From Lachnospiraceae bacterium oral taxon 500 (lineage in GTDB: Bacteria; Bacillota; Clostridia; Lachnospirales; Vallitaleaceae), in NCBI GenBank assembly GCA_002999035.1, contig CP027241.1, forward strand, positions 1,925,001 to 1,989,000: a DNA stretch of 64,000 nucleotides, in the 5' to 3' direction. The position numbers and the translations under genes were made by a program. Of the stretch, positions 1 to 64,000 are shown piece by piece; positions within the stretch are counted from its first letter, which is position 1; each line of letters starts with the position of its first letter. The notes beneath the pieces were generated by a model that was not told where the DNA came from, did not search any database, and worked only from the letters and a program-made list of their open reading frames with translations.

Positions 1-160
1 TATGCATCTGGCGGCGGGCGAACATGAAAATTATCCGGAGGGAAAAGAGGACGATACGCATTTTTCTCCGTTGGGGGCTTATCAGCTGGCGAAGATATTG
101 GCTACAGAGCTGCTAAAGACCTCAGCCGGAAAATGGATTTGTCCGGAGGTTACCGAATAA
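1..160 (+). CDS. SGNH/GDSL esterase, C-terminal end (rhamnogalacturonan acetylesterase-like), partial
   Basis: Only the last 52 codons are inside the window; the open frame runs from base 2 to a TAA at 158-160. The visible tail holds D-D-T-H-F-S followed by L-G-A-Y. This matches the last conserved block of SGNH hydrolases, where Asp and His of a D-x-x-H motif complete the Ser-Asp-His triad. The wording THFS..GAY..A is typical of rhamnogalacturonan acetylesterases (RhgT/YesT type), which remove acetyl groups from pectin backbones. The next gene, 21 bases on, is a GH105 unsaturated rhamnogalacturonyl hydrolase, which supports that reading. Family assignment rests on about 50 residues, so another SGNH esterase is possible. 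Confidence 0.7.
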   Translation, partial: MHLAAGEHENYPEGKEDDTHFSPLGAYQLAKILATELLKTSAGKWICPEVTE

Positions 161-181
161 CAGCAAACGGGAAGGAAAGCC

Positions 182-1309
182 ATGGAGATTAAAAGAGCGG
201 AAATTATTGAAAAACTGGATTTGGTCATTGATAAGCTGATGCATCTGGAAGGGCCGGAGAATGAGGAAGAACTCAAGGCAAAGGGCGGCGAGGCAATCGG
301 CTACTTTAAAAGAGACTTTGGCATCAAGGAATGGGACTGGCCGCAGGGAGTCGGCTTATATGGGCTTTTTAAGCTGATCAAGTGCCTGGGCCGGGAAGAA
401 TACAAGGATTTTTTATACCGCTGGTTCAAGGATAATTTGCAGGCCGGTCTTGGTTCGCGCAATATCAATACGACCGCGCCGCTTTTGACCTTAGTGGAAA
501 TCAATGAATTTTTTAACGATCCGGAGTTTGAAGCGCTTTGCCTGGATTGGGCCGAATGGTTGATGAACTGCCTGCCGCGGACCGAAGAAGGCGGCTTTCA
601 GCATGTGACCAGCGCCAACGGCGACCGCTACGGTGTCCGCTTAAATGAAAATGAAATGTGGATTGACACCATTTTTATGACGGTTTTGTTCTTAAATAAA
701 ATGGGACATCGCTATCAGCGGCCGGATTGGGTGGCGGAGGCCGAGCATCAGGTGCTGATGCATATAAAATACCTGTATGACAAGCAAACCGGTCTGTTTT
801 ATCATGGCTGGACCTTTAACGACCGCAATAATTTTGGCGGCGTTTTCTGGTGCCGAGGCAACAGCTGGTTTACCGCTGGTATTTTGGAATATATTGAGGC
901 CTTTGACGGCAAGATGAATGCCGGCTTAAAAACATTTATCGTCAATACCTATAAAGCGCAGGTGAAAAAGCTGAAAGAGTTGCAGGCACCGTCCGGTTTG
1001 TGGTATACTGTGTTGACGGATGCGACCAGTTATGAGGAAGTATCCGGTTCGGCTGCCATTGCTGCCGGAATCCTGCGGGGCGTTAAGACCGGAATTTTAG
1101 GCGACGAATATTTGGACTGTGCTTTTCGGGCGATTAAGGCAATTTTGCAGAACATTGACGCCGACGGAACGGTGCTGAATGTTTCTGCCGGCACCGGCAT
1201 GGGATATAATGCGGAGCATTATAAAAATATCGTGATTGCGCCGATGGCCTATGGCCAGTCTTTAACCATTCTGGCGCTGGTGCGGGCAATTGAGTATTTA
1301 TCCAGATAA
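182..1309 (+). CDS. GH105 unsaturated rhamnogalacturonyl hydrolase (YteR/YesR-like)
   Basis: Probable cytoplasmic glycoside hydrolase that releases the 4,5-unsaturated uronic acid from oligosaccharides made by rhamnogalacturonan lyases. The protein is 375 residues, normal for GH88/GH105, with no signal peptide. The N-E-M-W-I-D-T motif places the conserved catalytic Asp at about residue 162. The R-G-N-S-W block (225-229) and several aromatic repeats fit the alpha/alpha six-barrel. An AAGGAAAG ribosome site lies just before the ATG. It sits between an acetylesterase end and a sugar isomerase-like gene, as in pectin utilisation loci. The choice between rhamnogalacturonyl and other unsaturated uronyl substrates is inferred from context. 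Confidence 0.88.
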   Translation: MEIKRAEIIEKLDLVIDKLMHLEGPENEEELKAKGGEAIGYFKRDFGIKEWDWPQGVGLYGLFKLIKCLGREEYKDFLYRWFKDNLQAGLGSRNINTTAPLLTLVEINEFFNDPEFEALCLDWAEWLMNCLPRTEEGGFQHVTSANGDRYGVRLNENEMWIDTIFMTVLFLNKMGHRYQRPDWVAEAEHQVLMHIKYLYDKQTGLFYHGWTFNDRNNFGGVFWCRGNSWFTAGILEYIEAFDGKMNAGLKTFIVNTYKAQVKKLKELQAPSGLWYTVLTDATSYEEVSGSAAIAAGILRGVKTGILGDEYLDCAFRAIKAILQNIDADGTVLNVSAGTGMGYNAEHYKNIVIAPMAYGQSLTILALVRAIEYLSR

Positions 1310-1347
1310 ATGAAAACGTTCAGGCAGGCAAAGGCAAGGAGAACAGG

Positions 1348-2163
1348 ATGAAAATAGGAGTTCGGGCTCATGATTACGGGCGTTTTGAAGTTAAAGAGCT
1401 GGCGCAGCTTTTAAAGCAGGAAGGCTATGACGCGGCCCAGCTGGTGCTGCCTAAGGTATTTGCCGGCGTGGACAGTTATGCCGCCATCGACGGCCGGCTG
1501 ATTGAAACCATCCGGGAAGAGTTTGACCGGCAGAAGATAGAAATTGCTGTATTTGGCTGCTATATGGATTTGGCGAACCCCGATCAGGAAATCCGGCGAA
1601 AGGCGGTGGCAACCTTTTGCGATTGCCTGATTTGGGCTAAAGAACTGGGAGCCGGGGTGATCGGCACGGAAACGGCTTATGCCCGGCTATCGGCGAAGGA
1701 GCGAAAAGAGTGGCAGCCCTATATGTTAGACAGTATCTGGCGGATATTGGAAAAGGCCAACGCGGTGGATATGACGCTGGCGCTGGAACCGGTGTATTGG
1801 CATCCGCTGACCGGTCTGGAGGTGGTTCAGGAAGTCCTGCACAAGGCACAGGATAACAAGCATTTGAAACTGATCTTTGATCCGGCCAATCTTTTGGAGT
1901 TTCCGGCAACGACCGATCAGGATGCTTATTGGACAAAATGGCTGAGCGCGGTGGGGGAGCAGATTGAAGTCTTTCATATCAAAGACTTTACTGTGTCGCC
2001 GGCCGGTGAATATGTGCCGAGGCTTTTGGGGGAAGGCGTCCTTAAATACAATGCGATTGCCGCCTGGGTCAGAGCCAACCGGCCGGACAGCTGCCTGATT
2101 CGGGAGGAAATGGTGCCGGCTGAAGCGCAGAGGGATATTCGTTTTTTAAAAGAAATGTTTTAA
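1348..2163 (+). CDS. Sugar phosphate isomerase/epimerase, xylose-isomerase-like TIM barrel
   Basis: 271-residue protein of the AP endonuclease 2/xylose-isomerase-like TIM-barrel family, probably a cytoplasmic sugar or sugar-acid isomerase or epimerase. Visible family blocks are a beta-1 start (K-I-G-V-R), L-E-P-V-Y-W-H near residue 148, D-P-A-N-L-L near 179 and F-H-I-K-D-F near 213; Glu, Asp and His in these blocks are the usual metal ligands. AAGGAGAACAGG before the ATG is a good ribosome site. It follows the GH105 gene by 38 bases and probably shares its transcript, so a role downstream of pectin-sugar release is plausible. The exact substrate cannot be read from the sequence. Confidence 0.8.
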   Translation: MKIGVRAHDYGRFEVKELAQLLKQEGYDAAQLVLPKVFAGVDSYAAIDGRLIETIREEFDRQKIEIAVFGCYMDLANPDQEIRRKAVATFCDCLIWAKELGAGVIGTETAYARLSAKERKEWQPYMLDSIWRILEKANAVDMTLALEPVYWHPLTGLEVVQEVLHKAQDNKHLKLIFDPANLLEFPATTDQDAYWTKWLSAVGEQIEVFHIKDFTVSPAGEYVPRLLGEGVLKYNAIAAWVRANRPDSCLIREEMVPAEAQRDIRFLKEMF

Positions 2164-2256
2164 GCGGCGCTCCGGGCGAACGGGCTTTTGAGCTGATGCC
2201 AGGGTGCCGGATATCTTGCCTCGAATTACGATATCACAAGCAATGAAGGAGTGACA

Positions 2257-2916
2257 ATGGCTGAAAATCAAGTTTTTTCAATTGCGAAAGATCGGCCGCC
2301 CAGAAGCGGCATGACAATATCCACGGTTTCCGGGATACGAGCCAAAGCGGATATTGTTTACTTTTCTTTGGGAGCGGGAACCGATATCAGTGCTGAAACT
2401 TATCCTACACCGAAGTTCTATATCGGCGCGGCCGGAAGAACAGTATTTGAATTGGGCGGTCGAGAGAACGGAAAGCAGATGGCCGTTCAAGCCGGCGAGT
2501 TGCTGATTGTCCCAGCCGGGACTTTATGCGGCATGGAAACAGTAAATGGGTCAGTTTATACGGAAGTTATTCCGGGAGAGGAGTTTTTGATGAATCAGGC
2601 GGTAAAAGCTGGTGAAGTTTTTAAATTGGCGGAACTTGTTGCCTATGAGCCGGGCAGCATTGTTAATATGGATGTGGCTTCCAATGAAGCGATGAAGTTT
2701 GTGATTATGGCTTTTGACGAGGGAACGGGTCTTTCTCCGCACAGCGCTCCGGGCGATGCGCTGGTCTTTGCCCTTGAAGGAAAAGCCGTAATCGGCTATG
2801 AAGGACAGGATCATCCGATTCAGGCCGGCGAGAACTTTCGGTTTGCCAAGGGCGGCCTGCACAGCGTGACAGCTAACGGCAGATTTAAAATGGCGCTGCT
2901 GTTGACGCTGAAATAA
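2257..2916 (+). CDS. Bicupin-domain protein
   Basis: I start this gene at ATG 2257, not at the GTG at 2251, because GAAGGAG (2245-2251) overlaps the GTG and sits five bases before the ATG. The 219-residue product has two cupin barrels. The first spans roughly residues 35-110. The second spans roughly 145-215, with H-S-A-P-G-D-A-L near its start, then L-E-G-K-A, A-G-E and G-G-L-H-S-V as expected for cupin motifs 1 and 2. Small bicupins of this kind accompany sugar-acid catabolism genes in Clostridia. Its place at the end of the pectin cluster suggests sugar binding or isomerisation, but no reaction can be assigned. Confidence 0.78.
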   Translation: MAENQVFSIAKDRPPRSGMTISTVSGIRAKADIVYFSLGAGTDISAETYPTPKFYIGAAGRTVFELGGRENGKQMAVQAGELLIVPAGTLCGMETVNGSVYTEVIPGEEFLMNQAVKAGEVFKLAELVAYEPGSIVNMDVASNEAMKFVIMAFDEGTGLSPHSAPGDALVFALEGKAVIGYEGQDHPIQAGENFRFAKGGLHSVTANGRFKMALLLTLK

Positions 2917-2963
2917 GAGACTGCAGCGGGCGTTAAGTGCAGGGTCATAAGAGAATAAATAAT

Positions 2964-3010
2964 AAGCAGAAGCAGCAGATACTAAGAGTTTTCTGTGCTT
3001 CTGCTTTTTG
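2964..3010 (+). terminator. Rho-independent terminator after the pectin cluster
   Basis: An 11-bp perfect stem (2964-2974 with 2996-3006), extended by an inner CAGA/TCTG pairing, ends in a T run. It lies 48 bases after the bicupin stop and should end that transcript. Confidence 0.85.
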
Positions 3011-3106
3011 GTTTATTTTCGGGATATAATCCTGGCATTATGACCGGCGCGAAAGAAGCGGAAAACGCATCAAAACAAACAAATTGACAAACCGCCGGAT
3101 TTTAAA

Positions 3107-3135
3107 TTGACAAACCAGTCGGCTTTTTCTATAAT
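3107..3135 (+). promoter_or_regulatory. SigA-type promoter upstream of copA
   Basis: TTGACA (3107-3112), 17-base spacer, TATAAT (3130-3135): a perfect consensus. A second copy of the AAATTGACAAACC block lies 24 bases upstream at 3081-3093, so the -35 region is directly repeated; the repeat could be a regulator site. The expected start near 3142 gives copA a leader of about 300 bases. The rest of 3011-3445 holds two copies of a dispersed GC-rich repeat and an 11-bp tandem array but no gene. Confidence 0.8.
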
Positions 3136-3163
3136 AAGGATAAGGCTTTTTAAGCAAAGGATG

Positions 3164-3255
3164 GCTGCCTGCCCGGCAGAAAGCGGAGTTTTCGACATTT
3201 TTCTGCTTGTAAGAAGATGCGTCTTTTCGTTCAGCCGGATGCCGCCCGGGCAGAA
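3164..3255 (+). repeat. Two degenerate copies of a dispersed GC-rich palindromic repeat
   Basis: Copy one (3164-3195) reads CTGCCCGGCAGAAAGCGGAG then TTTTCGA. Copy two (3241-3255) reads GCCGCCCGGGCAGAA. The same core, CTGCCCGCCCGGGCAGAA, occurs at 21886-21930 and, reversed, twice at 37647-37714. All copies are intergenic. This looks like a REP-type element rather than a gene. Confidence 0.6.
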
Positions 3256-3390
3256 CCGGGAAGCGGTTTGACCGGAGCCGGCCGCTCGTTCTGGCAGGAT
3301 AGAGAAGTTTTGGGCAGGGCAAGTTAAAAAAAAGGCGGTGGACGCAAGGACAGCAGCTTTTTACTGGCAGTATTTGGTATTTGAGCTTGA

Positions 3391-3440
3391 GCGGAGATAG
3401 AACGGAGATAGAACGGAGATAGAACGGAGATAGAACGGAG
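3391..3440 (+). repeat. 11-bp tandem repeat carrying the copA Shine-Dalgarno
   Basis: The unit AACGGAGATAG is repeated about four and a half times, ending in AACGGAG five bases before the copA ATG. Each unit therefore carries a GGAG. Only the last one has correct spacing for initiation; the others could act as ribosome standby sites. Copy number could change by slippage without touching the coding frame. Confidence 0.85.
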
Positions 3441-3445
3441 TAGGT

Positions 3446-5788
3446 ATGAAAAAAGAAAAGTTTGATATTATGGGGATGAGCTGTTCCGCCTGTTCGGCGG
3501 CGGTGGAACGGACAATCCGCAAAATGGAAGGCGTAGCGGCCGTAGAGGTTAATTTGCTGGCTAATAATATGCAGGTCGAATATGATGAAGCCAAGGTCAG
3601 CGCCCAGCAGATGGTGGCTGCCATTGAAAAGATTGGCTATGGGGCTTGTCCGGTCGCACCGCCGGAAACTGCCGACCGAAAGAAGGAAAATACCGCTTTG
3701 CAGGAGCAAAAAAGTATTCAGGCAGCGGAGCAGAAGGAAATGCGGATTCGACTGTGGGGATCGGTTATCTTTATGCTGCCGCTGATGTACCTAAGCATGG
3801 GGCATATGATTGCCGCACCTTTGCCGGCTTTTTTAAGCGGCGTGGAAAACGGCGTTGCCTTTACCCTGACCCAGTTTTTGCTGACTTTACCGATTGTGCT
3901 TTTAAATAAAAAATATTATACCGGCGGCTTTAAGGGACTGGTACATCGGGCGCCCAATATGGATAGCCTGGTGGCGCTCGGCTCGTCGGCTGCCCTTGTT
4001 TACGGCATTTTTGCTTTGTACCGGATTAGTTACGGGATTGGTCACGGTCAACTGGAAATTGCGCACCAATATTTACATGACCTTTATTTTGAGAGTGCGG
4101 CGATGATTTTAACCTTGATCACGCTCGGCAAAAGTTTGGAGAGCATCAGCAAGGGCAAAACCAAGGCAGCGATGGAAGCGCTGATGAATCTGGCACCTAA
4201 AACGGCGATTCGTTTAAGCGGCGGGCAGGAGCAGGAGGTGCTGCTGGAGGAAGTCAGGGTTGGCGATATCTTGGCGGTTAAGCCGGGCAGCCGGGTACCG
4301 CTGGACGGCTTGGTGCTGGAAGGGGTGTCGGCGGTGGATGAATCGGCTTTGACCGGTGAAAGCATGCCGGCAGAAAAGCGGAGCGGTGATACGGTTACCG
4401 GTGCGACGCTCAATACCAGCGGTTATTTTACTATGAAAGTGACTAAAACCGGTGAAGATACGGCGCTGGCTAAAATCATAGCCTTAGTTGAAGAAGCGGG
4501 CAGCTCGAAAGCGCCGATTGCCAAATTGGCGGATAAAATCGCCGGTGTTTTCGTGCCGACGGTGATCGGACTGGCGCTTTTAACGATGGCAGGCTGGCTC
4601 TTGGCCGGACAAAGCTTTGAATTTGCGCTGGTCAGGGCGATCTCGGTGTTGGTTATTTCCTGTCCCTGCGCACTTGGATTGGCTACGCCGGTAGCGATTA
4701 TGGTTGGCACAGGAGTAGGTGCCAAACACGGAATCTTATATAAAAACGCGGAAGCGTTGGAAAATCTTTGTCATGTCAAGGTCATGGCGATGGATAAAAC
4801 CGGTACGATTACCGAGGGGAAACCGGCGGTAACAGATATGGAAGCCTTTGCGGTTTCACCGGAGCGGCTGTTAGCCATTGCGGCCGCTTTGGAAGCAAGA
4901 TCCGAGCATCCGCTGGCGGCTGCGGTTTTGCGGGAAGCGGAGGCCAAAGGAATCAAAGCACCGGAAGCTTCTGATTTTCAGGCTTTATCAGGTCTGGGCG
5001 TCAAAGCCCAAATCGACGGTCAGGATTATTTTGCCGGAAATGAAAGACTGATGCGGGAGCAGGGCTTAGCAGCCGAAGACAGCCTGCACTGGCAGGCCGG
5101 ATACAGGGCAGCCGAAAAGTATGCAGCCGAAGGCAAGACGCCGCTTTATTTTGCCGGAAAAGATGGGCTTTTGGGCATGATTGGCGTGGCTGATTTACCG
5201 AAGGAAAGCAGCAGGGCGGCAATTACCGGCTTACAGGCCGAGGGAATTCAGGTGGTGATGCTGACCGGCGACAATAAGGAAACGGCCGAGGCGGTCAGAA
5301 AAAGCGTGGGGGCTGATCAGGTGATTGCCGAGGTCTTGCCGCAGGATAAGGATAATGAAATTCAAAAATTAATGGCGGCCGGCAGCCGGGTGGCGATGAT
5401 CGGCGATGGAATCAATGACGCCCCGGCTTTGGCCAGAGCTGACGTCGGCATTGCGATTGGGGCGGGGACCGATGTGGCGCTGGAGTCGGCGGACGTTGTG
5501 CTGATGCGGAGCGATTTGGCAGACGCTTTGACGGCGTATGAGCTGTCGGGCGCGACTTTGCGCAATATCAAAATGAATTTGTTCTGGGCGTTTTTTTACA
5601 ATGTGATTGGGATTCCGGTGGCAGCCGGGCTTTTGTACCGCTGGGGGATTTTGCTCAGTCCGATGATTGGTGCGGCAGCGATGAGTTTTTCCAGTGTCTT
5701 TGTAGTGACGAATGCCCTGCGGCTGAATCGGTTTCGGCCGAAAAATCTGTACGCGTATAAAAATATAAAGGAGCAGCCGAAAAAATGA
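3446..5788 (+). CDS. copA: Copper-translocating P1B-type ATPase
   Basis: Inner-membrane pump that uses ATP to export monovalent copper. The 780-residue protein has one N-terminal HMA domain with the metal site C13-S-A-C16, a short linker, then membrane helices. The intramembrane C-P-C motif is at 406-408. The phosphorylated Asp is D450 in D-K-T-G-T. The S-E-H-P-L motif of the nucleotide domain and G-D-G-I-N-D-A-P-A-L before the last helices are present. CPC plus HMA identifies the Cu+ subgroup rather than Zn/Cd. The ATG is fixed by GGAG five bases upstream, the last unit of an 11-bp tandem array. No CsoR, CopY or CopZ gene lies beside it. Its stop overlaps the next start (ATGA). Confidence 0.96.
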   Translation: MKKEKFDIMGMSCSACSAAVERTIRKMEGVAAVEVNLLANNMQVEYDEAKVSAQQMVAAIEKIGYGACPVAPPETADRKKENTALQEQKSIQAAEQKEMRIRLWGSVIFMLPLMYLSMGHMIAAPLPAFLSGVENGVAFTLTQFLLTLPIVLLNKKYYTGGFKGLVHRAPNMDSLVALGSSAALVYGIFALYRISYGIGHGQLEIAHQYLHDLYFESAAMILTLITLGKSLESISKGKTKAAMEALMNLAPKTAIRLSGGQEQEVLLEEVRVGDILAVKPGSRVPLDGLVLEGVSAVDESALTGESMPAEKRSGDTVTGATLNTSGYFTMKVTKTGEDTALAKIIALVEEAGSSKAPIAKLADKIAGVFVPTVIGLALLTMAGWLLAGQSFEFALVRAISVLVISCPCALGLATPVAIMVGTGVGAKHGILYKNAEALENLCHVKVMAMDKTGTITEGKPAVTDMEAFAVSPERLLAIAAALEARSEHPLAAAVLREAEAKGIKAPEASDFQALSGLGVKAQIDGQDYFAGNERLMREQGLAAEDSLHWQAGYRAAEKYAAEGKTPLYFAGKDGLLGMIGVADLPKESSRAAITGLQAEGIQVVMLTGDNKETAEAVRKSVGADQVIAEVLPQDKDNEIQKLMAAGSRVAMIGDGINDAPALARADVGIAIGAGTDVALESADVVLMRSDLADALTAYELSGATLRNIKMNLFWAFFYNVIGIPVAAGLLYRWGILLSPMIGAAAMSFSSVFVVTNALRLNRFRPKNLYAYKNIKEQPKK

Positions 5789-6585
5789 TGATTCCCAAAG
5801 ATTATGGCAAAGTTGAGCTGTTATTGTTTGATTTGGACGGAACGCTTTTACGCAGCGATAAAACAATATCCCCGGTTGTGCTGGCAGCGCTTCGGGATTG
5901 CCGCCGGCAAGGGCTTCCAATTGGAATTTGTACTGCCCGCGGTGAGCAGAACAGTTTAGTTTTTTTGAGAGAGCTGCAGCCGGATTTTTTGATTGTCAGC
6001 GGCGGTGCTTTGATCAAAGCAGGTGGGCGATGCATTTATGAAGCTGCTTTTTCGGCTGAAGAAACCCGGCAGATGATTCAGGCGGCCAGGGAAATTTGCG
6101 GCGCCGAGTGTCAAATTACGGTTGATACGGCGGCGGCTCATTATTGGAATTATAAAGTCGATCCCAGAAGTTCCGAAAAAAATTGGAGCGGCAGCGTCTA
6201 TACCGATTTTAGTGATTTTTGCCAGGATGCGTTAAAGCTGTGCGTTGAGATTTTTGAGACGGAGCAGGCGGAAAAACTTAAAAAAGCCTTGCCGGAGACG
6301 GACAGTATTCGTTTTTCTGACAGCTTCTGGTATAAGTTTACCAAAAAAGACGTAACCAAAGAGACGGCGATTCGGAAACTCTGTGCGGCCAGCGGTATTT
6401 TGCCCGATAATATCATTGCTTTTGGCGATGATTTGGCCGATATCGGTATGCTGCGCCTGGCCGGAGTGGGCGTGGCGATGGGCAATGCGCTGACCGAGGT
6501 TAAACAGGCGGCCGATATCGTCATTGGCAGCAATGACGAGGACGGGATTGCCGAGTATTTGCGGGAGCTGATAGGAGAATCCTAA
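5785..6585 (+). CDS. Cof-type HAD-IIB family phosphatase
   Basis: 266-residue soluble HAD hydrolase, probably acting on sugar phosphates or a nucleotide cofactor. Motif I, L-F-D-L-D-G-T-L (Asp16 nucleophile, Asp18 acid), opens the protein. Motif II lies in I-G-I-C-T-A-R-G, the T-K-E-T-A-I lysine is motif III, and G-D-D-L-A-D-I with V-A-M-G-N-A is motif IV. The cap region between is of the C2B type. The start overlaps the copA stop by four bases (ATGA), implying translational coupling; a second ATG at 5788 is possible. Linkage to copA is positional and does not show a copper role. Confidence 0.88.
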   Translation: MMIPKDYGKVELLLFDLDGTLLRSDKTISPVVLAALRDCRRQGLPIGICTARGEQNSLVFLRELQPDFLIVSGGALIKAGGRCIYEAAFSAEETRQMIQAAREICGAECQITVDTAAAHYWNYKVDPRSSEKNWSGSVYTDFSDFCQDALKLCVEIFETEQAEKLKKALPETDSIRFSDSFWYKFTKKDVTKETAIRKLCAASGILPDNIIAFGDDLADIGMLRLAGVGVAMGNALTEVKQAADIVIGSNDEDGIAEYLRELIGES

Positions 6586-6694
6586 ATTTCCCTTGATTAC
6601 TGACGGTCAGCTTCAGACGGATATTTTGGAAGTTATCGGTAAGGACGGGCATAGAAAGGCATGGCAAGTTGAGTTTGTAAAAAACGAATTTTTA

Positions 6695-6723
6695 TTGTTT
6701 TTTACAAATAGGTATGCTAAAAT
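6695..6723 (+). promoter_or_regulatory. Possible promoter for the radC-mre-min operon
   Basis: TTGTTT, 17 bases, TAAAAT, in an AT-rich part of the 251-base gap before radC. The match is moderate, but this is the only good candidate in the gap, and the gap has no credible gene. Confidence 0.45.
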
Positions 6724-6836
6724 ATTTTTTAAGACACATCTTCTTTCTTTTATTTCCCTTGACCAGAAGGACCTAATTTCAGACTGTTTGTTCTTGGCCG
6801 GTTCGGGCCTTAGAACTTTGAAGCGAGGGAAAAGAT

Positions 6837-7505
6837 ATGATGAATTTATTGGCATGTGAGATGCCTTATGAAAAGCTGGCTAGGTATGGGGCGGAAAACC
6901 TGACGGATGTTGAGTTATTAGCGATTTTGCTGCGAACCGGCACTAGGGAAAAATCGCCGCTTGATTTGGCCAGAGAAATTTTGCAGGCAGGTCAGGGCTT
7001 TCGCGGAATCGGGAAACTCACTTTGGCGGAGCTGCAAAAAATAAAGGGAATTGGTGCGGTTAAGTCGATTCAGCTGACAGCGGCACTGGAAATTGCCAGA
7101 CGTTACAGCCGGGAAAAGGGCAAAGCCTGTTACCGAATCGGCAGCCCGAAGGAAGTGGCCGAGTATTATATGGAAGAAATGTGCGAACTGGGGCAGGAGC
7201 ATTTTAAAGTAATTCTGCTCAATACCAAAAATGAAATTATTTCTGACCGCAACCTGTTTGTCGGTACCATCAACCGTTCGCTGGTCAGCCCGCGCGAAGT
7301 GCTGGAATATGCTTTGAAAAATTCGGCGGTGTCGCTCGTATTTATGCATAATCATCCCAGCGGCGACCCGGAGCCTTCGGCTGAGGATGTGCTGATTACC
7401 AAAAAGTGCAATGAAGCTGCGAGGCTGATGGATATTACGCTGTTAGACCATATCATTATCGGCCGGCATCAGTTTGTCAGTTTAAAACAAAGAGGATTAT
7501 ATTAA
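6837..7505 (+). CDS. radC: RadC family JAB/MPN-domain protein
   Basis: 222-residue protein with an N-terminal helix-hairpin-helix part (E-K-L-A-R-Y-G-A, then G-I-G-A-V-K at about 71-76) and a C-terminal JAMM metalloprotease-like domain. The zinc motif is complete: H171-N-H173-P-S-G, with D184 as third ligand. The true function is unclear; the old DNA-repair label is not supported for the family. GAGGG precedes the start, and ATG 6840 is an alternative. In many Firmicutes radC lies directly upstream of mreB; here mreC follows after 101 bases and mreB is missing. Confidence 0.93.
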   Translation: MMNLLACEMPYEKLARYGAENLTDVELLAILLRTGTREKSPLDLAREILQAGQGFRGIGKLTLAELQKIKGIGAVKSIQLTAALEIARRYSREKGKACYRIGSPKEVAEYYMEEMCELGQEHFKVILLNTKNEIISDRNLFVGTINRSLVSPREVLEYALKNSAVSLVFMHNHPSGDPEPSAEDVLITKKCNEAARLMDITLLDHIIIGRHQFVSLKQRGLY

Positions 7506-7510
7506 AGGAC

Positions 7511-7573
7511 TCAACTTTTCGCTGTCAAAAGATATTGTCTTTGTGTGAGGAGAGCGGCAGCGAAAAAGTTTGA
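7511..7573 (+). other. Inverted repeat between radC and mreC
   Basis: TCAACTTTTCGCTG (7511-7524) pairs with CAGCGAAAAAGTTTGA (7558-7573), one base bulged, around a 33-base loop. There is no T run, so it is more likely an mRNA hairpin or processing site than a terminator. A similar arm sequence occurs at 27556. Confidence 0.5.
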
Positions 7574-7606
7574 TAGTAAGGGAAACGTAAGTAAAGGATA
7601 GCAAAA

Positions 7607-8443
7607 ATGAAAGAACCGAAAAAGGTCAAGAATATAATCATTGTACTGGGCGTATTGGCGCTGGTCATGAGTTTTTTAACCAGCGGTAATTCCGGGTTTC
7701 CGGGCCGGGTAGTGTCTTTTGTGTTGACTCCGGTGCAAAAAATCGGAAGCGATTTGTTTCAGCGTTTAAACCGCTCCTGGGAAAATGTTAAAGATGCGCA
7801 GGAGCTGGAGGCGGAAAACGAGCAGCTGAAAAAAGAGATTGATACGCTTCGCTATGAAAAAAAGCTGTTGGAGCAGGAAAAAAATGAGTTGGACCGGTTA
7901 AGGGCTTTGTATCAGTTGGATAAGCGCTATGCCGACTATCCCAAGACCGGCGCCCGAGTGATTGGCAAAAATCCGGGCAACTGGTATGAAACTTTTATTA
8001 TTGACAAGGGTGCGGCGCAGGGGATGAAGGTCGATATGGCAGTGACTGCCGGCAATGGCCTGGTCGGCAAGATTATTCAGGTTCGGGAGCAGGATTCAAC
8101 GGTGATTTCCCTTCTGGACGAGTTGTCCGGTGTCAGTGCCAAGATTCTCAGAACTTCGGATCTTTGTACGGTTTCGGGCAATAAAAAGCTGGGCGAGGAC
8201 GGAATGGCGCTGATTGAACAAATGGCTGAGGATACGCATTTGATTATCGGAGATGAGATTGTCACCTCGCATTTGGGCAAGATTTATCCGCCGGGCATTT
8301 TGATCGGAACGGTCAGGGATATCAATGTCAATCCCAATAAATTATCAAAAACCGCAGTTTTGGAGCCGGCGGTTGACTTTAAGCACCTGGAAGAAGTGCT
8401 GGTCATTATCGGTGAAACGGCGGATGCGGAGAAAACAGAATGA
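7607..8443 (+). CDS. mreC: Rod shape-determining protein MreC
   Basis: 278-residue membrane-anchored protein that links the elongation machinery outside the membrane. There is one N-terminal membrane helix (about 9-27). A coiled coil follows at about 60-105, rich in Glu, Lys and Leu. The beta-rich MreC core includes A-R-V-I-G-K-N-P and the conserved stretch G-L-V-G-K-I-I. AAAGGA precedes the ATG. Its stop overlaps the mreD start by four bases (ATGA). The usual partner gene mreB is not in this operon. Length and layout are normal. Confidence 0.93.
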   Translation: MKEPKKVKNIIIVLGVLALVMSFLTSGNSGFPGRVVSFVLTPVQKIGSDLFQRLNRSWENVKDAQELEAENEQLKKEIDTLRYEKKLLEQEKNELDRLRALYQLDKRYADYPKTGARVIGKNPGNWYETFIIDKGAAQGMKVDMAVTAGNGLVGKIIQVREQDSTVISLLDELSGVSAKILRTSDLCTVSGNKKLGEDGMALIEQMAEDTHLIIGDEIVTSHLGKIYPPGILIGTVRDINVNPNKLSKTAVLEPAVDFKHLEEVLVIIGETADAEKTE

Positions 8444-8961
8444 AGCGGGTCGGAATCATAGCATTTTTGATAGTGCTGATTTATTTTTTACAGACTACGG
8501 TTTTTACCTGGATTGCGATCAACGGGATTAAGCCGAACTTTATCATTGTGGCGGTGACTTTGATTGCGTTTTTGCGGGGCGAATATTATGGACTGGCATT
8601 TGGCGCCTCTCTGGGGCTATTGCTTGACCTTTTTTTCGGCCGGTCGCTGGGTTTGAACTTTTTTCTGTATGCCTGTGTGGGGCTGTTAACCGGTAAGACC
8701 TATTATGTATTTTCCAAGGAAAACTTTATGTTTCCGCTATTAATTATTGGCTTGGCGGACATGAGCTATAATTTATGCATTTATATCATCGGTTATTTAT
8801 TCCGTGGGAATTTGAACTTTATTTATTTTTTGGGACGGATTATTTTACCGGATATGATTTACACGGTTTTGGTCGGTGCGGCTTTTTACCGGCTGTTTGT
8901 GTTTATTCATCACAAGTTCCTGAAATGGGAAAAGAAATTGGAAGAAAGTGAACTGGAATGA
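8440..8961 (+). CDS. mreD: Rod shape-determining membrane protein MreD
   Basis: 173-residue integral membrane protein with about five hydrophobic segments and a basic C-terminal tail. The order mreC-mreD-mrdA and four-base overlaps on both sides identify it as the MreD subunit of the elongasome. P-N-F-I-I near residue 27 and G-L-L-L-D-L-F-F-G are typical of the family. It has no catalytic motif. Translation is probably coupled to mreC and mrdA. Confidence 0.92.
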   Translation: MKRVGIIAFLIVLIYFLQTTVFTWIAINGIKPNFIIVAVTLIAFLRGEYYGLAFGASLGLLLDLFFGRSLGLNFFLYACVGLLTGKTYYVFSKENFMFPLLIIGLADMSYNLCIYIIGYLFRGNLNFIYFLGRIILPDMIYTVLVGAAFYRLFVFIHHKFLKWEKKLEESELE

Positions 8962-11738
8962 AAGAAATCTTAAAATATATTTTTTCCCTGGTGACGCATC
9001 GGATGGTGGTGCTGCTTTTTGTCATCGTCTTTGCGTTCAGCATTTTGGCAGCCCGGCTTTTTCAAATGCAGATTGTCAACGGTCAAAAGTTTGACCAGGA
9101 GTTTGAATTAAAAGTCCTGCGGGAAGTGGCGATTGACGGGCGGCGGGGGAATATCTATGACCGCAACGGCGTACCTTTAACCGAAAACCAAATCTCATAC
9201 AGTGTTACTTATGATACCGGCGTTTATACGAAAAGCCAGGTTCAGGATCTGTTGACTTTTTCCCGAATTCTGCTGCGCAACGGCGAACATTTGAATATTG
9301 ATTTTCCGGTATTTTTAAATGAAAATGGCGAATTCCGCTATAAGCCTGAACTAAGCGAAACCAAAATCAGCCGTTTTCAAAAGGATCTGTTTGAAAAAGA
9401 AAATATTTCGGCGGCGGAAGTAATGAGCGCTTTGGCGGAGCGCTGGTTTAAAAAATCCTTTAAAGATGAGGCGGCCTATGGTGAGTGGCTGAAAGAGCTT
9501 CTGCCGACGGAAAAGTTGTATTTGATTTCCCTGCGCTACGCTATTTGGGCCAATGGCTTTTATAAGTTCATTCCCGAAAAGATTGCCCGCAATATCAAAC
9601 CGGAAACCTTGGCCGAGCTTCAGGAAAACCGGGAAAAGCTGCCGGGCTTTCAAATTGTCGAGGACTATAACCGGGTGTATTTTTATCCGGAATATTTTTC
9701 TCATATTATTGGCTATATCGGCTCAATCAATGAGGAAACTTTTAAAGAATACGAAGAATACGGCTACAGCCGGGAGGACCAGGCGGGCCGGATCGGGATT
9801 GAAAAAAGTATGGAGCTGATGCTGCACGGAGCCAAGGGCTATCAAACCGTGGAAGTCGATAGTCTGGGCCGGATTAAAAAGGTTTTGGCTACGGTAGAGG
9901 CCAAGGGCGGCAAAAATATTTTTCTGACGATTGATAAGGATTTACAAATCAAGACGCAGGATATTTTAGTCCGGCAAATGGCTAATATTATCAAGACCCG
10001 GCTGGTGCTCCGCCGCGGGCAGAACAAAGATCGCACCGCCCCCTTATTAAAGGAGGCCTATGTCAATCTGGTCGATAATAATACCATTAATCTGGCCAGG
10101 CTTTTGCAGGCGCAGCCGGACGGAGAAAATCAGGTCTATCAGTCCTCTCTGAAAAAAGCGGCACAAAACTACAAGCAGAAAAGACTGGATAAAATAAAAA
10201 AAGTGCTGGAAACTTCCGATGTTTCGGCCAATGAGGATTTAAAGGAGTTTTTTGCTTATTATCTGGAGAGCCTGGTGCATGACGGGATTTTAAGCAAGGA
10301 TTATAAAAAAACGACCGGTTATGAAGATTTTGAAAAAAAAGCGATCAGCTTTAAGGGGCTGCTGGAGTTTTACTTTAAAGAGGGCTTTATTCCGGCAGAG
10401 TACAGCTATGACCAAGTCAGCCGGGAAAAGATAGCGGAAAAATATTCAGAAAACTTCACTTTTGAGAAAAAGCTGTTTTTGGAAATGCTGGATAAAGAGC
10501 TTTTGCCTTACCGGGAATTATCACTGACTTTAATCGAGCAGGGAGCGGTTGAGGTGGACGAGGCCACTTATCAGGCGGTCAAAGCCGGACGGCTCACGCC
10601 GCTGGAGTTTATGAAAAAAATGATTGGCGAACTGAAATTGACACCGGCACAGGTGGCACTGGATCCGTGTACCGGAGCGGCGGTGGTAACTGACGTCAAT
10701 ACCGGCGAAGTCTTGGCGCTGGCGATGTATCCCAGCTATGACAACAACCGTTTGGTCAATCAATTTGATAATGAATATTACCAGCAGCTCTTAGCAGATA
10801 AGGCCAATCCTCTTTATCCGACGGCTACTCAGGGCAGGACTGCGCCCGGCTCGACCTTTAAAGTGCTGTCGGCAATTGCCGGCCTGGAGGAAGGGGTTAT
10901 CACTAAAAACTCACTGCTGCCGTGTACCGGTGTCTTTACCAAGCTGACACCGCATATCAGCTGCTGGATTGGCTCGTTGGGTGGAAGTCACGGCAGCATT
11001 CCGCTGCGGCGGGCAATCGGCGTCAGCTGTAATTCTTATTTTAACGAAGTCGGTTACCGGCTGGCTACCGAAAAAGGAAATTATGATCCGGCGGCCGGCG
11101 ATGAAGTGCTGCGCAAGTATACGGCGATGTTTGGACTGTCAACTTTGTCCGGCATTGAATTGCCGGAAGCAATGCCGATTGCGCCGGGGAGTCTGAATCC
11201 GGTTGAACATATTGCCAATCCGGCTACGGCTGCGATGGGACAGGAACAAAATGCTTATGCGGCGGTGCATTTGGCCCGTTATATGAATACCGTCGGTAAT
11301 GGCGGCACGCTCTATTATTTGACCCTGATTCACCAGATTAACGAAGCGGACGGCAGTATTTACTATAAACAGGTACCGAAGATAGAAACGGAAACTGGTA
11401 TCCCGGAAGAAACTTTTCGGGCGGTTTATGAGGGAATGAAGGATGTAAACTTTTCCTCTTACGGAACTGGTTTGGCTGTTTTCAGGGGCTTTCCGATTGA
11501 AGTCGGCGGCAAGACCGGTACGGCGCAGCAGACTAATCTCCGGCCGGATCACTCGGTTTATGTTTCGCTGGCGCCGATGTCCGATCCGGAAATAGCGGTC
11601 GTGGTCACGCTCCCCTTCGGCAGTACGCCGCTGATCTCCTCAGCCGGCATCACCGGAGCGGTTGCCAAGGATATATATGCGTATTATTACGAACTGGAAA
11701 AAGAATACGGCAGCCCGCCCGATTCTTTAACACAGTAA
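8958..11738 (+). CDS. mrdA: Penicillin-binding protein 2 (class B transpeptidase), long form
   Basis: Cross-links peptidoglycan during cell elongation together with RodA. The 926-residue protein has a short cytoplasmic end, one membrane helix (about 17-36) and a dimerisation/pedestal region starting near A-I-D-G-R-R-G-N-I-Y-D-R. The transpeptidase domain has S632-T-F-K635, S690-C-N692 and K852-T-G. Compared with E. coli PBP2 (about 630 residues), roughly 200 charged, helical residues are inserted between about 335 and 560; similar long forms occur in Clostridia. It starts by ATGA overlap with mreD. A short palindrome at 11746-11760 follows the stop, but it is too weak to call a terminator. 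Confidence 0.93.
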   Translation: MKEILKYIFSLVTHRMVVLLFVIVFAFSILAARLFQMQIVNGQKFDQEFELKVLREVAIDGRRGNIYDRNGVPLTENQISYSVTYDTGVYTKSQVQDLLTFSRILLRNGEHLNIDFPVFLNENGEFRYKPELSETKISRFQKDLFEKENISAAEVMSALAERWFKKSFKDEAAYGEWLKELLPTEKLYLISLRYAIWANGFYKFIPEKIARNIKPETLAELQENREKLPGFQIVEDYNRVYFYPEYFSHIIGYIGSINEETFKEYEEYGYSREDQAGRIGIEKSMELMLHGAKGYQTVEVDSLGRIKKVLATVEAKGGKNIFLTIDKDLQIKTQDILVRQMANIIKTRLVLRRGQNKDRTAPLLKEAYVNLVDNNTINLARLLQAQPDGENQVYQSSLKKAAQNYKQKRLDKIKKVLETSDVSANEDLKEFFAYYLESLVHDGILSKDYKKTTGYEDFEKKAISFKGLLEFYFKEGFIPAEYSYDQVSREKIAEKYSENFTFEKKLFLEMLDKELLPYRELSLTLIEQGAVEVDEATYQAVKAGRLTPLEFMKKMIGELKLTPAQVALDPCTGAAVVTDVNTGEVLALAMYPSYDNNRLVNQFDNEYYQQLLADKANPLYPTATQGRTAPGSTFKVLSAIAGLEEGVITKNSLLPCTGVFTKLTPHISCWIGSLGGSHGSIPLRRAIGVSCNSYFNEVGYRLATEKGNYDPAAGDEVLRKYTAMFGLSTLSGIELPEAMPIAPGSLNPVEHIANPATAAMGQEQNAYAAVHLARYMNTVGNGGTLYYLTLIHQINEADGSIYYKQVPKIETETGIPEETFRAVYEGMKDVNFSSYGTGLAVFRGFPIEVGGKTGTAQQTNLRPDHSVYVSLAPMSDPEIAVVVTLPFGSTPLISSAGITGAVAKDIYAYYYELEKEYGSPPDSLTQ

Positions 11739-11762
11739 ATTTGAGGATTTTTGAAAAATCAC

Positions 11763-11790
11763 TATACAAACGATTTTTTTTTGGTATAAT
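11763..11790 (+). promoter_or_regulatory. Extended -10 promoter for minCDE-rodA
   Basis: TATACA, 16 bases, then TGG-TATAAT (TATAAT 11785-11790). It sits in the gap between mrdA and minC and could give the min genes separate expression. Confidence 0.7.
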
Positions 11791-11843
11791 AAAAGACGAG
11801 AGTTTTGACGGTAATTAAAATTCAGGAAGCGAGGGAAATCCTT

Positions 11844-12515
11844 ATGAGTAAAGAGGCGGTTTCGATCAAAGGAACGCAGGACGGCCTGATTATACAAATA
11901 GAAGAAACAGCCGGGTTGTCGGAAATGATCGCAGCGCTGCAAAAAAAATTAACGCAGGCCAAGGGATATTTTGATGATGCCAAAGTTGCTTTGGAATTTT
12001 CCGGCAAGGCTCTATCCGAAACCGAAAAGCATGAGCTTTTGGAAGTGATTCGCAGGTACTCGAAAATGGAGATTCTGTCGGTTGGGGATCATGACAAAAA
12101 CGAAGCCCCGATTCTGAAAGAAAAAGTAACGGAGCTCAGTCATTTGCTGGCAGCGGCTCAAAAGAAAGGCATTTCCTTTCATAACGGCACGCTTCGTTCC
12201 GGTCAAAGCCTATCGGTCGATACGGCAATTGTTATTTTGGGCGATGTCAATAACGGGGCAATCGTGAACGCCGGCAGCAGTGCCATTATTTTGGGCAAAC
12301 TCCGGGGAGTGGTTAACTGCGGTTTGGCCGATAAGCCCAATGCTTTTGTTTTTGCTTTGGAAATGCGGCCAACCTTGCTGCAAATCAACAATGTATACGG
12401 ACGTTTTGAGAACGAAGGCGAAGCGGGCGGCGATCCGATGATTGCGTATATTCATGCTGAGCAGATTGCGATTGAACCGCTTTCGCACAGTCTTAGTAAA
12501 AATCTGGAATTATAG
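11844..12515 (+). CDS. minC: Septum site-determining protein MinC
   Basis: FtsZ-assembly inhibitor that keeps division away from the poles, acting with MinD. I use ATG 11844 (223 residues), preceded by GAGGG; a TTG 13 codons upstream lacks a ribosome site. The N-terminal domain (about 1-95) is variable. The C-terminal domain (about 115-215) has the beta-helix pattern of MinC: R-S-G-Q-S-L, then V-I-L-G-D-V-N-N-G-A and A-S-S-A-I-I-L-G-K-L-R-G-V. The minD gene follows after 17 bases. Confidence 0.93.
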   Translation: MSKEAVSIKGTQDGLIIQIEETAGLSEMIAALQKKLTQAKGYFDDAKVALEFSGKALSETEKHELLEVIRRYSKMEILSVGDHDKNEAPILKEKVTELSHLLAAAQKKGISFHNGTLRSGQSLSVDTAIVILGDVNNGAIVNAGSSAIILGKLRGVVNCGLADKPNAFVFALEMRPTLLQINNVYGRFENEGEAGGDPMIAYIHAEQIAIEPLSHSLSKNLEL

Positions 12516-12532
12516 AGCGTAAGGAGTAGAAA

Positions 12533-13330
12533 ATGAGTGAAGTAATCGTAGTAACATCCGGTAAAGGCGGAGTAGGAAAAACCACGACTTCAGCCAATAT
12601 CGGTTCGGGGCTGGCACTGAGCGGCAAAAAGGTAGTATTGGTGGATGCAGATATCGGACTGCGCAACCTGGATGTGGTCTTGGGGCTGGAAAACCGAATC
12701 GTTTATAATATTGTCGATGCGGTTGAGGGAAACTGCCGGGTGTCGCAGGCCCTGATTCGAGACAAGAAAAATCAAAATCTGTATTTGCTGCCGGCTGCCC
12801 AGACCAGGGATAAAGACGCGGTCAATACCGAGCAAATGAAGAAATTAACCGACGAACTGCGGACAGAGTTTGATTATATTATTATTGACTCACCGGCGGG
12901 CATTGAGCAGGGGTTTAAAAACTCGATTGCAGCAGCTGACCGGGCGCTGATTGTAACGATGCCGGAGATTTCGGCGATTCGGGATGCCGACCGGATTATC
13001 GGCTTATTGGAAGCCAATGACATTAAAAATAACCGGCTGATTGTCAACCGGCTGCGGCCGGATATGGTTAAGCGCGGTGAAATGATGTCGGTCGATGACG
13101 TCATTGAGATTTTGGCAATCGAGCTGATCGGTGTGGTACCGGACGATGAGAATGTAGTCATATCAACCAATACCGGTGATCCGATTGTGTTAAAGTTTGA
13201 AAACTCTTTAGCCGGTCGGGCGTATTTGAATATCGCTAAAAGAATCATGGGCGAGGATGTTGAGTATTTGAATCTGTTTGAGCAAAAAAACCTGTTTCAG
13301 CGGCTCATGAAGGCAATTAAAGGAAATTAG
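12533..13330 (+). CDS. minD: Septum site-determining ATPase MinD
   Basis: Membrane-cycling ATPase of the ParA/MinD family that recruits MinC and is released by MinE. The 265-residue protein has the deviant Walker A motif K11-G-G-V-G-K16-T-T, a switch region D-A-D-I-G-L-R-N-L-D, and Walker B in I-I-I-D-S-P-A-G. The C-terminus ends in a short amphipathic helix (L-F-Q-R-L-M-K-A-I-K), the membrane-targeting sequence. AAGGAG precedes the ATG. It lies between minC and minE. Confidence 0.97.
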   Translation: MSEVIVVTSGKGGVGKTTTSANIGSGLALSGKKVVLVDADIGLRNLDVVLGLENRIVYNIVDAVEGNCRVSQALIRDKKNQNLYLLPAAQTRDKDAVNTEQMKKLTDELRTEFDYIIIDSPAGIEQGFKNSIAAADRALIVTMPEISAIRDADRIIGLLEANDIKNNRLIVNRLRPDMVKRGEMMSVDDVIEILAIELIGVVPDDENVVISTNTGDPIVLKFENSLAGRAYLNIAKRIMGEDVEYLNLFEQKNLFQRLMKAIKGN

Positions 13331-13340
13331 GAGGTGCGGC

Positions 13341-13616
13341 ATGGGATTAATGGACTTTTTTAAGAAGAAAGACACCTCAAAAGATATCGCCAAGGATAGA
13401 CTGAAGCTGGTTTTGATTCATGACCGGGCGGATTGTAATACTGAGCTGTTGGAAATGATTCGGGCAGATATTTTGCAGGTCATTAAAAAATATATGGATT
13501 ATGATGAAAGAGAAATGGATATTAAGATTGGAACAACCGATTCGGACACGTCACATTCACCGGTACCGGCTTTGTTTGCTAATATTCCAATCAAGAACAT
13601 CCATAAGCCCCGCTAA
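13341..13616 (+). CDS. minE: Cell division topological specificity factor MinE
   Basis: 91-residue MinE. The N-terminal membrane and MinD-contact part is followed by K-D-R-L-K-L-V-L-I-H-D-R, a hallmark of the family, and by the C-terminal dimerisation domain. GGAGGTG lies before the ATG. The stop TAA touches the rodA ATG (TAAATG). A full MinCDE set implies pole-to-pole oscillation rather than the DivIVA/MinJ system of Bacillus, as in several Clostridia. Confidence 0.95.
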   Translation: MGLMDFFKKKDTSKDIAKDRLKLVLIHDRADCNTELLEMIRADILQVIKKYMDYDEREMDIKIGTTDSDTSHSPVPALFANIPIKNIHKPR

Positions 13617-14753
13617 ATGTTGAAAAAATATCAATTAAAGCGCTTTGACTGGTTTAGCCTGCTCCTGGTGACAGCAATTGCCGGTATCGGAATTGTGGCC
13701 ATCAGCAGTGCAACTTACGGTACGGATTATTATGTCAAAAGACAGGTTTTAGGCTTTGCGACCGGCTTGGTGCTGCTTTTGATTACGGCCTTTGTCGATT
13801 ATCATTTTATAGCCAGGCTTTCGCCCCTGATTTATTTGCTTAATTTGGGGCTTCTCTTAGCGGTTTGGAAGTTTGGCGAAGCCAAATACGGCGGTACCAG
13901 ATGGCTGGGAATCGGCGGCTTTCAGATTCAGCCGTCCGAGTTTGGCAAGCTTTTTATGATTATCGTTCTGGCCAAGTATTTTGACCTTTTTAAAGAAAAG
14001 ATCAATCAGCCCCTTGTTATTCTTGGCTCTTTGATACTGATCGGTGTTCCGTTTGTGCTGGTGCTGAAACAGCCGGATTTATCGACCAGTATGGTTTTTA
14101 TTGTTTTGTTTGCGGTTATGATTTACGGCGCAAAGCTCAGCTATAAATATATTGTCGCGGTGCTGATGGTAGTGCTGCCGGGAGGGATTTTTCTGTTTGG
14201 CTATATTCAGCGGCCGGATCAGGTCCTTTTAAGTGCCAATCAGTACCGGCGGGTGATGGCAATGCTGCATCCGGAAAACTTTCCGGATATTTATTATCAA
14301 ACCATTAACTCGATGCAGGCCATTGGTTCCGGAATGCTTTCCGGCAAAGGCTTGTATCAGGGTAAGCTGCATCAGTATGATTATTTGCCGGTACCGGAAT
14401 CTGATTTTATTTTCAGCATTATTGGCGAAGAGTTTGGATTTATCGGCTGCAGTATTTTATTGGTGCTGTTTTTTCTTTTGCTGATTCGGATTTTGCTGAT
14501 TGTCAAGGACAGTCCGGATATGACCGGGCGGCTGATCGGTATGGGTTATGTCGGGATGCTGACGGCACAGATTTTTATCAATATCGGTGTCACGACCGGA
14601 ATCCTGCCCAATACCGGATTGCCTTTGCCCTATGTCAGCTATGGGATTAGTTCTTTATGGGGTAATATGATTATCATGGGCCTGGTTTTAAATGTCAGCA
14701 TGCAGCGGACAACGGAGTTGATGAGGCGAAAGGGCGAGTTTGAGGCGTACTGA
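13617..14753 (+). CDS. rodA: SEDS peptidoglycan polymerase RodA
   Basis: 378-residue polytopic membrane protein with about ten helices. It is the glycosyltransferase partner of PBP2 in rod elongation. Family marks are G-G-T-R-W-L-G-I near residue 92, Q-P-S-E-F-G-K, Q-P-D-L-S-T-S and, near the end, L-P-L-P-Y-V-S-Y-G-I-S. Placement with mreCD and mrdA favours RodA over FtsW. The ATG directly follows the minE stop, so it probably depends on translation of minE. Confidence 0.94.
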   Translation: MLKKYQLKRFDWFSLLLVTAIAGIGIVAISSATYGTDYYVKRQVLGFATGLVLLLITAFVDYHFIARLSPLIYLLNLGLLLAVWKFGEAKYGGTRWLGIGGFQIQPSEFGKLFMIIVLAKYFDLFKEKINQPLVILGSLILIGVPFVLVLKQPDLSTSMVFIVLFAVMIYGAKLSYKYIVAVLMVVLPGGIFLFGYIQRPDQVLLSANQYRRVMAMLHPENFPDIYYQTINSMQAIGSGMLSGKGLYQGKLHQYDYLPVPESDFIFSIIGEEFGFIGCSILLVLFFLLLIRILLIVKDSPDMTGRLIGMGYVGMLTAQIFINIGVTTGILPNTGLPLPYVSYGISSLWGNMIIMGLVLNVSMQRTTELMRRKGEFEAY

Positions 14754-14853
14754 TGGGGTAGTGCGCTTGATGTAAGACGGAGAACGTAGGCTTGTGTTTC
14801 TATTTTTACAGGGGTAGTATTTTGTTTCGATGTTGAAGAAAGAGGGGTAGAAA

Positions 14854-15249
14854 ATGAGGATAGGATTAGTCGCTCATAATGCCAAGAAGAAGTTGATGCA
14901 AAACTTTTGCATCGCGTACCGCAGCATTTTGCATAAGCATGAATTGTACAGTACCGGCACGACCGGCCGGTTGATTGAGGATGTCACCAACTTATCGGTG
15001 CATAAATATTTGGCGGGACATTTGGGAGGCGAACAGCAGCTTAGTTCGCGGATTTCCCATAATGAAATTGATATGGTGATTTTCTTAAGAGACCCGGTTA
15101 CCAAGCAGCAGCATGAGCCGGATGTTTCGATTATTGTGTCGATGTGCGATATGCACAATATTCCGGTGGCAACCAATTTGGCGACGGCCGAGCTTTTGAT
15201 TAAGGCTTTGGAACGCGGCGATTTGGAATGGCGGGAAATTATCCGCTGA
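14854..15249 (+). CDS. mgsA: Methylglyoxal synthase
   Basis: Converts dihydroxyacetone phosphate to methylglyoxal plus phosphate, a bypass that releases phosphate when glycolysis is overloaded. The 131-residue protein matches the family along its length: I-G-L-V-A-H-N-A-K-K at the start, S-T-G-T-T-G-R in the phosphate site, L-G-G-E-Q-Q, the L-R-D-P block and H-E-P-D-V, then A-T-N-L-A-T-A-E. AGAGGGG precedes the ATG. It is the last gene of the mre/min/rodA run, an arrangement seen in other Clostridia, and is followed by a strong hairpin. Confidence 0.96.
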   Translation: MRIGLVAHNAKKKLMQNFCIAYRSILHKHELYSTGTTGRLIEDVTNLSVHKYLAGHLGGEQQLSSRISHNEIDMVIFLRDPVTKQQHEPDVSIIVSMCDMHNIPVATNLATAELLIKALERGDLEWREIIR

Positions 15250-15273
15250 GGTAAAAATATGGCAGTTCAGACA

Positions 15274-15317
15274 AAAGACGGTGCATTAGGCTTAAGGCCG
15301 GGTAATGCACCGTCTTT
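15274..15317. terminator. Bidirectional terminator between mgsA and the minus-strand genes
   Basis: A perfect 15-bp stem, AAAGACGGTGCATTA (15274-15288) with its complement at 15303-15317, and a 14-base loop. Converging genes on both sides suggest use in both directions, though the T runs are short. Confidence 0.8.
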
Positions 15318-15369
15318 ACTGTTTCATTCAATTTTTCTGCCAAAGGGGCAGATTGCAAATAAGTTTATT

Positions 15370-15789
15370 TTATTCCGCACGTTCAAACTCATGGAAAGCA
15401 GCCGGTAATTTGTCCGATGAGCAGCCGATTCCCAGAGTCAGGTTAATACCGAACTTTTCTGCCAGAACTTTTAATTTTTCGGTAAACTTTTCGGGATTGT
15501 CGATTGCTTTTAAGTTAGCCAGTTTAAGCAGGCCGTCAACATAAATATCACTGATATCGCTATCGCGGGAAAGGATTCCGCAAAGGAAGCCGAAGAATTC
15601 ATAATGATTGTCAAAGGGGAAGTCAGAAGTGCTGATATAACGAATTTGATGCTTTAATTCATACATGTGTGAGCCGTCGCCGTCAATAAAAACGACATGA
15701 CCCTTGGTTACCTTCAAGTTTTCGTTGGCCATAGCGATCAAGCTTTGGCTTTTTCCTTCGCCGGTGGCTTTTGTGACTACTCTTATCAT
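15370..15789 (-). CDS. Small P-loop protein conserved in Clostridia, unknown function
   Basis: 139-residue protein with a Walker A-like start, T-G-E-G-K-S-Q-S (about 9-16). A hydrophobic strand ending V-V-F-I-D-G-D-G follows and could be a Walker B-type site. Later blocks are F-F-G-F-L-C-G-I and I-Y-V-D-G-L-L. I recall proteins of this size and layout in many Clostridia, sometimes mislabelled PilT; it has no secretion-ATPase motifs beyond the P-loop. AGGAGG lies nine bases before the ATG. The upstream neighbour on the same strand is a cytidylate-kinase-like gene. Nucleotide binding is likely; the role is unknown. Confidence 0.75.
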   Translation of the reverse strand: MIRVVTKATGEGKSQSLIAMANENLKVTKGHVVFIDGDGSHMYELKHQIRYISTSDFPFDNHYEFFGFLCGILSRDSDISDIYVDGLLKLANLKAIDNPEKFTEKLKVLAEKFGINLTLGIGCSSDKLPAAFHEFERAE

Positions 15790-15907
15790 AATAATTTACC
15801 TCCTGATTTGTCAAAAATTATGCAGCATCGGTCTTCCTGGTGTATGCTTATATATTCGCTGAAAAGGACAAATTTCCTTTTTTATTTAAAAAGTTTATGA
15901 ACAGCCT

Positions 15908-16519
15908 TTATTGTACTGAATTGATATAGTAGGCCAAAACGTCAACCGCCTGATCAATGCTTAAATCCGAAGTGTTTAAGCATAAATGATAATTCGCCGG
16001 CTGACCCCATTTCCGGTCGGTGTAAAACTCATAATATTTGGCCCGCTGCTTATCGACATAGCGGATTTGCTTTTTCATTTCTTCAGCTGAAATCATGGGC
16101 TCGTTATTTTCCTTTAACAGGGAAAGCTTTCGCTCAATCTTGGATTCCATGGAAGCGTAAACAAAGAAATTGAGCGGATTAAACTCGTGCAGAACATAGT
16201 CCGAGCAGCGCCCGACAATGATGCAGGGGCCTTTGGCGGCGATATCCTTGAGCACATGACTGATGGAAAAAAAGACCTTATCGGTCGAAATCTGCGGATA
16301 AAAAGAAGTGTGTCCGCTGCCGTAAAAGGGGCCGTTTAAAAGCGAGGGCACCTGTTCCTCGTTTTCCAGTAAATAGGCTTCGGAATAGTGGGTTTTTTCT
16401 TCGACAATGCGTAAAATATTTTTATCATAAAAAGGCAAATCCAGCCGCTTGGACAGGCGTTTGGCAATTTCGTGACCGCCGCTGCCGAATTGCCGGCTGA
16501 GGGTAATAATCCGATCCAT
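15908..16519 (-). CDS. Cytidylate kinase-like family protein
   Basis: 203-residue P-loop kinase-like protein of the Cytidylate_kin2 family. The start I-I-T-L-S-R-Q-F-G-S-G-G-H-E-I-A has the family's P-loop variant, with G-S-G-G-H in place of a classical G-K-S/T. It continues I-A-K-R-L-S-K-R-L and F-Y-D-K-N-I-L. V-G-R-C-S-D-Y-V-L (about 101-109) is also typical. The true housekeeping Cmk is a different subgroup, so phosphorylation of CMP is not assured. GGAGG lies before the ATG. A tRNA gene lies upstream on the same strand. Confidence 0.85.
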   Translation of the reverse strand: MDRIITLSRQFGSGGHEIAKRLSKRLDLPFYDKNILRIVEEKTHYSEAYLLENEEQVPSLLNGPFYGSGHTSFYPQISTDKVFFSISHVLKDIAAKGPCIIVGRCSDYVLHEFNPLNFFVYASMESKIERKLSLLKENNEPMISAEEMKKQIRYVDKQRAKYYEFYTDRKWGQPANYHLCLNTSDLSIDQAVDVLAYYINSVQ

Positions 16520-16556
16520 AATAACCTCCGTTGGGTCAGCTATTGATATAATATCA

Positions 16557-16587
16557 TAAAAAAACGCTTCGCAAAGGAAGCGTTTTT
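16557..16587 (-). terminator. Terminator downstream of tRNA-Ala
   Basis: On the minus strand AAAAACGCTTC (16577-16587) pairs with GAAGCGTTTTT (16560-16570), and further T follow. It lies 18 bases past the tRNA 3' end. Confidence 0.8.
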
Positions 16588-16604
16588 GAGAAACATTTTT
16601 GCGA

Positions 16605-16677
16605 TGGAGATAAGGGGACTTGAACCCCTGGCCTCTTGAATGCCATTCAAGCGCGCTCCCAGCTGCGCCATACCCCC
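16605..16677 (-). tRNA. tRNA-Ala, anticodon GGC
   Basis: The reverse strand folds as a full cloverleaf of 73 bases. The acceptor is GGGGGTA with TATCTCC (two G-U pairs). The D arm is GCGC/GCGC, the anticodon arm CTTGA/TCAAG and the T arm AGGGG/CCCCT with TTCAAGT in its loop. The anticodon loop ATGGCAT gives GGC, which reads GCC/GCU alanine codons. The discriminator is A. The 3' CCA is not encoded and must be added. It stands alone. Confidence 0.95.
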
Positions 16678-16745
16678 GAAAAATAAAGGCCGGAATGCTG
16701 CTGCCATTCCTATGATGAAAAATAAAATGTTTCCTAACTGATTAG

Positions 16746-16774
16746 AAAATAACATAAATAGATTGATTTGTCAA
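16746..16774 (-). promoter_or_regulatory. Promoter for tRNA-Ala
   Basis: On the minus strand TTGACA (16774-16769), 17 bases including a TGT just before the -10, then TATTTT. The position is right for the tRNA transcript. Confidence 0.65.
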
Positions 16775-16916
16775 GAAATTTTTTCTGAAAAGGAGAAAAA
16801 AGGGAAAGGAAAAGGAGTAAACGGGAAAAACGGGAACAAACCGAAAGAAACCGCAAAAGAAATCGGGAAAGTTTAAGAGCGAAAGCGGAAAGCGGGCGGG
16901 AAAGTTGAAGAGGGAA

Positions 16917-16945
16917 TTGACTTAAAGAAAAATTTATATTATAAT
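16917..16945 (+). promoter_or_regulatory. Promoter for the SLH 5'-nucleotidase gene
   Basis: TTGACT, exactly 17 bases, TATAAT (16940-16945). It gives a leader of about 145 bases that contains an 18-codon open frame. Confidence 0.8.
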
Positions 16946-16996
16946 TAAACATGACACAGATAATTTCGCGGAATACCCGGCAGGAGGTTTGTTTTT

Positions 16997-17053
16997 ATGA
17001 GGAAAACGGACGAAAGCGGAAATGACGAGGAGAGTCGTTTCAGAGAGGGATGA
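16997..17053 (+). CDS. Possible 18-residue leader peptide
   Basis: An ATG nine bases after AGGAGG opens an 18-codon frame (start M-R-K-T-D-E-S-G, charged throughout) ending in TGA at 17051-17053, 44 bases before the nucleotidase ATG. The ribosome site and first three codons echo those of the downstream gene (AGGAGG..ATGAGGAA), so it may be a duplicated start region rather than a functional peptide. Confidence 0.4.
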   Translation: MRKTDESGNDEESRFREG

Positions 17054-17097
17054 GGGCGAAATTATTTTTTTTGGGGTTATTTTAAGGAGGTGCTTCT

Positions 17098-19233
17098 ATG
17101 AGGAAGTATGCAGCAATACTGATGGCACTTGTTTTGTGCCTGTCAGCACCGGGATTTGTGAGGGCGGCGGAAAGAGATGCAGTCAACAGCCTGCAGGAAT
17201 TGAACTTGCTGGATAGAGAGGGAAATACGGCGGAAAAATTGGACGCCCAGCTTTCCCGGGCGGAAGGCTTGACCATGGTATTAAAAGCCATCGGTTATTC
17301 ACAGGCCGAAGCAGAAAAAGAAGAATATGTTAAATTAAACACTTTCGAAGATGTGCCGGAATGGTTTAAAGGTTATGCCGGTTTGGGACTTTCCCTGAAT
17401 ATCACGACCGGTAAGAGCGAAAAAGAGTTTGACCCGCAGGCCAAACTGACGCATCATGACTTTATTACCTTCCTGCTCCGGGCTTTAAAGCATGATGTTA
17501 AGAAAGCCTGGACGGCGGCGGACAGTTTAGCAAAAGAGTTTGCCCTAATAGCGGCGGATACCGATATTGAAACGCCGGTCAGCAAAAGAGCGGCGGCCGC
17601 TATTGTTTTAAATGCCTTAAATGCACCGATGCAGACGGGTGTGGCCAATGAAACCTTAGGTCAGTTTTTGGTTTACCGCGGACGTATTTCCAAGGAAAAA
17701 GCCAAAGAGCTCGGCTTAAAAGAATTAACCCAGCCGGAAAACCGGGTAGACATTATTTATTTTAATGACTTTCACGGCAATATTAAAGAAGAAATTACCG
17801 GCCGCAAGAGAAATATAGGCATGAGTAAGTTAGTTGGCTTTGTCAATGAATATATCGCGCAGAATCCCAATTCCTTTGTGCTTTCGGGAGGCGATAACTA
17901 TCAGGGAACGGCAGAATCCAATCTGACCTACGGTAAGCCGGTCAGTGCCATGATGAAGGGCATGCAGGTTGTTGCCTCGGCAGTCGGCAATCATGAGTTT
18001 GACTGGGGTTCGGAAAGAATTCCGAAATGGGCGGAAGAAGGTAACTTCAAATATGTAGCTGCTAATATCATTGATCAGAAAACCGGCAAACCGGCTACAT
18101 GGACGGAGCCGTATCTGATCGTGGAAAAAGCGGGGATTAAAATCGGTCTGATCGGGCTGGCGCATCCGGATACGCCGTCTTTGGTCAACAAGGGCGCAAC
18201 CGACGGCTATACCTTTGCCGATCCGGTCAAGACGGCACAGGAATGGGTTGATTACTTAAAGGCCGGTAAAGCCAAAGAAGGCAAGCCCGATGTGATTATT
18301 GCTTTAACCCATATTGATTCGATTCAAGACAATAAGACCAATGAAATTACCGGTAACGCCGTAACTTTGGCAAATCAGGTTAAGGGGCTGGACGGTATTT
18401 TATCGGCACACAGCCATCGGCCGGTTTCCGGTAAGGTCAACGGCGTTGAAATTATGCAGGCATTTTGCTACGGCAGAACGGTTGGTATTATGAGTGTCGA
18501 GAAGAAAGACGGCAAGTTTGTCCTCAGTTCCAAGCTGAATCAGGGATCTGACATGAAAGACGTTATTTTGAAAGACAATGCCACCGAAAAGTTTTATGCT
18601 GATTTGCAAAAGGAACTGGAGCCGATAACCAAGGAAGTAATCGGTCAGGCAACCGAAGCCTTTACCCACAACCGGGCTGATAAAGGCACCATTACTTTAT
18701 TGGGCAGATGGGCCTGTGATGTCATGGCGGAAAAGACCGGCGCGCAGATTGCCATTCAAAACGGCGGAAGCTTGCGCCGAACCTTGGAAAAGGGTGATAT
18801 TACCATGGGCGATATGTATGAGATTATGCCGTTTGATAACTATCTGGTAGTAATGGACTTGCCGGGTGAGGATATTAAGAAGGCAATTGACCACGGTATC
18901 ATGAATCCGAGTGTAACTGACGGTGCGTTCACCGGTCTGATTGTTGAATATGATTCTTCCAAGGAGTTTGAAAACCGGATTACTAAGATTACATTATCCG
19001 ACGGTACGCCGTTAGATATGAAAAAGACCTATCGGGTAGTGGTAAATGACTTTATGTTTACCGGCGGCGATAACTATAACTTTAAGAATGCGGTTAACGT
19101 CGATGAAACCTATATTCCGGTCAGAGACATTTTTGTTGAAACCATTAAAAAAGCAAAACAAATTACGCCGAAAAAGACGGATTATCTAAAAGATATAAAG
19201 AAAACGGCTATGGTTTTGGCTCCGGCGGCATAA
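17098..19233 (+). CDS. Secreted 5'-nucleotidase/cyclic phosphodiesterase with N-terminal SLH-like region
   Basis: Extracellular metallophosphoesterase, probably releasing phosphate and nucleosides from nucleotides at the cell surface. Of 711 residues, the first 24 or so form a signal peptide. About 30-200 hold SLH-like repeats (F-E-D-V-P-E-W-F, then F-D-P-Q-A-K-L-T-H-H-D), which would hold it to the cell wall. The metallophosphatase domain has N-D-F-H-G-N, G-G-D-N-Y, G297-N-H-E-F-D-W-G, L-T-H-I-D-S and A-H-S-H-R. The C-terminal nucleotidase domain has N-G-G-S-L-R and F-T-G-G-D-N-Y. AAGGAGG precedes the ATG. Having the wall anchor at the N-terminus rather than the C-terminus is notable. Confidence 0.92.
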   Translation: MRKYAAILMALVLCLSAPGFVRAAERDAVNSLQELNLLDREGNTAEKLDAQLSRAEGLTMVLKAIGYSQAEAEKEEYVKLNTFEDVPEWFKGYAGLGLSLNITTGKSEKEFDPQAKLTHHDFITFLLRALKHDVKKAWTAADSLAKEFALIAADTDIETPVSKRAAAAIVLNALNAPMQTGVANETLGQFLVYRGRISKEKAKELGLKELTQPENRVDIIYFNDFHGNIKEEITGRKRNIGMSKLVGFVNEYIAQNPNSFVLSGGDNYQGTAESNLTYGKPVSAMMKGMQVVASAVGNHEFDWGSERIPKWAEEGNFKYVAANIIDQKTGKPATWTEPYLIVEKAGIKIGLIGLAHPDTPSLVNKGATDGYTFADPVKTAQEWVDYLKAGKAKEGKPDVIIALTHIDSIQDNKTNEITGNAVTLANQVKGLDGILSAHSHRPVSGKVNGVEIMQAFCYGRTVGIMSVEKKDGKFVLSSKLNQGSDMKDVILKDNATEKFYADLQKELEPITKEVIGQATEAFTHNRADKGTITLLGRWACDVMAEKTGAQIAIQNGGSLRRTLEKGDITMGDMYEIMPFDNYLVVMDLPGEDIKKAIDHGIMNPSVTDGAFTGLIVEYDSSKEFENRITKITLSDGTPLDMKKTYRVVVNDFMFTGGDNYNFKNAVNVDETYIPVRDIFVETIKKAKQITPKKTDYLKDIKKTAMVLAPAA

Positions 19234-19264
19234 CGCGGAGTTACGCAAAAAGGCAAATAAAGAC

Positions 19265-19292
19265 GCGGGGAAGATCGTCAGGTCTTCCTCGC
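19265..19292 (+). terminator. Hairpin terminator or attenuator after the nucleotidase gene
   Basis: GCGGGGAAGA pairs with TCTTCCTCGC (one G-U) around an eight-base loop and is followed by CTTT. It ends only 19 bases before the next gene's TTG start, so read-through is likely. Confidence 0.65.
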
Positions 19293-19311
19293 CTTTATAA
19301 AGGAGAGCAAT

Positions 19312-20508
19312 TTGAGAATATACAGACGACAGATGGCCTGGGGTTGGCTGCTGCTGTTCCTTTTGGGGATATTTGGCGGCAGTGCGGCGGCGGCTCAAAA
19401 TGACGATACCGATCTGCGGGCGTTTTATGAAGCCGAAATGCAGGAAAAGGATTATAAGATTGCCAAGGCGATTGTGCGAGGGATAGAGTATGATGATACG
19501 GCCGAGATCCGCAGTGACATCCCGGTTGAAGCGGACATCCGCTATCAGCATTTGATTTTGGAAATTCTGACCGGGGAGCACCGCTCGGAGGTGCTGACGG
19601 TTCGCCATACGATTGAAATGATTATGCCCGGAAATTATATATTTAAAGTCAATGATCAGGTTTTGATTCGGTTGACGGAGAACGCAGAGCGGGAAATAGA
19701 AACCGTTAAAATAGAAGAAAGGGTCAGGGATACTTCCATTTATGTCATTACCGCCTTATTTGCGGTGATGATGCTGTTAATCGGCCGAAAACAAGGACTG
19801 AAAGCGCTGCTGTCACTGATTATAATGGTTAGTCTTATTTTTTTTGCCTACATTCCCATGATTTTGAAAGGCTTTTCGCCGATTCTCCTGTCGGTGGCGA
19901 TATCGGCGCTGGCGATTACGGTTACGCTGGTGATTATCAGCGGCCGGCATAAAAAAACAGCGGCGGCAATTTTAGGGACAATCAGCGGTGTGCTGATTGC
20001 CGGGCTTTTAGCAGTGATTTTCGGCGAGGCCGGTCGGCTGACTGGTTTATCAGCCGATACGGCTATTAGTTTGGCGTATATTCCACATTTCCGAGGGCTG
20101 GATTACAAAGGGCTTTTGTTCGGCACAATTATTATCGGCTCAATCGGAGCGATTATGGACGTGTCGCTGTCGATTGCTTCTTCGTTATGGGAGATTTGGG
20201 AGCTGAATCCGGCAATTCCCGTAAGGCAGCTGATTCGTTCCGGCATGAATATCGGCCGCGATATTATGGGCTCAATGTCAAACACGCTGATACTGGCTTA
20301 TGTTGGTACTTCGCTGCATTTGATTATTTTATTTATGGTTTATCAGATTAGTTTTACGGAAATTATTAATTATGATTCGGTCAGTTCCGAAATATTAAGG
20401 GCAATGGCGGGCAGTATCGGCCTGATGTTTACGATTCCGGCGACGGTTTGGATTTCGGCGGCGCTTTACCCCGGATTAAAGAAAATAGGAGAAAAGAAAC
20501 ATGGATAA
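19312..20508 (+). CDS. YibE/F family membrane protein
   Basis: 398-residue protein with a cleavable-looking signal (to about residue 24, A-A-A-A-Q), an extracytoplasmic region of about 120 residues and seven or eight membrane helices. R-G-L-D-Y-K-G-L-L-F-G, then G-A-I-M-D-V-S-L-S-I-A-S and G-R-D-I-M-G-S-M-S-N-T-L are hallmark blocks of YibE/F. The biochemical role of this family is not established. It starts at TTG, supported by AGGAG. Its end overlaps the following aminopeptidase gene by eight bases. Confidence 0.9.
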   Translation: MRIYRRQMAWGWLLLFLLGIFGGSAAAAQNDDTDLRAFYEAEMQEKDYKIAKAIVRGIEYDDTAEIRSDIPVEADIRYQHLILEILTGEHRSEVLTVRHTIEMIMPGNYIFKVNDQVLIRLTENAEREIETVKIEERVRDTSIYVITALFAVMMLLIGRKQGLKALLSLIIMVSLIFFAYIPMILKGFSPILLSVAISALAITVTLVIISGRHKKTAAAILGTISGVLIAGLLAVIFGEAGRLTGLSADTAISLAYIPHFRGLDYKGLLFGTIIIGSIGAIMDVSLSIASSLWEIWELNPAIPVRQLIRSGMNIGRDIMGSMSNTLILAYVGTSLHLIILFMVYQISFTEIINYDSVSSEILRAMAGSIGLMFTIPATVWISAALYPGLKKIGEKKHG

Positions 20509-21784
20509 GGGACAAGATTTTTTTGAATATATGCAAAAGGCGACAGTGGCAGTCTGTACTGTTCGGGAAACCAAAAACCGACTGCGGCAGGCCGGATTTG
20601 AAGAACTATCGCCGGCGGGCAAGTGGCAGTTACAGGCCGGGCAAGGCTATTATACGCAGACTTCGCCGTCAATGCTGTTGGCCTTTCAGACGGCGGCAAA
20701 TGGCAATTATGAAGAGTTGCGGATTATCGGCGCTCATACCGATAATCCGGCCTTAAAGCTAAAGCCCGCTCCGGAAGTAGATAATGACGGCTATCGCCGC
20801 TTAAATATGGAAATATACGGCGGCCCGATTTTTCATACCTGGTTTGACCGCCCGCTCAGCATTGCCGGAACGGTTGCCCTGCGCAGTGACCGGCCGCTGG
20901 CTCCGGAATTAAGGATTGTAGATTTGCAAAAGCCGGTGGTTACGATTCCGTCGTTGGCGATTCATATGAACCGGGAAGTGAACAAAGGCGTTGAAATTAA
21001 GGCACAGAAAGAGATGCTGCCGCTGATTGCCACCCTGAAAGAAAAAATGGAAAAGGAAAATTATCTGCTGCGTCTTTTGGCGGCGGAACTGGGAGTGGAG
21101 CCGGCGGCGATTTTGGACTTTGATTTATTTGTTTACTGTGCCGAAGCAGGAAGTTTAGTGGGAGCGGAGGAAGAGTTTATTTCCTGCCCCAGAATTGATG
21201 ATACGGCCATGGTCTATGCAGCCATGCAGGCGCTGATTGCCGGAAAACCGCAAACCGGCGTCAATGCGGCGCTGTTTGTTGACCATGAAGAAATCGGGAG
21301 CTTAAGCCGGCAGGGGGCGGATTCGATGAACTTTAACCTGCTGCTGGAAAAGCTGCGTCAGGGTCTTTCCATCGAAGCAGCAGCCTGGACGGATACGCTG
21401 CTGCGTTCTTTCTTTATCTCGGCGGATGGGGCGCATGCCTGCCATCCGGCTTATCCGGAAAAATGCGACCCGACCAATCGCCCAAAAGTGAATCGGGGGA
21501 TTGTGATTAAGCAGAGCGGTAACAAGGCTTATGCGTCCGAAGCATTCAGCACCGCAGCTTGGCAGCAGGTGTGCGAGCAGGCGCAGGTACCTTATCAAAA
21601 GTTTGTCAATCATGCCGATATTCCGGGCGGAAAGACAATTGGTTCTTTAATCAGCCGGTACCTGCCGATTCCGATTGTCGATACGGGTCTGGCGATGCTG
21701 GCAATGCATTCGGCCAGAGAATTGGCCGGCTGGCAGGATATGGAAGATATGATTCGGGCAATGACTGCTTTTTACAGCTTATAG
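20501..21784 (+). CDS. M18 family aminopeptidase
   Basis: Cytoplasmic zinc aminopeptidase that trims N-terminal, often acidic, residues from peptides. The 427-residue protein shows the M18 metal-site blocks: G-A-H-T-D-N-P-A-L-K-L-K-P near residue 78, N-M-E-I-Y-G-G, F-V-D-H-E-E-I-G-S near 264, and S-A-D-G-A-H-A-C-H-P. The start overlaps the YibE/F gene end, so the two are translated together. Length is normal for the bacterial ApeB-type group. Confidence 0.93.
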   Translation: MDKGQDFFEYMQKATVAVCTVRETKNRLRQAGFEELSPAGKWQLQAGQGYYTQTSPSMLLAFQTAANGNYEELRIIGAHTDNPALKLKPAPEVDNDGYRRLNMEIYGGPIFHTWFDRPLSIAGTVALRSDRPLAPELRIVDLQKPVVTIPSLAIHMNREVNKGVEIKAQKEMLPLIATLKEKMEKENYLLRLLAAELGVEPAAILDFDLFVYCAEAGSLVGAEEEFISCPRIDDTAMVYAAMQALIAGKPQTGVNAALFVDHEEIGSLSRQGADSMNFNLLLEKLRQGLSIEAAAWTDTLLRSFFISADGAHACHPAYPEKCDPTNRPKVNRGIVIKQSGNKAYASEAFSTAAWQQVCEQAQVPYQKFVNHADIPGGKTIGSLISRYLPIPIVDTGLAMLAMHSARELAGWQDMEDMIRAMTAFYSL

Positions 21785-21810
21785 CGTTCTGCAATTTTTT
21801 GCAAAAAGGC

Positions 21811-21839
21811 TTGAAAGCGGCAGCAAAATAACATATAAT
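21811..21839 (+). promoter_or_regulatory. Promoter upstream of degV
   Basis: TTGAAA, 17 bases, TATAAT (21834-21839). The resulting leader of about 195 bases includes a copy of the dispersed GC-rich repeat. Confidence 0.75.
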
Positions 21840-21885
21840 TGATTCAACTTTCCCATGTTCCGCAAAGCCAAAACAGCCTTTTGCA

Positions 21886-21930
21886 GGCAGACTGCCCGCC
21901 CGGGCAGAAGTATGCAGCACTTCGGTCAGG
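21886..21930 (+). repeat. Dispersed GC-rich palindromic repeat, full copy
   Basis: GGCAGACTGCCCGCCCGGGC is followed by AGAA and, further on, TTCGGTCAGGGG. The reversed pair at 37647-37714 shares GGCAGACTGCCCGCCCGGGC, then AGAAAGCGGAG and a TCAGGG tail. The core CTGCCCGCCCGGGCAG is self-complementary. It lies inside the degV leader and would form a hairpin in the mRNA. Confidence 0.65.
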
Positions 21931-22040
21931 GGAAAGGGAGTAAATGAGTTCGGCTTTTCCATGCTCATTAAGGCGCTTTTCATTTAGCGGCTTACCGGAA
22001 AAGAGCAGCTTTTTCACATCTTTAAAAAAGGGAGCAAGAT

Positions 22041-22874
22041 ATGGCATATAAAATTGTAGCAGATAGTAGCTGTGATGTTACTGATAAAATGAAAAGAGAA
22101 ATGAATATTACTTTGGTTCCGCTGACCTTGGAGGTTGACGGCGAGTTTTTTGTCGATGACGACACGATGGACGTGGACGCTTTCTTAAAAAAGCAGTCGG
22201 CTTCCAAAACAGTTTCGAAATCGGCTTGTCCGTCGCCGGAGGCTTATATGCAGTCCTATCTGGGAGAGGAAGAAGTATTTTGTATTACGATTTCTGCTAA
22301 GTTAAGCGGCAGTTATGCTTCGGCGATGCTGGCTAAGGATTTGTACTTGGAGGAATATCCGGCTAAAAATATTCATGTTTTTGACAGCAAGGGTGCTTCT
22401 TCGACTCAAGTGGCGATTGCCTTCAAGCTTGAGGAATTGATTCAAAAGGGTTTGAACTTTGAGCAAATTGTGGAAAAGGTCGAGCAGTATATCAGCGAAC
22501 TGAAAACGGTATTTGTCCTGCAAAAACTGGATAATTTGGAGCGTTCCGGGCGCCTCAGCCTGCTGCAAAGCAAAATCGCCAGTGTCCTGAATATTAACTT
22601 GATTTTGGGCAGCAATGACGGTGAGATTGAACTGCTGCAAAAAGCGCGGGGCGTTAAGAAGGCGATTGAAAAAATGGTGGCGATGATTGCCGACTTAGGC
22701 GGAGATGTGACCGAAAAACGGCTGGTCATTGCTCATTGCCAGGCAGCGGAATATGCTAAGCTGGCAATGGAACGGGCCAGTGAACTCTATAATTTTAAGG
22801 ATATTATTGTGGTGGCTACCAGAGGCTTAAGTTCCAATTATGCCAATTCCGGCGGTTTAATTTTGGCGTACTGA
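22041..22874 (+). CDS. DegV family fatty-acid-binding protein
   Basis: 277-residue DegV/FakB-type protein, which binds a fatty acid for phosphorylation by a FakA kinase partner (known for the family). The start I-V-A-D-S-S-C-D-V, then I-T-I-S-A-K-L-S-G-S-Y near residue 77 and S-K-G-A-S-S-T-Q are the fatty-acid pocket motifs. L-D-N-L-E-R-S-G-R-L-S is also typical. GGGAG precedes the ATG. Many genomes carry several paralogues; no FakA gene is nearby. Confidence 0.92.
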   Translation: MAYKIVADSSCDVTDKMKREMNITLVPLTLEVDGEFFVDDDTMDVDAFLKKQSASKTVSKSACPSPEAYMQSYLGEEEVFCITISAKLSGSYASAMLAKDLYLEEYPAKNIHVFDSKGASSTQVAIAFKLEELIQKGLNFEQIVEKVEQYISELKTVFVLQKLDNLERSGRLSLLQSKIASVLNINLILGSNDGEIELLQKARGVKKAIEKMVAMIADLGGDVTEKRLVIAHCQAAEYAKLAMERASELYNFKDIIVVATRGLSSNYANSGGLILAY

Positions 22875-22928
22875 GTGCTTCATGGCGGATAGCCGGCGAA
22901 AAGTATATTTTAAAAGTTTGAGGTTGAA

Positions 22929-25151
22929 ATGAATAGAGATGCGGAATTAAATAAGGAACAAAGAGAAGCGGTTCAGTCTACGGAAGGGCCTTTGCTTTTG
23001 CTGGCCGGAGCGGGTTCCGGCAAAACCAAGGTGCTGACCCATCGAATCGCTTATTTGATTGAAGAAAAGGGTGTGAGGCCTTGGCATATCATGGCGATTA
23101 CTTTCACCAATAAAGCGGCCAAGGAAATGCGCGAGCGAATTGACCGTCTAATTGGCGATGCCGCGGCGGAGATTTGGGTCAGCACTTTTCACAGCAGTTG
23201 TGTCCGGATTTTAAGGCGGCATGCCGATGCGGTTGGCTTTGACCGGAGCTTCAGCATCTATGACGCGGAAGATTCCAAGAAGCTGATTAAGCAGGTTTTA
23301 AAGGAAATGAATATTGACACCAAGGCGCTGTCGGAGTCTTATGTTGCCAATTTGATCAGCTCTGCCAAAAACCGTAAGCTGACGCCGCCGGAGCTGGCAA
23401 GAGAGGTCAGGGGCGATTTTCGCCGGGAAATGGCAGTCAGAGTGTATGAGAATTATCAGCAGCAGCTCCATCAAAATAACGCCATGGATTTTGACGATTT
23501 ATTGATGATGACGGTACAGCTGTTTGAATCAAATCCGGATATTTTAGCGGTTTATCAGGAAAAGTTTCATTATATTATGGTTGATGAATATCAGGACACC
23601 AATGGCGTACAGTTTGAGCTGGTCAGCCTGCTGGCCGGAAAATACAAGAACTTATGCGTGGTCGGTGATGACGACCAGTCAATTTATGCCTTTCGGGGAG
23701 CGGATATCACCAATATTTTAAACTTTGAAGAGGTGTACCCGCAGGCCAAGGTTATTCGGCTGGAGCAGAATTATCGCTCGACCAAAAATATTTTGGCTGC
23801 GGCCAATGCCGTGATTGCCAATAACAACAGCCGAAAGGATAAAGCACTGTGGACGGAAAATACGACCGGCTATAAGTTGAAATACAAAAGTGCGGAAAAC
23901 GAAAAGGAAGAAGCCCGTTTCCTGACGGAGGAGATTAATCGGCAGCGCCAAAACGGCCGGGATTATAATGATTTTGCTGTGCTGTACCGGACGAACGCGC
24001 AGTCCCGAAGCGTGGAGGAAGGCTTTGTCAAGGCTGGGATTCCCTATACGCTGATTGGCGGAGTCGCCTTTTATCAGCGTAAGGAAATAAAGGATATCAT
24101 CGCCTATTTAAGAATGATTAGCAATCATAGGGATAATGTGTCTTTCCTGCGGATTATCAATGAGCCCAGACGCGGCATCGGCGACAAAAGTTTGGAAGAG
24201 TTGCAGAAAATTGCGCTGCAAAAGGACTGCTCCTTTCTGGAAGCGGCCGGGCAGTGCCGGACTGCCGGTTTTCGGGGAGCAGCGGCGGTATCGGAGTTTT
24301 ATGAAATCATACAGTATTTAAAAGCTAAGCTGGCAGAGGGGATAGCTTTAGAGGACTGGATTAAGCTGGTGCTGGAAAAGACCAAATATACGGCAGAACT
24401 GCTTAAAGAGGGCACGCCGGAAAGTCTTGGCCGGATTGACAATATCAACGAACTGATTTCCAAGGCCAAGGAATATACCCTGCAAAATGAAGAACCGACT
24501 TTGGACGGCTTTTTGGAGGATGTGGCTTTGGTGGCATCGGTGGATACCTTGGAAGAAGATGCCAAAAGAGTGGTGCTGATGACGATTCACTCCGCCAAAG
24601 GCTTGGAGTTTCCGGTTGTCTTTATGATTGGCATGGAGGAAAATTTGTTTCCCAGCTATATGAGTGTTAATTCCGGTCTGGAAAAAGATGTTGAGGAAGA
24701 AAGGCGTTTAGCTTATGTCGGCATTACCCGGGCCAAGGAGGAGTTGTTTTTGACGAATGCCAAAGAGAGGCTGATGTACGGCAAAACTCAGGTCAATCCC
24801 AAGTCCCGCTTTTTAAAAGAGATTCCGCCGGAATATGTGGAGGAGATTGTGCCCGTGAAAGAAAAGACATCGCTTTTTGCGGTCGAGAGCAAGGCCGGTC
24901 GGGACTTTGGTAGGAGCAAAGCGGCGATGAACCGCAAGCCTTATGCCGCCGGCAAAACGGAAATTCCGGCACCGCAGGGCAAAGCTTTGGATTACGGAGT
25001 CGGCGATTTGGTTAAGCATAAAAAATATGGAATCGGTCAGGTGCTGAGCATTGAAAACGGCGGGGCTGATTATCAGGTTAAGGTGCTGTTTCCGGGACAT
25101 GGCGAGAAAAAGCTGCTGGCGCAGTTAGCAGGGCTGACGAAGCAGGAATAA
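22929..25151 (+). CDS. pcrA: ATP-dependent DNA helicase PcrA/UvrD
   Basis: Superfamily 1A 3'-5' helicase for repair and replication-fork clearance. The 740-residue protein has Walker A A-G-A-G-S-G-K-T (26-33), motif Ia F-T-N-K-A-A, motif II V-D-E-Y-Q-D-T, motif III D-D-Q-S-I-Y-A-F-R-G-A and motif VI V-G-I-T-R-A-K-E. The last 50 residues (G-D-L-V-K-H-K-K-Y-G-I-G) are the Tudor-like C-terminal domain of PcrA that contacts RNA polymerase. GAGG lies before the ATG. Length is typical of Firmicutes PcrA. Confidence 0.96.
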   Translation: MNRDAELNKEQREAVQSTEGPLLLLAGAGSGKTKVLTHRIAYLIEEKGVRPWHIMAITFTNKAAKEMRERIDRLIGDAAAEIWVSTFHSSCVRILRRHADAVGFDRSFSIYDAEDSKKLIKQVLKEMNIDTKALSESYVANLISSAKNRKLTPPELAREVRGDFRREMAVRVYENYQQQLHQNNAMDFDDLLMMTVQLFESNPDILAVYQEKFHYIMVDEYQDTNGVQFELVSLLAGKYKNLCVVGDDDQSIYAFRGADITNILNFEEVYPQAKVIRLEQNYRSTKNILAAANAVIANNNSRKDKALWTENTTGYKLKYKSAENEKEEARFLTEEINRQRQNGRDYNDFAVLYRTNAQSRSVEEGFVKAGIPYTLIGGVAFYQRKEIKDIIAYLRMISNHRDNVSFLRIINEPRRGIGDKSLEELQKIALQKDCSFLEAAGQCRTAGFRGAAAVSEFYEIIQYLKAKLAEGIALEDWIKLVLEKTKYTAELLKEGTPESLGRIDNINELISKAKEYTLQNEEPTLDGFLEDVALVASVDTLEEDAKRVVLMTIHSAKGLEFPVVFMIGMEENLFPSYMSVNSGLEKDVEEERRLAYVGITRAKEELFLTNAKERLMYGKTQVNPKSRFLKEIPPEYVEEIVPVKEKTSLFAVESKAGRDFGRSKAAMNRKPYAAGKTEIPAPQGKALDYGVGDLVKHKKYGIGQVLSIENGGADYQVKVLFPGHGEKKLLAQLAGLTKQE

Positions 25152-25340
25152 GGGGGATAAGCGGGAGCATTTCTGCTTTCCTGCTTTGAAATTGTAAGCC
25201 GCTGCGTTTCGGCAAAAGCGGGTTGGCGGCAAAGGGTTTTTAACAGTTCCAGTGCCGCCGCAGTTTGGTGCCGGGAAACGGAGCAGCTGTCAGCGGATAA
25301 CCGGATAGGCAGGAGTATTTAAAGTTGCGGAGGAATCGTT

Positions 25341-25925
25341 ATGATGAATGAACGCATGGAAAAACAATTAGCCTTTGCTTTGGAAATAGACAAGGCGAAA
25401 AATGTATTTCGGCAAACTCATTTATCCGGGCACGGCCGAAATGAAAATGATGCGGAACACTCATGGCACATGGCGATTATGGCGTATCTGCTTAAAGAAT
25501 ATGCCAATGAGCAGATAGATATTGCCAAGGTAATGCTGATGTGTTTGATTCATGATATTGTGGAAATTGATGCCGGCGACACCTACGCGTATGACGCAGA
25601 GGGGCTGAAAACCCAAAAAGCTCGTGAGGACGCCGCCAAAGAACGAATATTCTCGATTTTGCCGGCAGATCAAAAAGCAGAGCTGGTGGCCTTGTTTGAT
25701 GAATTTGAGGCATACGAAACCGCAGAATCACGGTTTGCGCACGTGATGGACAATCTCCAGCCTTTGCTTTTAAATAACAGCAATAACGGCGGTGATTGGA
25801 AGGAGCGGGCAACTGCGGAACAGGTTTACGCGCGGCAAAGCAAAACAAGGCTGGGCTCGGAAGCGCTGTTTGAGGTAACAGACCGGATCCTGCGGGAGCA
25901 TATAGAAAAGGGCAATTTGAATTAG
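25341..25925 (+). CDS. HD-domain hydrolase (YfbR/HDDC2-like)
   Basis: 194-residue HD-domain phosphohydrolase, probably a 5'-deoxynucleotidase. The metal ligands appear as N-D-A-E-H-S-W-H (about 36-43), the H-D pair in C-L-I-H-D-I-V-E-I-D, and a later D in H-V-M-D-N-L-Q-P. The D-A-G-D-T-Y pattern after the HD is typical of the HDDC2 group. GGAGG precedes the ATG; ATG 25344 is equally possible. A strong terminator follows. The 189-base gap before it holds nothing I can identify. Confidence 0.88.
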   Translation: MMNERMEKQLAFALEIDKAKNVFRQTHLSGHGRNENDAEHSWHMAIMAYLLKEYANEQIDIAKVMLMCLIHDIVEIDAGDTYAYDAEGLKTQKAREDAAKERIFSILPADQKAELVALFDEFEAYETAESRFAHVMDNLQPLLLNNSNNGGDWKERATAEQVYARQSKTRLGSEALFEVTDRILREHIEKGNLN

Positions 25926-25982
25926 AACTAACAATTCCCCGCAAGGGGACGGATTCACAATCTTTTATTTTTTACACAGCTG

Positions 25983-26023
25983 TAAACTCCCAAGACCTGC
26001 CGGGGCAAAGTCTTGGGAGTTTA
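25983..26023 (+). terminator. Strong terminator after the HD hydrolase gene
   Basis: TAAACTCCCAAGAC pairs perfectly with GTCTTGGGAGTTTA over 14 bp with a 13-base loop. The downstream T run is short. Confidence 0.8.
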
Positions 26024-26062
26024 TCGTTCAGGCAGGACTTATACTTGCTGTGACCGGAGGAC

Positions 26063-26091
26063 TTGCTTTTAAACTCAAAAAAATTTATAAT
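26063..26091 (+). promoter_or_regulatory. Promoter of the ECF sigma operon
   Basis: TTGCTT, 17 bases, TATAAT (26086-26091): a SigA-type promoter about 75 bases before the sigma gene. No convincing ECF-type AAC/CGT pair was found, so autoregulation is not shown. Confidence 0.6.
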
Positions 26092-26168
26092 ATTTGAAAC
26101 AAAACCCAACCTTCATGACGCTTAAGTAATAAGAAAAGAGAATTCTCATTCGAAAGGGGGCAGGACAA

Positions 26169-26759
26169 GTGGAAAAACGGCAAGAGGTAGAATGTTTTGA
26201 CCAAATCTACGCGCAGACGCGGGAGGCGGTTTTGACGCAGATTACCGCTAAATGCGGCAATCCGGCCGATATTCAGGATATTTTTCAGGATACCTATACG
26301 GAAGTTTTTACGATTATCTGCCGCAAAGGAATAGATTATATCAAGCAGCCGGAGGCCTTTGTCCGGCAGGTTGCCCGGCAAAAGATTTACCGCTATTACC
26401 GGCTAACTGATCGGCTGAAAAGCCTGTTTTTATGGCCGAAGGCAGCGGGGGCGGATGAGGACGAACCGGATATGACGGAACTGGCGATAGATACCTTTGA
26501 AATCGAGGACTGGCTCGATCAAAAGGATATGAGCCGAAAAATTGAGACTTTTCTGGCGGAACGGCCGGCAGAGATTCAAAAAATTTTTTATTTGTTTTAT
26601 TCCCGGGAAATGCGGATTGCCGAAATCGCCGAATTAATGGAGATTAGTCAGTCAAATGTCAAAAATAAGCTCTACCGGACAATTAAGGAAATGAGAAAAC
26701 AGTATCACACAGCAGAAAAAGAGGAGGTGAGCGGGTATGAAGGAAAAAGCGCTGATTAA
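26169..26759 (+). CDS. ECF-type RNA polymerase sigma factor
   Basis: 196-residue sigma-70 family protein with region 2 (about 12-80; D-I-Q-D-I-F-Q-D-T-Y is the region 2.2 core) and region 4 (about 125-180; I-A-E-I-A-E-L-M-E-I-S-Q-S-N-V-K-N-K-L-Y-R is the DNA-binding helix pair). It would direct polymerase to a small regulon. The start is GTG after GGGGG. The gene for a membrane protein, probably its anti-sigma factor, overlaps its end by 23 bases. A serpin lipoprotein gene follows and is a candidate target. Confidence 0.9.
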   Translation: MEKRQEVECFDQIYAQTREAVLTQITAKCGNPADIQDIFQDTYTEVFTIICRKGIDYIKQPEAFVRQVARQKIYRYYRLTDRLKSLFLWPKAAGADEDEPDMTELAIDTFEIEDWLDQKDMSRKIETFLAERPAEIQKIFYLFYSREMRIAEIAELMEISQSNVKNKLYRTIKEMRKQYHTAEKEEVSGYEGKSAD

Positions 26760-27546
26760 AGCGGTATTAGATAAAAATATGCCGGATTTTGCCGAAGTCC
26801 GGCAGCATTGCCTGCAAAATGTGCCGACAAATCAAAGGCTGCCGCTGCGCCGGATTGCTTTTGCCGGAGCACTGGGCTGCACGGCGATAGCAGCGGGGCT
26901 TAGTTTTTATCTTTATATTACGGAGCCATCCAAAAGCGAGGCGGTGAATTTGAGCGAGGGAGCTAAGACGGAGGAAGCCGGGATTGCAGCGGAAAGTATG
27001 GCCGAAGACAGGGATGGTGCAGTGCTGAAAGGGGCATCGAAAGAGGCTTTCAACACGCTTGGCAGCGAGGAACAAATTGTTATCAATGAAGTCAAAGAGG
27101 AAGCTGCCGCTAAGATTGCGGCGGAAGGCAGAGAAGTTTCTCCGGCGGAAGCGGAGGCGTGGGGCTTTGATTTTATGAAAGACTTGTATCTGCCGGCGGA
27201 GTTAACGAAAAGCTGGTATGCGGAAGTTTACACTCCGGATCAAGACTGGCGCTATACGGTGCTGCATGATTATAAAATTTCTTATTGGGACGGAAAGAAT
27301 GACGGCAAGTCGCTGCGTATTTCTTTTTCCCAGGAATTTACGCCGCTGCGCGATTGCTTTTATTCGGCGGATGACCAAAAGGAATCGCAGATTGGAGATA
27401 CCCCGGTGATTATTTATCATCGTGGGGATGTTTATATCGCCTGGTTCACCTGCCGGGGGATTAACTTTGATATTGAGGCATATCATTGGTCAGAGCGGGA
27501 GTTTTTAACCATGCTCCGTTCTATTATAGAGCAGAGTGGGGATTAA
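26737..27546 (+). CDS. Probable anti-sigma factor, single-pass membrane protein
   Basis: 269-residue protein with a short cytoplasmic N-terminus (about 1-38), one membrane helix (about 40-60, I-A-F-A-G-A-L-G-C-T-A-I-A-A-G-L) and an outside domain of about 200 residues. A strong GAGGAGGTGA ribosome site and a 23-base overlap with the sigma gene indicate translational coupling, the usual layout of sigma/anti-sigma pairs. No zinc HHCC motif is visible at the N-terminus. The C-terminal half resembles small secreted domains of clostridial anti-sigma proteins, but I cannot name it. Function is inferred from position and topology. Confidence 0.65.
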   Translation: MKEKALIKAVLDKNMPDFAEVRQHCLQNVPTNQRLPLRRIAFAGALGCTAIAAGLSFYLYITEPSKSEAVNLSEGAKTEEAGIAAESMAEDRDGAVLKGASKEAFNTLGSEEQIVINEVKEEAAAKIAAEGREVSPAEAEAWGFDFMKDLYLPAELTKSWYAEVYTPDQDWRYTVLHDYKISYWDGKNDGKSLRISFSQEFTPLRDCFYSADDQKESQIGDTPVIIYHRGDVYIAWFTCRGINFDIEAYHWSEREFLTMLRSIIEQSGD

Positions 27547-27555
27547 ACTATTTTA

Positions 27556-27644
27556 CTCAACTTTTTCCTGATTGAAGTGCTGCGCGCTTCTTCCGGGCGG
27601 TCTAAAAAAATGGTTATAGTTTTACAGCACATGGAAAAGTTGAG
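27556..27644 (+). other. Long interrupted inverted repeat between anti-sigma and serpin genes
   Basis: CTCAACTTTTTCC (27556-27568) pairs with GGAAAAGTTGAG (27633-27644), and inside it GTGCTG (27577) pairs with CAGCAC (27625). It may end the sigma operon or fold the serpin leader. The outer arm resembles the one at 7511. Confidence 0.5.
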
Positions 27645-27772
27645 GGTTTTACTTGCCTTATTGCCTGATTCGGGTTGCGGCTGCGATGGGAAAGTGCTGT
27701 AATCGGAGCAAAAGGCGGTAACTGTTCAACCTAACGAAAAGCGAGTAAAAAAATGAAGGGAGGATTCAGGTT

Positions 27773-29200
27773 ATGAAAAAAATAGTTTGGGTATTGGCGT
27801 TGATTTTAGCGCTGTCCGGCTGCACCGGCGGAGCAGCGCAAACAGAAGCGGGGAATGGAGCAAAGGAAAACACCGACAAGAGCGGAAGCAGGATGGAGGA
27901 AACTACTGTTCCGGGAGATGTCGCTCAAAAGGACTCAGGCGTTTCAATGGCCAAGGAGGACATTATCCGCCAGCAGGAATGGATTGACTATACGCTGCCG
28001 GAAAATCAGGAGAAGCTCCGCCGGCAGGACAATGAGGCGTGGCTGGTAAATCAGAAAAAATATCAGGACTTTTGCCGCGACTATTGGGCATTTGCCAATA
28101 CGGTTTTTAGTCAGATTGCCGGAGAAGGAAATGTGATTTATTCGCCGCTGTCGGCATATTTGCCGCTGAGTGAGCTGTCCTATGCCTTAGAGGATGGGAG
28201 CGAGCCAAAAGCCGATTTGATTCGGCTGCTGCGGGCAAACGCACCGGAGGAGTATTGGACGGATAAGCTGATGCAGCATTTTCAGAGGCGGGGATATTTA
28301 ACGGCCAGTTCGATTTGGATTAGCAAAGAAGACCAGCCGGATTTGGAGTTTTTACAAAAAAACTTAACTTCGGACATCTACCGGATTGATTTTGCGGACA
28401 AAGATGCGCCGCAGCTGCAAATGGACTGGATTAACCGCTGGACGAAGGGATTTTTAAAGGATCAGGTGAAGCCGGAAGATTTTAAAGATCAAAATAAAGA
28501 TCAAAATGGAGAAATTTCGGCCGGTAGAGAGGAACTGTTTTGCCGGCTGATTGGAACCACTTATGTCAAAGCGGCGTGGCGGGAACCTTTTTTCCATGAG
28601 AAAGAGGACATTTTCTATGGGGCTAACGGGCAGGAACAGAAAGTGCCGTTTCTGCTGTCGAATCCGGTAAATATGATGTGTTATTTTACCGACCGCTATC
28701 AGGCGGTGCGGGTGCCGCTGGAAAACGGCGATATGCTGGTGCTTTTGCCGAGAGAGGGTGAAAGCGTCGAGCAGCTTTTGCAAGCCGGCGTTTTACAGGA
28801 AATAGCAGCGCAGCCGGAGTGGACGAAAAAAAGAGTAACCCTGCATATGCCGGATTTTACTCAGAGCAGCCGGATTGAGCTGCTGCCGGTTTTGGAAAAA
28901 CTGGGCTATACCGAAATCAGCCAGCGTCATACCGGCTATGTTAACCTGGCGGGTAAAAATCCGGATGGGAGCGAGAAAGTGTGCCGGATTTCGCAGGTTT
29001 TGCAGGAGAGCAAGATTGAGGTCAAAAAGACCGGAATTGAGGCGGCTTCGTTTACCAAGGTGGATGGTTTAAAAACAACAGCAATCGAAGAAGAACCGGA
29101 AAATGTGGAAGTTTATGTCAATCGGCCGTATCTTTATGTTATTACCGAAAGTAGCGGTCTGCCCAGCTTTTTGGGGGTAAACCGGGATTTTGTCAAATAA
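27773..29200 (+). CDS. Serpin-family lipoprotein
   Basis: 475-residue surface lipoprotein. A lipobox L-S-G-C puts the lipidated Cys at 17, followed by a linker of about 60 residues. The serpin fold follows: N-V-I-Y-S-P-L-S-A-Y near 121 is the conserved N-x-x-x-S-P-L-S block, and Y-V-N-R-P-Y-L-Y-V-I-T near the end is the strand 5B signature. The hinge before the reactive loop (417-428) reads V-K-K-T-G-I-E-A-A-S-F-T; it keeps the P15 Gly and P12-P11 Ala but has Ile at P14 and Phe at P9. Inhibitory activity is therefore possible but uncertain. GGGAGG precedes the ATG. Confidence 0.85.
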   Translation: MKKIVWVLALILALSGCTGGAAQTEAGNGAKENTDKSGSRMEETTVPGDVAQKDSGVSMAKEDIIRQQEWIDYTLPENQEKLRRQDNEAWLVNQKKYQDFCRDYWAFANTVFSQIAGEGNVIYSPLSAYLPLSELSYALEDGSEPKADLIRLLRANAPEEYWTDKLMQHFQRRGYLTASSIWISKEDQPDLEFLQKNLTSDIYRIDFADKDAPQLQMDWINRWTKGFLKDQVKPEDFKDQNKDQNGEISAGREELFCRLIGTTYVKAAWREPFFHEKEDIFYGANGQEQKVPFLLSNPVNMMCYFTDRYQAVRVPLENGDMLVLLPREGESVEQLLQAGVLQEIAAQPEWTKKRVTLHMPDFTQSSRIELLPVLEKLGYTEISQRHTGYVNLAGKNPDGSEKVCRISQVLQESKIEVKKTGIEAASFTKVDGLKTTAIEEEPENVEVYVNRPYLYVITESSGLPSFLGVNRDFVK

Positions 29201-29209
29201 CGGCACGAT

Positions 29210-29235
29210 AAGCAGAAAAGGCGGTCTGCTTTTTC
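29210..29235 (+). terminator. Terminator after the serpin gene
   Basis: AAGCAGA pairs with TCTGCTT around an eight-base loop, followed by TTT and CCCC. The remainder of the 591-base gap to 29791 holds a promoter and a T-box leader. Confidence 0.7.
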
Positions 29236-29367
29236 CCCTTTGGTGGTGTTGAGAAACAGGATATTTATGTTTAATGCTTGTCGGGAGAGTATACTTTCCG
29301 GCGCAAATATCGGTTTATCAGATCCGCAAGATGTTAAAAAAATAACTTTTATTTTTTAAAAAAGTGC

Positions 29368-29395
29368 TTGACAAATCATTTTTTTTCGGTATAAT
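29368..29395 (+). promoter_or_regulatory. Promoter of the T-box/metNIQ transcript
   Basis: TTGACA, 16 bases, TATAAT (29390-29395). It starts transcription about 30 bases upstream of Stem I of the T-box leader. Confidence 0.85.
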
Positions 29396-29430
29396 CTTGA
29401 CCATTACCAAACAGCATAATTAAATACATT

Positions 29431-29678
29431 TAAAAACTATGACAAGAATAGTAGTTCTTTGAAGACGGTGACAGAGAGTCCGCGTAAGGTGAAAGCGGAA
29501 CCGGGGTAGGAGAATGAAGATGGCCTTTGAGTTGTGTATCCGATAGGTAGGGTATGCCGGGATCGCCCGTTAAAGCGATAGAGTATGTCTGTACTCGAAG
29601 AGGTATCAATCGTGAGGTTGATATGAAATAAGGTGGTATCACGAGCTAATCGTCCTTTGTGGGGGATTAGCTCTTTTT
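29431..29678 (+). promoter_or_regulatory. T-box riboswitch, methionine-specific
   Basis: A tRNA-sensing leader. Stem I begins near 29440 with the loop-E AGTA. The distal AGAGAGTCCGC and GGTGAAAGCGG are the AG-bulge and terminal-loop region. The specifier loop reads TGAAG-ATG-GCCTTTGAG, so the specifier is ATG (29520-29522), methionine. The T-box sequence AAGGTGGTATCACG (29630-29643) has TGGT to pair with an ACCA tRNA end. A terminator follows: GAGCTAATC (29643) with GATTAGCTC (29665) and five T. Uncharged tRNA-Met should favour read-through into the M20 and metNIQ genes. Confidence 0.93.
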
Positions 29679-29791
29679 GCGTTTATCCGCGGTAAACGCC
29701 GGGAGCTTCCCTTGCGGCGGCTGTTTGGTCTGAGAGATTATTAAACAAGAATGAAAGATAATATAAAAAAAACGGAACGGAGGAAGTAAGA

Positions 29792-30988
29792 ATGGGTTTG
29801 GAAAAAAGCAGAATTGACCGGGTGGTGGATGAGAGAATTGACGCATATAAACAAATTGCTTTGGATATTCACGGCAAACCGGAAGTGAGTAATTATGAAT
29901 TCTTTGCCTGTCAAAAGCTGGCTGACCAGCTGAAGCAGGAAGGTTTTGAGGTTAAGGTTGATGTTGCCGGACATCGAACCGGCTTTGATGCCAGATACCG
30001 GGCAGCCAAACCCGGACCGGTAGTGGCCTTTTATGCCGAATATGACGCTCTCGGCGGAATCGGCCATGCCTGCGGGCACAATCTGCTCGGGACAACTTCT
30101 TCGCTGGCTGCGGTCGCACTCAAGTCACTGATTGATGAAACCGGCGGTGAGATTCGGGTGTATGGTACACCGGGCGAGGAAGGCGGTGAGAACGGCAGTG
30201 CCAAAGGCAGCTTTGTGCACGAAGGATTTTTCAGGGATGTGGATTTTTCCCTGGGGGCGCATCCGGGGCATCTGCATCACCGGACCAGTGAAACATTGGC
30301 GGTCAACCCGATTGATATTGAGTTTTTTGGTCGGTCGGCACATGCCGCTTCCAGTCCGGAAAAAGGAATCAATGCTTTAGACGGAGTGATTCAGGTCTAC
30401 AACAGCGTGAATGCGTTGCGCCAGCATTTGCCGTCGGATGTGCGGGTTCATGGCATTATCACCAACGGCGGTTTGGCACCGAATGTAGTACCCGATTATG
30501 CCAGTGCCCGGTTTTATCTGCGGGCCAGATTTCGCCCGACTTTGGACGAGCTGCAGGAGAAGTTTGAGCAGATCGTAAAAGGCGCAGCACTGGCGACAGG
30601 CGCCGAGTCGAAGGTAACGCTCTTTCAAAACAGCGTGGATAATACCGTGATTACACCGCTTTTTGATGATGTGTATGAAAAAGTGCTGAACTCTTACGGG
30701 CAGGAGATGACGGTGCGGGAGGATATCCTCTCTCGAGGCTCATCGGATGTCGGCAACATCAGTCAAGTAATTCCGGTCATTCAGCCGGTCATTAGCATTT
30801 CGGATGAATATATCGCCGGACACAGTGTAGAGTTTCGGGAAGCGGCAAAAAGCGAAAAGGGCTTAGAGTCCATTCGGCTGGGAGCAAAGGTTTTGGCACA
30901 TACCGCCCTGACGGTTTTGCTTGATGCCGAGCTTTTACAAAGGATTAAAGCACAGCACCGGGAAAGGGTGGAAAATCAAGGGAAATAA
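29792..30988 (+). CDS. M20 family amidohydrolase/peptidase
   Basis: 398-residue cytoplasmic zinc hydrolase of the M20/AbgB-like amidohydrolase group. The active-site block reads Y-A-E-Y-D-A-L-G-G-I-G-H-A-C-G-H-N near residues 80-96; G-E-E-G-G-E-N-G holds the catalytic Glu, and S-A-H-A-A lies in the dimerisation insert. GGAGG precedes the ATG. It is the first gene after a Met T-box and lies 24 bases before metN. A role in freeing methionine from an imported N-acyl or peptide form is therefore likely, though inferred only from this context. Confidence 0.87.
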   Translation: MGLEKSRIDRVVDERIDAYKQIALDIHGKPEVSNYEFFACQKLADQLKQEGFEVKVDVAGHRTGFDARYRAAKPGPVVAFYAEYDALGGIGHACGHNLLGTTSSLAAVALKSLIDETGGEIRVYGTPGEEGGENGSAKGSFVHEGFFRDVDFSLGAHPGHLHHRTSETLAVNPIDIEFFGRSAHAASSPEKGINALDGVIQVYNSVNALRQHLPSDVRVHGIITNGGLAPNVVPDYASARFYLRARFRPTLDELQEKFEQIVKGAALATGAESKVTLFQNSVDNTVITPLFDDVYEKVLNSYGQEMTVREDILSRGSSDVGNISQVIPVIQPVISISDEYIAGHSVEFREAAKSEKGLESIRLGAKVLAHTALTVLLDAELLQRIKAQHRERVENQGK

Positions 30989-31012
30989 GGAGATAACCGG
31001 AACGGAGATAAT

Positions 31013-32041
31013 ATGATAGAGATAAAAAACTTAAGCAAAACATTTGCAGATGCCAAAAGACAGGTTCACGCAGTCAAAGATGTAGCCCTGACAATTCAAG
31101 ACGGTGAGATTTTTGGCGTGATTGGGTATAGTGGCGCCGGCAAGTCCACCTTGGTTCGCTGCATCAATCTGTTAGAAAAACCGACGCAGGGGCAAGTAAT
31201 CATCAATGGCAAAGATATTACGCAGCTAAAGGATAAGGAACTGCGAGGAGAGCGCAAAAAGATCGGTATGATTTTTCAGCAGTTTAATCTGCTCAGTTCT
31301 TTGACCGTGGGTCAAAACGTTGCCTTTAACCTAAAGGGACAAGGGTTAGAGAAAAAGGCTGTTGATAGCAGGGTAGATGAACTGCTGGATCTGGTCGGGA
31401 TTTCCGAGAAAAAAAGCGCCTATCCGTCGCAGCTATCCGGCGGGCAAAAGCAGCGGGTGGCAATTGCCAGAGCGCTGGCAAACAATCCGGATATTTTATT
31501 ATGTGATGAGGCGACATCGGCACTGGATCCGCAGACGACCAATCAGATTTTAAGCCTGCTTAAACAGCTGAACCAGACGCTGAATATCACGATTATCATT
31601 ATCACACATGAAATGAATGTGATAAAATCCATTTGCGACCGGGTAGCGGTCATGGAAAACGGCAAGGTAGCCGAGACCGGAACGGTGCTTGAACTCTTTT
31701 CTGCACCCAAGTCGGAAATCGCCAAGCAGTTTATTCGCTCGACAACCCGAATTGAGCATATTGAGGAGCTGCTTGCCAGTGGCGGCAATCTGCTGCCGGA
31801 AGCCGAGGATCAGGTACTGCTCAAGCTGAGGTTCTTTGGTCCCAGCACCAGAGAGGCGCTGATTCATGAGGTTAGTCAAAAGTTTCAAACCAGCTTTAAT
31901 ATCGCTTTTGCCGATACAGAGCTGATTCAGGGACAGGTTCTGGGCTGGATTGTTTTGGCAATGAAAGGTGAAACAAAAGCAAGAGAGCTGTCAATTCAAG
32001 CGTTTCAGGAGAAAGGGCTTTATGTGGAGGTGTTAAAATGA
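31013..32041 (+). CDS. metN: Methionine ABC transporter ATP-binding protein
   Basis: Energises uptake of methionine. The 342-residue protein has Walker A G-Y-S-G-A-G-K-S-T (about 38-46), Q-loop F-Q-Q-F-N-L-L, signature L-S-G-G-Q-K-Q-R and Walker B C-D-E-A-T-S-A-L-D-P. The last 80 residues form a NIL domain (F-F-G-P-S-T-R-E-A-L), which binds methionine and inhibits transport in known homologues. Its stop overlaps the metI start (ATGA). Control by the upstream Met T-box agrees with the assignment. Confidence 0.96.
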   Translation: MIEIKNLSKTFADAKRQVHAVKDVALTIQDGEIFGVIGYSGAGKSTLVRCINLLEKPTQGQVIINGKDITQLKDKELRGERKKIGMIFQQFNLLSSLTVGQNVAFNLKGQGLEKKAVDSRVDELLDLVGISEKKSAYPSQLSGGQKQRVAIARALANNPDILLCDEATSALDPQTTNQILSLLKQLNQTLNITIIIITHEMNVIKSICDRVAVMENGKVAETGTVLELFSAPKSEIAKQFIRSTTRIEHIEELLASGGNLLPEAEDQVLLKLRFFGPSTREALIHEVSQKFQTSFNIAFADTELIQGQVLGWIVLAMKGETKARELSIQAFQEKGLYVEVLK

Positions 32042-32718
32042 ATGGTTTTTTACAGCAATATCTGCCGAACTTTTTGGACTATCGGGCGGAGTTCCTGCTG
32101 AGCTTGCGGGAAACGCTGATTATGATGGTTGCCTCCGGTGTTTTTATCCTGCTGTTTGGCTTGATTATCGGAACAGCACTGGTGGTTACCCGGGAAGGCA
32201 ATATTTTGGAAAATCAGTGGGTAAATAAAGCCATTGATATCATTGTCAATGTGTTCCGGGCGATTCCCTTTGTTATCCTGATTTCGCTTCTGATTCCGAT
32301 TACCAAGACAATCATGGGCACTTTTATCGGGGTAAAGGGGGCGATTTTCCCGCTGATTATCGGAGCAACGCCGTTTTTTGTCAGGCAGGTGGACGCGGCT
32401 CTGTCTGATGTGGACAAAGGCATCATTGAAGCAGCGCAGTCAATGGGACTTTCGCCGCTGGAGATTATCTTCCGCGTGTATTTAAGGGAAAGCGTTCCGG
32501 CTCTGACCCGGTCGATTACGATTACGGCGATCAGCCTGTTGGGGTTGACGACGATGGGCGGAGCGGTTGGCGGCGGCGGAATCGGCGCGTTTGTTCTGCG
32601 CTATGGCCACCAACGAAGATTTTATGATATTTCCTTTGTATCGGTGCTGACAATTTTGATTTTTGTTACACTGATTCAAAGTTTAGGGAATATAATTGCG
32701 CAAAAGGCAAAACATTAA
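32038..32718 (+). CDS. metI: Methionine ABC transporter permease
   Basis: 226-residue permease with five or six membrane helices and the EAA-type loop E-A-A-Q-S-M-G-L-S-P-L near 140, which contacts MetN. G-G-G-G-I-G-A-F near the end is typical of MetI. It begins by four-base overlap with metN. Its last codons are copied in a 20-bp tandem repeat that continues into the gap before metQ. Confidence 0.95.
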   Translation: MNGFLQQYLPNFLDYRAEFLLSLRETLIMMVASGVFILLFGLIIGTALVVTREGNILENQWVNKAIDIIVNVFRAIPFVILISLLIPITKTIMGTFIGVKGAIFPLIIGATPFFVRQVDAALSDVDKGIIEAAQSMGLSPLEIIFRVYLRESVPALTRSITITAISLLGLTTMGGAVGGGGIGAFVLRYGHQRRFYDISFVSVLTILIFVTLIQSLGNIIAQKAKH

Positions 32719-32747
32719 ACCAAAAAACAAAACATTAAATCAAAAAG
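32708..32747 (+). repeat. 20-bp imperfect tandem repeat at the metI end
   Basis: CAAAACATTAAACCAAAAAA is followed directly by CAAAACATTAAATCAAAAAG (18 of 20 identical). The first copy contains the metI stop. It is probably a small slippage duplication in the metI-metQ gap. Confidence 0.8.
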
Positions 32748-32767
32748 CAAAGAAAGAGGAGAATAAG

Positions 32768-33664
32768 ATGAAAAAAAGAGTTTTAGCAATTTTAACAGCA
32801 TTAATCCTGACAGCCGTTTTGGCAGCCTGCGGCGGACAAAAGAACGACAATCCAAAAGCGGAAACGAAAACCGCGCAAACGGAAGAAAATAAGGCTGATC
32901 AGGCCAAGACGCCGGAAAAAGAGGAAGTCAAAGGCGAGCCGGTGACGGTCAAGGTCGGACTGACCGGAACGGACAGCAAGGTGTGGAACTATATCAAGGA
33001 AGAAGCCGCCAAGGAAAACATCAAAATCGAGTTGGTTTTCTTTGATGCCTATAACCTGCCGAACGCCGCGCTCAATGACGGCGAACTGGATCTGAACGCT
33101 TTTCAGCATCATTTTTACTTAGACAAAGAGGTTGAGGAATTGGGTTATCAGATTGAAGCGATTGCCGATACGGTGGTTGCGCCGCTGGGGCTTTATTCCA
33201 AGAAAATTACATCCATTGACCAGCTCGAGGATGGTGTGAAGGTTGCGATTCCGGAAGATGTAACCAACGGCGGCCGGGCGCTGGTGCTGTTGCAGCAGGC
33301 TGGCTTGATTAAACTGGATGAAGCTGCCGGCAAGTTACCGACCATTAAAGATATCACCGAGAACCCGAAAAACCTGCAGGTGCTTGAACTGGCGGCGACC
33401 AATATTCCGCCGGCTTTAGATGAAGTGCAGATTGCGGCTATCAATTCCGGTGTGGCATCCGATGCCGGTTATGTTCCAGCTCAGGACGCGCTGGTGTTGG
33501 AGGACTATCAAAACAGCGGTAATCTGTATGTCAATGTAATTGCTGCCAGAAGTGGGGACAAGGATCGGCCGGAGTTTAAAAAGATCATAGACATTTATCA
33601 TACCGATGCGGTCAAAAAGATTATTGAAGACGATACCAAGGGTTCGTCCATTCCGGTTTGGTAA
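32768..33664 (+). CDS. metQ: Methionine-binding lipoprotein (NlpA family)
   Basis: Extracellular substrate-binding lipoprotein that delivers methionine to MetNI. I use ATG 32768, nine bases after AGAGGAG; an upstream in-frame start at 32696 would run through metI and lacks a site. The 298-residue protein has lipobox L-A-A-C (Cys21), a charged linker to about 55, then the NlpA fold: V-K-V-G-L-T-G, L-D-L-N-A-F-Q-H-H near 112, and A-I-P-E-D-V-T-N-G-G-R-A-L, all standard for MetQ. Last gene of the T-box controlled operon. Confidence 0.95.
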   Translation: MKKRVLAILTALILTAVLAACGGQKNDNPKAETKTAQTEENKADQAKTPEKEEVKGEPVTVKVGLTGTDSKVWNYIKEEAAKENIKIELVFFDAYNLPNAALNDGELDLNAFQHHFYLDKEVEELGYQIEAIADTVVAPLGLYSKKITSIDQLEDGVKVAIPEDVTNGGRALVLLQQAGLIKLDEAAGKLPTIKDITENPKNLQVLELAATNIPPALDEVQIAAINSGVASDAGYVPAQDALVLEDYQNSGNLYVNVIAARSGDKDRPEFKKIIDIYHTDAVKKIIEDDTKGSSIPVW

Positions 33665-33701
33665 AATTAAGAACAGCGGAAAGGGGCGGCTGTATTTTAA
33701 G

Positions 33702-33920
33702 GCGCTGATGCGGGGAGAAAATCCGTAAGGATTTTCTCACACTCACGCTTAATTTATGATATAATGCTGCGCACTAAAAGCGTGAGTGCAGGCTGTTCGG
33801 CAAAATGCGGTCACGCTTGCGTGCAAAAGCATTTTGAGCGAACAGACTATATGAGCGCTGATGCGGAGAGAAAATCCGTAAGGATTTTCTCACACTCACG
33901 CTTAATTTATGATATAATGC
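33702..33920 (+). repeat. 66-bp direct repeat flanking two inverted repeats
   Basis: Copies at 33702-33767 and 33855-33920 differ at one base. Each contains GAGAAAATCC-GTAA-GGATTTTCTC, a terminator-like hairpin, followed by CACTCACGCTTAATTTATGA and TATAAT. Between the copies AAGCGTGAGTG (33779) is the complement of CACTCACGCTT in copy one, and CTGTTCG..AAAATGC pairs with GCATTTT..CGAACAG. The second copy's TATAAT (33913-33918) may serve as the -10 for the TPR gene. No gene is present in 33665-33953. Confidence 0.8.
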
Positions 33921-33953
33921 AATAAACATAAAAAAGCGGGAGGAAAATAACAA

Positions 33954-34649
33954 ATGAAACATGCGGGAAAAATAATTATCATTGGAGTTGGTATCGGTGT
34001 GGTGCTGTTAATTGTGCAAAAGAGCCTTCGGATTGACGAGGCTGCCTTTAGCAGAGCGTATTGGCTGGCCGCCCCGATCGTTATTATCGGCGTGGTGCTG
34101 ATTAATCTGCTGTATAACCTGTTTTATATCAATAAGATGCGGGAAATCGGCCGCTTGCTGTATACGGGGAAGGCGCGCGAATATGTTGCCGGCATGGAGG
34201 CTTTGCTTAGAACCGCCAAGGGCAAAAACTTACGCCATATCTTAGCACTGAATTTGACAGCCGGTTATGTGGAACTGAAAGAGTTTGATGCTGCGATCGG
34301 CATATTGGAAGAGCTGTCCGCCCAAGGTTTGAAAGGTGATGCCGCCAATGTTGTCCATCATATCAACCTGTGTACAAGCTATTTTGAAACCGGACAATAT
34401 GAAAAAGCAATGGCACTGTACCGGGAAAGCCGGCCGCTTTTCGAGAAATTTCGCTCCAACCAAAGTTACGGCGCTTATATCGCGGTTTTGGATATGCTGG
34501 CCGCGGTCAGGGAACAAGATTATGATCGGGCGGAAGAACTGTTGAAAGCGGCAGTGCAAATGTATGACGATCCCCGGGTGCAAAAAGCCTTTCTCAAGAT
34601 CGGACAGAAATTAGAGGAAGGGAAAGACAGCTCCATGAAAATCAAATAA
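33954..34649 (+). CDS. TPR-containing membrane protein, unknown function
   Basis: 231-residue protein with two N-terminal membrane helices (about 5-21 and 38-58) and a cytoplasmic part of TPR-like helix pairs: L-A-L-N-L-T-A-G-Y-V-E-L-K-E-F-D near 97, L-C-T-S-Y-F-E-T-G-Q-Y-E-K-A near 142 and A-A-V-R-E-Q-D-Y-D-R-A near 182. Such proteins act as scaffolds; no partner can be named. GGGAGG precedes the ATG. Transcription may start in the second copy of the 66-bp repeat just upstream. Confidence 0.75.
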   Translation: MKHAGKIIIIGVGIGVVLLIVQKSLRIDEAAFSRAYWLAAPIVIIGVVLINLLYNLFYINKMREIGRLLYTGKAREYVAGMEALLRTAKGKNLRHILALNLTAGYVELKEFDAAIGILEELSAQGLKGDAANVVHHINLCTSYFETGQYEKAMALYRESRPLFEKFRSNQSYGAYIAVLDMLAAVREQDYDRAEELLKAAVQMYDDPRVQKAFLKIGQKLEEGKDSSMKIK

Positions 34650-34662
34650 AAAGTGTGCCGTC

Positions 34663-35925
34663 TTATTTTCCCTTAACGGCTTCCGGCTTGGCACTGAAAT
34701 CGACTTTCAGCAGGAAAACCAGTCCCAGAAGAAACAGCGGAATCAGGCTCAGCACGCCGAGTCGGGTATTATTAGTCAAATAGCCGACGCCGCCGATAAT
34801 CATCGGTCCCATTGCTGCCGAAAACTTTCCGAAGATACTGAAAAATCCAAAAAACTCGGCTGAGTTTTCCTTGGGAATCAGCTTACCGAAAGAGGAACGG
34901 GAAATGGCCTGAATCCCGCCCTGCTGCGTGGCAACCAGTACCGCCAACAGCCAAAAGTGAGTCGGTGTCGTCATCCGGTAGCCGATATAGGTAATCAGTA
35001 CATAAACCAAGATAGCGACTGTCAGCAAAATCTTGGCGGAAAACTTATTAATAACATGGCCGAAAATAATTGCGGCCGGAAAGGCAATGATTTGAACGAC
35101 CAGCAGGGCAATCATCAGGGTATTGCTGGAAATACCGATGCCGCTGGCGTAAACTGTCGCCATACTGATAATGGTATGTACGCCGTCAATATAAAAGAAA
35201 TAAGCAATTAAAAACAGGACGACGTTGCGGTAATGGTTGATTTTCTTTAAGGTGTTGAACAAACGGCGGAGCGAGGAGCGAACCGGATTTTTTTCCTGCT
35301 CGACATAATACTGTTGGTCGACATTTTTTAAGATCGGCACCGAGAAAACCAGCCACCAGACGGCAGTAATAATAAAGGAAATCTGCGTGGCCAGCAGCGT
35401 GGTCAGGCCAATCGCCTCGGCTTTCATGATGATAGCGATTGAAATGACAAAGGGAATACAGCTGCCGATATAGCCAAAGGCATAGCCATAGGTCGATACT
35501 TTATCGTATCGATCCTCGGTCGTTGCGTCGGTCAGGAAGGAGTCGTAGAACAGGTTGCTGCCGCTGAAGCCAAGAACGGACAGGACGTAAATGGTCAGAC
35601 AAAAGATATAATTATCTTCCCGCACCAGCGACAGGGCGGCAGTTGAGAGCAGACCGATTGCCAGAAAAGCCGAGAAAAACTTTTTCTTAAAGCCTTTATA
35701 ATCGGCAATTGTGCCTAAAACCGGTGCCAGTACCGCGACCATGATCGTTGCAATCGTATTGGAGATTCCCCAATAATATTGTTTTTCAACGGCAGTTAAA
35801 CTTTTGGCAGCCACATTGGTATAAAAAATCGGCAAAATGGTTGAAGTGACGGCCATAGAATACGCGGAATTGGCCCAATCATAAGCAATCCAGCTTAATT
35901 CTTTTTTCGTGAACTTGTTTTTCAT
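34663..35925 (-). CDS. MFS transporter, UMF1/Atg22-like family
   Basis: 420-residue permease with about twelve membrane helices. W-I-A-Y-D-W-A-N-S-A-Y-S near residue 12 is the hallmark of the Atg22-like/UMF1 group, and L-G-T-I-A-D-Y-K-G is the MFS loop 2-3 motif. Relatives in yeast export amino acids from the vacuole; the bacterial substrate is unknown. AGGAGG lies before the ATG. It follows the M23-like lipoprotein gene on the same strand by 34 bases, so the two are probably cotranscribed. Confidence 0.88.
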   Translation of the reverse strand: MKNKFTKKELSWIAYDWANSAYSMAVTSTILPIFYTNVAAKSLTAVEKQYYWGISNTIATIMVAVLAPVLGTIADYKGFKKKFFSAFLAIGLLSTAALSLVREDNYIFCLTIYVLSVLGFSGSNLFYDSFLTDATTEDRYDKVSTYGYAFGYIGSCIPFVISIAIIMKAEAIGLTTLLATQISFIITAVWWLVFSVPILKNVDQQYYVEQEKNPVRSSLRRLFNTLKKINHYRNVVLFLIAYFFYIDGVHTIISMATVYASGIGISSNTLMIALLVVQIIAFPAAIIFGHVINKFSAKILLTVAILVYVLITYIGYRMTTPTHFWLLAVLVATQQGGIQAISRSSFGKLIPKENSAEFFGFFSIFGKFSAAMGPMIIGGVGYLTNNTRLGVLSLIPLFLLGLVFLLKVDFSAKPEAVKGK

Positions 35926-35959
35926 TCAGGAACCTCCTAATAGAATAATGACATAGTTG

Positions 35960-37561
35960 CTATTTATAAAAGGAAATCGGATCATGCTCAAAAAAAGCAC
36001 GGGGATTGACATAATATCCGTTGACGATAACGCCGTAAGTAAAAACCGGAGCCGGCGTTTCTTCCGTTTTGGCGCAGCGGCCCACTTTCTGCCGGGCAAA
36101 AACATAGCTGCCGGCACTGACCGATAGCTCAGACAGTTCGGAATAGACGCTGAACACCCCCAGTCCGTGGTCGATCACAACGGTATAACCGCCTTCAGGC
36201 GTTTGCTCGGCTACCCGGACGCTGCCGTTGGCAGCAGCTGAAATATCCGCATCGCCGGTAAAAGCATAAAGCTGACAAAAAGGCTGATAGGAAAAATCCC
36301 GGTGAGTTAATGTTTGCCCGTAGATATAGGTAACGGGAACGGCGGCCGGATAGTTAAAAACACCATACCACAGTTTTTCGGCGTGGGAAGAGCCGGTGAT
36401 TTTTTTAGCCAGAGCCAGATAATAGGGGTCAGTTTCGGCCTTTTTGCTTAGCAGGGCGGCGTTTTTGGCACTGACGGCGGCTTTCTCGGGCGTGCCGGTC
36501 GATACAGTCAGGTTTTCCTTACACAGTAAGGTTTCACTGCTGCCGCTGCCGGTAATTGTCAGCTCATATTCGCCGGCGGCCGTACCTGCCGGCACCGGCA
36601 ACAGGCCGTAATACTTTCCATTGATCAGGGTCAGGCCGATTTCATTTTCCCACAGGGCCGAAGCGGCGCTGATGCGGCCGCCGGAATCGTAGTTTTCAAT
36701 CGTCACCGCAATCGGAAAACCGGCAGCCACAGCCAAGTCCAATTTAATCTTTGGCGGATAATTCACTTCAATTTGAAAAACATAGGTTAGTGCTGCGTTA
36801 TAGGGCAGCTCCGAATCAGACCAGACTGCTTCCACCTCATAGGTATAATCGCCTTCCTGCACAGGAATTTCAAGGCTGTTTGAGCTTAACAGGGCGTGAT
36901 TTTTAACCGTTTGGCCGCCAACCCGAATCGTTTCATAGACATGATCGGGCGGCTTTTCCGCAAAGGTATAGGTCAAATGAAAATCAGTATCCGTCACAAT
37001 ATAATTGGTTGACTGCTCCTGCTGGCTGTTAATTTGATAGGATAAAAAATTATTTTGGTAGGTTTCATAGTTCCATGTGCCGGAAACGGAGTATTTAATA
37101 TCCTTGCTGTTTAAATAAAACTGCGCGGCCGGAGCGTGATTTTTGCGAAAAATCATGTTAAAATAGCCGGTTTCGATAATCTGATGAAAGTATTCCGGTG
37201 CCACGGCGTAAATATGGCGTTCGTTTTGGAGGAAAGCAATATCCTTTTCAAAGTCGAAGGACAGCCGGTAGATGGCTGTTAAGACCGTGCCGGAAAAAAG
37301 CTGTAAGGAAAAAGTATGAGGAAGTCCGGGCAGGTCGGCATCATCGTCAATTTGGCCGTGAGCAAAGGTATCATCAAAAACTGCCAAAAAAAGCTGAAGC
37401 TGTTCCTGATGCTGGGCGGCGGAAAGGGTAAACTCGCCTAAATTGCTGTACGGGAAGTTAAGCGGGGTAAAACGGATGGAAGTTACCGGCCGCGAGTCTG
37501 CTTTCGAGGCGCAGGCAATCAGGAAAATACAGAAAAAAATTAAACAGAAACCTCGCCGCAT
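35960..37561 (-). CDS. M23/LytM-like lipoprotein with lost zinc ligands
   Basis: 533-residue lipoprotein (lipobox L-I-A-C, Cys17) with a long extracytoplasmic region of beta-rich, bacterial Ig-like character and a C-terminal LytM-like domain from about 425. Order and spacing fit M23: G-D-A-D-I-S-A-A-A-N-G-S-V, then Y-T-V-V-I-D-H-G-L-G-V-F-S-V-Y. Active forms have Y-A-H-L and H-L-H; here the equivalents are Y-S-E-L and F-T-Y. The domain should therefore be catalytically inactive, like EnvC/NlpD activators. AAAGGAGAG precedes the ATG. Its partner amidase, if any, is not in the window. Confidence 0.75.
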   Translation of the reverse strand: MRRGFCLIFFCIFLIACASKADSRPVTSIRFTPLNFPYSNLGEFTLSAAQHQEQLQLFLAVFDDTFAHGQIDDDADLPGLPHTFSLQLFSGTVLTAIYRLSFDFEKDIAFLQNERHIYAVAPEYFHQIIETGYFNMIFRKNHAPAAQFYLNSKDIKYSVSGTWNYETYQNNFLSYQINSQQEQSTNYIVTDTDFHLTYTFAEKPPDHVYETIRVGGQTVKNHALLSSNSLEIPVQEGDYTYEVEAVWSDSELPYNAALTYVFQIEVNYPPKIKLDLAVAAGFPIAVTIENYDSGGRISAASALWENEIGLTLINGKYYGLLPVPAGTAAGEYELTITGSGSSETLLCKENLTVSTGTPEKAAVSAKNAALLSKKAETDPYYLALAKKITGSSHAEKLWYGVFNYPAAVPVTYIYGQTLTHRDFSYQPFCQLYAFTGDADISAAANGSVRVAEQTPEGGYTVVIDHGLGVFSVYSELSELSVSAGSYVFARQKVGRCAKTEETPAPVFTYGVIVNGYYVNPRAFFEHDPISFYK

Positions 37562-37646
37562 ACTCTCTCTCCTTTTTTTATTATCCGGCTCCCCCTTCGC
37601 CGAAAAATGCAGTCTTTTACCGCAGTGCGCTCCGGTTGAAACATTC

Positions 37647-37714
37647 GCTTTCTGCCCGGGCGGGCGACCTACCCTGATCGAAAGCTCCGCTTTCTGCCCG
37701 GGCGGGCAGTCTGC
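37647..37714 (-). repeat. Two copies of the dispersed GC-rich palindromic repeat, 42 bp apart
   Basis: GCTTTCTGCCCGGGCGGGC occurs at 37647-37665 and 37689-37707 on the plus strand, reversed relative to the copies at 3164 and 21886. Between them is CCTGATCGAAAGCTCC, matching the flank of the other copies. They lie just upstream of the M23-like gene. Confidence 0.75.
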
Positions 37715-37814
37715 CTAAAAAAGATGATTTTGACGAACATAGGAAAGCTGAGTTTATTATAATGTTTTTTATGGGATTTGACAACTGATATATTTAAAAA
37801 TAATATGTATTTGC

Positions 37815-37930
37815 TTGTTAGCTGTATTTGCCTATATTGAAAGTGAACTTTCATATAGGCAACATAAGCTAACAATCTTGATAATATGTTTTTGTTGCCT
37901 ATATAAGAGCTTGCTTTTAATATGGGCAAA
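37815..37930. repeat. AT-rich island of nested palindromes
   Basis: TTGTTAGCT (37815) pairs with AGCTAACAA (37867-37875), and inside it TGCCTATAT-TGAAAGT pairs with ACTTTCA-TATAGGCA, giving one long hairpin. A second hairpin follows: TTGCCTATAT (37895) with ATATGGGCAA (37920-37929). The GCCTATAT motif thus occurs four times in alternating direction. The surrounding 37720-37960 is clearly richer in A+T than its neighbours. No open frame of note is present. Confidence 0.7.
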
Positions 37931-38048
37931 CAGAGCATATTAGCGTGTGTAAGCGTCCATGCCCGCAGTTTGCCGACGGTTTCACAAATTATCAGTCGCT
38001 TATCGATGGTAACTTTTAAAAAACAAAGAAAGTTCAATGACAAAACCA

Positions 38049-38077
38049 TTGAAAAAAAACAGGCCTTATAGTAAAAT
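38049..38077 (+). promoter_or_regulatory. Promoter for gltX
   Basis: TTGAAA, 17 bases, TAAAAT (38072-38077), 32 bases before the gltX ATG. The 548-base gap from 37562 otherwise holds only repeats. Confidence 0.7.
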
Positions 38078-38109
38078 GGGAAATATCATCAGAAAAGAGG
38101 GAAAGGAAA

Positions 38110-39576
38110 ATGAAAAATCAAAGAATCAGAACCAGATTTGCGCCCAGTCCGACCGGCAGAATGCATGTCGGCAACCTAAGAACCGCATTATATGCCTATT
38201 TGATTGCCAAGCACGGCGACGGCGACTTTTTGCTGCGGATTGAGGACACCGATCAGGTCAGACAGGTGGACGGGGCGCTGGATATTATTTACCGGACAAT
38301 GGATTTTGCCGGCCTAAAGCATGACGAAGGCCCGGATAAGGACGGCGGCTACGGACCTTATGTCCAGAGCGATCGTCAGAAAGAAGGGCTTTATTTAAAA
38401 TACGCCAAAGAATTGATTGAAAAGGGCGAAGCCTATTACTGCTTTTGCAGCGAGGAGCGTTTGGAGAAGCTGAAAAATGAGCAGGAAGCAGAAAAGGGAG
38501 TGTACCGCTATGATAAGCATTGCCTGCACCTCAGCCCCGAGGAAATTGAGGCGAAGCTTGCAGCCGGAGAGCCTTATGTGATTCGGCAGAACAATCCGAG
38601 CGAAGGCACGACGACTTTTTCCGACGTGATTTTCGGCGATATTACCGTACCCAACAATGAATTAGAGGATATGATTTTGATTAAATCAGACGGCTATCCG
38701 ACCTATAATTTTGCCAATGTGGTAGACGACCATCTGATGGCCATTAGCCATGTGGTCAGAGGCAATGAGTATTTGTCCAGTTCGCCCAAGTATAACCGGC
38801 TGTATGAAGCATTTGGCTGGGAGATTCCAACTTATGTGCATGTGCCGCTGATTACCGATGAGGAGCATAAAAAACTGAGCAAACGTCTGGGGCATTCTTC
38901 CTATGAGGACTTGCTGGAGCAGGGCTTTTTAAATGAAGCGATTATTAACTTTGTGGCGCTTTTGGGCTGGAGCCCGAAGGATGAAAATGAAATCCTGTCT
39001 TTAGAGGAACTGGTGGAGCAGTTTGACTATCATCAGATTAAAAAGTCACCGGCGGTGTTTGATATGCAGAAGTTCCGCTGGCTGAACGGTGAATATATTA
39101 AAAAGTTGTCGGATGAGAGTTTTTACCAAAAGGTGGAGCCGATGCTGAAAGCGTATTTTGATACCAATCCGGATCTGGATTTGCCGTTTATGGCAGCTTT
39201 GGCCAAAACCAGAGTGGAAACCTTAAACGATGCGGTTCCGTTATTGGCCTTTTTCAAAGAAATGCCGGAGTTTGGCGAAGAACTTTATACCAATAAAAAG
39301 ATGAAGACAAGCCCGGAAACGGCGCTGACCATGCTGGAGCAGATTTTGCCGGTGCTGGAACAGATTGAGGACTGGACGCAGGATAATCTTCATAATACGG
39401 TCATGGACTATTTAAAGGCGCATGAGATTAAAACCGGTATGATGCTCTGGCCGCTGCGGATAGCGGTTTCCGGTCAGGAATCAACGCCCGGCGGCGCTTT
39501 TGAAATCCTGAAAATATTGGGTAAAAATGAGGCGTTAAAGAGAGTCAGAAGCTCAATTGAAAAGTTAAAAAAATAA
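38110..39576 (+). CDS. gltX: Glutamyl-tRNA synthetase
   Basis: Class I aminoacyl-tRNA synthetase that charges tRNA-Glu. The 488-residue protein starts [14 protein letters not shown], the HIGH-type motif at 19-22. K-L-S-K-R at 255-259 is the KMSKS loop. The anticodon-binding helical domain fills the C-terminal third. GGGAAAGGA precedes the ATG. Whether it also charges tRNA-Gln cannot be told here; no gatCAB genes are present in the window. Confidence 0.97.
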
Positions 39577-39726
39577 AAGCTCGGGGCGGTCAAAAGCCGA
39601 TAGAAGCTTTTACCGGAAAGTTGTGCTTGGATTTTTAGTGCTTCAGAGAAACGGGCCTGCTTTTATAACTTACCCGGAAGGAATACAAACGGAAGCCTAT
39701 GTAATAGGAAGAAACAGGGGATGGCA

Positions 39727-40398
39727 ATGAAACAGATATTTCATAATGACTGGCAGGCAATATTGCAGCCGGAGCTGGAAAAGCCGTATTATCAGGAACT
39801 GCGTTCGTTTTTGATTCAGGAGTACCGCAGCCGGAAAGTTTTTCCGCCGATGCAGGAGATTTATTCAGCGTTCCATAAGACGGCCTATCAGGACGTGAAG
39901 GTTTTGATTTTGGGACAAGACCCTTATTTTAATGACCGGCAGGCGAATGGTCTGGCTTTTAGTGTGTCGAAAGAGGTTGAGATTCCGCCGTCCTTAGTTA
40001 ATATTTATAAAGAGTTGGCAGATGATTTGGGAATTCCGCCGGCGGCGCACGGCGACCTGAGTGCTTGGGCGGAGCAGGGGGTGATGCTGCTGAACGCAGT
40101 TTTGACGGTCAGAGCTTATCATGCCGCTTCCCATCGGGGCATGGGTTGGGAAACCTTTACGGCCGAGGTGATCCGTAAGCTGGATCAGAGAGAGAAGCCG
40201 GTGGTTTTTATCTTATGGGGCAATGATGCCCGCCGCCAGAAAAGTCTGATTACCGGGCGGCAGCATTTGATTTTAGAATCGGCGCATCCCTCACCGCTGT
40301 CGGCTTACCGGGGATTTTTCGGCTCCCGGCCGTTCAGCAAAGCCAATGAGTTTTTGCGCCGAAACGGAGAAACTGAGATTGATTGGACGATCAGATAG
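39727..40398 (+). CDS. ung: Uracil-DNA glycosylase, family 1
   Basis: Removes uracil from DNA to start base excision repair. I prefer ATG 39727 (223 residues), which has AGGGG at a usable distance; ATG 39721 touches that site. Motif A reads G-Q-D-P-Y-F-N, with the catalytic Asp present but the usual His after Tyr replaced by Phe. L-A-F-S-V follows as normal. Motif B, H-P-S-P-L-S-A-Y-R-G-F, is intact. The next gene, hom, starts 10 bases past the stop. Confidence 0.93.
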   Translation: MKQIFHNDWQAILQPELEKPYYQELRSFLIQEYRSRKVFPPMQEIYSAFHKTAYQDVKVLILGQDPYFNDRQANGLAFSVSKEVEIPPSLVNIYKELADDLGIPPAAHGDLSAWAEQGVMLLNAVLTVRAYHAASHRGMGWETFTAEVIRKLDQREKPVVFILWGNDARRQKSLITGRQHLILESAHPSPLSAYRGFFGSRPFSKANEFLRRNGETEIDWTIR

Positions 40399-40408
40399 GA
40401 GAAGAGGA

Positions 40409-41692
40409 TTGAAGATTGGGATTGGATTATTGGGTCTGGGGACGGTCGGCGGCGGAGTATATAAGCTGCTGACTGACCGCGCGGCGGCGATTGCTCAGCA
40501 GATCAACAGTGAGTTGACGATTAAAAAGATTTTGGTCAGGGATATTGCCAAAGCCAGAAAACTGGAAATTCCGGCGGAACTGTTGACAACGGATTACAGC
40601 CGGATTGTAAATGACCCGGAAATTGATATCATAGTTGAGCTTTTGGGCGGGCTGGAGCCGGCGTATCAGTATATTACCGAGGCACTGCAAAACGGCAAGT
40701 CGGTGGTGACGGCCAACAAGGATGTGATTGCCGGTTATGGCGTGCGGCTGCACCGGCTGGCGGCCGAGTATGAAGCGGATTTGTGCTATGAAGCCAGCGT
40801 GGCCGGAGGAATTCCGGTTTTGCGCGGGCTGGTGCAGGGCTTGGCTTCGGATGAAATCTATAAGGTGATGGGCATTGTCAACGGTACGACCAATTATATC
40901 ATGACCCAGATGGCGGAAAGCGGGCTGGATTATCAGGTGGCGCTGAAACAGGCGCAGGAGCTTGGCTTTGCCGAGCCGGATCCGACCAATGATGTTGAGG
41001 GCTTTGATGCGGCCCGGAAAATGACGATTTTGGCATCTCTGGCGTTTTCAATGGGACTAAAGTTGGAGGACGTTAAGGTTAAAGGCATTTCCGATGTGAC
41101 CTTAGAGGACATTCGGGCGGTGAAAGAGTTTGGCTATGTCATTAAGCTGATTGGTGTAGCCAAGCAGGATAACGGCAAAGCGGAAATATCGGTTGAGCCG
41201 ACGCTGCTCAAAGAAACGCATCCGCTGGCTTCGGTCAAAAATGAGTTTAACGCCATTTACCTGTACGGCAGCGCTGTCGGCCAAACCATGTTTTACGGGC
41301 CGGGCGCGGGCGAGATGCCGACGGCGATGGCGGTGGTATCGGATATTATGGAGAGTGCCAAAAACAGAAAAATGGGCGTGGGCGGCAAGGGCTTATGGCG
41401 GCCGAATCTGCCGGCGGTGATGAAAACGGCGGAGGAGATGGAGGCCAAGTATTTCCTGCGGCTGGTAGTCAAGGATGAAATCGGGGTGCTTAATAAGATT
41501 ACCGAGGTTTTTGCCCGATACCAGATCAGTATTGAGAATATTTTGCAGGAGCTCCACGAGCAGTCGGGACAGGCCGGGATTATCATTATTACGCACCGGC
41601 TGGTGCAGAGCAACTTTGAAAAAGCGATGGCGGCTTTGCAGCACATGAAGGAATTGATCGATTTAAAAAGCTGCTACCGGGTCGAAGAATAA
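40409..41692 (+). CDS. hom: Homoserine dehydrogenase
   Basis: Reduces aspartate semialdehyde to homoserine, for threonine and methionine synthesis. I choose TTG 40409 (428 codons): AGGAG lies about seven bases upstream, and the Rossmann start I-G-L-L-G-L-G-T-V-G-G-G follows at once; upstream in-frame starts lie inside ung. A-G-G-I-P-V-L-R near 148 and N-G-T-T-N-Y-I-M near 173 are substrate-site blocks. The last 75 residues form an ACT domain (L-V-V-K-D-E-I-G-V-L), suggesting feedback by threonine. A terminator follows. Confidence 0.95.
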   Translation: MKIGIGLLGLGTVGGGVYKLLTDRAAAIAQQINSELTIKKILVRDIAKARKLEIPAELLTTDYSRIVNDPEIDIIVELLGGLEPAYQYITEALQNGKSVVTANKDVIAGYGVRLHRLAAEYEADLCYEASVAGGIPVLRGLVQGLASDEIYKVMGIVNGTTNYIMTQMAESGLDYQVALKQAQELGFAEPDPTNDVEGFDAARKMTILASLAFSMGLKLEDVKVKGISDVTLEDIRAVKEFGYVIKLIGVAKQDNGKAEISVEPTLLKETHPLASVKNEFNAIYLYGSAVGQTMFYGPGAGEMPTAMAVVSDIMESAKNRKMGVGGKGLWRPNLPAVMKTAEEMEAKYFLRLVVKDEIGVLNKITEVFARYQISIENILQELHEQSGQAGIIIITHRLVQSNFEKAMAALQHMKELIDLKSCYRVEE

Positions 41693-41740
41693 AACAGCGC
41701 TTTTGCCGAACCGAGCGGAGGCTAAGTTTGTCCTGAAAAT

Positions 41741-41874
41741 AAAAATGAGCTTGTAAATTTGTGAAAAGTGCTGACGGAAAGCGGTTAAAATAAGATTTTG
41801 ACCGCTTTTTTGCAGTTAATTGTGCGCGAAAATATTAAGATACTTTAAAACTTAAAAATGGGCTTGTAAATTTG
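41741..41874 (+). repeat. 21-bp direct repeat around the hom terminator
   Basis: AAAAATGAGCTTGTAAATTTG (one base longer than 20, so read as 41741-41761) recurs at 41854-41874 with a single change. The copies bracket the hom terminator. The second supplies the -35 element of the next gene's promoter. Confidence 0.75.
41778..41811 (+). terminator. Terminator after hom
   Basis: AAAGCGGTTAAAAT pairs with ATTTTGACCGCTTT around a three-base loop and is followed by a run of T. A strong Rho-independent terminator. Confidence 0.9.
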
Positions 41875-41892
41875 ACGAAAGAAGTTTATAAT
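41864..41892 (+). promoter_or_regulatory. Promoter for the 42014 gene
   Basis: TTGTAA, 17 bases, TATAAT (41887-41892). Transcription would begin near 41899, at the base of the hairpin described next. Confidence 0.75.
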
Positions 41893-41898
41893 GACCAT

Positions 41899-41916
41899 GA
41901 GTACAAGGAGGTACTC
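41899..41916 (+). promoter_or_regulatory. 5' leader hairpin with a Shine-Dalgarno in its loop
   Basis: GAGTAC-AAGGAG-GTACTC lies at the predicted mRNA 5' end, about 95 bases before the ATG, which has its own AAAGGAG. No open frame follows the hairpin. It resembles known 5' stabilisers in which a ribosome-binding sequence protects the transcript. Confidence 0.5.
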
Positions 41917-42013
41917 GGAACTTTAATTTTGCCGGTTTGAGCGGGCGTTAATCAAACAGCGGTGCTTTGGCCGGAAAAATGAAGTCGGTGGCCAAAAGAA
42001 AGGAGTTGAAAAA

Positions 42014-42856
42014 ATGGTAACAGGAGTGAACAGTACACAGTTATACCCTTATAAGCTGTACGGCAGAACCAGCCAGTCGATGACGGTGGCGCAGATTAAG
42101 GAACTGAATCAGGCCAATCAGCCGATGGCAGCCAAAAAGAAAGAGAACCCGGAAGTACAGAAGAGGACATCTTTTGTTGAAAGCTTATCCAAAAAGTATC
42201 CGGGAATTACTTTTGGCATCGGCAAAAATACGGTAACTTCAAAAGGCGTCAGCGATAAACCGGCAGTGAATCTGGCGGAAGAACTGGTTGACAAAATGCG
42301 GACGGATTCGAAGTTTGCCAGGAAAATGGAAACAAAAATCCAAAACGCAGCCGAAATGCAGCGGGGAGCAGCCGCTAACGCAGCCGCAGCCGGAGCGTCC
42401 TATGAATCGCTGGCCGTTAATTTTGATAAGGACGGCAAAGCCGAACTAAACGCCAAGCTGTCGGATAAGAAACCGGATTACTCCACGGCCGGAATGTATC
42501 AAAGATATCTGCTAAATGCAGGTCGGGAAAACGGACTCGGACAGCAGACGACAGGAACAAATACCGGTGCGCAGACTTACAAGGTAACGGCGGCAACGGA
42601 TTCGTATGAGCGGGTGAAGAATTCGCTGAATCAAAATTGGGCAGAAAAGCCTAAAACAGCATCTAAGGATAAGTACGCCGGGATAGACGACGCTTATGGC
42701 CGGATTGCCAGAAGCCAGGAATATCAGCGCTATTCCCAGGCGGATAAGCTTGCTTCGGGTAAGGGAATAAGAGATTCTTTATTACAAAACTCTTATAAAA
42801 ACAGCTTTACGGCGGATCCTTTCTCCTATCGGGGCGGAATGAATTATTTTTTATAG
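42014..42856 (+). CDS. Conserved hypothetical protein, DUF6033-like
   Basis: 280-residue soluble protein without signal or membrane helix, rich in Lys, Ala, Gln and Tyr. The region about 50-110 (F-V-E-S-L-S-K-K-Y-P-G-I-T-F, then L-V-D-K-M-R-T-D) recalls a family of unknown function in Clostridia (DUF6033, from memory). The rest is low-complexity and probably partly disordered, with repeated Y-x-R/Y-x-K patterns. AAAGGAG precedes the ATG. It has its own promoter, a structured leader and a terminator, so it is expressed alone, perhaps strongly. No function can be given. Confidence 0.7.
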   Translation: MVTGVNSTQLYPYKLYGRTSQSMTVAQIKELNQANQPMAAKKKENPEVQKRTSFVESLSKKYPGITFGIGKNTVTSKGVSDKPAVNLAEELVDKMRTDSKFARKMETKIQNAAEMQRGAAANAAAAGASYESLAVNFDKDGKAELNAKLSDKKPDYSTAGMYQRYLLNAGRENGLGQQTTGTNTGAQTYKVTAATDSYERVKNSLNQNWAEKPKTASKDKYAGIDDAYGRIARSQEYQRYSQADKLASGKGIRDSLLQNSYKNSFTADPFSYRGGMNYFL

Positions 42857-42870
42857 ACAGAACGTAAGCG

Positions 42871-42907
42871 AAGGCTTTCGGGATTTTTCCGGAAGCCTTT
42901 TAATTTT
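42871..42907 (+). terminator. Terminator after the DUF6033-like gene
   Basis: AAGGCTTTCGGGA pairs with TCCGGAAGCCTT with a small mismatch, followed by TTAATTTTG. Confidence 0.8.
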
Positions 42908-42956
42908 GTTTTGTGAAAAGAAAAACGAACATAATTAAAAAACCAAAAGACAAGAC

Positions 42957-42985
42957 TTTTAATACGGCAAGAAATGTGGTATACT
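42957..42985 (+). promoter_or_regulatory. Extended -10 promoter for the suf operon
   Basis: A weak -35 (TTTTAA), 17 bases ending in TGG, then TATACT (42980-42985), about 135 bases before sufC. Confidence 0.6.
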
Positions 42986-43120
42986 TAGAAGAAGTAAAAT
43001 TTACAGGCTAATACGGCTGGTGTTTGACGGAAGATTTTTGATGGCGCCAGGAGCGCCGGAATATGGTTTTCAGCCGCCGAAAAAGCCGAATGAAAATAAA
43101 GCAGAAAAGGAAGAGAACTT

Positions 43121-43861
43121 ATGAGCGCATTATTAGAAGTAAAAAACTTACATTCTCGGATTGCCGAGAGAGAAATATTAAAGGGCATTGATTTAACGGT
43201 CAAAGCCGGTGAGATTCATATTATCATGGGGCCGAACGGCGCGGGCAAATCAACGCTGGCCTATACGCTGATGGGGCATGAAGCCTACGAAGTAACAGCA
43301 GGCGATGCTTTTTTGGATGGTCAGGAACTGCTCAATATGAGAGTTGACGAAAGAGCGAAAGCCGGCTTATTCATGAGCTTTCAGACACCGGAGATCATTC
43401 CCGGCGTTACGGTCGAAAACTTCCTGCGGACAGCGAAGGTGGCAGTGACCGGTCAGGCTCAGAAGGTGATTCCTTTTAAGCGGGAACTGATGAAAAATAT
43501 GGATCTTTTAAATATGGACGTGAAATATGCCAGCCGCTATTTGAATGAAGGCTTTTCCGGGGGCGAAAAGAAGAAAAACGAAATTTTGCAGATGCTGACC
43601 TTGCAGCCGAAAGTGGCGATTTTGGATGAAACCGATTCGGGACTTGACGTTGATGCCATCAAAGTGGTGGCTGACGGGGTCAAGGCCTTTGCCAATGATA
43701 CCAACGCGATTATCGTGATTACCCATTATGATAAATTATTGTCGTATTTAGATCCGGATTATGTTCATATCTTAGTGGACGGAAAGTTTGTTAAGACCGG
43801 CGGAGCGGAGTTGACCAAGGTCATCAATGAACAGGGCTTTGAAGCCTTTTTGGAGAAATAA
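43121..43861 (+). CDS. sufC: Fe-S cluster assembly ATPase SufC
   Basis: Soluble ABC-type ATPase that drives the SufBCD scaffold. The 246-residue protein has Walker A G-P-N-G-A-G-K-S-T (about 37-45), M-S-F-Q-T-P-E-I as the Q-loop region, the signature F-S-G-G-E-K-K-K-N-E (the SufC variant of LSGGQ) and Walker B A-I-L-D-E-T-D-S-G-L-D. It is first of five suf genes. GGAAGAG precedes the ATG. A 151-base gap with a hairpin separates it from sufB. Confidence 0.97.
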   Translation: MSALLEVKNLHSRIAEREILKGIDLTVKAGEIHIIMGPNGAGKSTLAYTLMGHEAYEVTAGDAFLDGQELLNMRVDERAKAGLFMSFQTPEIIPGVTVENFLRTAKVAVTGQAQKVIPFKRELMKNMDLLNMDVKYASRYLNEGFSGGEKKKNEILQMLTLQPKVAILDETDSGLDVDAIKVVADGVKAFANDTNAIIVITHYDKLLSYLDPDYVHILVDGKFVKTGGAELTKVINEQGFEAFLEK

Positions 43862-43907
43862 GAACCTGTGACGGCAGAAAGACAATGAGGCCGCTGGCTG
43901 CCGGGAA

Positions 43908-43934
43908 CGCTAAGCCCTTTAATAAGGGAAAGCG
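43908..43934 (+). other. Intercistronic hairpin between sufC and sufB
   Basis: CGCT-AAG-CCCTT-TAAT-AAGGG-AA-AGCG forms a stem with small internal loops. There is no T run. It could be a processing site that sets different levels of sufC and sufB. Confidence 0.45.
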
Positions 43935-44012
43935 GAACGGATAACGAGGCAAAAGAGGTTGGCGCCGGTTAAATCATAAGCGGCGGAAGATGAGGAAAAC
44001 AAGGAGAAAACA

Positions 44013-45422
44013 GTGGAAGAGAAAAGAAAAACATATGTCGCCGATGTGGAAAGGGGCATTTACGATATTAAAGACGAAGAAAACTTCGAGTTTAAAACCG
44101 ATTCCGGTTTGACCGAAGAAATCGTCCGGGAAATATCCGAAGAGAAAAAAGAACCGGCCTGGATGCTGGAAACCAGATTAAAGGCCTTACAGATATATAA
44201 CAGCAAACCGTTTCCAACCTGGGGCCCGGATATTTCGGGACTGGATATGGATAACATCATTACCTATGTCCGGCCCAAGACAGCCATGCAGCATACCTGG
44301 GACGAAGTGCCAAGCGATATTAAAAATACCTTTGAGCGCTTAGGTATTCCGCAGGCGGAAAGGGAATCCTTAGCCGGAGTAGGCGCACAGTATGATTCGG
44401 AAGTGGTTTATCACAATTTGCAAAAGGAACTGGCCGATCAGGGTGTGGTTTATCTGGATATTGAAACGGCTGTCAGGGAATATGAGGATATTGTCAAGGC
44501 TCATTTTATGAAGCTGGTGCCGCCGACCGATCACAAGTTTGCGGCGCTGCACGGGGCAGTCTGGTCGGGCGGCTCGTTTGTGTATGTGCCGGCCGGAGTG
44601 CAGGTCGAGATTCCCTTGCAGTCCTATTTTCGGCTGAATGCCAAGGGGGCGGGTCAGTTTGAGCATACTTTGATTATTGTGGAAAAAGGCGCAAGACTGC
44701 ATTTTATTGAGGGCTGCTCGGCGCCGAAATATGATGTGGCCAATCTTCACGCTGGCTGCGTTGAGCTTTATGTTCGGGAAAATGCGTCTTTGCGTTATTC
44801 AACCATTGAGAACTGGTCGAAAAATATGTATAACTTAAATACCAAGCGGGCAGTGGTCGGGAAAAACGCCCGGATGGAATGGGTATCCGGTTCCTTTGGT
44901 TCCAGAGTGTCAATGCTTTACCCGATGACGATTTTAAAGGGCGAGTATGCCCAGGCCGAGTTTACCGGTATTACCTTTGCCGGTGAAGGGCAGCATTTGG
45001 ACACCGGCTGCAAGGTAATTCACGCCGCCAGCCATACGACCAGCAATGTCAATACCAAGTCGATTTCCAAAGACGGCGGCTTTGCCTTTTACCGGGGGCT
45101 GGTGAAAACGACGCCGGAAGCCGAGCATTGTAAATCAACGGTATCCTGCGAATCGCTGATGATGGATAATCAGTCCAAGTCCGATACTTTGCCGATTATC
45201 ACGCTGGCCAATGATAAAATTGATATGGGACATGAAGCCAAAATCGGCCGGATCAGCGATGATGCGATTTTTTATCTGATGTCCAGAGGAATTGATGAAA
45301 TCGAGGCCAAGACTATGATTGTCAGCGGCTTTGTTGAGCCGATTACCAAGGAGCTGCCGCTGGAATATGCGGTCGAGCTGAATAACCTGATCAGTTTGGA
45401 ATTTGTCGGTTCGATAGGATAG
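44013..45422 (+). CDS. sufB: Fe-S cluster assembly scaffold SufB
   Basis: 469-residue core scaffold on which SufBCD builds clusters. The start is GTG, six bases after AAGGAG. Family blocks include P-T-W-G-P-D-I-S-G-L-D near 68, V-W-S-G-G-S-F-V-Y-V-P, the beta-helix core, and C-K-S-T-V-S-C-E-S-L-M-M near 372 with the conserved Cys. The C-terminal A-K-I-G-R-I-S-D-D-A-I-F-Y-L-M-S-R-G is the SufB/SufD interface. sufD follows after 9 bases. Confidence 0.97.
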   Translation: MEEKRKTYVADVERGIYDIKDEENFEFKTDSGLTEEIVREISEEKKEPAWMLETRLKALQIYNSKPFPTWGPDISGLDMDNIITYVRPKTAMQHTWDEVPSDIKNTFERLGIPQAERESLAGVGAQYDSEVVYHNLQKELADQGVVYLDIETAVREYEDIVKAHFMKLVPPTDHKFAALHGAVWSGGSFVYVPAGVQVEIPLQSYFRLNAKGAGQFEHTLIIVEKGARLHFIEGCSAPKYDVANLHAGCVELYVRENASLRYSTIENWSKNMYNLNTKRAVVGKNARMEWVSGSFGSRVSMLYPMTILKGEYAQAEFTGITFAGEGQHLDTGCKVIHAASHTTSNVNTKSISKDGGFAFYRGLVKTTPEAEHCKSTVSCESLMMDNQSKSDTLPIITLANDKIDMGHEAKIGRISDDAIFYLMSRGIDEIEAKTMIVSGFVEPITKELPLEYAVELNNLISLEFVGSIG

Positions 45423-45431
45423 GAGAAAGCA

Positions 45432-46565
45432 ATGGGAAATTATTTGAAATACAGAGAAGCGGCGAAACAGAGCTTTGCTGCGCTGCCTTATCCGGTCTGG
45501 AAACGAATCGGCTTTGGCGGTTATGAGGTGCCCGCACCGGAGTCGGCGTCGGCGGAAGCCAGGGCCGAGATTGTTTCGGAGATTCCGCTGGCTGGCCTGG
45601 AGAGTTTAAGCGAAGAGCAGGCGCAGGCTTTTTACCAGAGAATCAATCAGTATAAATATGGGGTTGACCCTAAGTTTGTTCATTTAACGGAGGGCTGGAG
45701 CAATTTCAGCCGGGTGTATCATTTAAAGCGGAATCAAGTTGCGGCTGAGCCGATTCATATTTGCTTTGACTTATCCGGGGAAGCGCTGCTGGCGGATGAG
45801 CATTTGATTTATGCCGAGCCGGGTGCGGAAATGACTTTAGTTTTGGAATATCGGGCGCAGAAGGCGGACGTTCCCAAGGCCGGTGAATATCATGTCGGTC
45901 TGATTAAAGTCATTGCCGGGGAAAATGCGCAGATTAAGGTTTATGTGGCGCAGACCCTGCCGGAAAACAAGGTCCATATCATGAATGCCGTCGCCGAATG
46001 CGCGGCCGACGCCAAGGTGTCGTTTTACACTGTGGATTTAGGCGCCGAGGTCGTTGCTTCCGATTATCACAGCTATTTGCTGGGCGAAAGCGCGGCGGGG
46101 GCGATGGAAGGCGTTTATTTGGGCGAGGCGGAAAACCGGCTGGATTTGAGCTACAATATTCAGCATTACGGGGTGCGGACGGATTCCTTCATTGAGGTCA
46201 ATGGCGCGCTGGCCGGCAGCGCCAAAAAGGTGTTTCGCGGTGATATATATTTCCACAAAGGTTCCGGTCAGTCCACCGGCCGGGAAGCGGAATATGTGAT
46301 TTTGCTGAGTGAAAATGCCCGGGCTGACGCGATTCCGGCACTGTTTTGCGATGAAGATGACGTCTCCGGCGAGCATGCCGCCAATGCCGGAACGGTTGAT
46401 GAAAATAAAATGTTTTATTTGATGAGCCGCGGTTTTACGGAAGCGGAAGCCAAAAAACTGATTATCCGGGCGTCCTTTTCCGGTGTATTTGATCAGCTGC
46501 CGCTGCCGGATTTAACTGAGCGGATGGAGAAAGAGCTGGAAGGGAAGTTGGGAAATGTACGATAA
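45432..46565 (+). CDS. sufD: Fe-S cluster assembly protein SufD
   Basis: 377-residue partner of SufB. The beta-helix region leads to V-F-R-G-D-I-Y-F-H-K-G-S-G, a typical SufD block, then E-H-A-A-N-A-G-T-V-D-E-N and Y-L-M-S-R-G-F-T-E-A-E-A. GGAG precedes the ATG. The 3' end overlaps sufS by 11 bases, so translation is coupled. It is shorter than E. coli SufD (about 420), mainly in the N-terminal helical part. Confidence 0.94.
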   Translation: MGNYLKYREAAKQSFAALPYPVWKRIGFGGYEVPAPESASAEARAEIVSEIPLAGLESLSEEQAQAFYQRINQYKYGVDPKFVHLTEGWSNFSRVYHLKRNQVAAEPIHICFDLSGEALLADEHLIYAEPGAEMTLVLEYRAQKADVPKAGEYHVGLIKVIAGENAQIKVYVAQTLPENKVHIMNAVAECAADAKVSFYTVDLGAEVVASDYHSYLLGESAAGAMEGVYLGEAENRLDLSYNIQHYGVRTDSFIEVNGALAGSAKKVFRGDIYFHKGSGQSTGREAEYVILLSENARADAIPALFCDEDDVSGEHAANAGTVDENKMFYLMSRGFTEAEAKKLIIRASFSGVFDQLPLPDLTERMEKELEGKLGNVR

Positions 46566-47778
46566 CAGTCAAATCCGAAAGCAATTTCCGGCGATTGCAA
46601 ACCACCCTGAGGTGATTTACTTTGATAATGCGGCTTCCACCCAGAAACCGGAGGCGGTTTTGCGATGCCTGACCCGCTACAATCAGGCCGGTCACGCCAA
46701 CATTCACCGCGGCGCCTATCGCTGGTCAGTGGAAGCAACGGAAGCTTATGAGCGAACCAGAAAAAAAACGGCGGCCTTTCTTCATGCCGCTGCGCCGGAG
46801 CAGATCATATTTACTGCCGGAACGACGGCTGGTATCAATTTGGTGGCCTCGACTTACGGCCGGGCGAATATAAAAGCCGGAGATAAGATTGTGGTCAGCC
46901 TGCTGGAACATCACAGCAATTTTGTGCCTTGGCAGCAGTTGGCGGAGCAGACCGGCGCAGAACTGATTTTTTTAAATATTGACGAACAGGGCGCTTTGAT
47001 AGAAGCGGAATGGGACAAGGTGATTGTCCCCGGTGTTAAGCTGGTGGCGGTGACTATGATGTCCAATGTACTGGGGATAGCAACGCCGATTGAAAAATTG
47101 ATTGAGCGGGCACATGCCGTCGGGGCAGTGGTGATGATTGATGCCGCACAGATGGTTTCACACCGGCCGATTGACGTTCAGGCCTTAGATGCGGATTTTT
47201 TAGCGTTCAGCGCCCATAAATGCTTCGGCCCGACCGGAACCGGCGTGCTTTATGGCCGGAGAGAGCTGCTGGAAGCGATGCCGCCGTATCAATTCGGCGG
47301 TGATATGATTGAATATGTGACCAAAGAGAAAACAACCTTTGCCCCCCTGCCGCAGAAGTTTGAGGCCGGGACGACCAATATTGACGCTGTCATTGCCTTT
47401 GCGGCGGCGCTGGATTTGATGGAGCAAATCGGCTGGCCGGCGATTCAAAAGATAGAAGGAGAGCTAACGGCCTATGCTTTGGATAAGCTTCGCCGGACGG
47501 AGCATATTCAGCTTTACGGTGATGTGCCCGGAGCGGATAAAGGGCCGGTAATTGCCTTTAATATCGAGGGCGTTCATCCGCATGACGCAGCCAGTATTTT
47601 GGATAATGCCGGCATTGCCGTGCGGGCCGGGCATCACTGCGCGCAGCCGCTGATGAAAGAACTGAAAATACCGGCGGCGGTCAGAGCCAGCTTTAGCATA
47701 TACAATACCAAAGAGGAGATTGATGTGTTTGTCGAGAGGTTAAAGGAAGTCAGGAGGTGGTTGGGCTATGGATCTTAG
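46555..47778 (+). CDS. sufS: Cysteine desulfurase SufS
   Basis: PLP enzyme that takes sulphur from cysteine and passes it to SufU. The 407-residue protein has N-A-A-S-T-Q-K-P near 23, the PLP lysine K222 in F-S-A-H-K-C-F-G, and the catalytic Cys362 in R-A-G-H-H-C-A-Q-P-L. These are group II (SufS) features. The ATG lies inside the end of sufD. Its own end overlaps sufU by 11 bases. Confidence 0.97.
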   Translation: MYDNSQIRKQFPAIANHPEVIYFDNAASTQKPEAVLRCLTRYNQAGHANIHRGAYRWSVEATEAYERTRKKTAAFLHAAAPEQIIFTAGTTAGINLVASTYGRANIKAGDKIVVSLLEHHSNFVPWQQLAEQTGAELIFLNIDEQGALIEAEWDKVIVPGVKLVAVTMMSNVLGIATPIEKLIERAHAVGAVVMIDAAQMVSHRPIDVQALDADFLAFSAHKCFGPTGTGVLYGRRELLEAMPPYQFGGDMIEYVTKEKTTFAPLPQKFEAGTTNIDAVIAFAAALDLMEQIGWPAIQKIEGELTAYALDKLRRTEHIQLYGDVPGADKGPVIAFNIEGVHPHDAASILDNAGIAVRAGHHCAQPLMKELKIPAAVRASFSIYNTKEEIDVFVERLKEVRRWLGYGS

Positions 47779-48205
47779 TCAGATTTACACGGAGGTGATT
47801 ACCGAGCACAGCCGGGCGGCGCATAACCGCAAACAGCTGGCCGAAGTCACCCACAAGGAGCATGGACATAACCCCAGTTGCGGCGATGATATTATGCTGG
47901 AACTGGATATTAAGGACGGCAGGATTGCAGATGCGGCTTTTTCCGGCAGCGGCTGCGCCATCAGTCAGGCATCGACTTCAATGATGATTGATTTGATTCG
48001 GGGGCTGCCGGTAGCGGAAGCAAAGGAAAAAGCCGAGAGCTTTTTGGCCATGATCAAAGGAGAAAAAACAGAGGAAGAATTGGCAGACGTCTTAGAAGAT
48101 GCAGCGATTTTGGCGAATATTAAAAACATGCCGGCCAGAGTAAAGTGTGCAGTTTTGGCCTGGCACACCTTAGATGAGATTCTAAAGAAGGAGTCAGGAG
48201 AATAG
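47768..48205 (+). CDS. sufU: Sulfur-transfer protein SufU
   Basis: 145-residue zinc protein that receives sulphur from SufS in Gram-positive Suf systems. Conserved ligands are Cys38 (N-P-S-C-G-D with Asp40), Cys63 (G-S-G-C-A-I-S) and Cys127 (V-K-C-A-V-L). AGGAGG lies before the ATG, inside sufS. The pilT start follows its stop by one base, so the suf operon continues directly into the pilus-like genes. Confidence 0.95.
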   Translation: MDLSQIYTEVITEHSRAAHNRKQLAEVTHKEHGHNPSCGDDIMLELDIKDGRIADAAFSGSGCAISQASTSMMIDLIRGLPVAEAKEKAESFLAMIKGEKTEEELADVLEDAAILANIKNMPARVKCAVLAWHTLDEILKKESGE

Positions 48206-48206
48206 T

Positions 48207-49295
48207 ATGGAAACTTCGTCGCAGCTGGATTATATGGATTTTTTGCTCAATAAAACAATGGAAATGAAAGGAACCGATTTGCATTTATGTGCCGGCAGTA
48301 AGCCTTTGGTTCGGGTCAATTCCAGTTTGATTGATATTGAAGGGAGCGAGCGGCTGCGGCCGGATCAAATTTCCGAATTTGTGCATGAATATTTAACCGA
48401 GTTTCAAATACAGGAACTGCAGCGGGAAAAGTCACTGGATTTTTCCTATTCCCGGCGAAGCTTAGGCCGGTTTCGCTGCAATGTTTATTATCAGCGGGGC
48501 ACTTACGCGATTGCCATTCGGGCGCTGCCGATTGAAATTCCGAAGTTTGAGGATCTGGGTCTGCCGGAAGTGATTAAGAGTTTTGCGAATAAATCCAAAG
48601 GTCTGGTGTTGATTACCGGTGCTACCGGCAGCGGAAAATCTACGACTTTGGCCAGTTTGGTCGATTACATCAATGAGAATAAGAAATATCATATCATTAC
48701 GGTTGAGGACCCTTTGGAGTATCTGCATAGTCATAAAAACAGCATGATTACGCAGCGGGAAGTGGGGGGCGATGCCATTAATTTTGCTTCGGCTTTAAAA
48801 TCTGCTTTAAGAGAGGATCCGGATGTGATTATGGTTGGGGAAATGCGGGATATGGAAACGATGCAGACCGCGCTTACAGCCGCCGAAACCGGACATTTGG
48901 TGCTGACTACGCTCCACACCGGCAGCGCGGTCAAGGCGATTGACCGGATTTTGGACGGTTTCAGCAAAGAGCAGCATACTCTGGTGCAGAGCCAGCTGGC
49001 AAGCGTACTGGAAGGCGTTGTATCGCAGCAGCTTCTGCCCCGAGCCGATAAAAGAGGATTGATTGCCGTGGCTGAGGTGCTGTGCGTAACACCGGCCGTG
49101 CGCAATATGATTCGCGAGGGCAAGCATTTTCAGATTTCCAATTTGATCCAGATGGGCGATAAACAGGGGATGGTGTCAATGGAAAGAACCTTGGCCAAAC
49201 TTGCCAGGGATGGTGTGATTAGCCATGAGGTCGGCTATCTGAAGTCGGCGGATTCGCAGCTTTTTGAAAACTATTTCAAGCAACCTAGTCTCTAA
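48207..49295 (+). CDS. pilT: Type IV pilus retraction ATPase PilT
   Basis: 362-residue cytoplasmic hexameric ATPase that retracts pili. Walker A is G138-A-T-G-S-G-K-S-T146. The Asp box (V-E-D-P-L-E-Y), Walker B (D-V-I-M-V-G-E-M-R-D) and His box (L-T-T-L-H-T-G-S) are complete. V-R-N-M-I-R-E-G-K near 295 and the ending N-L-I-Q-M-G-D-K-Q-G-M separate PilT from PilB/GspE. Translation is probably coupled to sufU, one base upstream. No extension ATPase (PilB) is found in the window. Confidence 0.92.
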   Translation: METSSQLDYMDFLLNKTMEMKGTDLHLCAGSKPLVRVNSSLIDIEGSERLRPDQISEFVHEYLTEFQIQELQREKSLDFSYSRRSLGRFRCNVYYQRGTYAIAIRALPIEIPKFEDLGLPEVIKSFANKSKGLVLITGATGSGKSTTLASLVDYINENKKYHIITVEDPLEYLHSHKNSMITQREVGGDAINFASALKSALREDPDVIMVGEMRDMETMQTALTAAETGHLVLTTLHTGSAVKAIDRILDGFSKEQHTLVQSQLASVLEGVVSQQLLPRADKRGLIAVAEVLCVTPAVRNMIREGKHFQISNLIQMGDKQGMVSMERTLAKLARDGVISHEVGYLKSADSQLFENYFKQPSL

Positions 49296-49308
49296 GTAGG
49301 AGGAAAGA

Positions 49309-50361
49309 ATGAAAGCAAGCAAAGGAAAATTAAGCAAGCCGGCCCGGATTCTATTTTCCCGGCAGCTGGCACTGGCTCTTAACTCGGATATTACGATTAC
49401 CGAGGCCTTGGACATTATCCGTTCCAAATCCGAGGAGCCGCTGTTAACCAAAGCGTTGGAGGAAATGACGGCGAAGATTTACATGGGCTACAGTTTTGGC
49501 GATGTAATTAAGGAGCATGAAGAAATCTTTTCCAGTTTTTATGTCAGTATGGTTGGAATCGGTGAGGAAAGCGGCAACTTGGCTGAGATTTTGGAGCAGC
49601 TCGCCCAGACCTATGAGCGAGATATGCTGACTCTGAAAAAAGTACGGCAGGCGGTTACTTATCCCTTGATTTTAACGGTGTTAATGTTTGGCGTAATTGT
49701 TCTGCTGATTACCGAGGTCATGCCGATGTTTGACCGGGTATTAAAATCCCTGGGCGGAGAGATGCCGCAGGCAACGAAAGCTATTTTACAGGTGGGCTTA
49801 TTTTTAAGAGGTTACGGCTGGATAATTTTGTTGGTACTTATTTTACTGGGAGTCGGGATTTATTATTACGGCCGGACGGAAAAGGGCAAAGTGTTCTTTG
49901 ACGCTTTGAAGTTTCATATTCCCTATCAAAAGGAATTGACGGCATCCATGCTGGCGGCTCGATTTGCCCGGAATTTGGGCCTTTTGATGAACAGCGGCAT
50001 TGCGGTCAGCCGGGCGCTGGAGATGATTTACCCGGTAATTGACAATGAATACCTGGCGGAGGGGATTAAAGGCAGCATCCGTTTGGTCAATGAGGGTACA
50101 AGCTTAGACGAAGTGATTGAGCGGCTGCGGCTTTTCCCCCGGCTTCTGATTAAACTGTTTGCGGTCGGCGTGGCCACCGGTCAAATGGATAAGGCGCTTT
50201 TGCGGGCGGCGGAGGAAATGGACAGAGAGGTTGATGATAAGCTGGCCAGACTGACCAGCGTATTAGAGCCGATGCTGATTATTATTTTATCGGTGATTGT
50301 GGGTATTATTTTGATTTCGGTAGTTCTGCCGGTGGTCAGTATTATGAATAATATCGGATAA
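49309..50361 (+). CDS. pilC: Type IV pilus/type II secretion inner-membrane platform protein PilC/GspF
   Basis: 350-residue GspF/PilC protein with two cytoplasmic GspF domains (about 15-135 and 215-335) and three membrane helices (near 120, 165 and 325). F-S-R-Q-L-A-L-A-L, then G-E-E-S-G-N-L-A-E-I-L and V-A-T-G-Q-M-D-K-A-L are family marks. It is somewhat shorter than Gram-negative PilC (about 400). AGGAGG precedes the ATG. It follows pilT by 13 bases. Confidence 0.92.
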   Translation: MKASKGKLSKPARILFSRQLALALNSDITITEALDIIRSKSEEPLLTKALEEMTAKIYMGYSFGDVIKEHEEIFSSFYVSMVGIGEESGNLAEILEQLAQTYERDMLTLKKVRQAVTYPLILTVLMFGVIVLLITEVMPMFDRVLKSLGGEMPQATKAILQVGLFLRGYGWIILLVLILLGVGIYYYGRTEKGKVFFDALKFHIPYQKELTASMLAARFARNLGLLMNSGIAVSRALEMIYPVIDNEYLAEGIKGSIRLVNEGTSLDEVIERLRLFPRLLIKLFAVGVATGQMDKALLRAAEEMDREVDDKLARLTSVLEPMLIIILSVIVGIILISVVLPVVSIMNNIG

Positions 50362-50370
50362 GGAGGGACT

Positions 50371-50697
50371 ATGAAACGTGTCTCGATGAATACCAGTTTT
50401 GTGGCGCTTTTTTTTATCGCCGCCGCACTGATTATTATTGTCTGGCAGCTGAACAGCTATGATATTTCGGATAAAGAAATGGGCACGGAACAAATCGAAG
50501 ATATTATCCGCCATTACGCCACGGCCTGCTATGCCTTGGAAGGAAGTTATCCCTCCAGTTTAAAGTATTTGCAGAAAAATTACGGCCTGATTTTGGATGA
50601 GGAGCAGTATGCCTATTATTATGATGCTTTTGCTTCCAATATTTTGCCAGATATTAAGGTGATGAAAAAAACAGAAAGCGAGGCCGGATATGAATAA
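50371..50697 (+). CDS. Small single-pass membrane protein of the pilus cluster
   Basis: 108-residue protein with one N-terminal membrane helix (about 9-26) and a short outside domain rich in Tyr (Y-A-T-A-C-Y-A-L-E-G-S-Y-P). The helix-then-small-globule shape and G-S-Y-P-x-S-L-K recall minor pilins, but there is no G-F-T-L-I-E prepilin site. AGGAGGG precedes the ATG. The end overlaps the next gene by eight bases. I do not recognise a named family. Confidence 0.65.
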   Translation: MKRVSMNTSFVALFFIAAALIIIVWQLNSYDISDKEMGTEQIEDIIRHYATACYALEGSYPSSLKYLQKNYGLILDEEQYAYYYDAFASNILPDIKVMKKTESEAGYE

Positions 50698-51172
50698 GAA
50701 AGCGCTTTCGATTGAATCGCTGTTTGTTATGGTACTGTTTATGGTGTTTGCCGTTTCCATGGTGATGATGATTATCAGCGGCCGCAGCAGTTACAGCAAA
50801 ATCCTGGATGAAAAGGAACAGGCCGAAGATTTGCGGATTGCAACTTCTTATTTGCGGATGAAGCTGAAACAAAACAATCAGGTGGATTCGGTTTTTACTG
50901 CGCGGCTGCCGCAGACGGATGAGGAAGCTTTGGAAATTTGGCAGGATGGCGAGGAGAAACAATATCGGACGGTGATTTATTTTCGGGAAAACAAAATTTG
51001 GGAAGCCTATATGGCAGCCGAAGATGAGTTTGACTTGGCTCTCGGCGAGCCGGTCATTGAACTGGACATGGAATCGGTTCATTTTAACCGGACGGAAAAA
51101 GGGATATGGATTATTTATGATACGGGGCGCGAAGAAATTCGGCAGTTTGTAGCGCTGCAAGCGGAGGAATGA
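50690..51172 (+). CDS. DUF4860-type pseudopilin-like protein
   Basis: 160-residue protein with an N-terminal membrane helix (about 9-29, L-F-V-M-V-L-F-M-V-F-A) and an outside domain with several beta-strand-like stretches. I recall a DUF4860 family of this layout in clostridial pilus clusters. No canonical prepilin cleavage motif is visible. It overlaps both neighbours, showing tight coupling, so it is likely a structural or minor part of the same apparatus. Confidence 0.65.
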   Translation: MNKKALSIESLFVMVLFMVFAVSMVMMIISGRSSYSKILDEKEQAEDLRIATSYLRMKLKQNNQVDSVFTARLPQTDEEALEIWQDGEEKQYRTVIYFRENKIWEAYMAAEDEFDLALGEPVIELDMESVHFNRTEKGIWIIYDTGREEIRQFVALQAEE

Positions 51173-51624
51173 AGATGCTGAAACGAAATAATAAAGGCTT
51201 TACCTTGATTGAAATTATCATTTCGATTGCCGTTTTGTCCATTATTTCCGCGATTTTTTTGGAGCTTTTTATTAAAGCGGATTCCGTACAGAAACAGGGA
51301 AAAAATATCGATGACAAGGTGTTTTTGGTCAGCAATTTGCTGGAAATGCTGACGGCCGAGAAGGATATTGACAGTTTTATTCAGCAAAGCGCACCGGCAG
51401 CGGAAAGAGCGGAAAACAGCCGGCGGGAGTTGGACTTTTACTATGATAAGGCACTAAAAGCTGTACCCCAAGAGGAGAGCGTGTATTATCTGTGTCTGGT
51501 GCTGGAGAAAAAGGAAACCTTAAAAACCGGCGTTTTGTACTCAGCCAGAGTAAGCGCCTTTGAAGATACGGAGGAAGCCCCGCTGCAAATGGCGACCAGT
51601 TTTTATGAACGGAAAGGGGAATGA
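51169..51624 (+). CDS. Type IV prepilin-like protein
   Basis: 151-residue protein with the classic class III signal: N-N-K-G-F-T-L-I-E at 7-15, cleaved after Gly by a prepilin peptidase, followed by the hydrophobic assembly helix (I-I-I-S-I-A-V-L-S). The later globular part is charged. It is the only gene here with a full prepilin motif, so it may be the major or a minor pilin. No PilD gene is present nearby. It starts four bases inside the previous gene. Confidence 0.9.
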   Translation: MKMLKRNNKGFTLIEIIISIAVLSIISAIFLELFIKADSVQKQGKNIDDKVFLVSNLLEMLTAEKDIDSFIQQSAPAAERAENSRRELDFYYDKALKAVPQEESVYYLCLVLEKKETLKTGVLYSARVSAFEDTEEAPLQMATSFYERKGE

Positions 51625-51625
51625 A

Positions 51626-52141
51626 ATGCAGACAGTAAAAAATCATCTCCAGAATAACCGAGGGGCGACTTCGGTTCTGATTATGATTATGATGATTATT
51701 TTAATGGTTTTTGGCGTAGCAGCCCTGACTACGTCCGTTGCTTCCCGCAAGCTGGCGCAGAAAAATGCCGGCTGGCTGACCGAGTATTACGCCTTGCAGG
51801 GAGAAGCGCAAGTTGTTTATGCTCATTTGGATGAGGCCCTAAATTTGGCGGATGCCGGCGAAGATATCAGCCGGATTGAAGCTTCGCTGAACCGGTTCTT
51901 ACAGGAGAACACCAATTGCAGTTTTCAAAGAACGGATTTGGAAAGCCAGCCCTTTATCATCAATATGAAGGTCAGAGAATCCGGTAAGGAAGTGCCCAAA
52001 GAGATTCAAATGGGCTTTATCCTGTATAAAGGCGAGGGCCGTTATCATTTGAAGGCAACCAAATGGCTGCAGTATCAGGCCGAGATTTTTGATCCCGAAG
52101 ACGAACCGCATTTTTCCGATATAAATATAAAGATAAAGTGA
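51626..52141 (+). CDS. Pilus-cluster membrane protein (PilX-like position)
   Basis: I use ATG 51626 (171 residues), one base after the previous stop and preceded by AAAGGGGA; the in-frame start at 51560 lies inside the prepilin gene. A short N-terminus (N-N-R-G-A-T-S-V-L-I-M-I) leads into one membrane helix, then an outside domain. Start and helix resemble PilX/GspK-type minor components. It ends the cluster; 94 bases follow before a HAD gene. Assignment is by position and shape. Confidence 0.65.
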   Translation: MQTVKNHLQNNRGATSVLIMIMMIILMVFGVAALTTSVASRKLAQKNAGWLTEYYALQGEAQVVYAHLDEALNLADAGEDISRIEASLNRFLQENTNCSFQRTDLESQPFIINMKVRESGKEVPKEIQMGFILYKGEGRYHLKATKWLQYQAEIFDPEDEPHFSDINIKIK

Positions 52142-52235
52142 TATTAGGGGAAATTCGATACGAAGATTCTCTGCAAAAGGATGTTTATAGGAAAAAGCAG
52201 ATTGCGGCAGAACCGGTACCGGCAAGGAGGAGTTT

Positions 52236-52970
52236 ATGAAAACAGCGGCTTTTTTTGATATTGACGGAACGCTTTACCGGGAAGGACTGATTACCAGTAT
52301 TTTCAAAAAGTTTATTAAATCCGATATCATTGATCAAAGTGTGTGGTATCAGGAAGTGCGGGACAAATACAATAAATGGGATAAGCGGGTCGGCAATTAC
52401 GACGATTATCTGGTTAAAATGGCGGAGATTTATATCGAAGCCGTGCGCGGCCTGCATAAGAGCCAGGTTGAGTATATTGCTCAAAAGGTGGTTGAGCAAA
52501 AAGGCGATAAAGTTTATATTTACACCCGGGATCAGATTTTATGGCATAAGGCGCAGGGGCACATGGTGATTACCGTATCCGGCTCGCCCTATGAGCTGGT
52601 GCGGGCAATGAGCATCAAGCATGGGTTTGATGCCTGTCGGGGAACCGTTTATGAACTGGATGAAAATGACCGCTATACCGGCCGCTTATTGCCGCTGTGG
52701 GACAGCCGCAGCAAACAAACGGAAATTCAAAAATTAGCCGACGAGTATGAGATTGATTTGGCCGCGTCCTACGCTTACGGTGATACGGCCGGCGATTTTC
52801 TGATGCTTCGGGCGGTTGGCCATCCGGTGGCCATGAATCCGACCAGAGAACTGCTGCAGCAAATTACGCAGGATGAGGCAATGAAGCGGAAAGCCAAAAT
52901 TGTGGTGGAGCGGAAGGATAATATTTATCAGCTGACGCCGGAGATGCTGCAGCCGCAAAAGGACGGCTGA
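52236..52970 (+). CDS. HAD-IB family phosphatase
   Basis: 244-residue HAD hydrolase of subfamily IB (SerB/PSPase-like). Motif I is F-F-D-I-D-G-T-L (Asp8, Asp10). Motif II is T-V-S-G-S-P near 111, the lysine of motif III lies in S-R-S-K-Q-T-E, and motif IV is A-Y-G-D-T-A-G-D. The helical cap (about 15-100) is of the C1 type. AAGGAGG precedes the ATG. Substrate is unknown: phosphoserine, a lipid phosphate or another small monoester. Confidence 0.87.
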   Translation: MKTAAFFDIDGTLYREGLITSIFKKFIKSDIIDQSVWYQEVRDKYNKWDKRVGNYDDYLVKMAEIYIEAVRGLHKSQVEYIAQKVVEQKGDKVYIYTRDQILWHKAQGHMVITVSGSPYELVRAMSIKHGFDACRGTVYELDENDRYTGRLLPLWDSRSKQTEIQKLADEYEIDLAASYAYGDTAGDFLMLRAVGHPVAMNPTRELLQQITQDEAMKRKAKIVVERKDNIYQLTPEMLQPQKDG

Positions 52971-53060
52971 TGAGCAGCGAAAAACCCTGTAAGCCAAACT
53001 CAGGATGAGCGGCTTTCAGCCCAACCGGAGAAGAACAAGTGTCGCCGCAGACGGCAAGAG

Positions 53061-53110
53061 AAAAACGGAGCAAGCGCCAAAGTCTACTTTGCTTTGATGC
53101 TTGCTCCGCC
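53061..53110 (-). terminator. Terminator for the PTS IIA gene
   Basis: On the minus strand CGGAGCAAGC (53108-53099) pairs with GCTTGCTCCG, with an inner CAAAG/CTTTG pairing, and is followed by TTTTT. It may also stop the converging HAD transcript. Confidence 0.8.
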
Positions 53111-53182
53111 TTAGTATATATTAGGATACGGGTGCCAAAAGGATTTGACATCCATGATACCGGCTTGCTTCGGCTGACGCCA

Positions 53183-53656
53183 TTACTTCAGCTTAATCTT
53201 GCAGACCGGTTCGTTAGCGGCAATTTCGCCGTAGGTAACGTCAAAATTATTGATTTTATCGGGATTCATCAGAACGACAATAACATCGGTTTTCTTGCCC
53301 TGTTCCTTGATATAATCAAAGTCAGCTGTGATTAGAGGCTCGCCGGCTTTCATTTTTTGACCGTCGCTGACATGAAGGGTCATGCCGTCGCCTTTTAATT
53401 CAACGGTATCAAGGCCGACATGAATCAGCAGGTCAATTCCGCCGCCGGTATGGAAGACAACCGCATGCTTTGTTTTAAAGGCCTGTGTTACCACACCGTC
53501 AGCCGGTGCATAAATGACGCCGTCTTTGGGCCGGATGGCATAGCCGTCACCCATCATTTTTTGGGAAAAGACTTCGTCTTCTACTTCGGTAATCGGGATA
53601 ACCTTGCCGCTGACGGAGGCATTTAGAGTTTCTGTCTTTTTAAATAAACCAAACAT
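53183..53656 (-). CDS. Glucose-type PTS IIA component, single domain
   Basis: 157-residue soluble phosphocarrier of the Glc/Crr family. The phosphorylated His is H79 in L-L-I-H-V-G-L-D-T-V. H64 lies 15 residues before it, matching the His pair of E. coli IIA-Glc. G-D-G-Y-A-I and P-A-D-G-V-V are standard. As a free-standing protein it can serve one or more IIBC permeases and may have a regulatory role. AAAGGA precedes the ATG. No IIBC gene is adjacent. Confidence 0.94.
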   Translation of the reverse strand: MFGLFKKTETLNASVSGKVIPITEVEDEVFSQKMMGDGYAIRPKDGVIYAPADGVVTQAFKTKHAVVFHTGGGIDLLIHVGLDTVELKGDGMTLHVSDGQKMKAGEPLITADFDYIKEQGKKTDVIVVLMNPDKINNFDVTYGEIAANEPVCKIKLK

Positions 53657-53770
53657 AAGATATCCTTTCTAAATAAAACTGTTTTGCCAAAAATAATAAA
53701 TTCTTTTGTCGCGGGACTGACATGGATTTTTATGATTTTGGCGCTTGTATCATAAAATTATTATAAACAT

Positions 53771-53799
53771 AAAATACCATTTTTGATAGGGAAAGTCAA
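53771..53799 (-). promoter_or_regulatory. Promoter for the PTS IIA gene
   Basis: On the minus strand TTGACT (53799-53794), 17 bases ending TGG, then TATTTT (53776-53771). No clear catabolite-responsive element is seen. Confidence 0.65.
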
Positions 53800-53845
53800 G
53801 AGCTATCCGCGAATGCTTTCCTGATAGAAGCACAAAGGAGAAAAC

Positions 53846-54757
53846 ATGATTGACTTTTTAACGGAACAGGGAGTTTCTGATAAATTGATTGAAGATTTAA
53901 AGGCATTTCGGCGCTTTTATCAAACGGCGGAGGAAGTCAAAGACCGGATCCCTCAGCCATATTATCGCTATCATGGCCGGGAGATTTGGGAAATGGCACT
54001 GGCGGCGCTGCTGGGTGGTGAAAACTTACTTTTATCCGGGATGAAAGCAACCGGTAAAAACGTATTGGCGGAAAATCTGACGGCGGCTTTCGGCCGGCCG
54101 CAGTGGACGGTGTCTTTTCACACCAATACCGATCATGGTGATTTAATCGGCACGGATACTTTTATCGGCGGTGAGGTTCGTTTTCGGCCCGGTAGTGTGT
54201 ATCAATGTGCAGTTTATGGCGGATTTGGCGTACTGGACGAGGTCAATATGGCCAAAAATGAAGCGATTGCCGTGCTTTATCCGGCGCTTGATCATCGGCG
54301 GCAAATTGATGTGCCGGGTTATCATGCGGTTCGGCTGCATGAGGCGGCGCGATTTATCGGCACTATGAATTATGGCTATATCGGTACCAGAGAAATGAAC
54401 GAAGCCTTTGCTTCCCGGTTTATGGTGATTGATGTTCCGCCGCTGGCAGAGGAAAATATCCGGCTTATCTTGCAAGCCGAGTTTCCGGACTTGACGGCAG
54501 AGGGGGCGGCGGTGCTGGCCGGAATTTTTCTGGATTTGCAAAAGAAATCGCTTCATTCCGAAATTTCAACCAAAGCCATTGATTTCCGGGGCCTTTTGGG
54601 TGCAATTCGGGCAATGAAACGGGGCTTGGCACCGCAGATTGCTTTGAAAATGGGAATTGTTGACCGGGTGTTTGATGAGTTTGAAAAAGAACTGGTACAG
54701 GATGTGATTGATTTGCGGCTGCCCAAAAGCAGTGCGGACAGTATGTTTGTATCTTAA
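53846..54757 (+). CDS. MoxR-type AAA+ ATPase
   Basis: 303-residue AAA+ protein. The P-loop is G65-M-K-A-T-G-K71-N, with Asn where Ser/Thr is usual. Walker B is G-V-L-D-E-V-N-M near 130. T-N-T-D-H-G-D-L-I-G-T-D is the MoxR-type insert, and M-N-Y-G-Y-I-G-T-R-E-M-N is sensor 1. Such proteins act with VWA-domain partners as chaperones that activate or insert metal into an enzyme. The VWA gene follows after 30 bases. AAAGGAG precedes the ATG. The client enzyme is not evident. Confidence 0.87.
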   Translation: MIDFLTEQGVSDKLIEDLKAFRRFYQTAEEVKDRIPQPYYRYHGREIWEMALAALLGGENLLLSGMKATGKNVLAENLTAAFGRPQWTVSFHTNTDHGDLIGTDTFIGGEVRFRPGSVYQCAVYGGFGVLDEVNMAKNEAIAVLYPALDHRRQIDVPGYHAVRLHEAARFIGTMNYGYIGTREMNEAFASRFMVIDVPPLAEENIRLILQAEFPDLTAEGAAVLAGIFLDLQKKSLHSEISTKAIDFRGLLGAIRAMKRGLAPQIALKMGIVDRVFDEFEKELVQDVIDLRLPKSSADSMFVS

Positions 54758-54787
54758 AATAGATGTCAGAGAATCAGGAAAAAAATC

Positions 54788-56578
54788 ATGATTGATACAG
54801 AATTAACGAAAGAACAAATAGAAGCATTAAAACTGAGAAGCCAAAATATTTTTTGGACGGTGCAGGGCGATTATTCCCAAAAGCTGCCGGAGGTCTTTTG
54901 GCTGCCGGAAACGGTAAAAGCCAAGCATGACGCGGTTTTATGGGCAGCAGTTTTTTTATATGCCGATCCGGCTTTGATTAGCCGGTTTATTGGATATCTG
55001 GCCGCTAAGCCAAACTTTTATGCGGTTTTTTCCCGAATTCTTTGGATTGCTTTGGAAGAATACTGTATGCCTAAGCTGTATCTGGAAAGGCCGGCGGTCA
55101 GGGAGCTTTTTTTCGGATATTATCGACAGGCGGCGCAGCCGGAAACAGGCATACTGCCCGATGCTGCCCGGATGATTGAGCGGGCCTACGGCGAAGAAAA
55201 ATTAGGCCGGCTGGCGGAGGAGGAGCGCTGGCTCAAGGCTTTGCTGAGAGACATTTTTCAAATAGCGGCATCGGCGCCGGATACGGCCGGACTGTTGGCG
55301 GCATTGGAAGAACTATACGGCCGGTATTTTCGGGAAAAGCATTGGACGGACGCATTGACCGCCGGGGCAGCCGACCGCCGGGCAGTTCAAACCATGCCGA
55401 CCGGCTATCAGCCGGAAGAGAGCTTTTTTCAGAAAAAGCGAATCAGTGCCGGCGCAGACGTTGAGCAGATAAAAATTGTGGATGCTGAGTTTAACCCCAA
55501 CAGCTATCGCGGCAAAGCTTCGGCTGAATATTTGGCGCGGGAACGGGAAAAGAGTGCCGGACTGGCAAATCCGCTGAGGAAAAAGAAACTGACCGACCGG
55601 GAAAAGGTTTGGCAGTTTTTTGGGGAGCTGCTGCTGCCGAAAGCGGAAGTGGAGCAAATCGAGCAGCGAATCAGCACCGGAATCCATCAGCATAAGCGGC
55701 TGTATATCAGCGATGGCAGTTTTGCTACGGTTTTCAGCGAATATCAGCTTCGCTTTTTGCAGGAACAAAGGCGCCTGAATCTGGAATATTTAGAAGCAAA
55801 TTATCACGCCTGCCGCCGCCATATTGAAAATATGCGTCTGTTGTTAGCCAATACTTTGCTGCCGGACAGTCAGGCCGAAAGCTGCCGGGCGGATGCCGGC
55901 CGCTTTCAGGCAGGTCTGGTGTGGCGGGCGGAGCGACTGCATGACAGTGCGGTTTTTAAGCGCCAGATCAGGAATGAAATCGGCAATTTTGCCGTGGAGC
56001 TGCTGCTCGACGGGAGCGGTTCGCAAAGCGAAAGACAGGCGCAGGTGACGTTTCAGGGCTATATTATTGCTGAGGCCCTGAGTTTATGCGGGATTCCCTG
56101 CCGGGTCAGTGCTTACGCTGCTTTTTTGGACTATACGATTTTGCGCCAGTATAAAGACTATGACTCGCCCCGGGAACAAAATAAAAAGATATTTGATTTT
56201 TTCGGAACAGGCATGAACCGGGATGGTTTTGCTCTGCGGGCAGTGGGAGAGAGAATGGCCAAACGGCCGGAAGAAAATAAGATTTTGATTGTTTTAAGTG
56301 ACGGTAAGCCCAATGACGTCCGGGTTTTTAAAAAGGACGCGGAAAATCCCGAGGCCAGTGAATACACCGGCGATATCGCTGTGAAAGACACCGCCGCCGA
56401 AGTCAGAAAGCTCCGTTTTCAGGGCATTTCTGTCCTTGGTGTTTTCACCGGCCTGGAAGTCGACCTTCCCGCCCAGCAAAAAATATACGGCCGGGACTTT
56501 GCCTATATTAAGGATTTAAGTAAGTTTGCAAAAATAGTGGGAACCTATCTAAAGAAAGAACTGCGCAAACGGATATAA
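54788..56578 (+). CDS. VWA-domain protein, partner of the MoxR ATPase (NorD/CoxE-like)
   Basis: 596-residue protein with a helical N-terminal two thirds and a C-terminal von Willebrand A domain from about 400. The metal site D408-G-S410-G-S412 is intact (D-x-S-x-S), and the D-G-K-P-N-D near 505 is the later MIDAS part. No signal or membrane helix. The pairing with a MoxR ATPase resembles NorQ/NorD and other metal-chelatase-like complexes, so a joint chaperone role is likely. Its target in this organism cannot be named. Confidence 0.83.
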   Translation: MIDTELTKEQIEALKLRSQNIFWTVQGDYSQKLPEVFWLPETVKAKHDAVLWAAVFLYADPALISRFIGYLAAKPNFYAVFSRILWIALEEYCMPKLYLERPAVRELFFGYYRQAAQPETGILPDAARMIERAYGEEKLGRLAEEERWLKALLRDIFQIAASAPDTAGLLAALEELYGRYFREKHWTDALTAGAADRRAVQTMPTGYQPEESFFQKKRISAGADVEQIKIVDAEFNPNSYRGKASAEYLAREREKSAGLANPLRKKKLTDREKVWQFFGELLLPKAEVEQIEQRISTGIHQHKRLYISDGSFATVFSEYQLRFLQEQRRLNLEYLEANYHACRRHIENMRLLLANTLLPDSQAESCRADAGRFQAGLVWRAERLHDSAVFKRQIRNEIGNFAVELLLDGSGSQSERQAQVTFQGYIIAEALSLCGIPCRVSAYAAFLDYTILRQYKDYDSPREQNKKIFDFFGTGMNRDGFALRAVGERMAKRPEENKILIVLSDGKPNDVRVFKKDAENPEASEYTGDIAVKDTAAEVRKLRFQGISVLGVFTGLEVDLPAQQKIYGRDFAYIKDLSKFAKIVGTYLKKELRKRI

Positions 56579-56591
56579 AAAACCGGCCCAT

Positions 56592-58556
56592 TTACATTAA
56601 TTCATCTAATTCCTCATAATAGCCGAGCAGCTTTTCCTCCAGCTGCTCCTTTTGCATGGAGATTTCATGCGCCTTTTCATAGTTGGTAAAAACTTCCTCG
56701 CTGGCCAGCAAAAGGTCCAATTCCGTGATGCGCTGCTCCGTTTGGTCAATCATTTCTTCCAGTTTCTTTTGCCGGCTGATCCTCTTTTGACTGCGGGCCT
56801 TTTCTTCTTTTTCCAGCAGCCAGTCTTTTTTGGCGCGGCTTTCCGCTTTTCCGCTGCAGGGTTCTATCCGGTTAGACGGCGCCAAATCCAAGAAGCTGGC
56901 CGGTCGAGCCGGGGTCGTTTCGCCGGAAAAAACCGGATTTTGGCGCTCGCTTTTCTTGGTGATAAAATCATCATAATTTCCCAAATATTCGGTTAAAGTC
57001 AGATTTTCCAGTTCGGCTACCCTGGTGGCAATTCGATTGATAAAATAGCGGTCGTGGGAAATAAATAAAATCGTACCGCTGTAATGAACCAGTGCATTTT
57101 CCAAGACCTCGCGGCTGACTAAGTCAAGATGATTGGTCGGTTCGTCCAGCAGCAGAAAGTTTCCTTCGGCCAGCATCATTTTAGCCAAGGACAAACGCCC
57201 TTTTTCCCCGCCGGAAAGGGAACTGATTTTTTGAAAAACATCATCGCCGGTAAATAAAAAAGCGGCCAGGAGATTCCGGATTTCGGTATTGGTCATTTTG
57301 GGAAACTGATTGGAAATCTCATCAAACAGGCTGTTATTCGGGTTTAAGTTGCTGTGCTCCTGATCGTAATAACTGATTTGCACGTTTTTGCCCAAACGGA
57401 CAGTGCCGCTGTCGGGTGTGAGTTCATTTTGCAGGATACGGAAAAGTGTGGTTTTGCCGCTGCCGTTCTCGCCGACCAGCGCAATCCGGTCGCCTTTAAA
57501 AATCGAATAGTTCAAATCCTGAAACAAAGTCAGTTCGCCGAAGGCTTTGCTGATATGTTCCAGCGCCAGCACATCATGGCCGGATTCCTGTTTGGGCGCA
57601 AATGAGATGTGCATGGCTTCGTTTTCGGTCAGCGGTTTTTCCAAACGTTCTATCTTATTTAAAAGTTTTTCCCGGCTTTCCGCCCGGCGCACGAACTTTT
57701 CCCGGTTGCGCGCCCGCAGGGTATCGATAATGTTCTGCTGGCGGTCGATTTCCTTTTGCTGGTTGAGATAGGCTTTTTCAGCCAGTTCCTGCCGAATTTC
57801 CCGCTGCTCCAAATAATAAGAATAATTGCCTTCATAAAAATCCAATTGGCCGAAAGATAGTTCAAAGACCCGGTTGACAACCTTATCTAAGAAATAACGA
57901 TCGTGACTGATAATAAATAAAGCGCCCTGATACTCCGCTAAAAAGTTTTCCAGCCAGGTGATGGCCTTTAAATCCAAATGGTTGGTTGGCTCGTCCAACA
58001 GCAGCAGATCCGGCTTTTGCAGCAGGAGCTTGGCCAGAGCCAAGCGGGTTTTTTGTCCGCCGGAGAGGGTGGCGACCGGCTGGTTAAACCGGTCTTCCTC
58101 AAACCCTAAGCCCCGCAGGATGCCGTGGACAAAGCTCTTATAGCTGTAACCGCTTAACCGGTCAAAGCGCTGATGCAGTTCGTCATATTCATGAATGATG
58201 CGAAGCTGTGTTTCTTCGTCATTGGCCGGAGCAGCCATCTGTTCATTTAGCCGAGCCAGCTTTTTTTCCAGCGAAACGATTTCCGCATTGGCGGAGTACA
58301 GCTCGTCATACAAAGTTTTAACCGATTCAAACTCGGCGTTTTGCGCCAGATAGCCCAGACGCAGGTCGGCTTTTTGATAAATTTGTCCGGCAGCCGGTGC
58401 CAACTCGCCGGTTAAAATCTTGAACAAAGTGGTTTTTCCGGCACCGTTGTTGCCGATCAGGGCAATTTTTTCATTTTCATTAATATGACAGGATAAATCC
58501 TTTAAAATCCAGTCTTCAATATAAGCAAAGGATAAGTCTTTGACCGACAGCAGCAT
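56592..58556 (-). CDS. ABC-F family ATPase (YdiF/Uup-like)
   Basis: 654-residue soluble protein with two ABC domains and no membrane helices. First domain: Walker A G-N-N-G-A-G-K-T-T near 34 and signature L-S-G-G-Q-K-T-R. Second: G-E-N-G-S-G-K-T-T and L-S-G-G-E-K-G-R. The linker between them (about 240-320) is charged and helical, and both copies of D-E-P-T-N-H-L-D-L are present. The C-terminal 60 residues form a coiled coil. ABC-F proteins act on ribosomes; this type is more likely housekeeping than an antibiotic-resistance factor. Confidence 0.92.
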   Translation of the reverse strand: MLLSVKDLSFAYIEDWILKDLSCHINENEKIALIGNNGAGKTTLFKILTGELAPAAGQIYQKADLRLGYLAQNAEFESVKTLYDELYSANAEIVSLEKKLARLNEQMAAPANDEETQLRIIHEYDELHQRFDRLSGYSYKSFVHGILRGLGFEEDRFNQPVATLSGGQKTRLALAKLLLQKPDLLLLDEPTNHLDLKAITWLENFLAEYQGALFIISHDRYFLDKVVNRVFELSFGQLDFYEGNYSYYLEQREIRQELAEKAYLNQQKEIDRQQNIIDTLRARNREKFVRRAESREKLLNKIERLEKPLTENEAMHISFAPKQESGHDVLALEHISKAFGELTLFQDLNYSIFKGDRIALVGENGSGKTTLFRILQNELTPDSGTVRLGKNVQISYYDQEHSNLNPNNSLFDEISNQFPKMTNTEIRNLLAAFLFTGDDVFQKISSLSGGEKGRLSLAKMMLAEGNFLLLDEPTNHLDLVSREVLENALVHYSGTILFISHDRYFINRIATRVAELENLTLTEYLGNYDDFITKKSERQNPVFSGETTPARPASFLDLAPSNRIEPCSGKAESRAKKDWLLEKEEKARSQKRISRQKKLEEMIDQTEQRITELDLLLASEEVFTNYEKAHEISMQKEQLEEKLLGYYEELDELM

Positions 58557-58764
58557 AATTTATTCCTCATTTCTTTATTTTGGCTGCAATTCAGGCAAGC
58601 CGCTCGCAATCAATGGAAATGCCAGTGAATCTGCTTGCATGAATGGCAGCTCATTTTCTTCGCCTATTTTATCATCAATTTAGCGGAAAGTCAAAACAAC
58701 TGTTATCAATAGGCTCTGTATGGCAGGGTTTTTGTTAAACTTTTTGTAAAAAAAACTAAAAAGA

Positions 58765-58793
58765 TTGACGTTTGGCTGGGCACATGATAGCAT
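58765..58793 (+). promoter_or_regulatory. Promoter for the 58849 lipoprotein gene
   Basis: TTGACG, 17 bases, TAGCAT (58788-58793). The 292-base gap from 58557 otherwise shows no gene. Confidence 0.55.
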
Positions 58794-58848
58794 GAAATCA
58801 TAGACTTTCAGTTCAGATGTTGGTATGTGAGAAAGAAGGTGCTGACGG

Positions 58849-60114
58849 ATGAGGAATATTTTAGTTGTTTTATTATTGATGGTGTTATTGATTGCCGGCT
58901 GTCAGACAAGGGAAAAACCGGTTGATGGTGAGCCGCAGGCAAAAGCACCGGAGCAGATAACCGAGGACAGCGACGCGGCGCAGCAGTCGGAAAAAACAGC
59001 AGCGGAAGGAGCAAAGGAAACCAAGCCGGGGCAGTTGACCGAGGACAGAAGCGCTGAGCAGCAGCCGGGGAAAACAGACGATCAGAAAGTGACCGACACG
59101 AGAAAAACAGAGGGAGCAAAAGAACCGGAAAAAATAGGAGACGGGGAAATGCCGATGTCAGCGCTAAAAATCGCACTTGACTATGTGCCGCTGCCGGACA
59201 TTAATCCGGAAATGGTCAGGGAAAAACATTTAGAAGCAGGGCAGGCGGTAGCAAGTGACGGCCGGGTTTTCCGGGATACGCCGGGATATGGGAAAATACT
59301 GAAATATCAGCAGTCGCCTGAGTTAATCCTAAATGAGCACGGAAATTATATCCTCATGCAGCGGATAGGCGGGCAAGAAGAGGATTGGCTGTTTAAATGT
59401 AATCCGGCCGGTGATGTTATCCTGAAGCAAAGCGCCAGGAGCTTAGGCTGGGATGACCTGGATCAGCTTCAGTATCATCAGGGGATGGGCATTGTGATTA
59501 GCGGCCGGCAGTCGGATGGTCGTAATTTTTTAGCTTGTCTTGATTCGGAAAGTTTAGCGCCGCGCTGGACCTATTCGGTATGGGGAACGGTTGATGCTTT
59601 CTACACGACCGGTAAAGCGGTAGTGGCCGTGCTGGAGAACTCAGCGGAGCAAAAAATCAGAGTAATAAAGCTAAACTTCGAAGGGCAGGAACTTTGGTGC
59701 AGTGAAGTGCCGGGGCGGTGGCCGGAAGTGAGCGTAACGGAATTATCGGACGGCCGGGTGATTGCCATGAGAAACAACAGAGGGGAAAAGGGTGCCGCTG
59801 TGATGGACAGCTATGCTGCAGCGGACGGTGCAAAGACAGCAGAAATAGCGATGGATTATTATGGAGAGCTTACGCCGACGGATGATGGCGGATTTATTCT
59901 GGCAGGCTATCGGCCGATCAAAACTGTGCCGCAGCCAGAGGTGATTTCAGCGATTTGGTTTGACTATGAAACGGTGGCGGCCAAGTATGATAAAGATTTT
60001 AAGTTGGAGTGGCGGAAAACCTATGACAGCTTGAAAGATACCATCGGTCGGGATATTATTATTCCGCAGCCGGGCGGCAGCGTAGTCCTCACATTAAGTG
60101 ATGCGCCGTTTTAA
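58849..60114 (+). CDS. Lipoprotein with repeat-rich linker and beta-propeller-like domain
   Basis: 421-residue surface lipoprotein: lipobox L-I-A-G-C (Cys18), then about 80 residues of low-complexity Glu/Gln/Lys linker in which a unit of about 26 residues is partly duplicated (Q-I-T-E-D..QQ..K-T and Q-L-T-E-D..QQ..K-T). The remaining 300 residues look like repeated beta blades (W-L-F-K-C-N-P-A-G-D-V, then D-G-G-F-I-L-A-G-Y), as in PQQ-like propellers. GAAGG lies before the ATG. No catalytic motif is visible. Function is unknown. Confidence 0.7.
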   Translation: MRNILVVLLLMVLLIAGCQTREKPVDGEPQAKAPEQITEDSDAAQQSEKTAAEGAKETKPGQLTEDRSAEQQPGKTDDQKVTDTRKTEGAKEPEKIGDGEMPMSALKIALDYVPLPDINPEMVREKHLEAGQAVASDGRVFRDTPGYGKILKYQQSPELILNEHGNYILMQRIGGQEEDWLFKCNPAGDVILKQSARSLGWDDLDQLQYHQGMGIVISGRQSDGRNFLACLDSESLAPRWTYSVWGTVDAFYTTGKAVVAVLENSAEQKIRVIKLNFEGQELWCSEVPGRWPEVSVTELSDGRVIAMRNNRGEKGAAVMDSYAAADGAKTAEIAMDYYGELTPTDDGGFILAGYRPIKTVPQPEVISAIWFDYETVAAKYDKDFKLEWRKTYDSLKDTIGRDIIIPQPGGSVVLTLSDAPF

Positions 60115-60208
60115 GTTTCTTAGCTTTCCCAAAAGACATTCTGACAGGCAAGAGAAAGCGGAGTAAGGTTGATATATTTTTGGATAGCAAGTTGGTATGG
60201 AGGACATT

Positions 60209-61918
60209 ATGGAGTTTCAGTTAGTCAGTTCACTGGAAAAAGTATTTTTTAATCAAGCACCGAAAGCAATGGTGCGAAAGTATTTGTCAGGCTTACGCGG
60301 CGAGGTGCTGTCTTTTCAGGTCGCCTGCTTCGGCGAAAAAAGGAGCATTGATATTTTAGACTGTGCGGTCAGTCTTAGGCTGAAAAGCCCTTTGCACAGC
60401 CAGCTTCGCTGCCGGGTAGTGGGCTCGGTACCGTCAGATTATCCGGCGCATCCGGCCGAGGAAAGAGATGATAATTATTTGCGGACGGAGCCGGGGCTGT
60501 TTCCCGATGTGCTGCTGCCATTGACGGTTCGGTTCGGCCGGTGGGAGCAGGAGGAGGACGCGGCACTTTTGCAGCTGCGGATGCCCTTTGGCCAGTGGCG
60601 GACTTTTTGGTTTGATTTAGAACTGCTGCCGGAGCAGCCGGCCGGTCGATATCCGCTGGAGATTTTGGCGGCGGACAAAGACGGTCAGATGCTATGGCAG
60701 ACAGAACTGGAAATAGAAGTGATCGGGGCACAGCTGCCGAAGCAGGAGCTGATTCATACGGAATGGTTTCACGCCGATTGTTTGGCGGATTATTACAGAG
60801 TGCCGGTTTTTTCCGAGGAACATTGGCGGATTATTGAAAACTTTATGCGCACCGCCGGCCGGAGCGGAGTAAATGCGATTTTAACGCCGGTGTTTACTCT
60901 GCCTTTAGATACTATGGTCGGCGGCGAGCGGACAACGCATCAGCTAGTTGATATCACTTGGACGGAAGCGGGCTATGAGTTTGCCTTTGACCGACTGACC
61001 CGCTGGATCGAGTTAGCTTCTGACTGTGGGCTGGAATATATTGAGTTTGCCCATTTATTTACGCAGTGGGGAGCAAAGGCCGCGCCCAAGATTATGGTTT
61101 GGGAAAACGGCGAATTAAAGAAACGTTTCGGCTGGGAAACGGCAGCGACCAGCCCGGAATATACTGCTTTTTTGCGGGCATTTTTGCCGGCGCTGAAAGA
61201 GTATTTGGCAGCGAAGGGGCTGAAAGACAAAGCGATTTTCCATATTTCCGATGAACCGCATAATGATGCCGATAAGGAAAGCTATTTGCGGGCTAAGAAT
61301 ACGGTTAAGGATTTGCTGGCAGACTGCTTTGTAACGGATGCGCTCAGCAGCTACGATATTTACATTCAGGGCGTGATTGAGCATCCGGTGGTAGCCACCA
61401 ACCGGATTGATTACTTTATTGAAAACGGCGCCAAAGACTTATGGGCATATTATTGCTGCTCTCAGAAAGACAAAGTCAGCAATCGCTTTTTTGCCATGCC
61501 CGCAGCGCGCACCCGGATTTTGGGAGTGCAGCTGTATAAGTTTGATATCAAGGGCTTTCTGCATTGGGGCTACAATTTTTATAATTCCCAGTTTTCATTG
61601 GAAAAAATTGATCCGTACCGGGTAACGGACGCAGGCGAGGCTTTTCCGTCGGGCGATACTTTTTTGGTCTATCCGGGTGAAAACGGCGAAGCGGTTGAAT
61701 CGCTGAGGCTGATGGTTTTGGCGCAGGCGTTTTATGATTTTAGGGCTTTGAAGTATTTAGAGAGCCTGACGGATAAAAGCTTTGTACTGGAACTGATAGA
61801 AGGGGAACTGGCGCAGAAAATCAGTTTTGCCGACTATCCGGCGGAAGAAGATTATTTATGGCGGCTGCGGGAGCGGGTCAATCGGGAAATCGGTAAGAGA
61901 ATGGCAGAGGGAAATTGA
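60209..61918 (+). CDS. DUF4091-domain protein, glycoside-hydrolase-like
   Basis: I start at ATG 60209 because GGAGG (60199-60203) overlaps the earlier ATG at 60197 and is well spaced for this one; length 569 residues. The N-terminal 180 residues look beta-rich. A TIM-barrel-like region follows, with H-I-S-D-E-P-H-N-D near 345, the usual place of a catalytic acid in DUF4091 proteins. The C-terminal part contains L-H-W-G-Y-N-F-Y-N, typical of this family. No signal peptide, so it probably acts in the cytoplasm. Substrate unknown. Confidence 0.8.
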   Translation: MEFQLVSSLEKVFFNQAPKAMVRKYLSGLRGEVLSFQVACFGEKRSIDILDCAVSLRLKSPLHSQLRCRVVGSVPSDYPAHPAEERDDNYLRTEPGLFPDVLLPLTVRFGRWEQEEDAALLQLRMPFGQWRTFWFDLELLPEQPAGRYPLEILAADKDGQMLWQTELEIEVIGAQLPKQELIHTEWFHADCLADYYRVPVFSEEHWRIIENFMRTAGRSGVNAILTPVFTLPLDTMVGGERTTHQLVDITWTEAGYEFAFDRLTRWIELASDCGLEYIEFAHLFTQWGAKAAPKIMVWENGELKKRFGWETAATSPEYTAFLRAFLPALKEYLAAKGLKDKAIFHISDEPHNDADKESYLRAKNTVKDLLADCFVTDALSSYDIYIQGVIEHPVVATNRIDYFIENGAKDLWAYYCCSQKDKVSNRFFAMPAARTRILGVQLYKFDIKGFLHWGYNFYNSQFSLEKIDPYRVTDAGEAFPSGDTFLVYPGENGEAVESLRLMVLAQAFYDFRALKYLESLTDKSFVLELIEGELAQKISFADYPAEEDYLWRLRERVNREIGKRMAEGN

Positions 61919-61942
61919 GAAATATCTTTAAAAATATTTTTA

Positions 61943-61971
61943 TAGATATTTCCGGCACAATCGGCTATAAT
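61943..61971 (+). promoter_or_regulatory. Possible promoter for the mevalonate operon
   Basis: TAGATA, 17 bases, TATAAT (61966-61971). The -10 is perfect and the -35 weak. It lies about 195 bases before mvk. Confidence 0.45.
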
Positions 61972-62167
61972 AAATAAAGTGCTGTAGTTTGGAAAAATTA
62001 CTCGGAATCCGGCGAAATGCGGACGAATTCCAAGTGTGGATGTTAAGCAAATAGATATTTATGTTTGCTGTGTTTCTGGAGAATGAGTACTCGGTTGGCA
62101 TGTCAAGCATAGATATCGGCTTGCCTGAACGGTAACTCAAAATCAAAGTTTCAGTGAGGACAAGAAT

Positions 62168-63115
62168 ATGAAAGGTTGCGGAGACGCCCACGGCAAGGTG
62201 ATTTTGATGGGCGAGCATTCCGTTGTATATGGCTATCCGGCGATTGCATTGCCGTTTATGCAGGTAACGGTCAAGAGCGAGGTCAGCCGGCGCGAGGGCG
62301 AGATATGGCTGGAATCCGATTTTTATACCGGCGCTTTAAAAGACGCGCCGCCGGAACGGGCGCATGTCGTTACAGCCATACACGCCGGTTTGGACTATTT
62401 GCAAAAAGAGAAAAAAAACTTAAAAATTGTAATTTTGAGCGACTTGCCGGCCAGCCGGGGACTGGGTTCTTCGGCGGCAGTGGCGGTCGCTGTTATTCGT
62501 TCACTGTTTCAGTATTTTGAGCGGCAGCTGACAGATGAAGAACTGATTCTTTTGGCTGATCAGGCCGAGCGGGTCGCTCACGGCAATCCGAGCGGCATTG
62601 ATGTGCTGACAACGGCTTTTCCGCAGCCGATTTGGTTTCGCAAGTTGCCGGATAAAAAGGGAATGAAAGAGTTGAAAGTTTTTCCGATTTCTTTACCGGC
62701 CTATTTGGTAGTAGCCGATACGGCTATTTACGGTCAAACCAAGGAAGCGATTGCTGTCATTGCCCAAAAGAGGCAGGAGCAGCCGAAGGAAACGGAGCGG
62801 CTGTTAAATGAGTTGGGTGATTTTGCTGGGCAGGCGGAAACGGCGATTAACCGGCAGGACTGTCGCCGCCTAGGGGAACTGATGACCGGTGCACACCGGA
62901 ACTTACAGGCACTGGGAGTCAGCCATTTGGTGCTGGATCATTTGGTTGAACAGGCACTGCGACTGGGGGCGCTTGGCGCCAAGATGACCGGCGGCGGTTT
63001 GGGCGGCTGTATGATTTGTTTGGCGGACGAGGAAAAGACCGCTCAGGTGATAGCGGATGCATTACAGCAAGAGGGAGCAAAAAAGACATGGATTTATCCG
63101 ATGAAAGGAAAATAA
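62168..63115 (+). CDS. mvk: Mevalonate kinase
   Basis: Phosphorylates mevalonate in isoprenoid synthesis. The 315-residue GHMP kinase has H-G-K-V-I-L-M-G-E-H-S-V-V-Y-G at its start (motif 1), the ATP-binding G-L-G-S-S-A-A-V-A near 99, G-N-P-S-G-I-D near 140 with the conserved Asp, and the C-terminal K-M-T-G-G-G-L-G-G-C motif 3. These separate it from galactokinase and phosphomevalonate kinase. The 3' end overlaps mvaD by 28 bases. The gene order suggests a mevalonate operon running past the window. Confidence 0.94.
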   Translation: MKGCGDAHGKVILMGEHSVVYGYPAIALPFMQVTVKSEVSRREGEIWLESDFYTGALKDAPPERAHVVTAIHAGLDYLQKEKKNLKIVILSDLPASRGLGSSAAVAVAVIRSLFQYFERQLTDEELILLADQAERVAHGNPSGIDVLTTAFPQPIWFRKLPDKKGMKELKVFPISLPAYLVVADTAIYGQTKEAIAVIAQKRQEQPKETERLLNELGDFAGQAETAINRQDCRRLGELMTGAHRNLQALGVSHLVLDHLVEQALRLGALGAKMTGGGLGGCMICLADEEKTAQVIADALQQEGAKKTWIYPMKGK

Positions 63116-64000
63116 AAAGCTATGCCAGAGCCGGGGCTAATATTGCCTTGGTTAAATATTGGGGCAAAAAGCAGGAAGATTTGAAAATTCCCTATAACAG
63201 CAGCTTGTCCATGACTTTGGAGCAACTGTATACCGATACGGGGATTTGTTTTCATTCGGGCGGAGAGGATATTTTTTATTTAAACGGTCAGCGGCAGGAG
63301 CAAGCCGAAACCCGAAAAATAAGTATTTTTTTAGACCGTTTCCGGCAGCTTTCCGGTCGGCGGGAAAGGGTTTTTATCAGCAGTTACAATAATTTTCCGA
63401 CGGCGGCGGGCCTGGCTTCGTCCGCTTCGGGCTATGCGGCCTTAACAGCGGCGGCGGGGCGCTTGTTCTTACCGGAAATGGACGATAAGGGTCTGTCCCG
63501 GCTGGCCCGGCAAGGCTCCGGCTCAGCCTGCCGCAGTTTATTTGGCGGCTTTGTCGTTTGGTATGCCGGAACAAATGATGCCGGCAGCTATGCCGAGTCC
63601 TTAGCGCCGGCGGACGAATACGCGATGTTGATTTTGGTTTTAAACAGCGGGCAGAAAAGCCGGCCGTCAACTGCCGGCATGAAAACAGTTGTGGACAGCT
63701 CAATTTTTTATCCGGCTTGGGTTAAGCAGGCGGAACAGGACTTTGCGGAAATGCGGCGGGCGGTTTTAGCCGGGGATTTTAGCCGGATTGGTCAAATTGC
63801 CGAGGCGAATTGCCTGAAAATGCACGCAACCACCTGGGGCTGCGCCGAGCCGTTTACCTATTTGCAGCCGGAAAGCATCGCAGCGATGGAGCGGGTGCGC
63901 CAGCTTCGCCGGCAGGGAACAGAGGCGTATTTTACGGTTGATGCCGGGCCGAATATTAAGATTTTTTGCCGGAAGGAAGATTTGCCGCAAATAACGAAAG
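63088..64000 (+). CDS. mvaD: Diphosphomevalonate decarboxylase, 3' end beyond the window
   Basis: Makes isopentenyl diphosphate from diphosphomevalonate. The frame opens at ATG 63088, inside the end of mvk and after GAGGGAG, and is still open at base 64000 (304 codons seen). A-N-I-A-L-V-K-Y-W-G-K near 18, S-S-L-S-M-T, F-P-T-A-A-G-L-A-S-S-A-S-G near 101 (ATP site), G-S-G-S-A-C-R-S-L-F-G-G and the late D-A-G-P-N-I-K with its catalytic Asp are all present. Only the last residues are missing. Confidence 0.95.
   Translation, partial: MDLSDERKIKSYARAGANIALVKYWGKKQEDLKIPYNSSLSMTLEQLYTDTGICFHSGGEDIFYLNGQRQEQAETRKISIFLDRFRQLSGRRERVFISSYNNFPTAAGLASSASGYAALTAAAGRLFLPEMDDKGLSRLARQGSGSACRSLFGGFVVWYAGTNDAGSYAESLAPADEYAMLILVLNSGQKSRPSTAGMKTVVDSSIFYPAWVKQAEQDFAEMRRAVLAGDFSRIGQIAEANCLKMHATTWGCAEPFTYLQPESIAAMERVRQLRRQGTEAYFTVDAGPNIKIFCRKEDLPQITK

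Follow-up and report, generated by a model that had tools for sequence, protein, structure and literature searches.

The copA locus

The window, that is, the whole stretch of 64,000 nucleotides that was analyzed, is part of a one-contig genome of 3,201,383 bases that is 99.98% complete. The gene copA lies on the forward strand at 3446..5788 and encodes a copper-translocating P1B ATPase of 780 amino acids. It was assigned by profile matches: the product scores 590.8 bits against TIGR01511 (cut-off 397), scores under the cut-off of PRK10671, the E. coli-type CopA equivalog, and contains the domains HMA, E1-E2_ATPase and Hydrolase. The copA stop codon lies within an overlap with an open reading frame for a Cof-type HAD hydrolase (5785-6585), which is probably translated from one mRNA with copA.

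A candidate sigma-A-type promoter, TTGACA-17-TATAAT, was recognized by consensus match at 3107..3135 (forward strand). It agrees in 12 of 12 consensus bases; 0.6 such sites were expected in shuffles of the 701-base region scanned, at the looser threshold of the tool. If transcription starts about 7 nt past the -10 box, as was assumed, the copA leader would be about 304 nt long (3142..3445, forward strand). An exact 13-bp direct repeat, AAATTGACAAACC, is present at 3081-3093 and 3104-3116, its copies starting 23 bp apart, and may be an operator; the presumed promoter has its -35 box inside the second copy.

The leader segment 3142-3391 is predicted to fold only slightly more stably than its shuffles (z = -1.29, with 20 of 200 shuffles equally good), and the region around the array (3380-3500) has no such advantage (z = +0.78). 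A scan of 2900-3600 against Rfam, with E values up to 1, gave no match to described RNA families. Two degenerate copies of a dispersed GC-rich repeat were matched on the reverse strand of the leader, at 3165..3197 and 3240..3275. The repeat is palindromic, with the core TTTCTGCCCGGGCGGGCA and a unit of about 43 bp as judged by eye, and is sometimes tandem. With up to 2 mismatches, TTTCTGCCCGGGCGGGCA has 84 matches in this genome, and 24 and 6 in two congeners (controls 0); the congeners prefer T at a position where this species has C.

The tandem array

Directly before copA, positions 3392..3440 of the forward strand consist of 4.5 copies of the 11-bp unit CGGAGATAGAA with zero mismatches (3392-3402, 3403-3413, 3414-3424, 3425-3435 and a partial copy at 3436-3440). 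Tandem Repeats Finder reports the same interval with a period of 11, 4.5 copies, 100% match and a score of 98, the top of its 27 rows for the window. The hexamer TTGAGC, duplicated at 3381..3392 on the same strand, directly abuts the array. Five GGAG cores recur in the array at 11-nt steps. The final core (3437..3440) is followed by TAGGT and the ATG at 3446; it is the only GGAG of the array at normal reach of the copA start (5 nt) and is presumed to be the working Shine-Dalgarno (SD) sequence.

These data agree with the preliminary description, which had reported an 11-bp unit in four to five copies, each with GGAG and the last at normal spacing from the copA start; the unit given there, AACGGAGATAG, differs from CGGAGATAGAA in register only, and a spacing of 5 nt is ordinary for this genome. 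It had also placed the SD-bearing unit outside the reading frame, which holds: gain or loss of whole units would spare the last SD and the ATG. With more than three perfect tandem units, the array has the form of a slippage-variable repeat (VNTR or contingency locus), for which at least three perfect or near-perfect units are required.

The array is unique in the genome. The two-unit pattern, with up to 3 mismatches, matched genome-wide at the array site only (3 overlapping matches; control 0) and was absent from 100 dinucleotide shuffles of the window. No second site in the genome matched the single unit with at most 1 mismatch, and the exact two-unit pattern had no match in viral contigs.

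Comparison with other copA leaders

The CopA proteins of two other species of the genus are 78% identical to that of the window. Their leaders read AACGGAG-CAGTT-ATG and TGGAG-TGGAC-ATG, with one GGAG each at the same 5-nt spacing; the corresponding stretches contain 2 and 3 GGA in all. Comparison of the 700 bases upstream of copA in the congeners with the leader in the window gave no convincing similarity (best E 0.089). In one congener (locus L035, about 2980-3010), GGACATGAAA occurs twice, 16 nt apart, in the copA start region, and a second ATG lies 16 nt upstream of the presumed copA start.

A wider set of other copA leaders comprised 106 distinct sequences from 109 loci after removal of 3 duplicates. 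In none of the 106 do the last 70 nt ahead of the start include a tandem repeat. GGAG is absent from 56 of them, present once in 42, twice in 7 and three times in 1. Among 22 genomes of the family, a fourfold GGAG with 11-bp period was found in this genome only. A triple GGAG of the same period before an ATG was sought in 392 genomes of the order; 12 had a match and 4 had control hits, and among the sequences listed for those 12 the only true repeat is that of the window.

Since the congeners have a single GGAG and none of the 106 other leaders has a repeat, the array appears to have grown in this lineage from one SD. A lineage-specific expansion of a single Shine-Dalgarno is thus the most likely reading of the sequences compared, and replication slippage or a like process is its most likely origin.

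Tandem arrays and GGAG-rich leaders in the genome

Tandem arrays were counted in 40 further stretches and the window, together 864 kb of this genome, at a minimum of 2.9 copies and 90% match and with a simple ORF caller. Thirteen arrays of period 7-30 were found, 8 intergenic and 5 in ORFs; 4 have a period of 11. When the 8 intergenic arrays were placed at random, at least one fell on a -20..-1 region in 902 of 2000 trials, so that selection is not needed to account for an array on an SD. Exact doublings of 9-12 bp number 41, as against 14 in one Markov control, while those of 7 and 8 bp show no excess (85 vs 101).

Other perfect or nearly perfect intergenic arrays with 9-11-bp units, purine-rich on one strand, are AAAATAGAGG x5.9, which starts at a gene end (L153, 17664-17722), ATAAAGAGG x4.8 (L145, 4397-4439), AAAGAGAAT x3.1 (L145, 1636-1663) and GGGGAAATCAA x3 (L142, 1283-1315). 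An 11-bp unit, AAAAGAATGCC, is present in about 2.9 copies within an ORF (L166, 11861-11892), where its length is not a multiple of three; by eye the ORF resembles a putative group II intron reverse transcriptase.

With five GGAG in -60..-1, the copA leader has the most of 668 sampled leaders; two others have 4. At least five GGA are present in 27 of the 668, copA among them. A GGAG-to-start spacing of 5 nt was found in 48 of the 365 sampled leaders that bear GGAG, in a survey whose starts were picked by a script favouring SD matches. A loose triple GGAG, with 3-12 nt between cores, has 54 matches in this genome and 33 in the reversed control. By eye, one more regular GGAG series besides that of copA was seen, at 819,475-819,526 with a 12-bp step.

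Start codons, pairing and predicted accessibility

The array region (3391-3445) contains no ATG, GTG, TTG or CTG, which leaves a ribosome bound to a spare SD no usual codon at which to start there; the rare start codon ATA occurs four times. TAG is present in all three frames, and frames entering from upstream therefore end in the array. Four frames that open with GTG or TTG and run for 8 to 20 codons stop at these TAGs; they were considered as leader peptides and rejected, having no convincing SD by eye.

The presumed 3' end of the 16S rRNA, GGATCACCTCCTTTCT, was found at two places in the genome, which indicates that GGAG can pair with it. The calculated pairing energy is -6.6 kcal/mol for the unit and -7.5 kcal/mol for the last SD. 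With the leader taken from 3142, the predicted cost of opening -18..+15 is 11.7 kcal/mol with 0 units, 7.9 with 1 unit and 7.9-8.7 across 1-8 units. The stretch from SD to ATG alone costs 5.8-6.4 kcal/mol, flat at every unit number. With four shorter assumed leaders the opening cost levels within 1-3 units. The last GGAG is predicted to be 0.25 unpaired with the full assumed leader, and the opening cost is more than half lower with the shorter ones. The array with 4 full units is predicted to be unpaired at 0.60 per base on average. If the array is of any benefit, these models suggest a spacer effect that saturates.

Published leaders with repeated elements

In Bacillus licheniformis, six tandem RBSs raised output 5-fold (Zhang 2022, PMC9723656). 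The gain required start codons in the RBSs and 15-21 nt between SDs, in a range of 12 to 24 nt tested; without start codons the positive effect of tandem SDs was abolished (PMC9723656). Those leaders resemble that of copA in having tandem SDs in one leader before one gene, with 1 to 6 copies. They differ in both properties on which the gain depended, as the copA array has no usual start codon and a step of 11 nt.

In E. coli, replacement of one SD by four tandem SDs greatly reduced the yield, a fitted expression parameter dropping from 0.110 to 0.0036 (Popov 2011, PMC3061898), and SD repetition is stated there to suppress translation, with reference to Alexiev 1989 on tandemly repeated ribosome binding sites. 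This construct, too, has several tandem SDs in place of one ahead of one gene. Its SDs are synthetic consensus sequences, 15-16 nt apart as read off the printed sequence, whereas the copA units are natural and weaker (-6.6 kcal/mol, as against -11.9 for the E. coli unit).

Ribosome standby sites comprise a single-stranded stretch upstream of a sequestered SD, a layout that the copA leader may share, but standby modules are set by hairpins and single-stranded flanks rather than by SDs, and extra modules are not additive: synthetic leaders with 2, 3 or 4 modules had a single translation rate, and the effect of long proximal single-stranded stretches plateaus (Espah Borujeni 2013, PMC3936740). 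According to a review, some of the efficient leaders of E. coli have multiple SDs and AG repeats (PMC9844084), and for this reason the sign of a spare-SD effect is not settled.

Natural repeats in leaders are also described. The AGAT repeats of Moraxella catarrhalis uspA2 (Attia and Hansen 2006, cited in PMC4679880) likewise form a tandem repeat between promoter and start, with a unit number that can change outside the frame; there the unit is not an SD, and its number varies (6-23) and matters. The TAACTGA heptamer repeats of Beggiatoaceae (MacGregor 2015, PMC4679880) are short tandem repeats on the ribosome-binding position as well, but there one unit forms 169 sets in a genome and has little SD character, in contrast to the one site, in one genome, with an SD unit described here. 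In the accessible text of the open-licence literature, engineered tandem SDs were found and no natural tandem-SD array; the available part of PMC3899988 contains nothing on SD repeats.

Alternative explanations

The preliminary description had proposed that a change in the array would alter the leader length and the number of standby sites and thereby tune copper export. Taken as an additive effect, this would mean that extra units recruit more ribosomes and raise copA translation. The array is predicted to be 0.60 unpaired per base with 4 full units, it sits below a leader predicted to fold (z = -1.29), and both multiple SDs and AG repeats occur, by the review cited above, in certain efficient leaders of E. 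coli (PMC9844084). Additivity was not supported: the predicted opening cost is flat past 1-3 units, and the published constructs, as excerpted, are non-additive or negative, with the same rate for 2, 3 or 4 modules, a plateau for long single-stranded stretches (PMC3936740) and a tandem-RBS gain tied to start codons and 15-21 nt between SDs (PMC9723656). An enhancing role is accordingly held to be improbable. The opposite effect, in which spare SDs hold 30S subunits where no start is possible, so that copA translation drops with every unit and slippage sets a dimmer, is also considered unlikely, yet it is the strongest of the alternatives. The E. coli four-SD cluster cut yield (0.110 to 0.0036, in the part of PMC3061898 available), the upstream copies of the copA array pair with the 16S rRNA almost as well as the last, and steps of 11 nt would preclude simultaneous occupancy of all SDs. 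With a copA SD as weak as -6.6 kcal/mol, compared with -11.9 in the E. coli construct, a 30S subunit would be held only briefly, and start-less SDs in B. licheniformis are reported to lose the gain, not to repress (PMC9723656, excerpts).

The repeated GGA also suggests a CsrA target, five motifs with one on the SD, through which the CsrA of this species would repress copA translation. The genome has a csrA above the Pfam cut-off (81.4 bits, cut-off 27), directly following an ORF read by eye as a putative fliW; a flagellar-type gene also precedes. Together with a GGA on the SD and a second GGA at bridgeable distance, this is the composition expected of a CsrA-repressed leader. CsrA binds GGA motifs, many of which coincide with an SD, and sites 18 nt apart suit it best (PMC4894983); alternate units of the array are 22 nt apart. 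Four ANGGA in 60 nt occur only in copA and one other of the 668 leaders, and the congeners likewise have more than one GGA there (2 and 3). We know of no link between CsrA and copper. The number of GGA is unexceptional, given the 27 of 668 leaders, copA included, with at least five, and the array region shows no stronger predicted fold than its shuffles (z = +0.78). Repression by CsrA is therefore regarded as very improbable. An error of assembly or sequencing in the unit number is less probable still, given the single contig at 99.98% completeness and an array of 49 bp, which should be shorter than usual reads. A period of 11 bp corresponds to about one helical turn, and direct repeats on one helix face might bind a regulator as a DNA operator. 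Against this, the unit is absent elsewhere in the genome at up to 1 mismatch, neither congener has the array, and some 250 bp separate it from the presumed promoter upstream; an operator is the least probable of the explanations considered.

Proposed origin and effect of the array

It is considered probable that the array arose by slippage from the single SD of copA and that it is near neutral or mildly repressive. A short minisatellite would have grown, by replication slippage or a like process, from a single copA Shine-Dalgarno, and its last copy presumably serves as the SD of copA today. The four upstream copies, predicted to pair with the 16S rRNA about equally well and with no usual start codon in reach, would be at most weak 30S decoys and a purine-rich spacer that clears the start site of upstream sequence. 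Gain or loss of a whole unit would then have about no effect past the first one to three units, or would cause mild repression as units accrue. Taken together, the published constructs favour a none-to-negative effect for a weak, start-less array with an 11-nt step. Slippage as the origin, the promoter, the leader length, and the size and sign of any translational effect are all inferred.

Some observations do not sit easily with this explanation. The copA leader tops 668 leaders in GGAG, and an SD array that happens to lie on an SD is a tidy coincidence. That the units are all identical could be a sign of selection and not of recent origin. If E. coli is a fair guide, the effect of four SDs may be strong rather than neutral, although the SD of that construct is far stronger.

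Tandem Shine-Dalgarno arrays in other genomes

Scans for triple SDs gave no excess over reversed controls, for which tallies were counted by eye from tables. Triple AAGGAG was found in 21 of 398 genomes of the phylum (27 with reversed-control hits), and triple AGGAGG in 13 of 391 genomes of the class (32 with reversed-control hits). These scans thus give no indication of a general preference for multi-SD arrays. Twenty loci from the AAGGAG scan were inspected, and 14 of 20 from the AGGAGG scan, the other six being overlapping hits at the same places. At two of the loci inspected, the repeat is non-coding and immediately precedes an ORF. In L190, from a genome of the same phylum, 11 copies of AAGGAGT are followed, at 11 nt, by a GTG and, at 20 nt, by an ATG of a protein with a Cu_amine_oxidN1 domain. 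L218, from a 73%-complete genome of the class, has nine AGGAGG in units of 13-14 bp, 7 nt before an ORF of 333 aa. L185 is a looser case, with three AAGGAG at 11-12 nt and unlike spacers before an ORF of 297 aa. At L188, L192, L215 and others, starts are nearby but a long open frame runs through the repeat.

Natural tandem-SD arrays could be translation dimmers set by slippage, a small class so far unrecognised, with copA, L190 and L218 as independent members, although this is unlikely. In such a class an SD copied upstream of itself would supply decoys, and translation would be lowered stepwise and reversibly with the gene untouched. Tandem repeats in bacterial leaders are already known, as are engineered tandem SDs, with opposite outcomes depending on host and design. 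In this genome, tandem arrays are frequent enough that chance alone could put one on a ribosome-binding site. Overall, the array is real and specific to this lineage; it most likely arose by slippage and is nearly neutral, the decoy dimmer being the interesting alternative. A natural leader with an SD as its repeat unit allows the question of whether spare SDs help, hurt or do nothing to be asked in an evolved setting. If spare SDs hurt, a gene could be turned down simply and reversibly by slippage at its SD.
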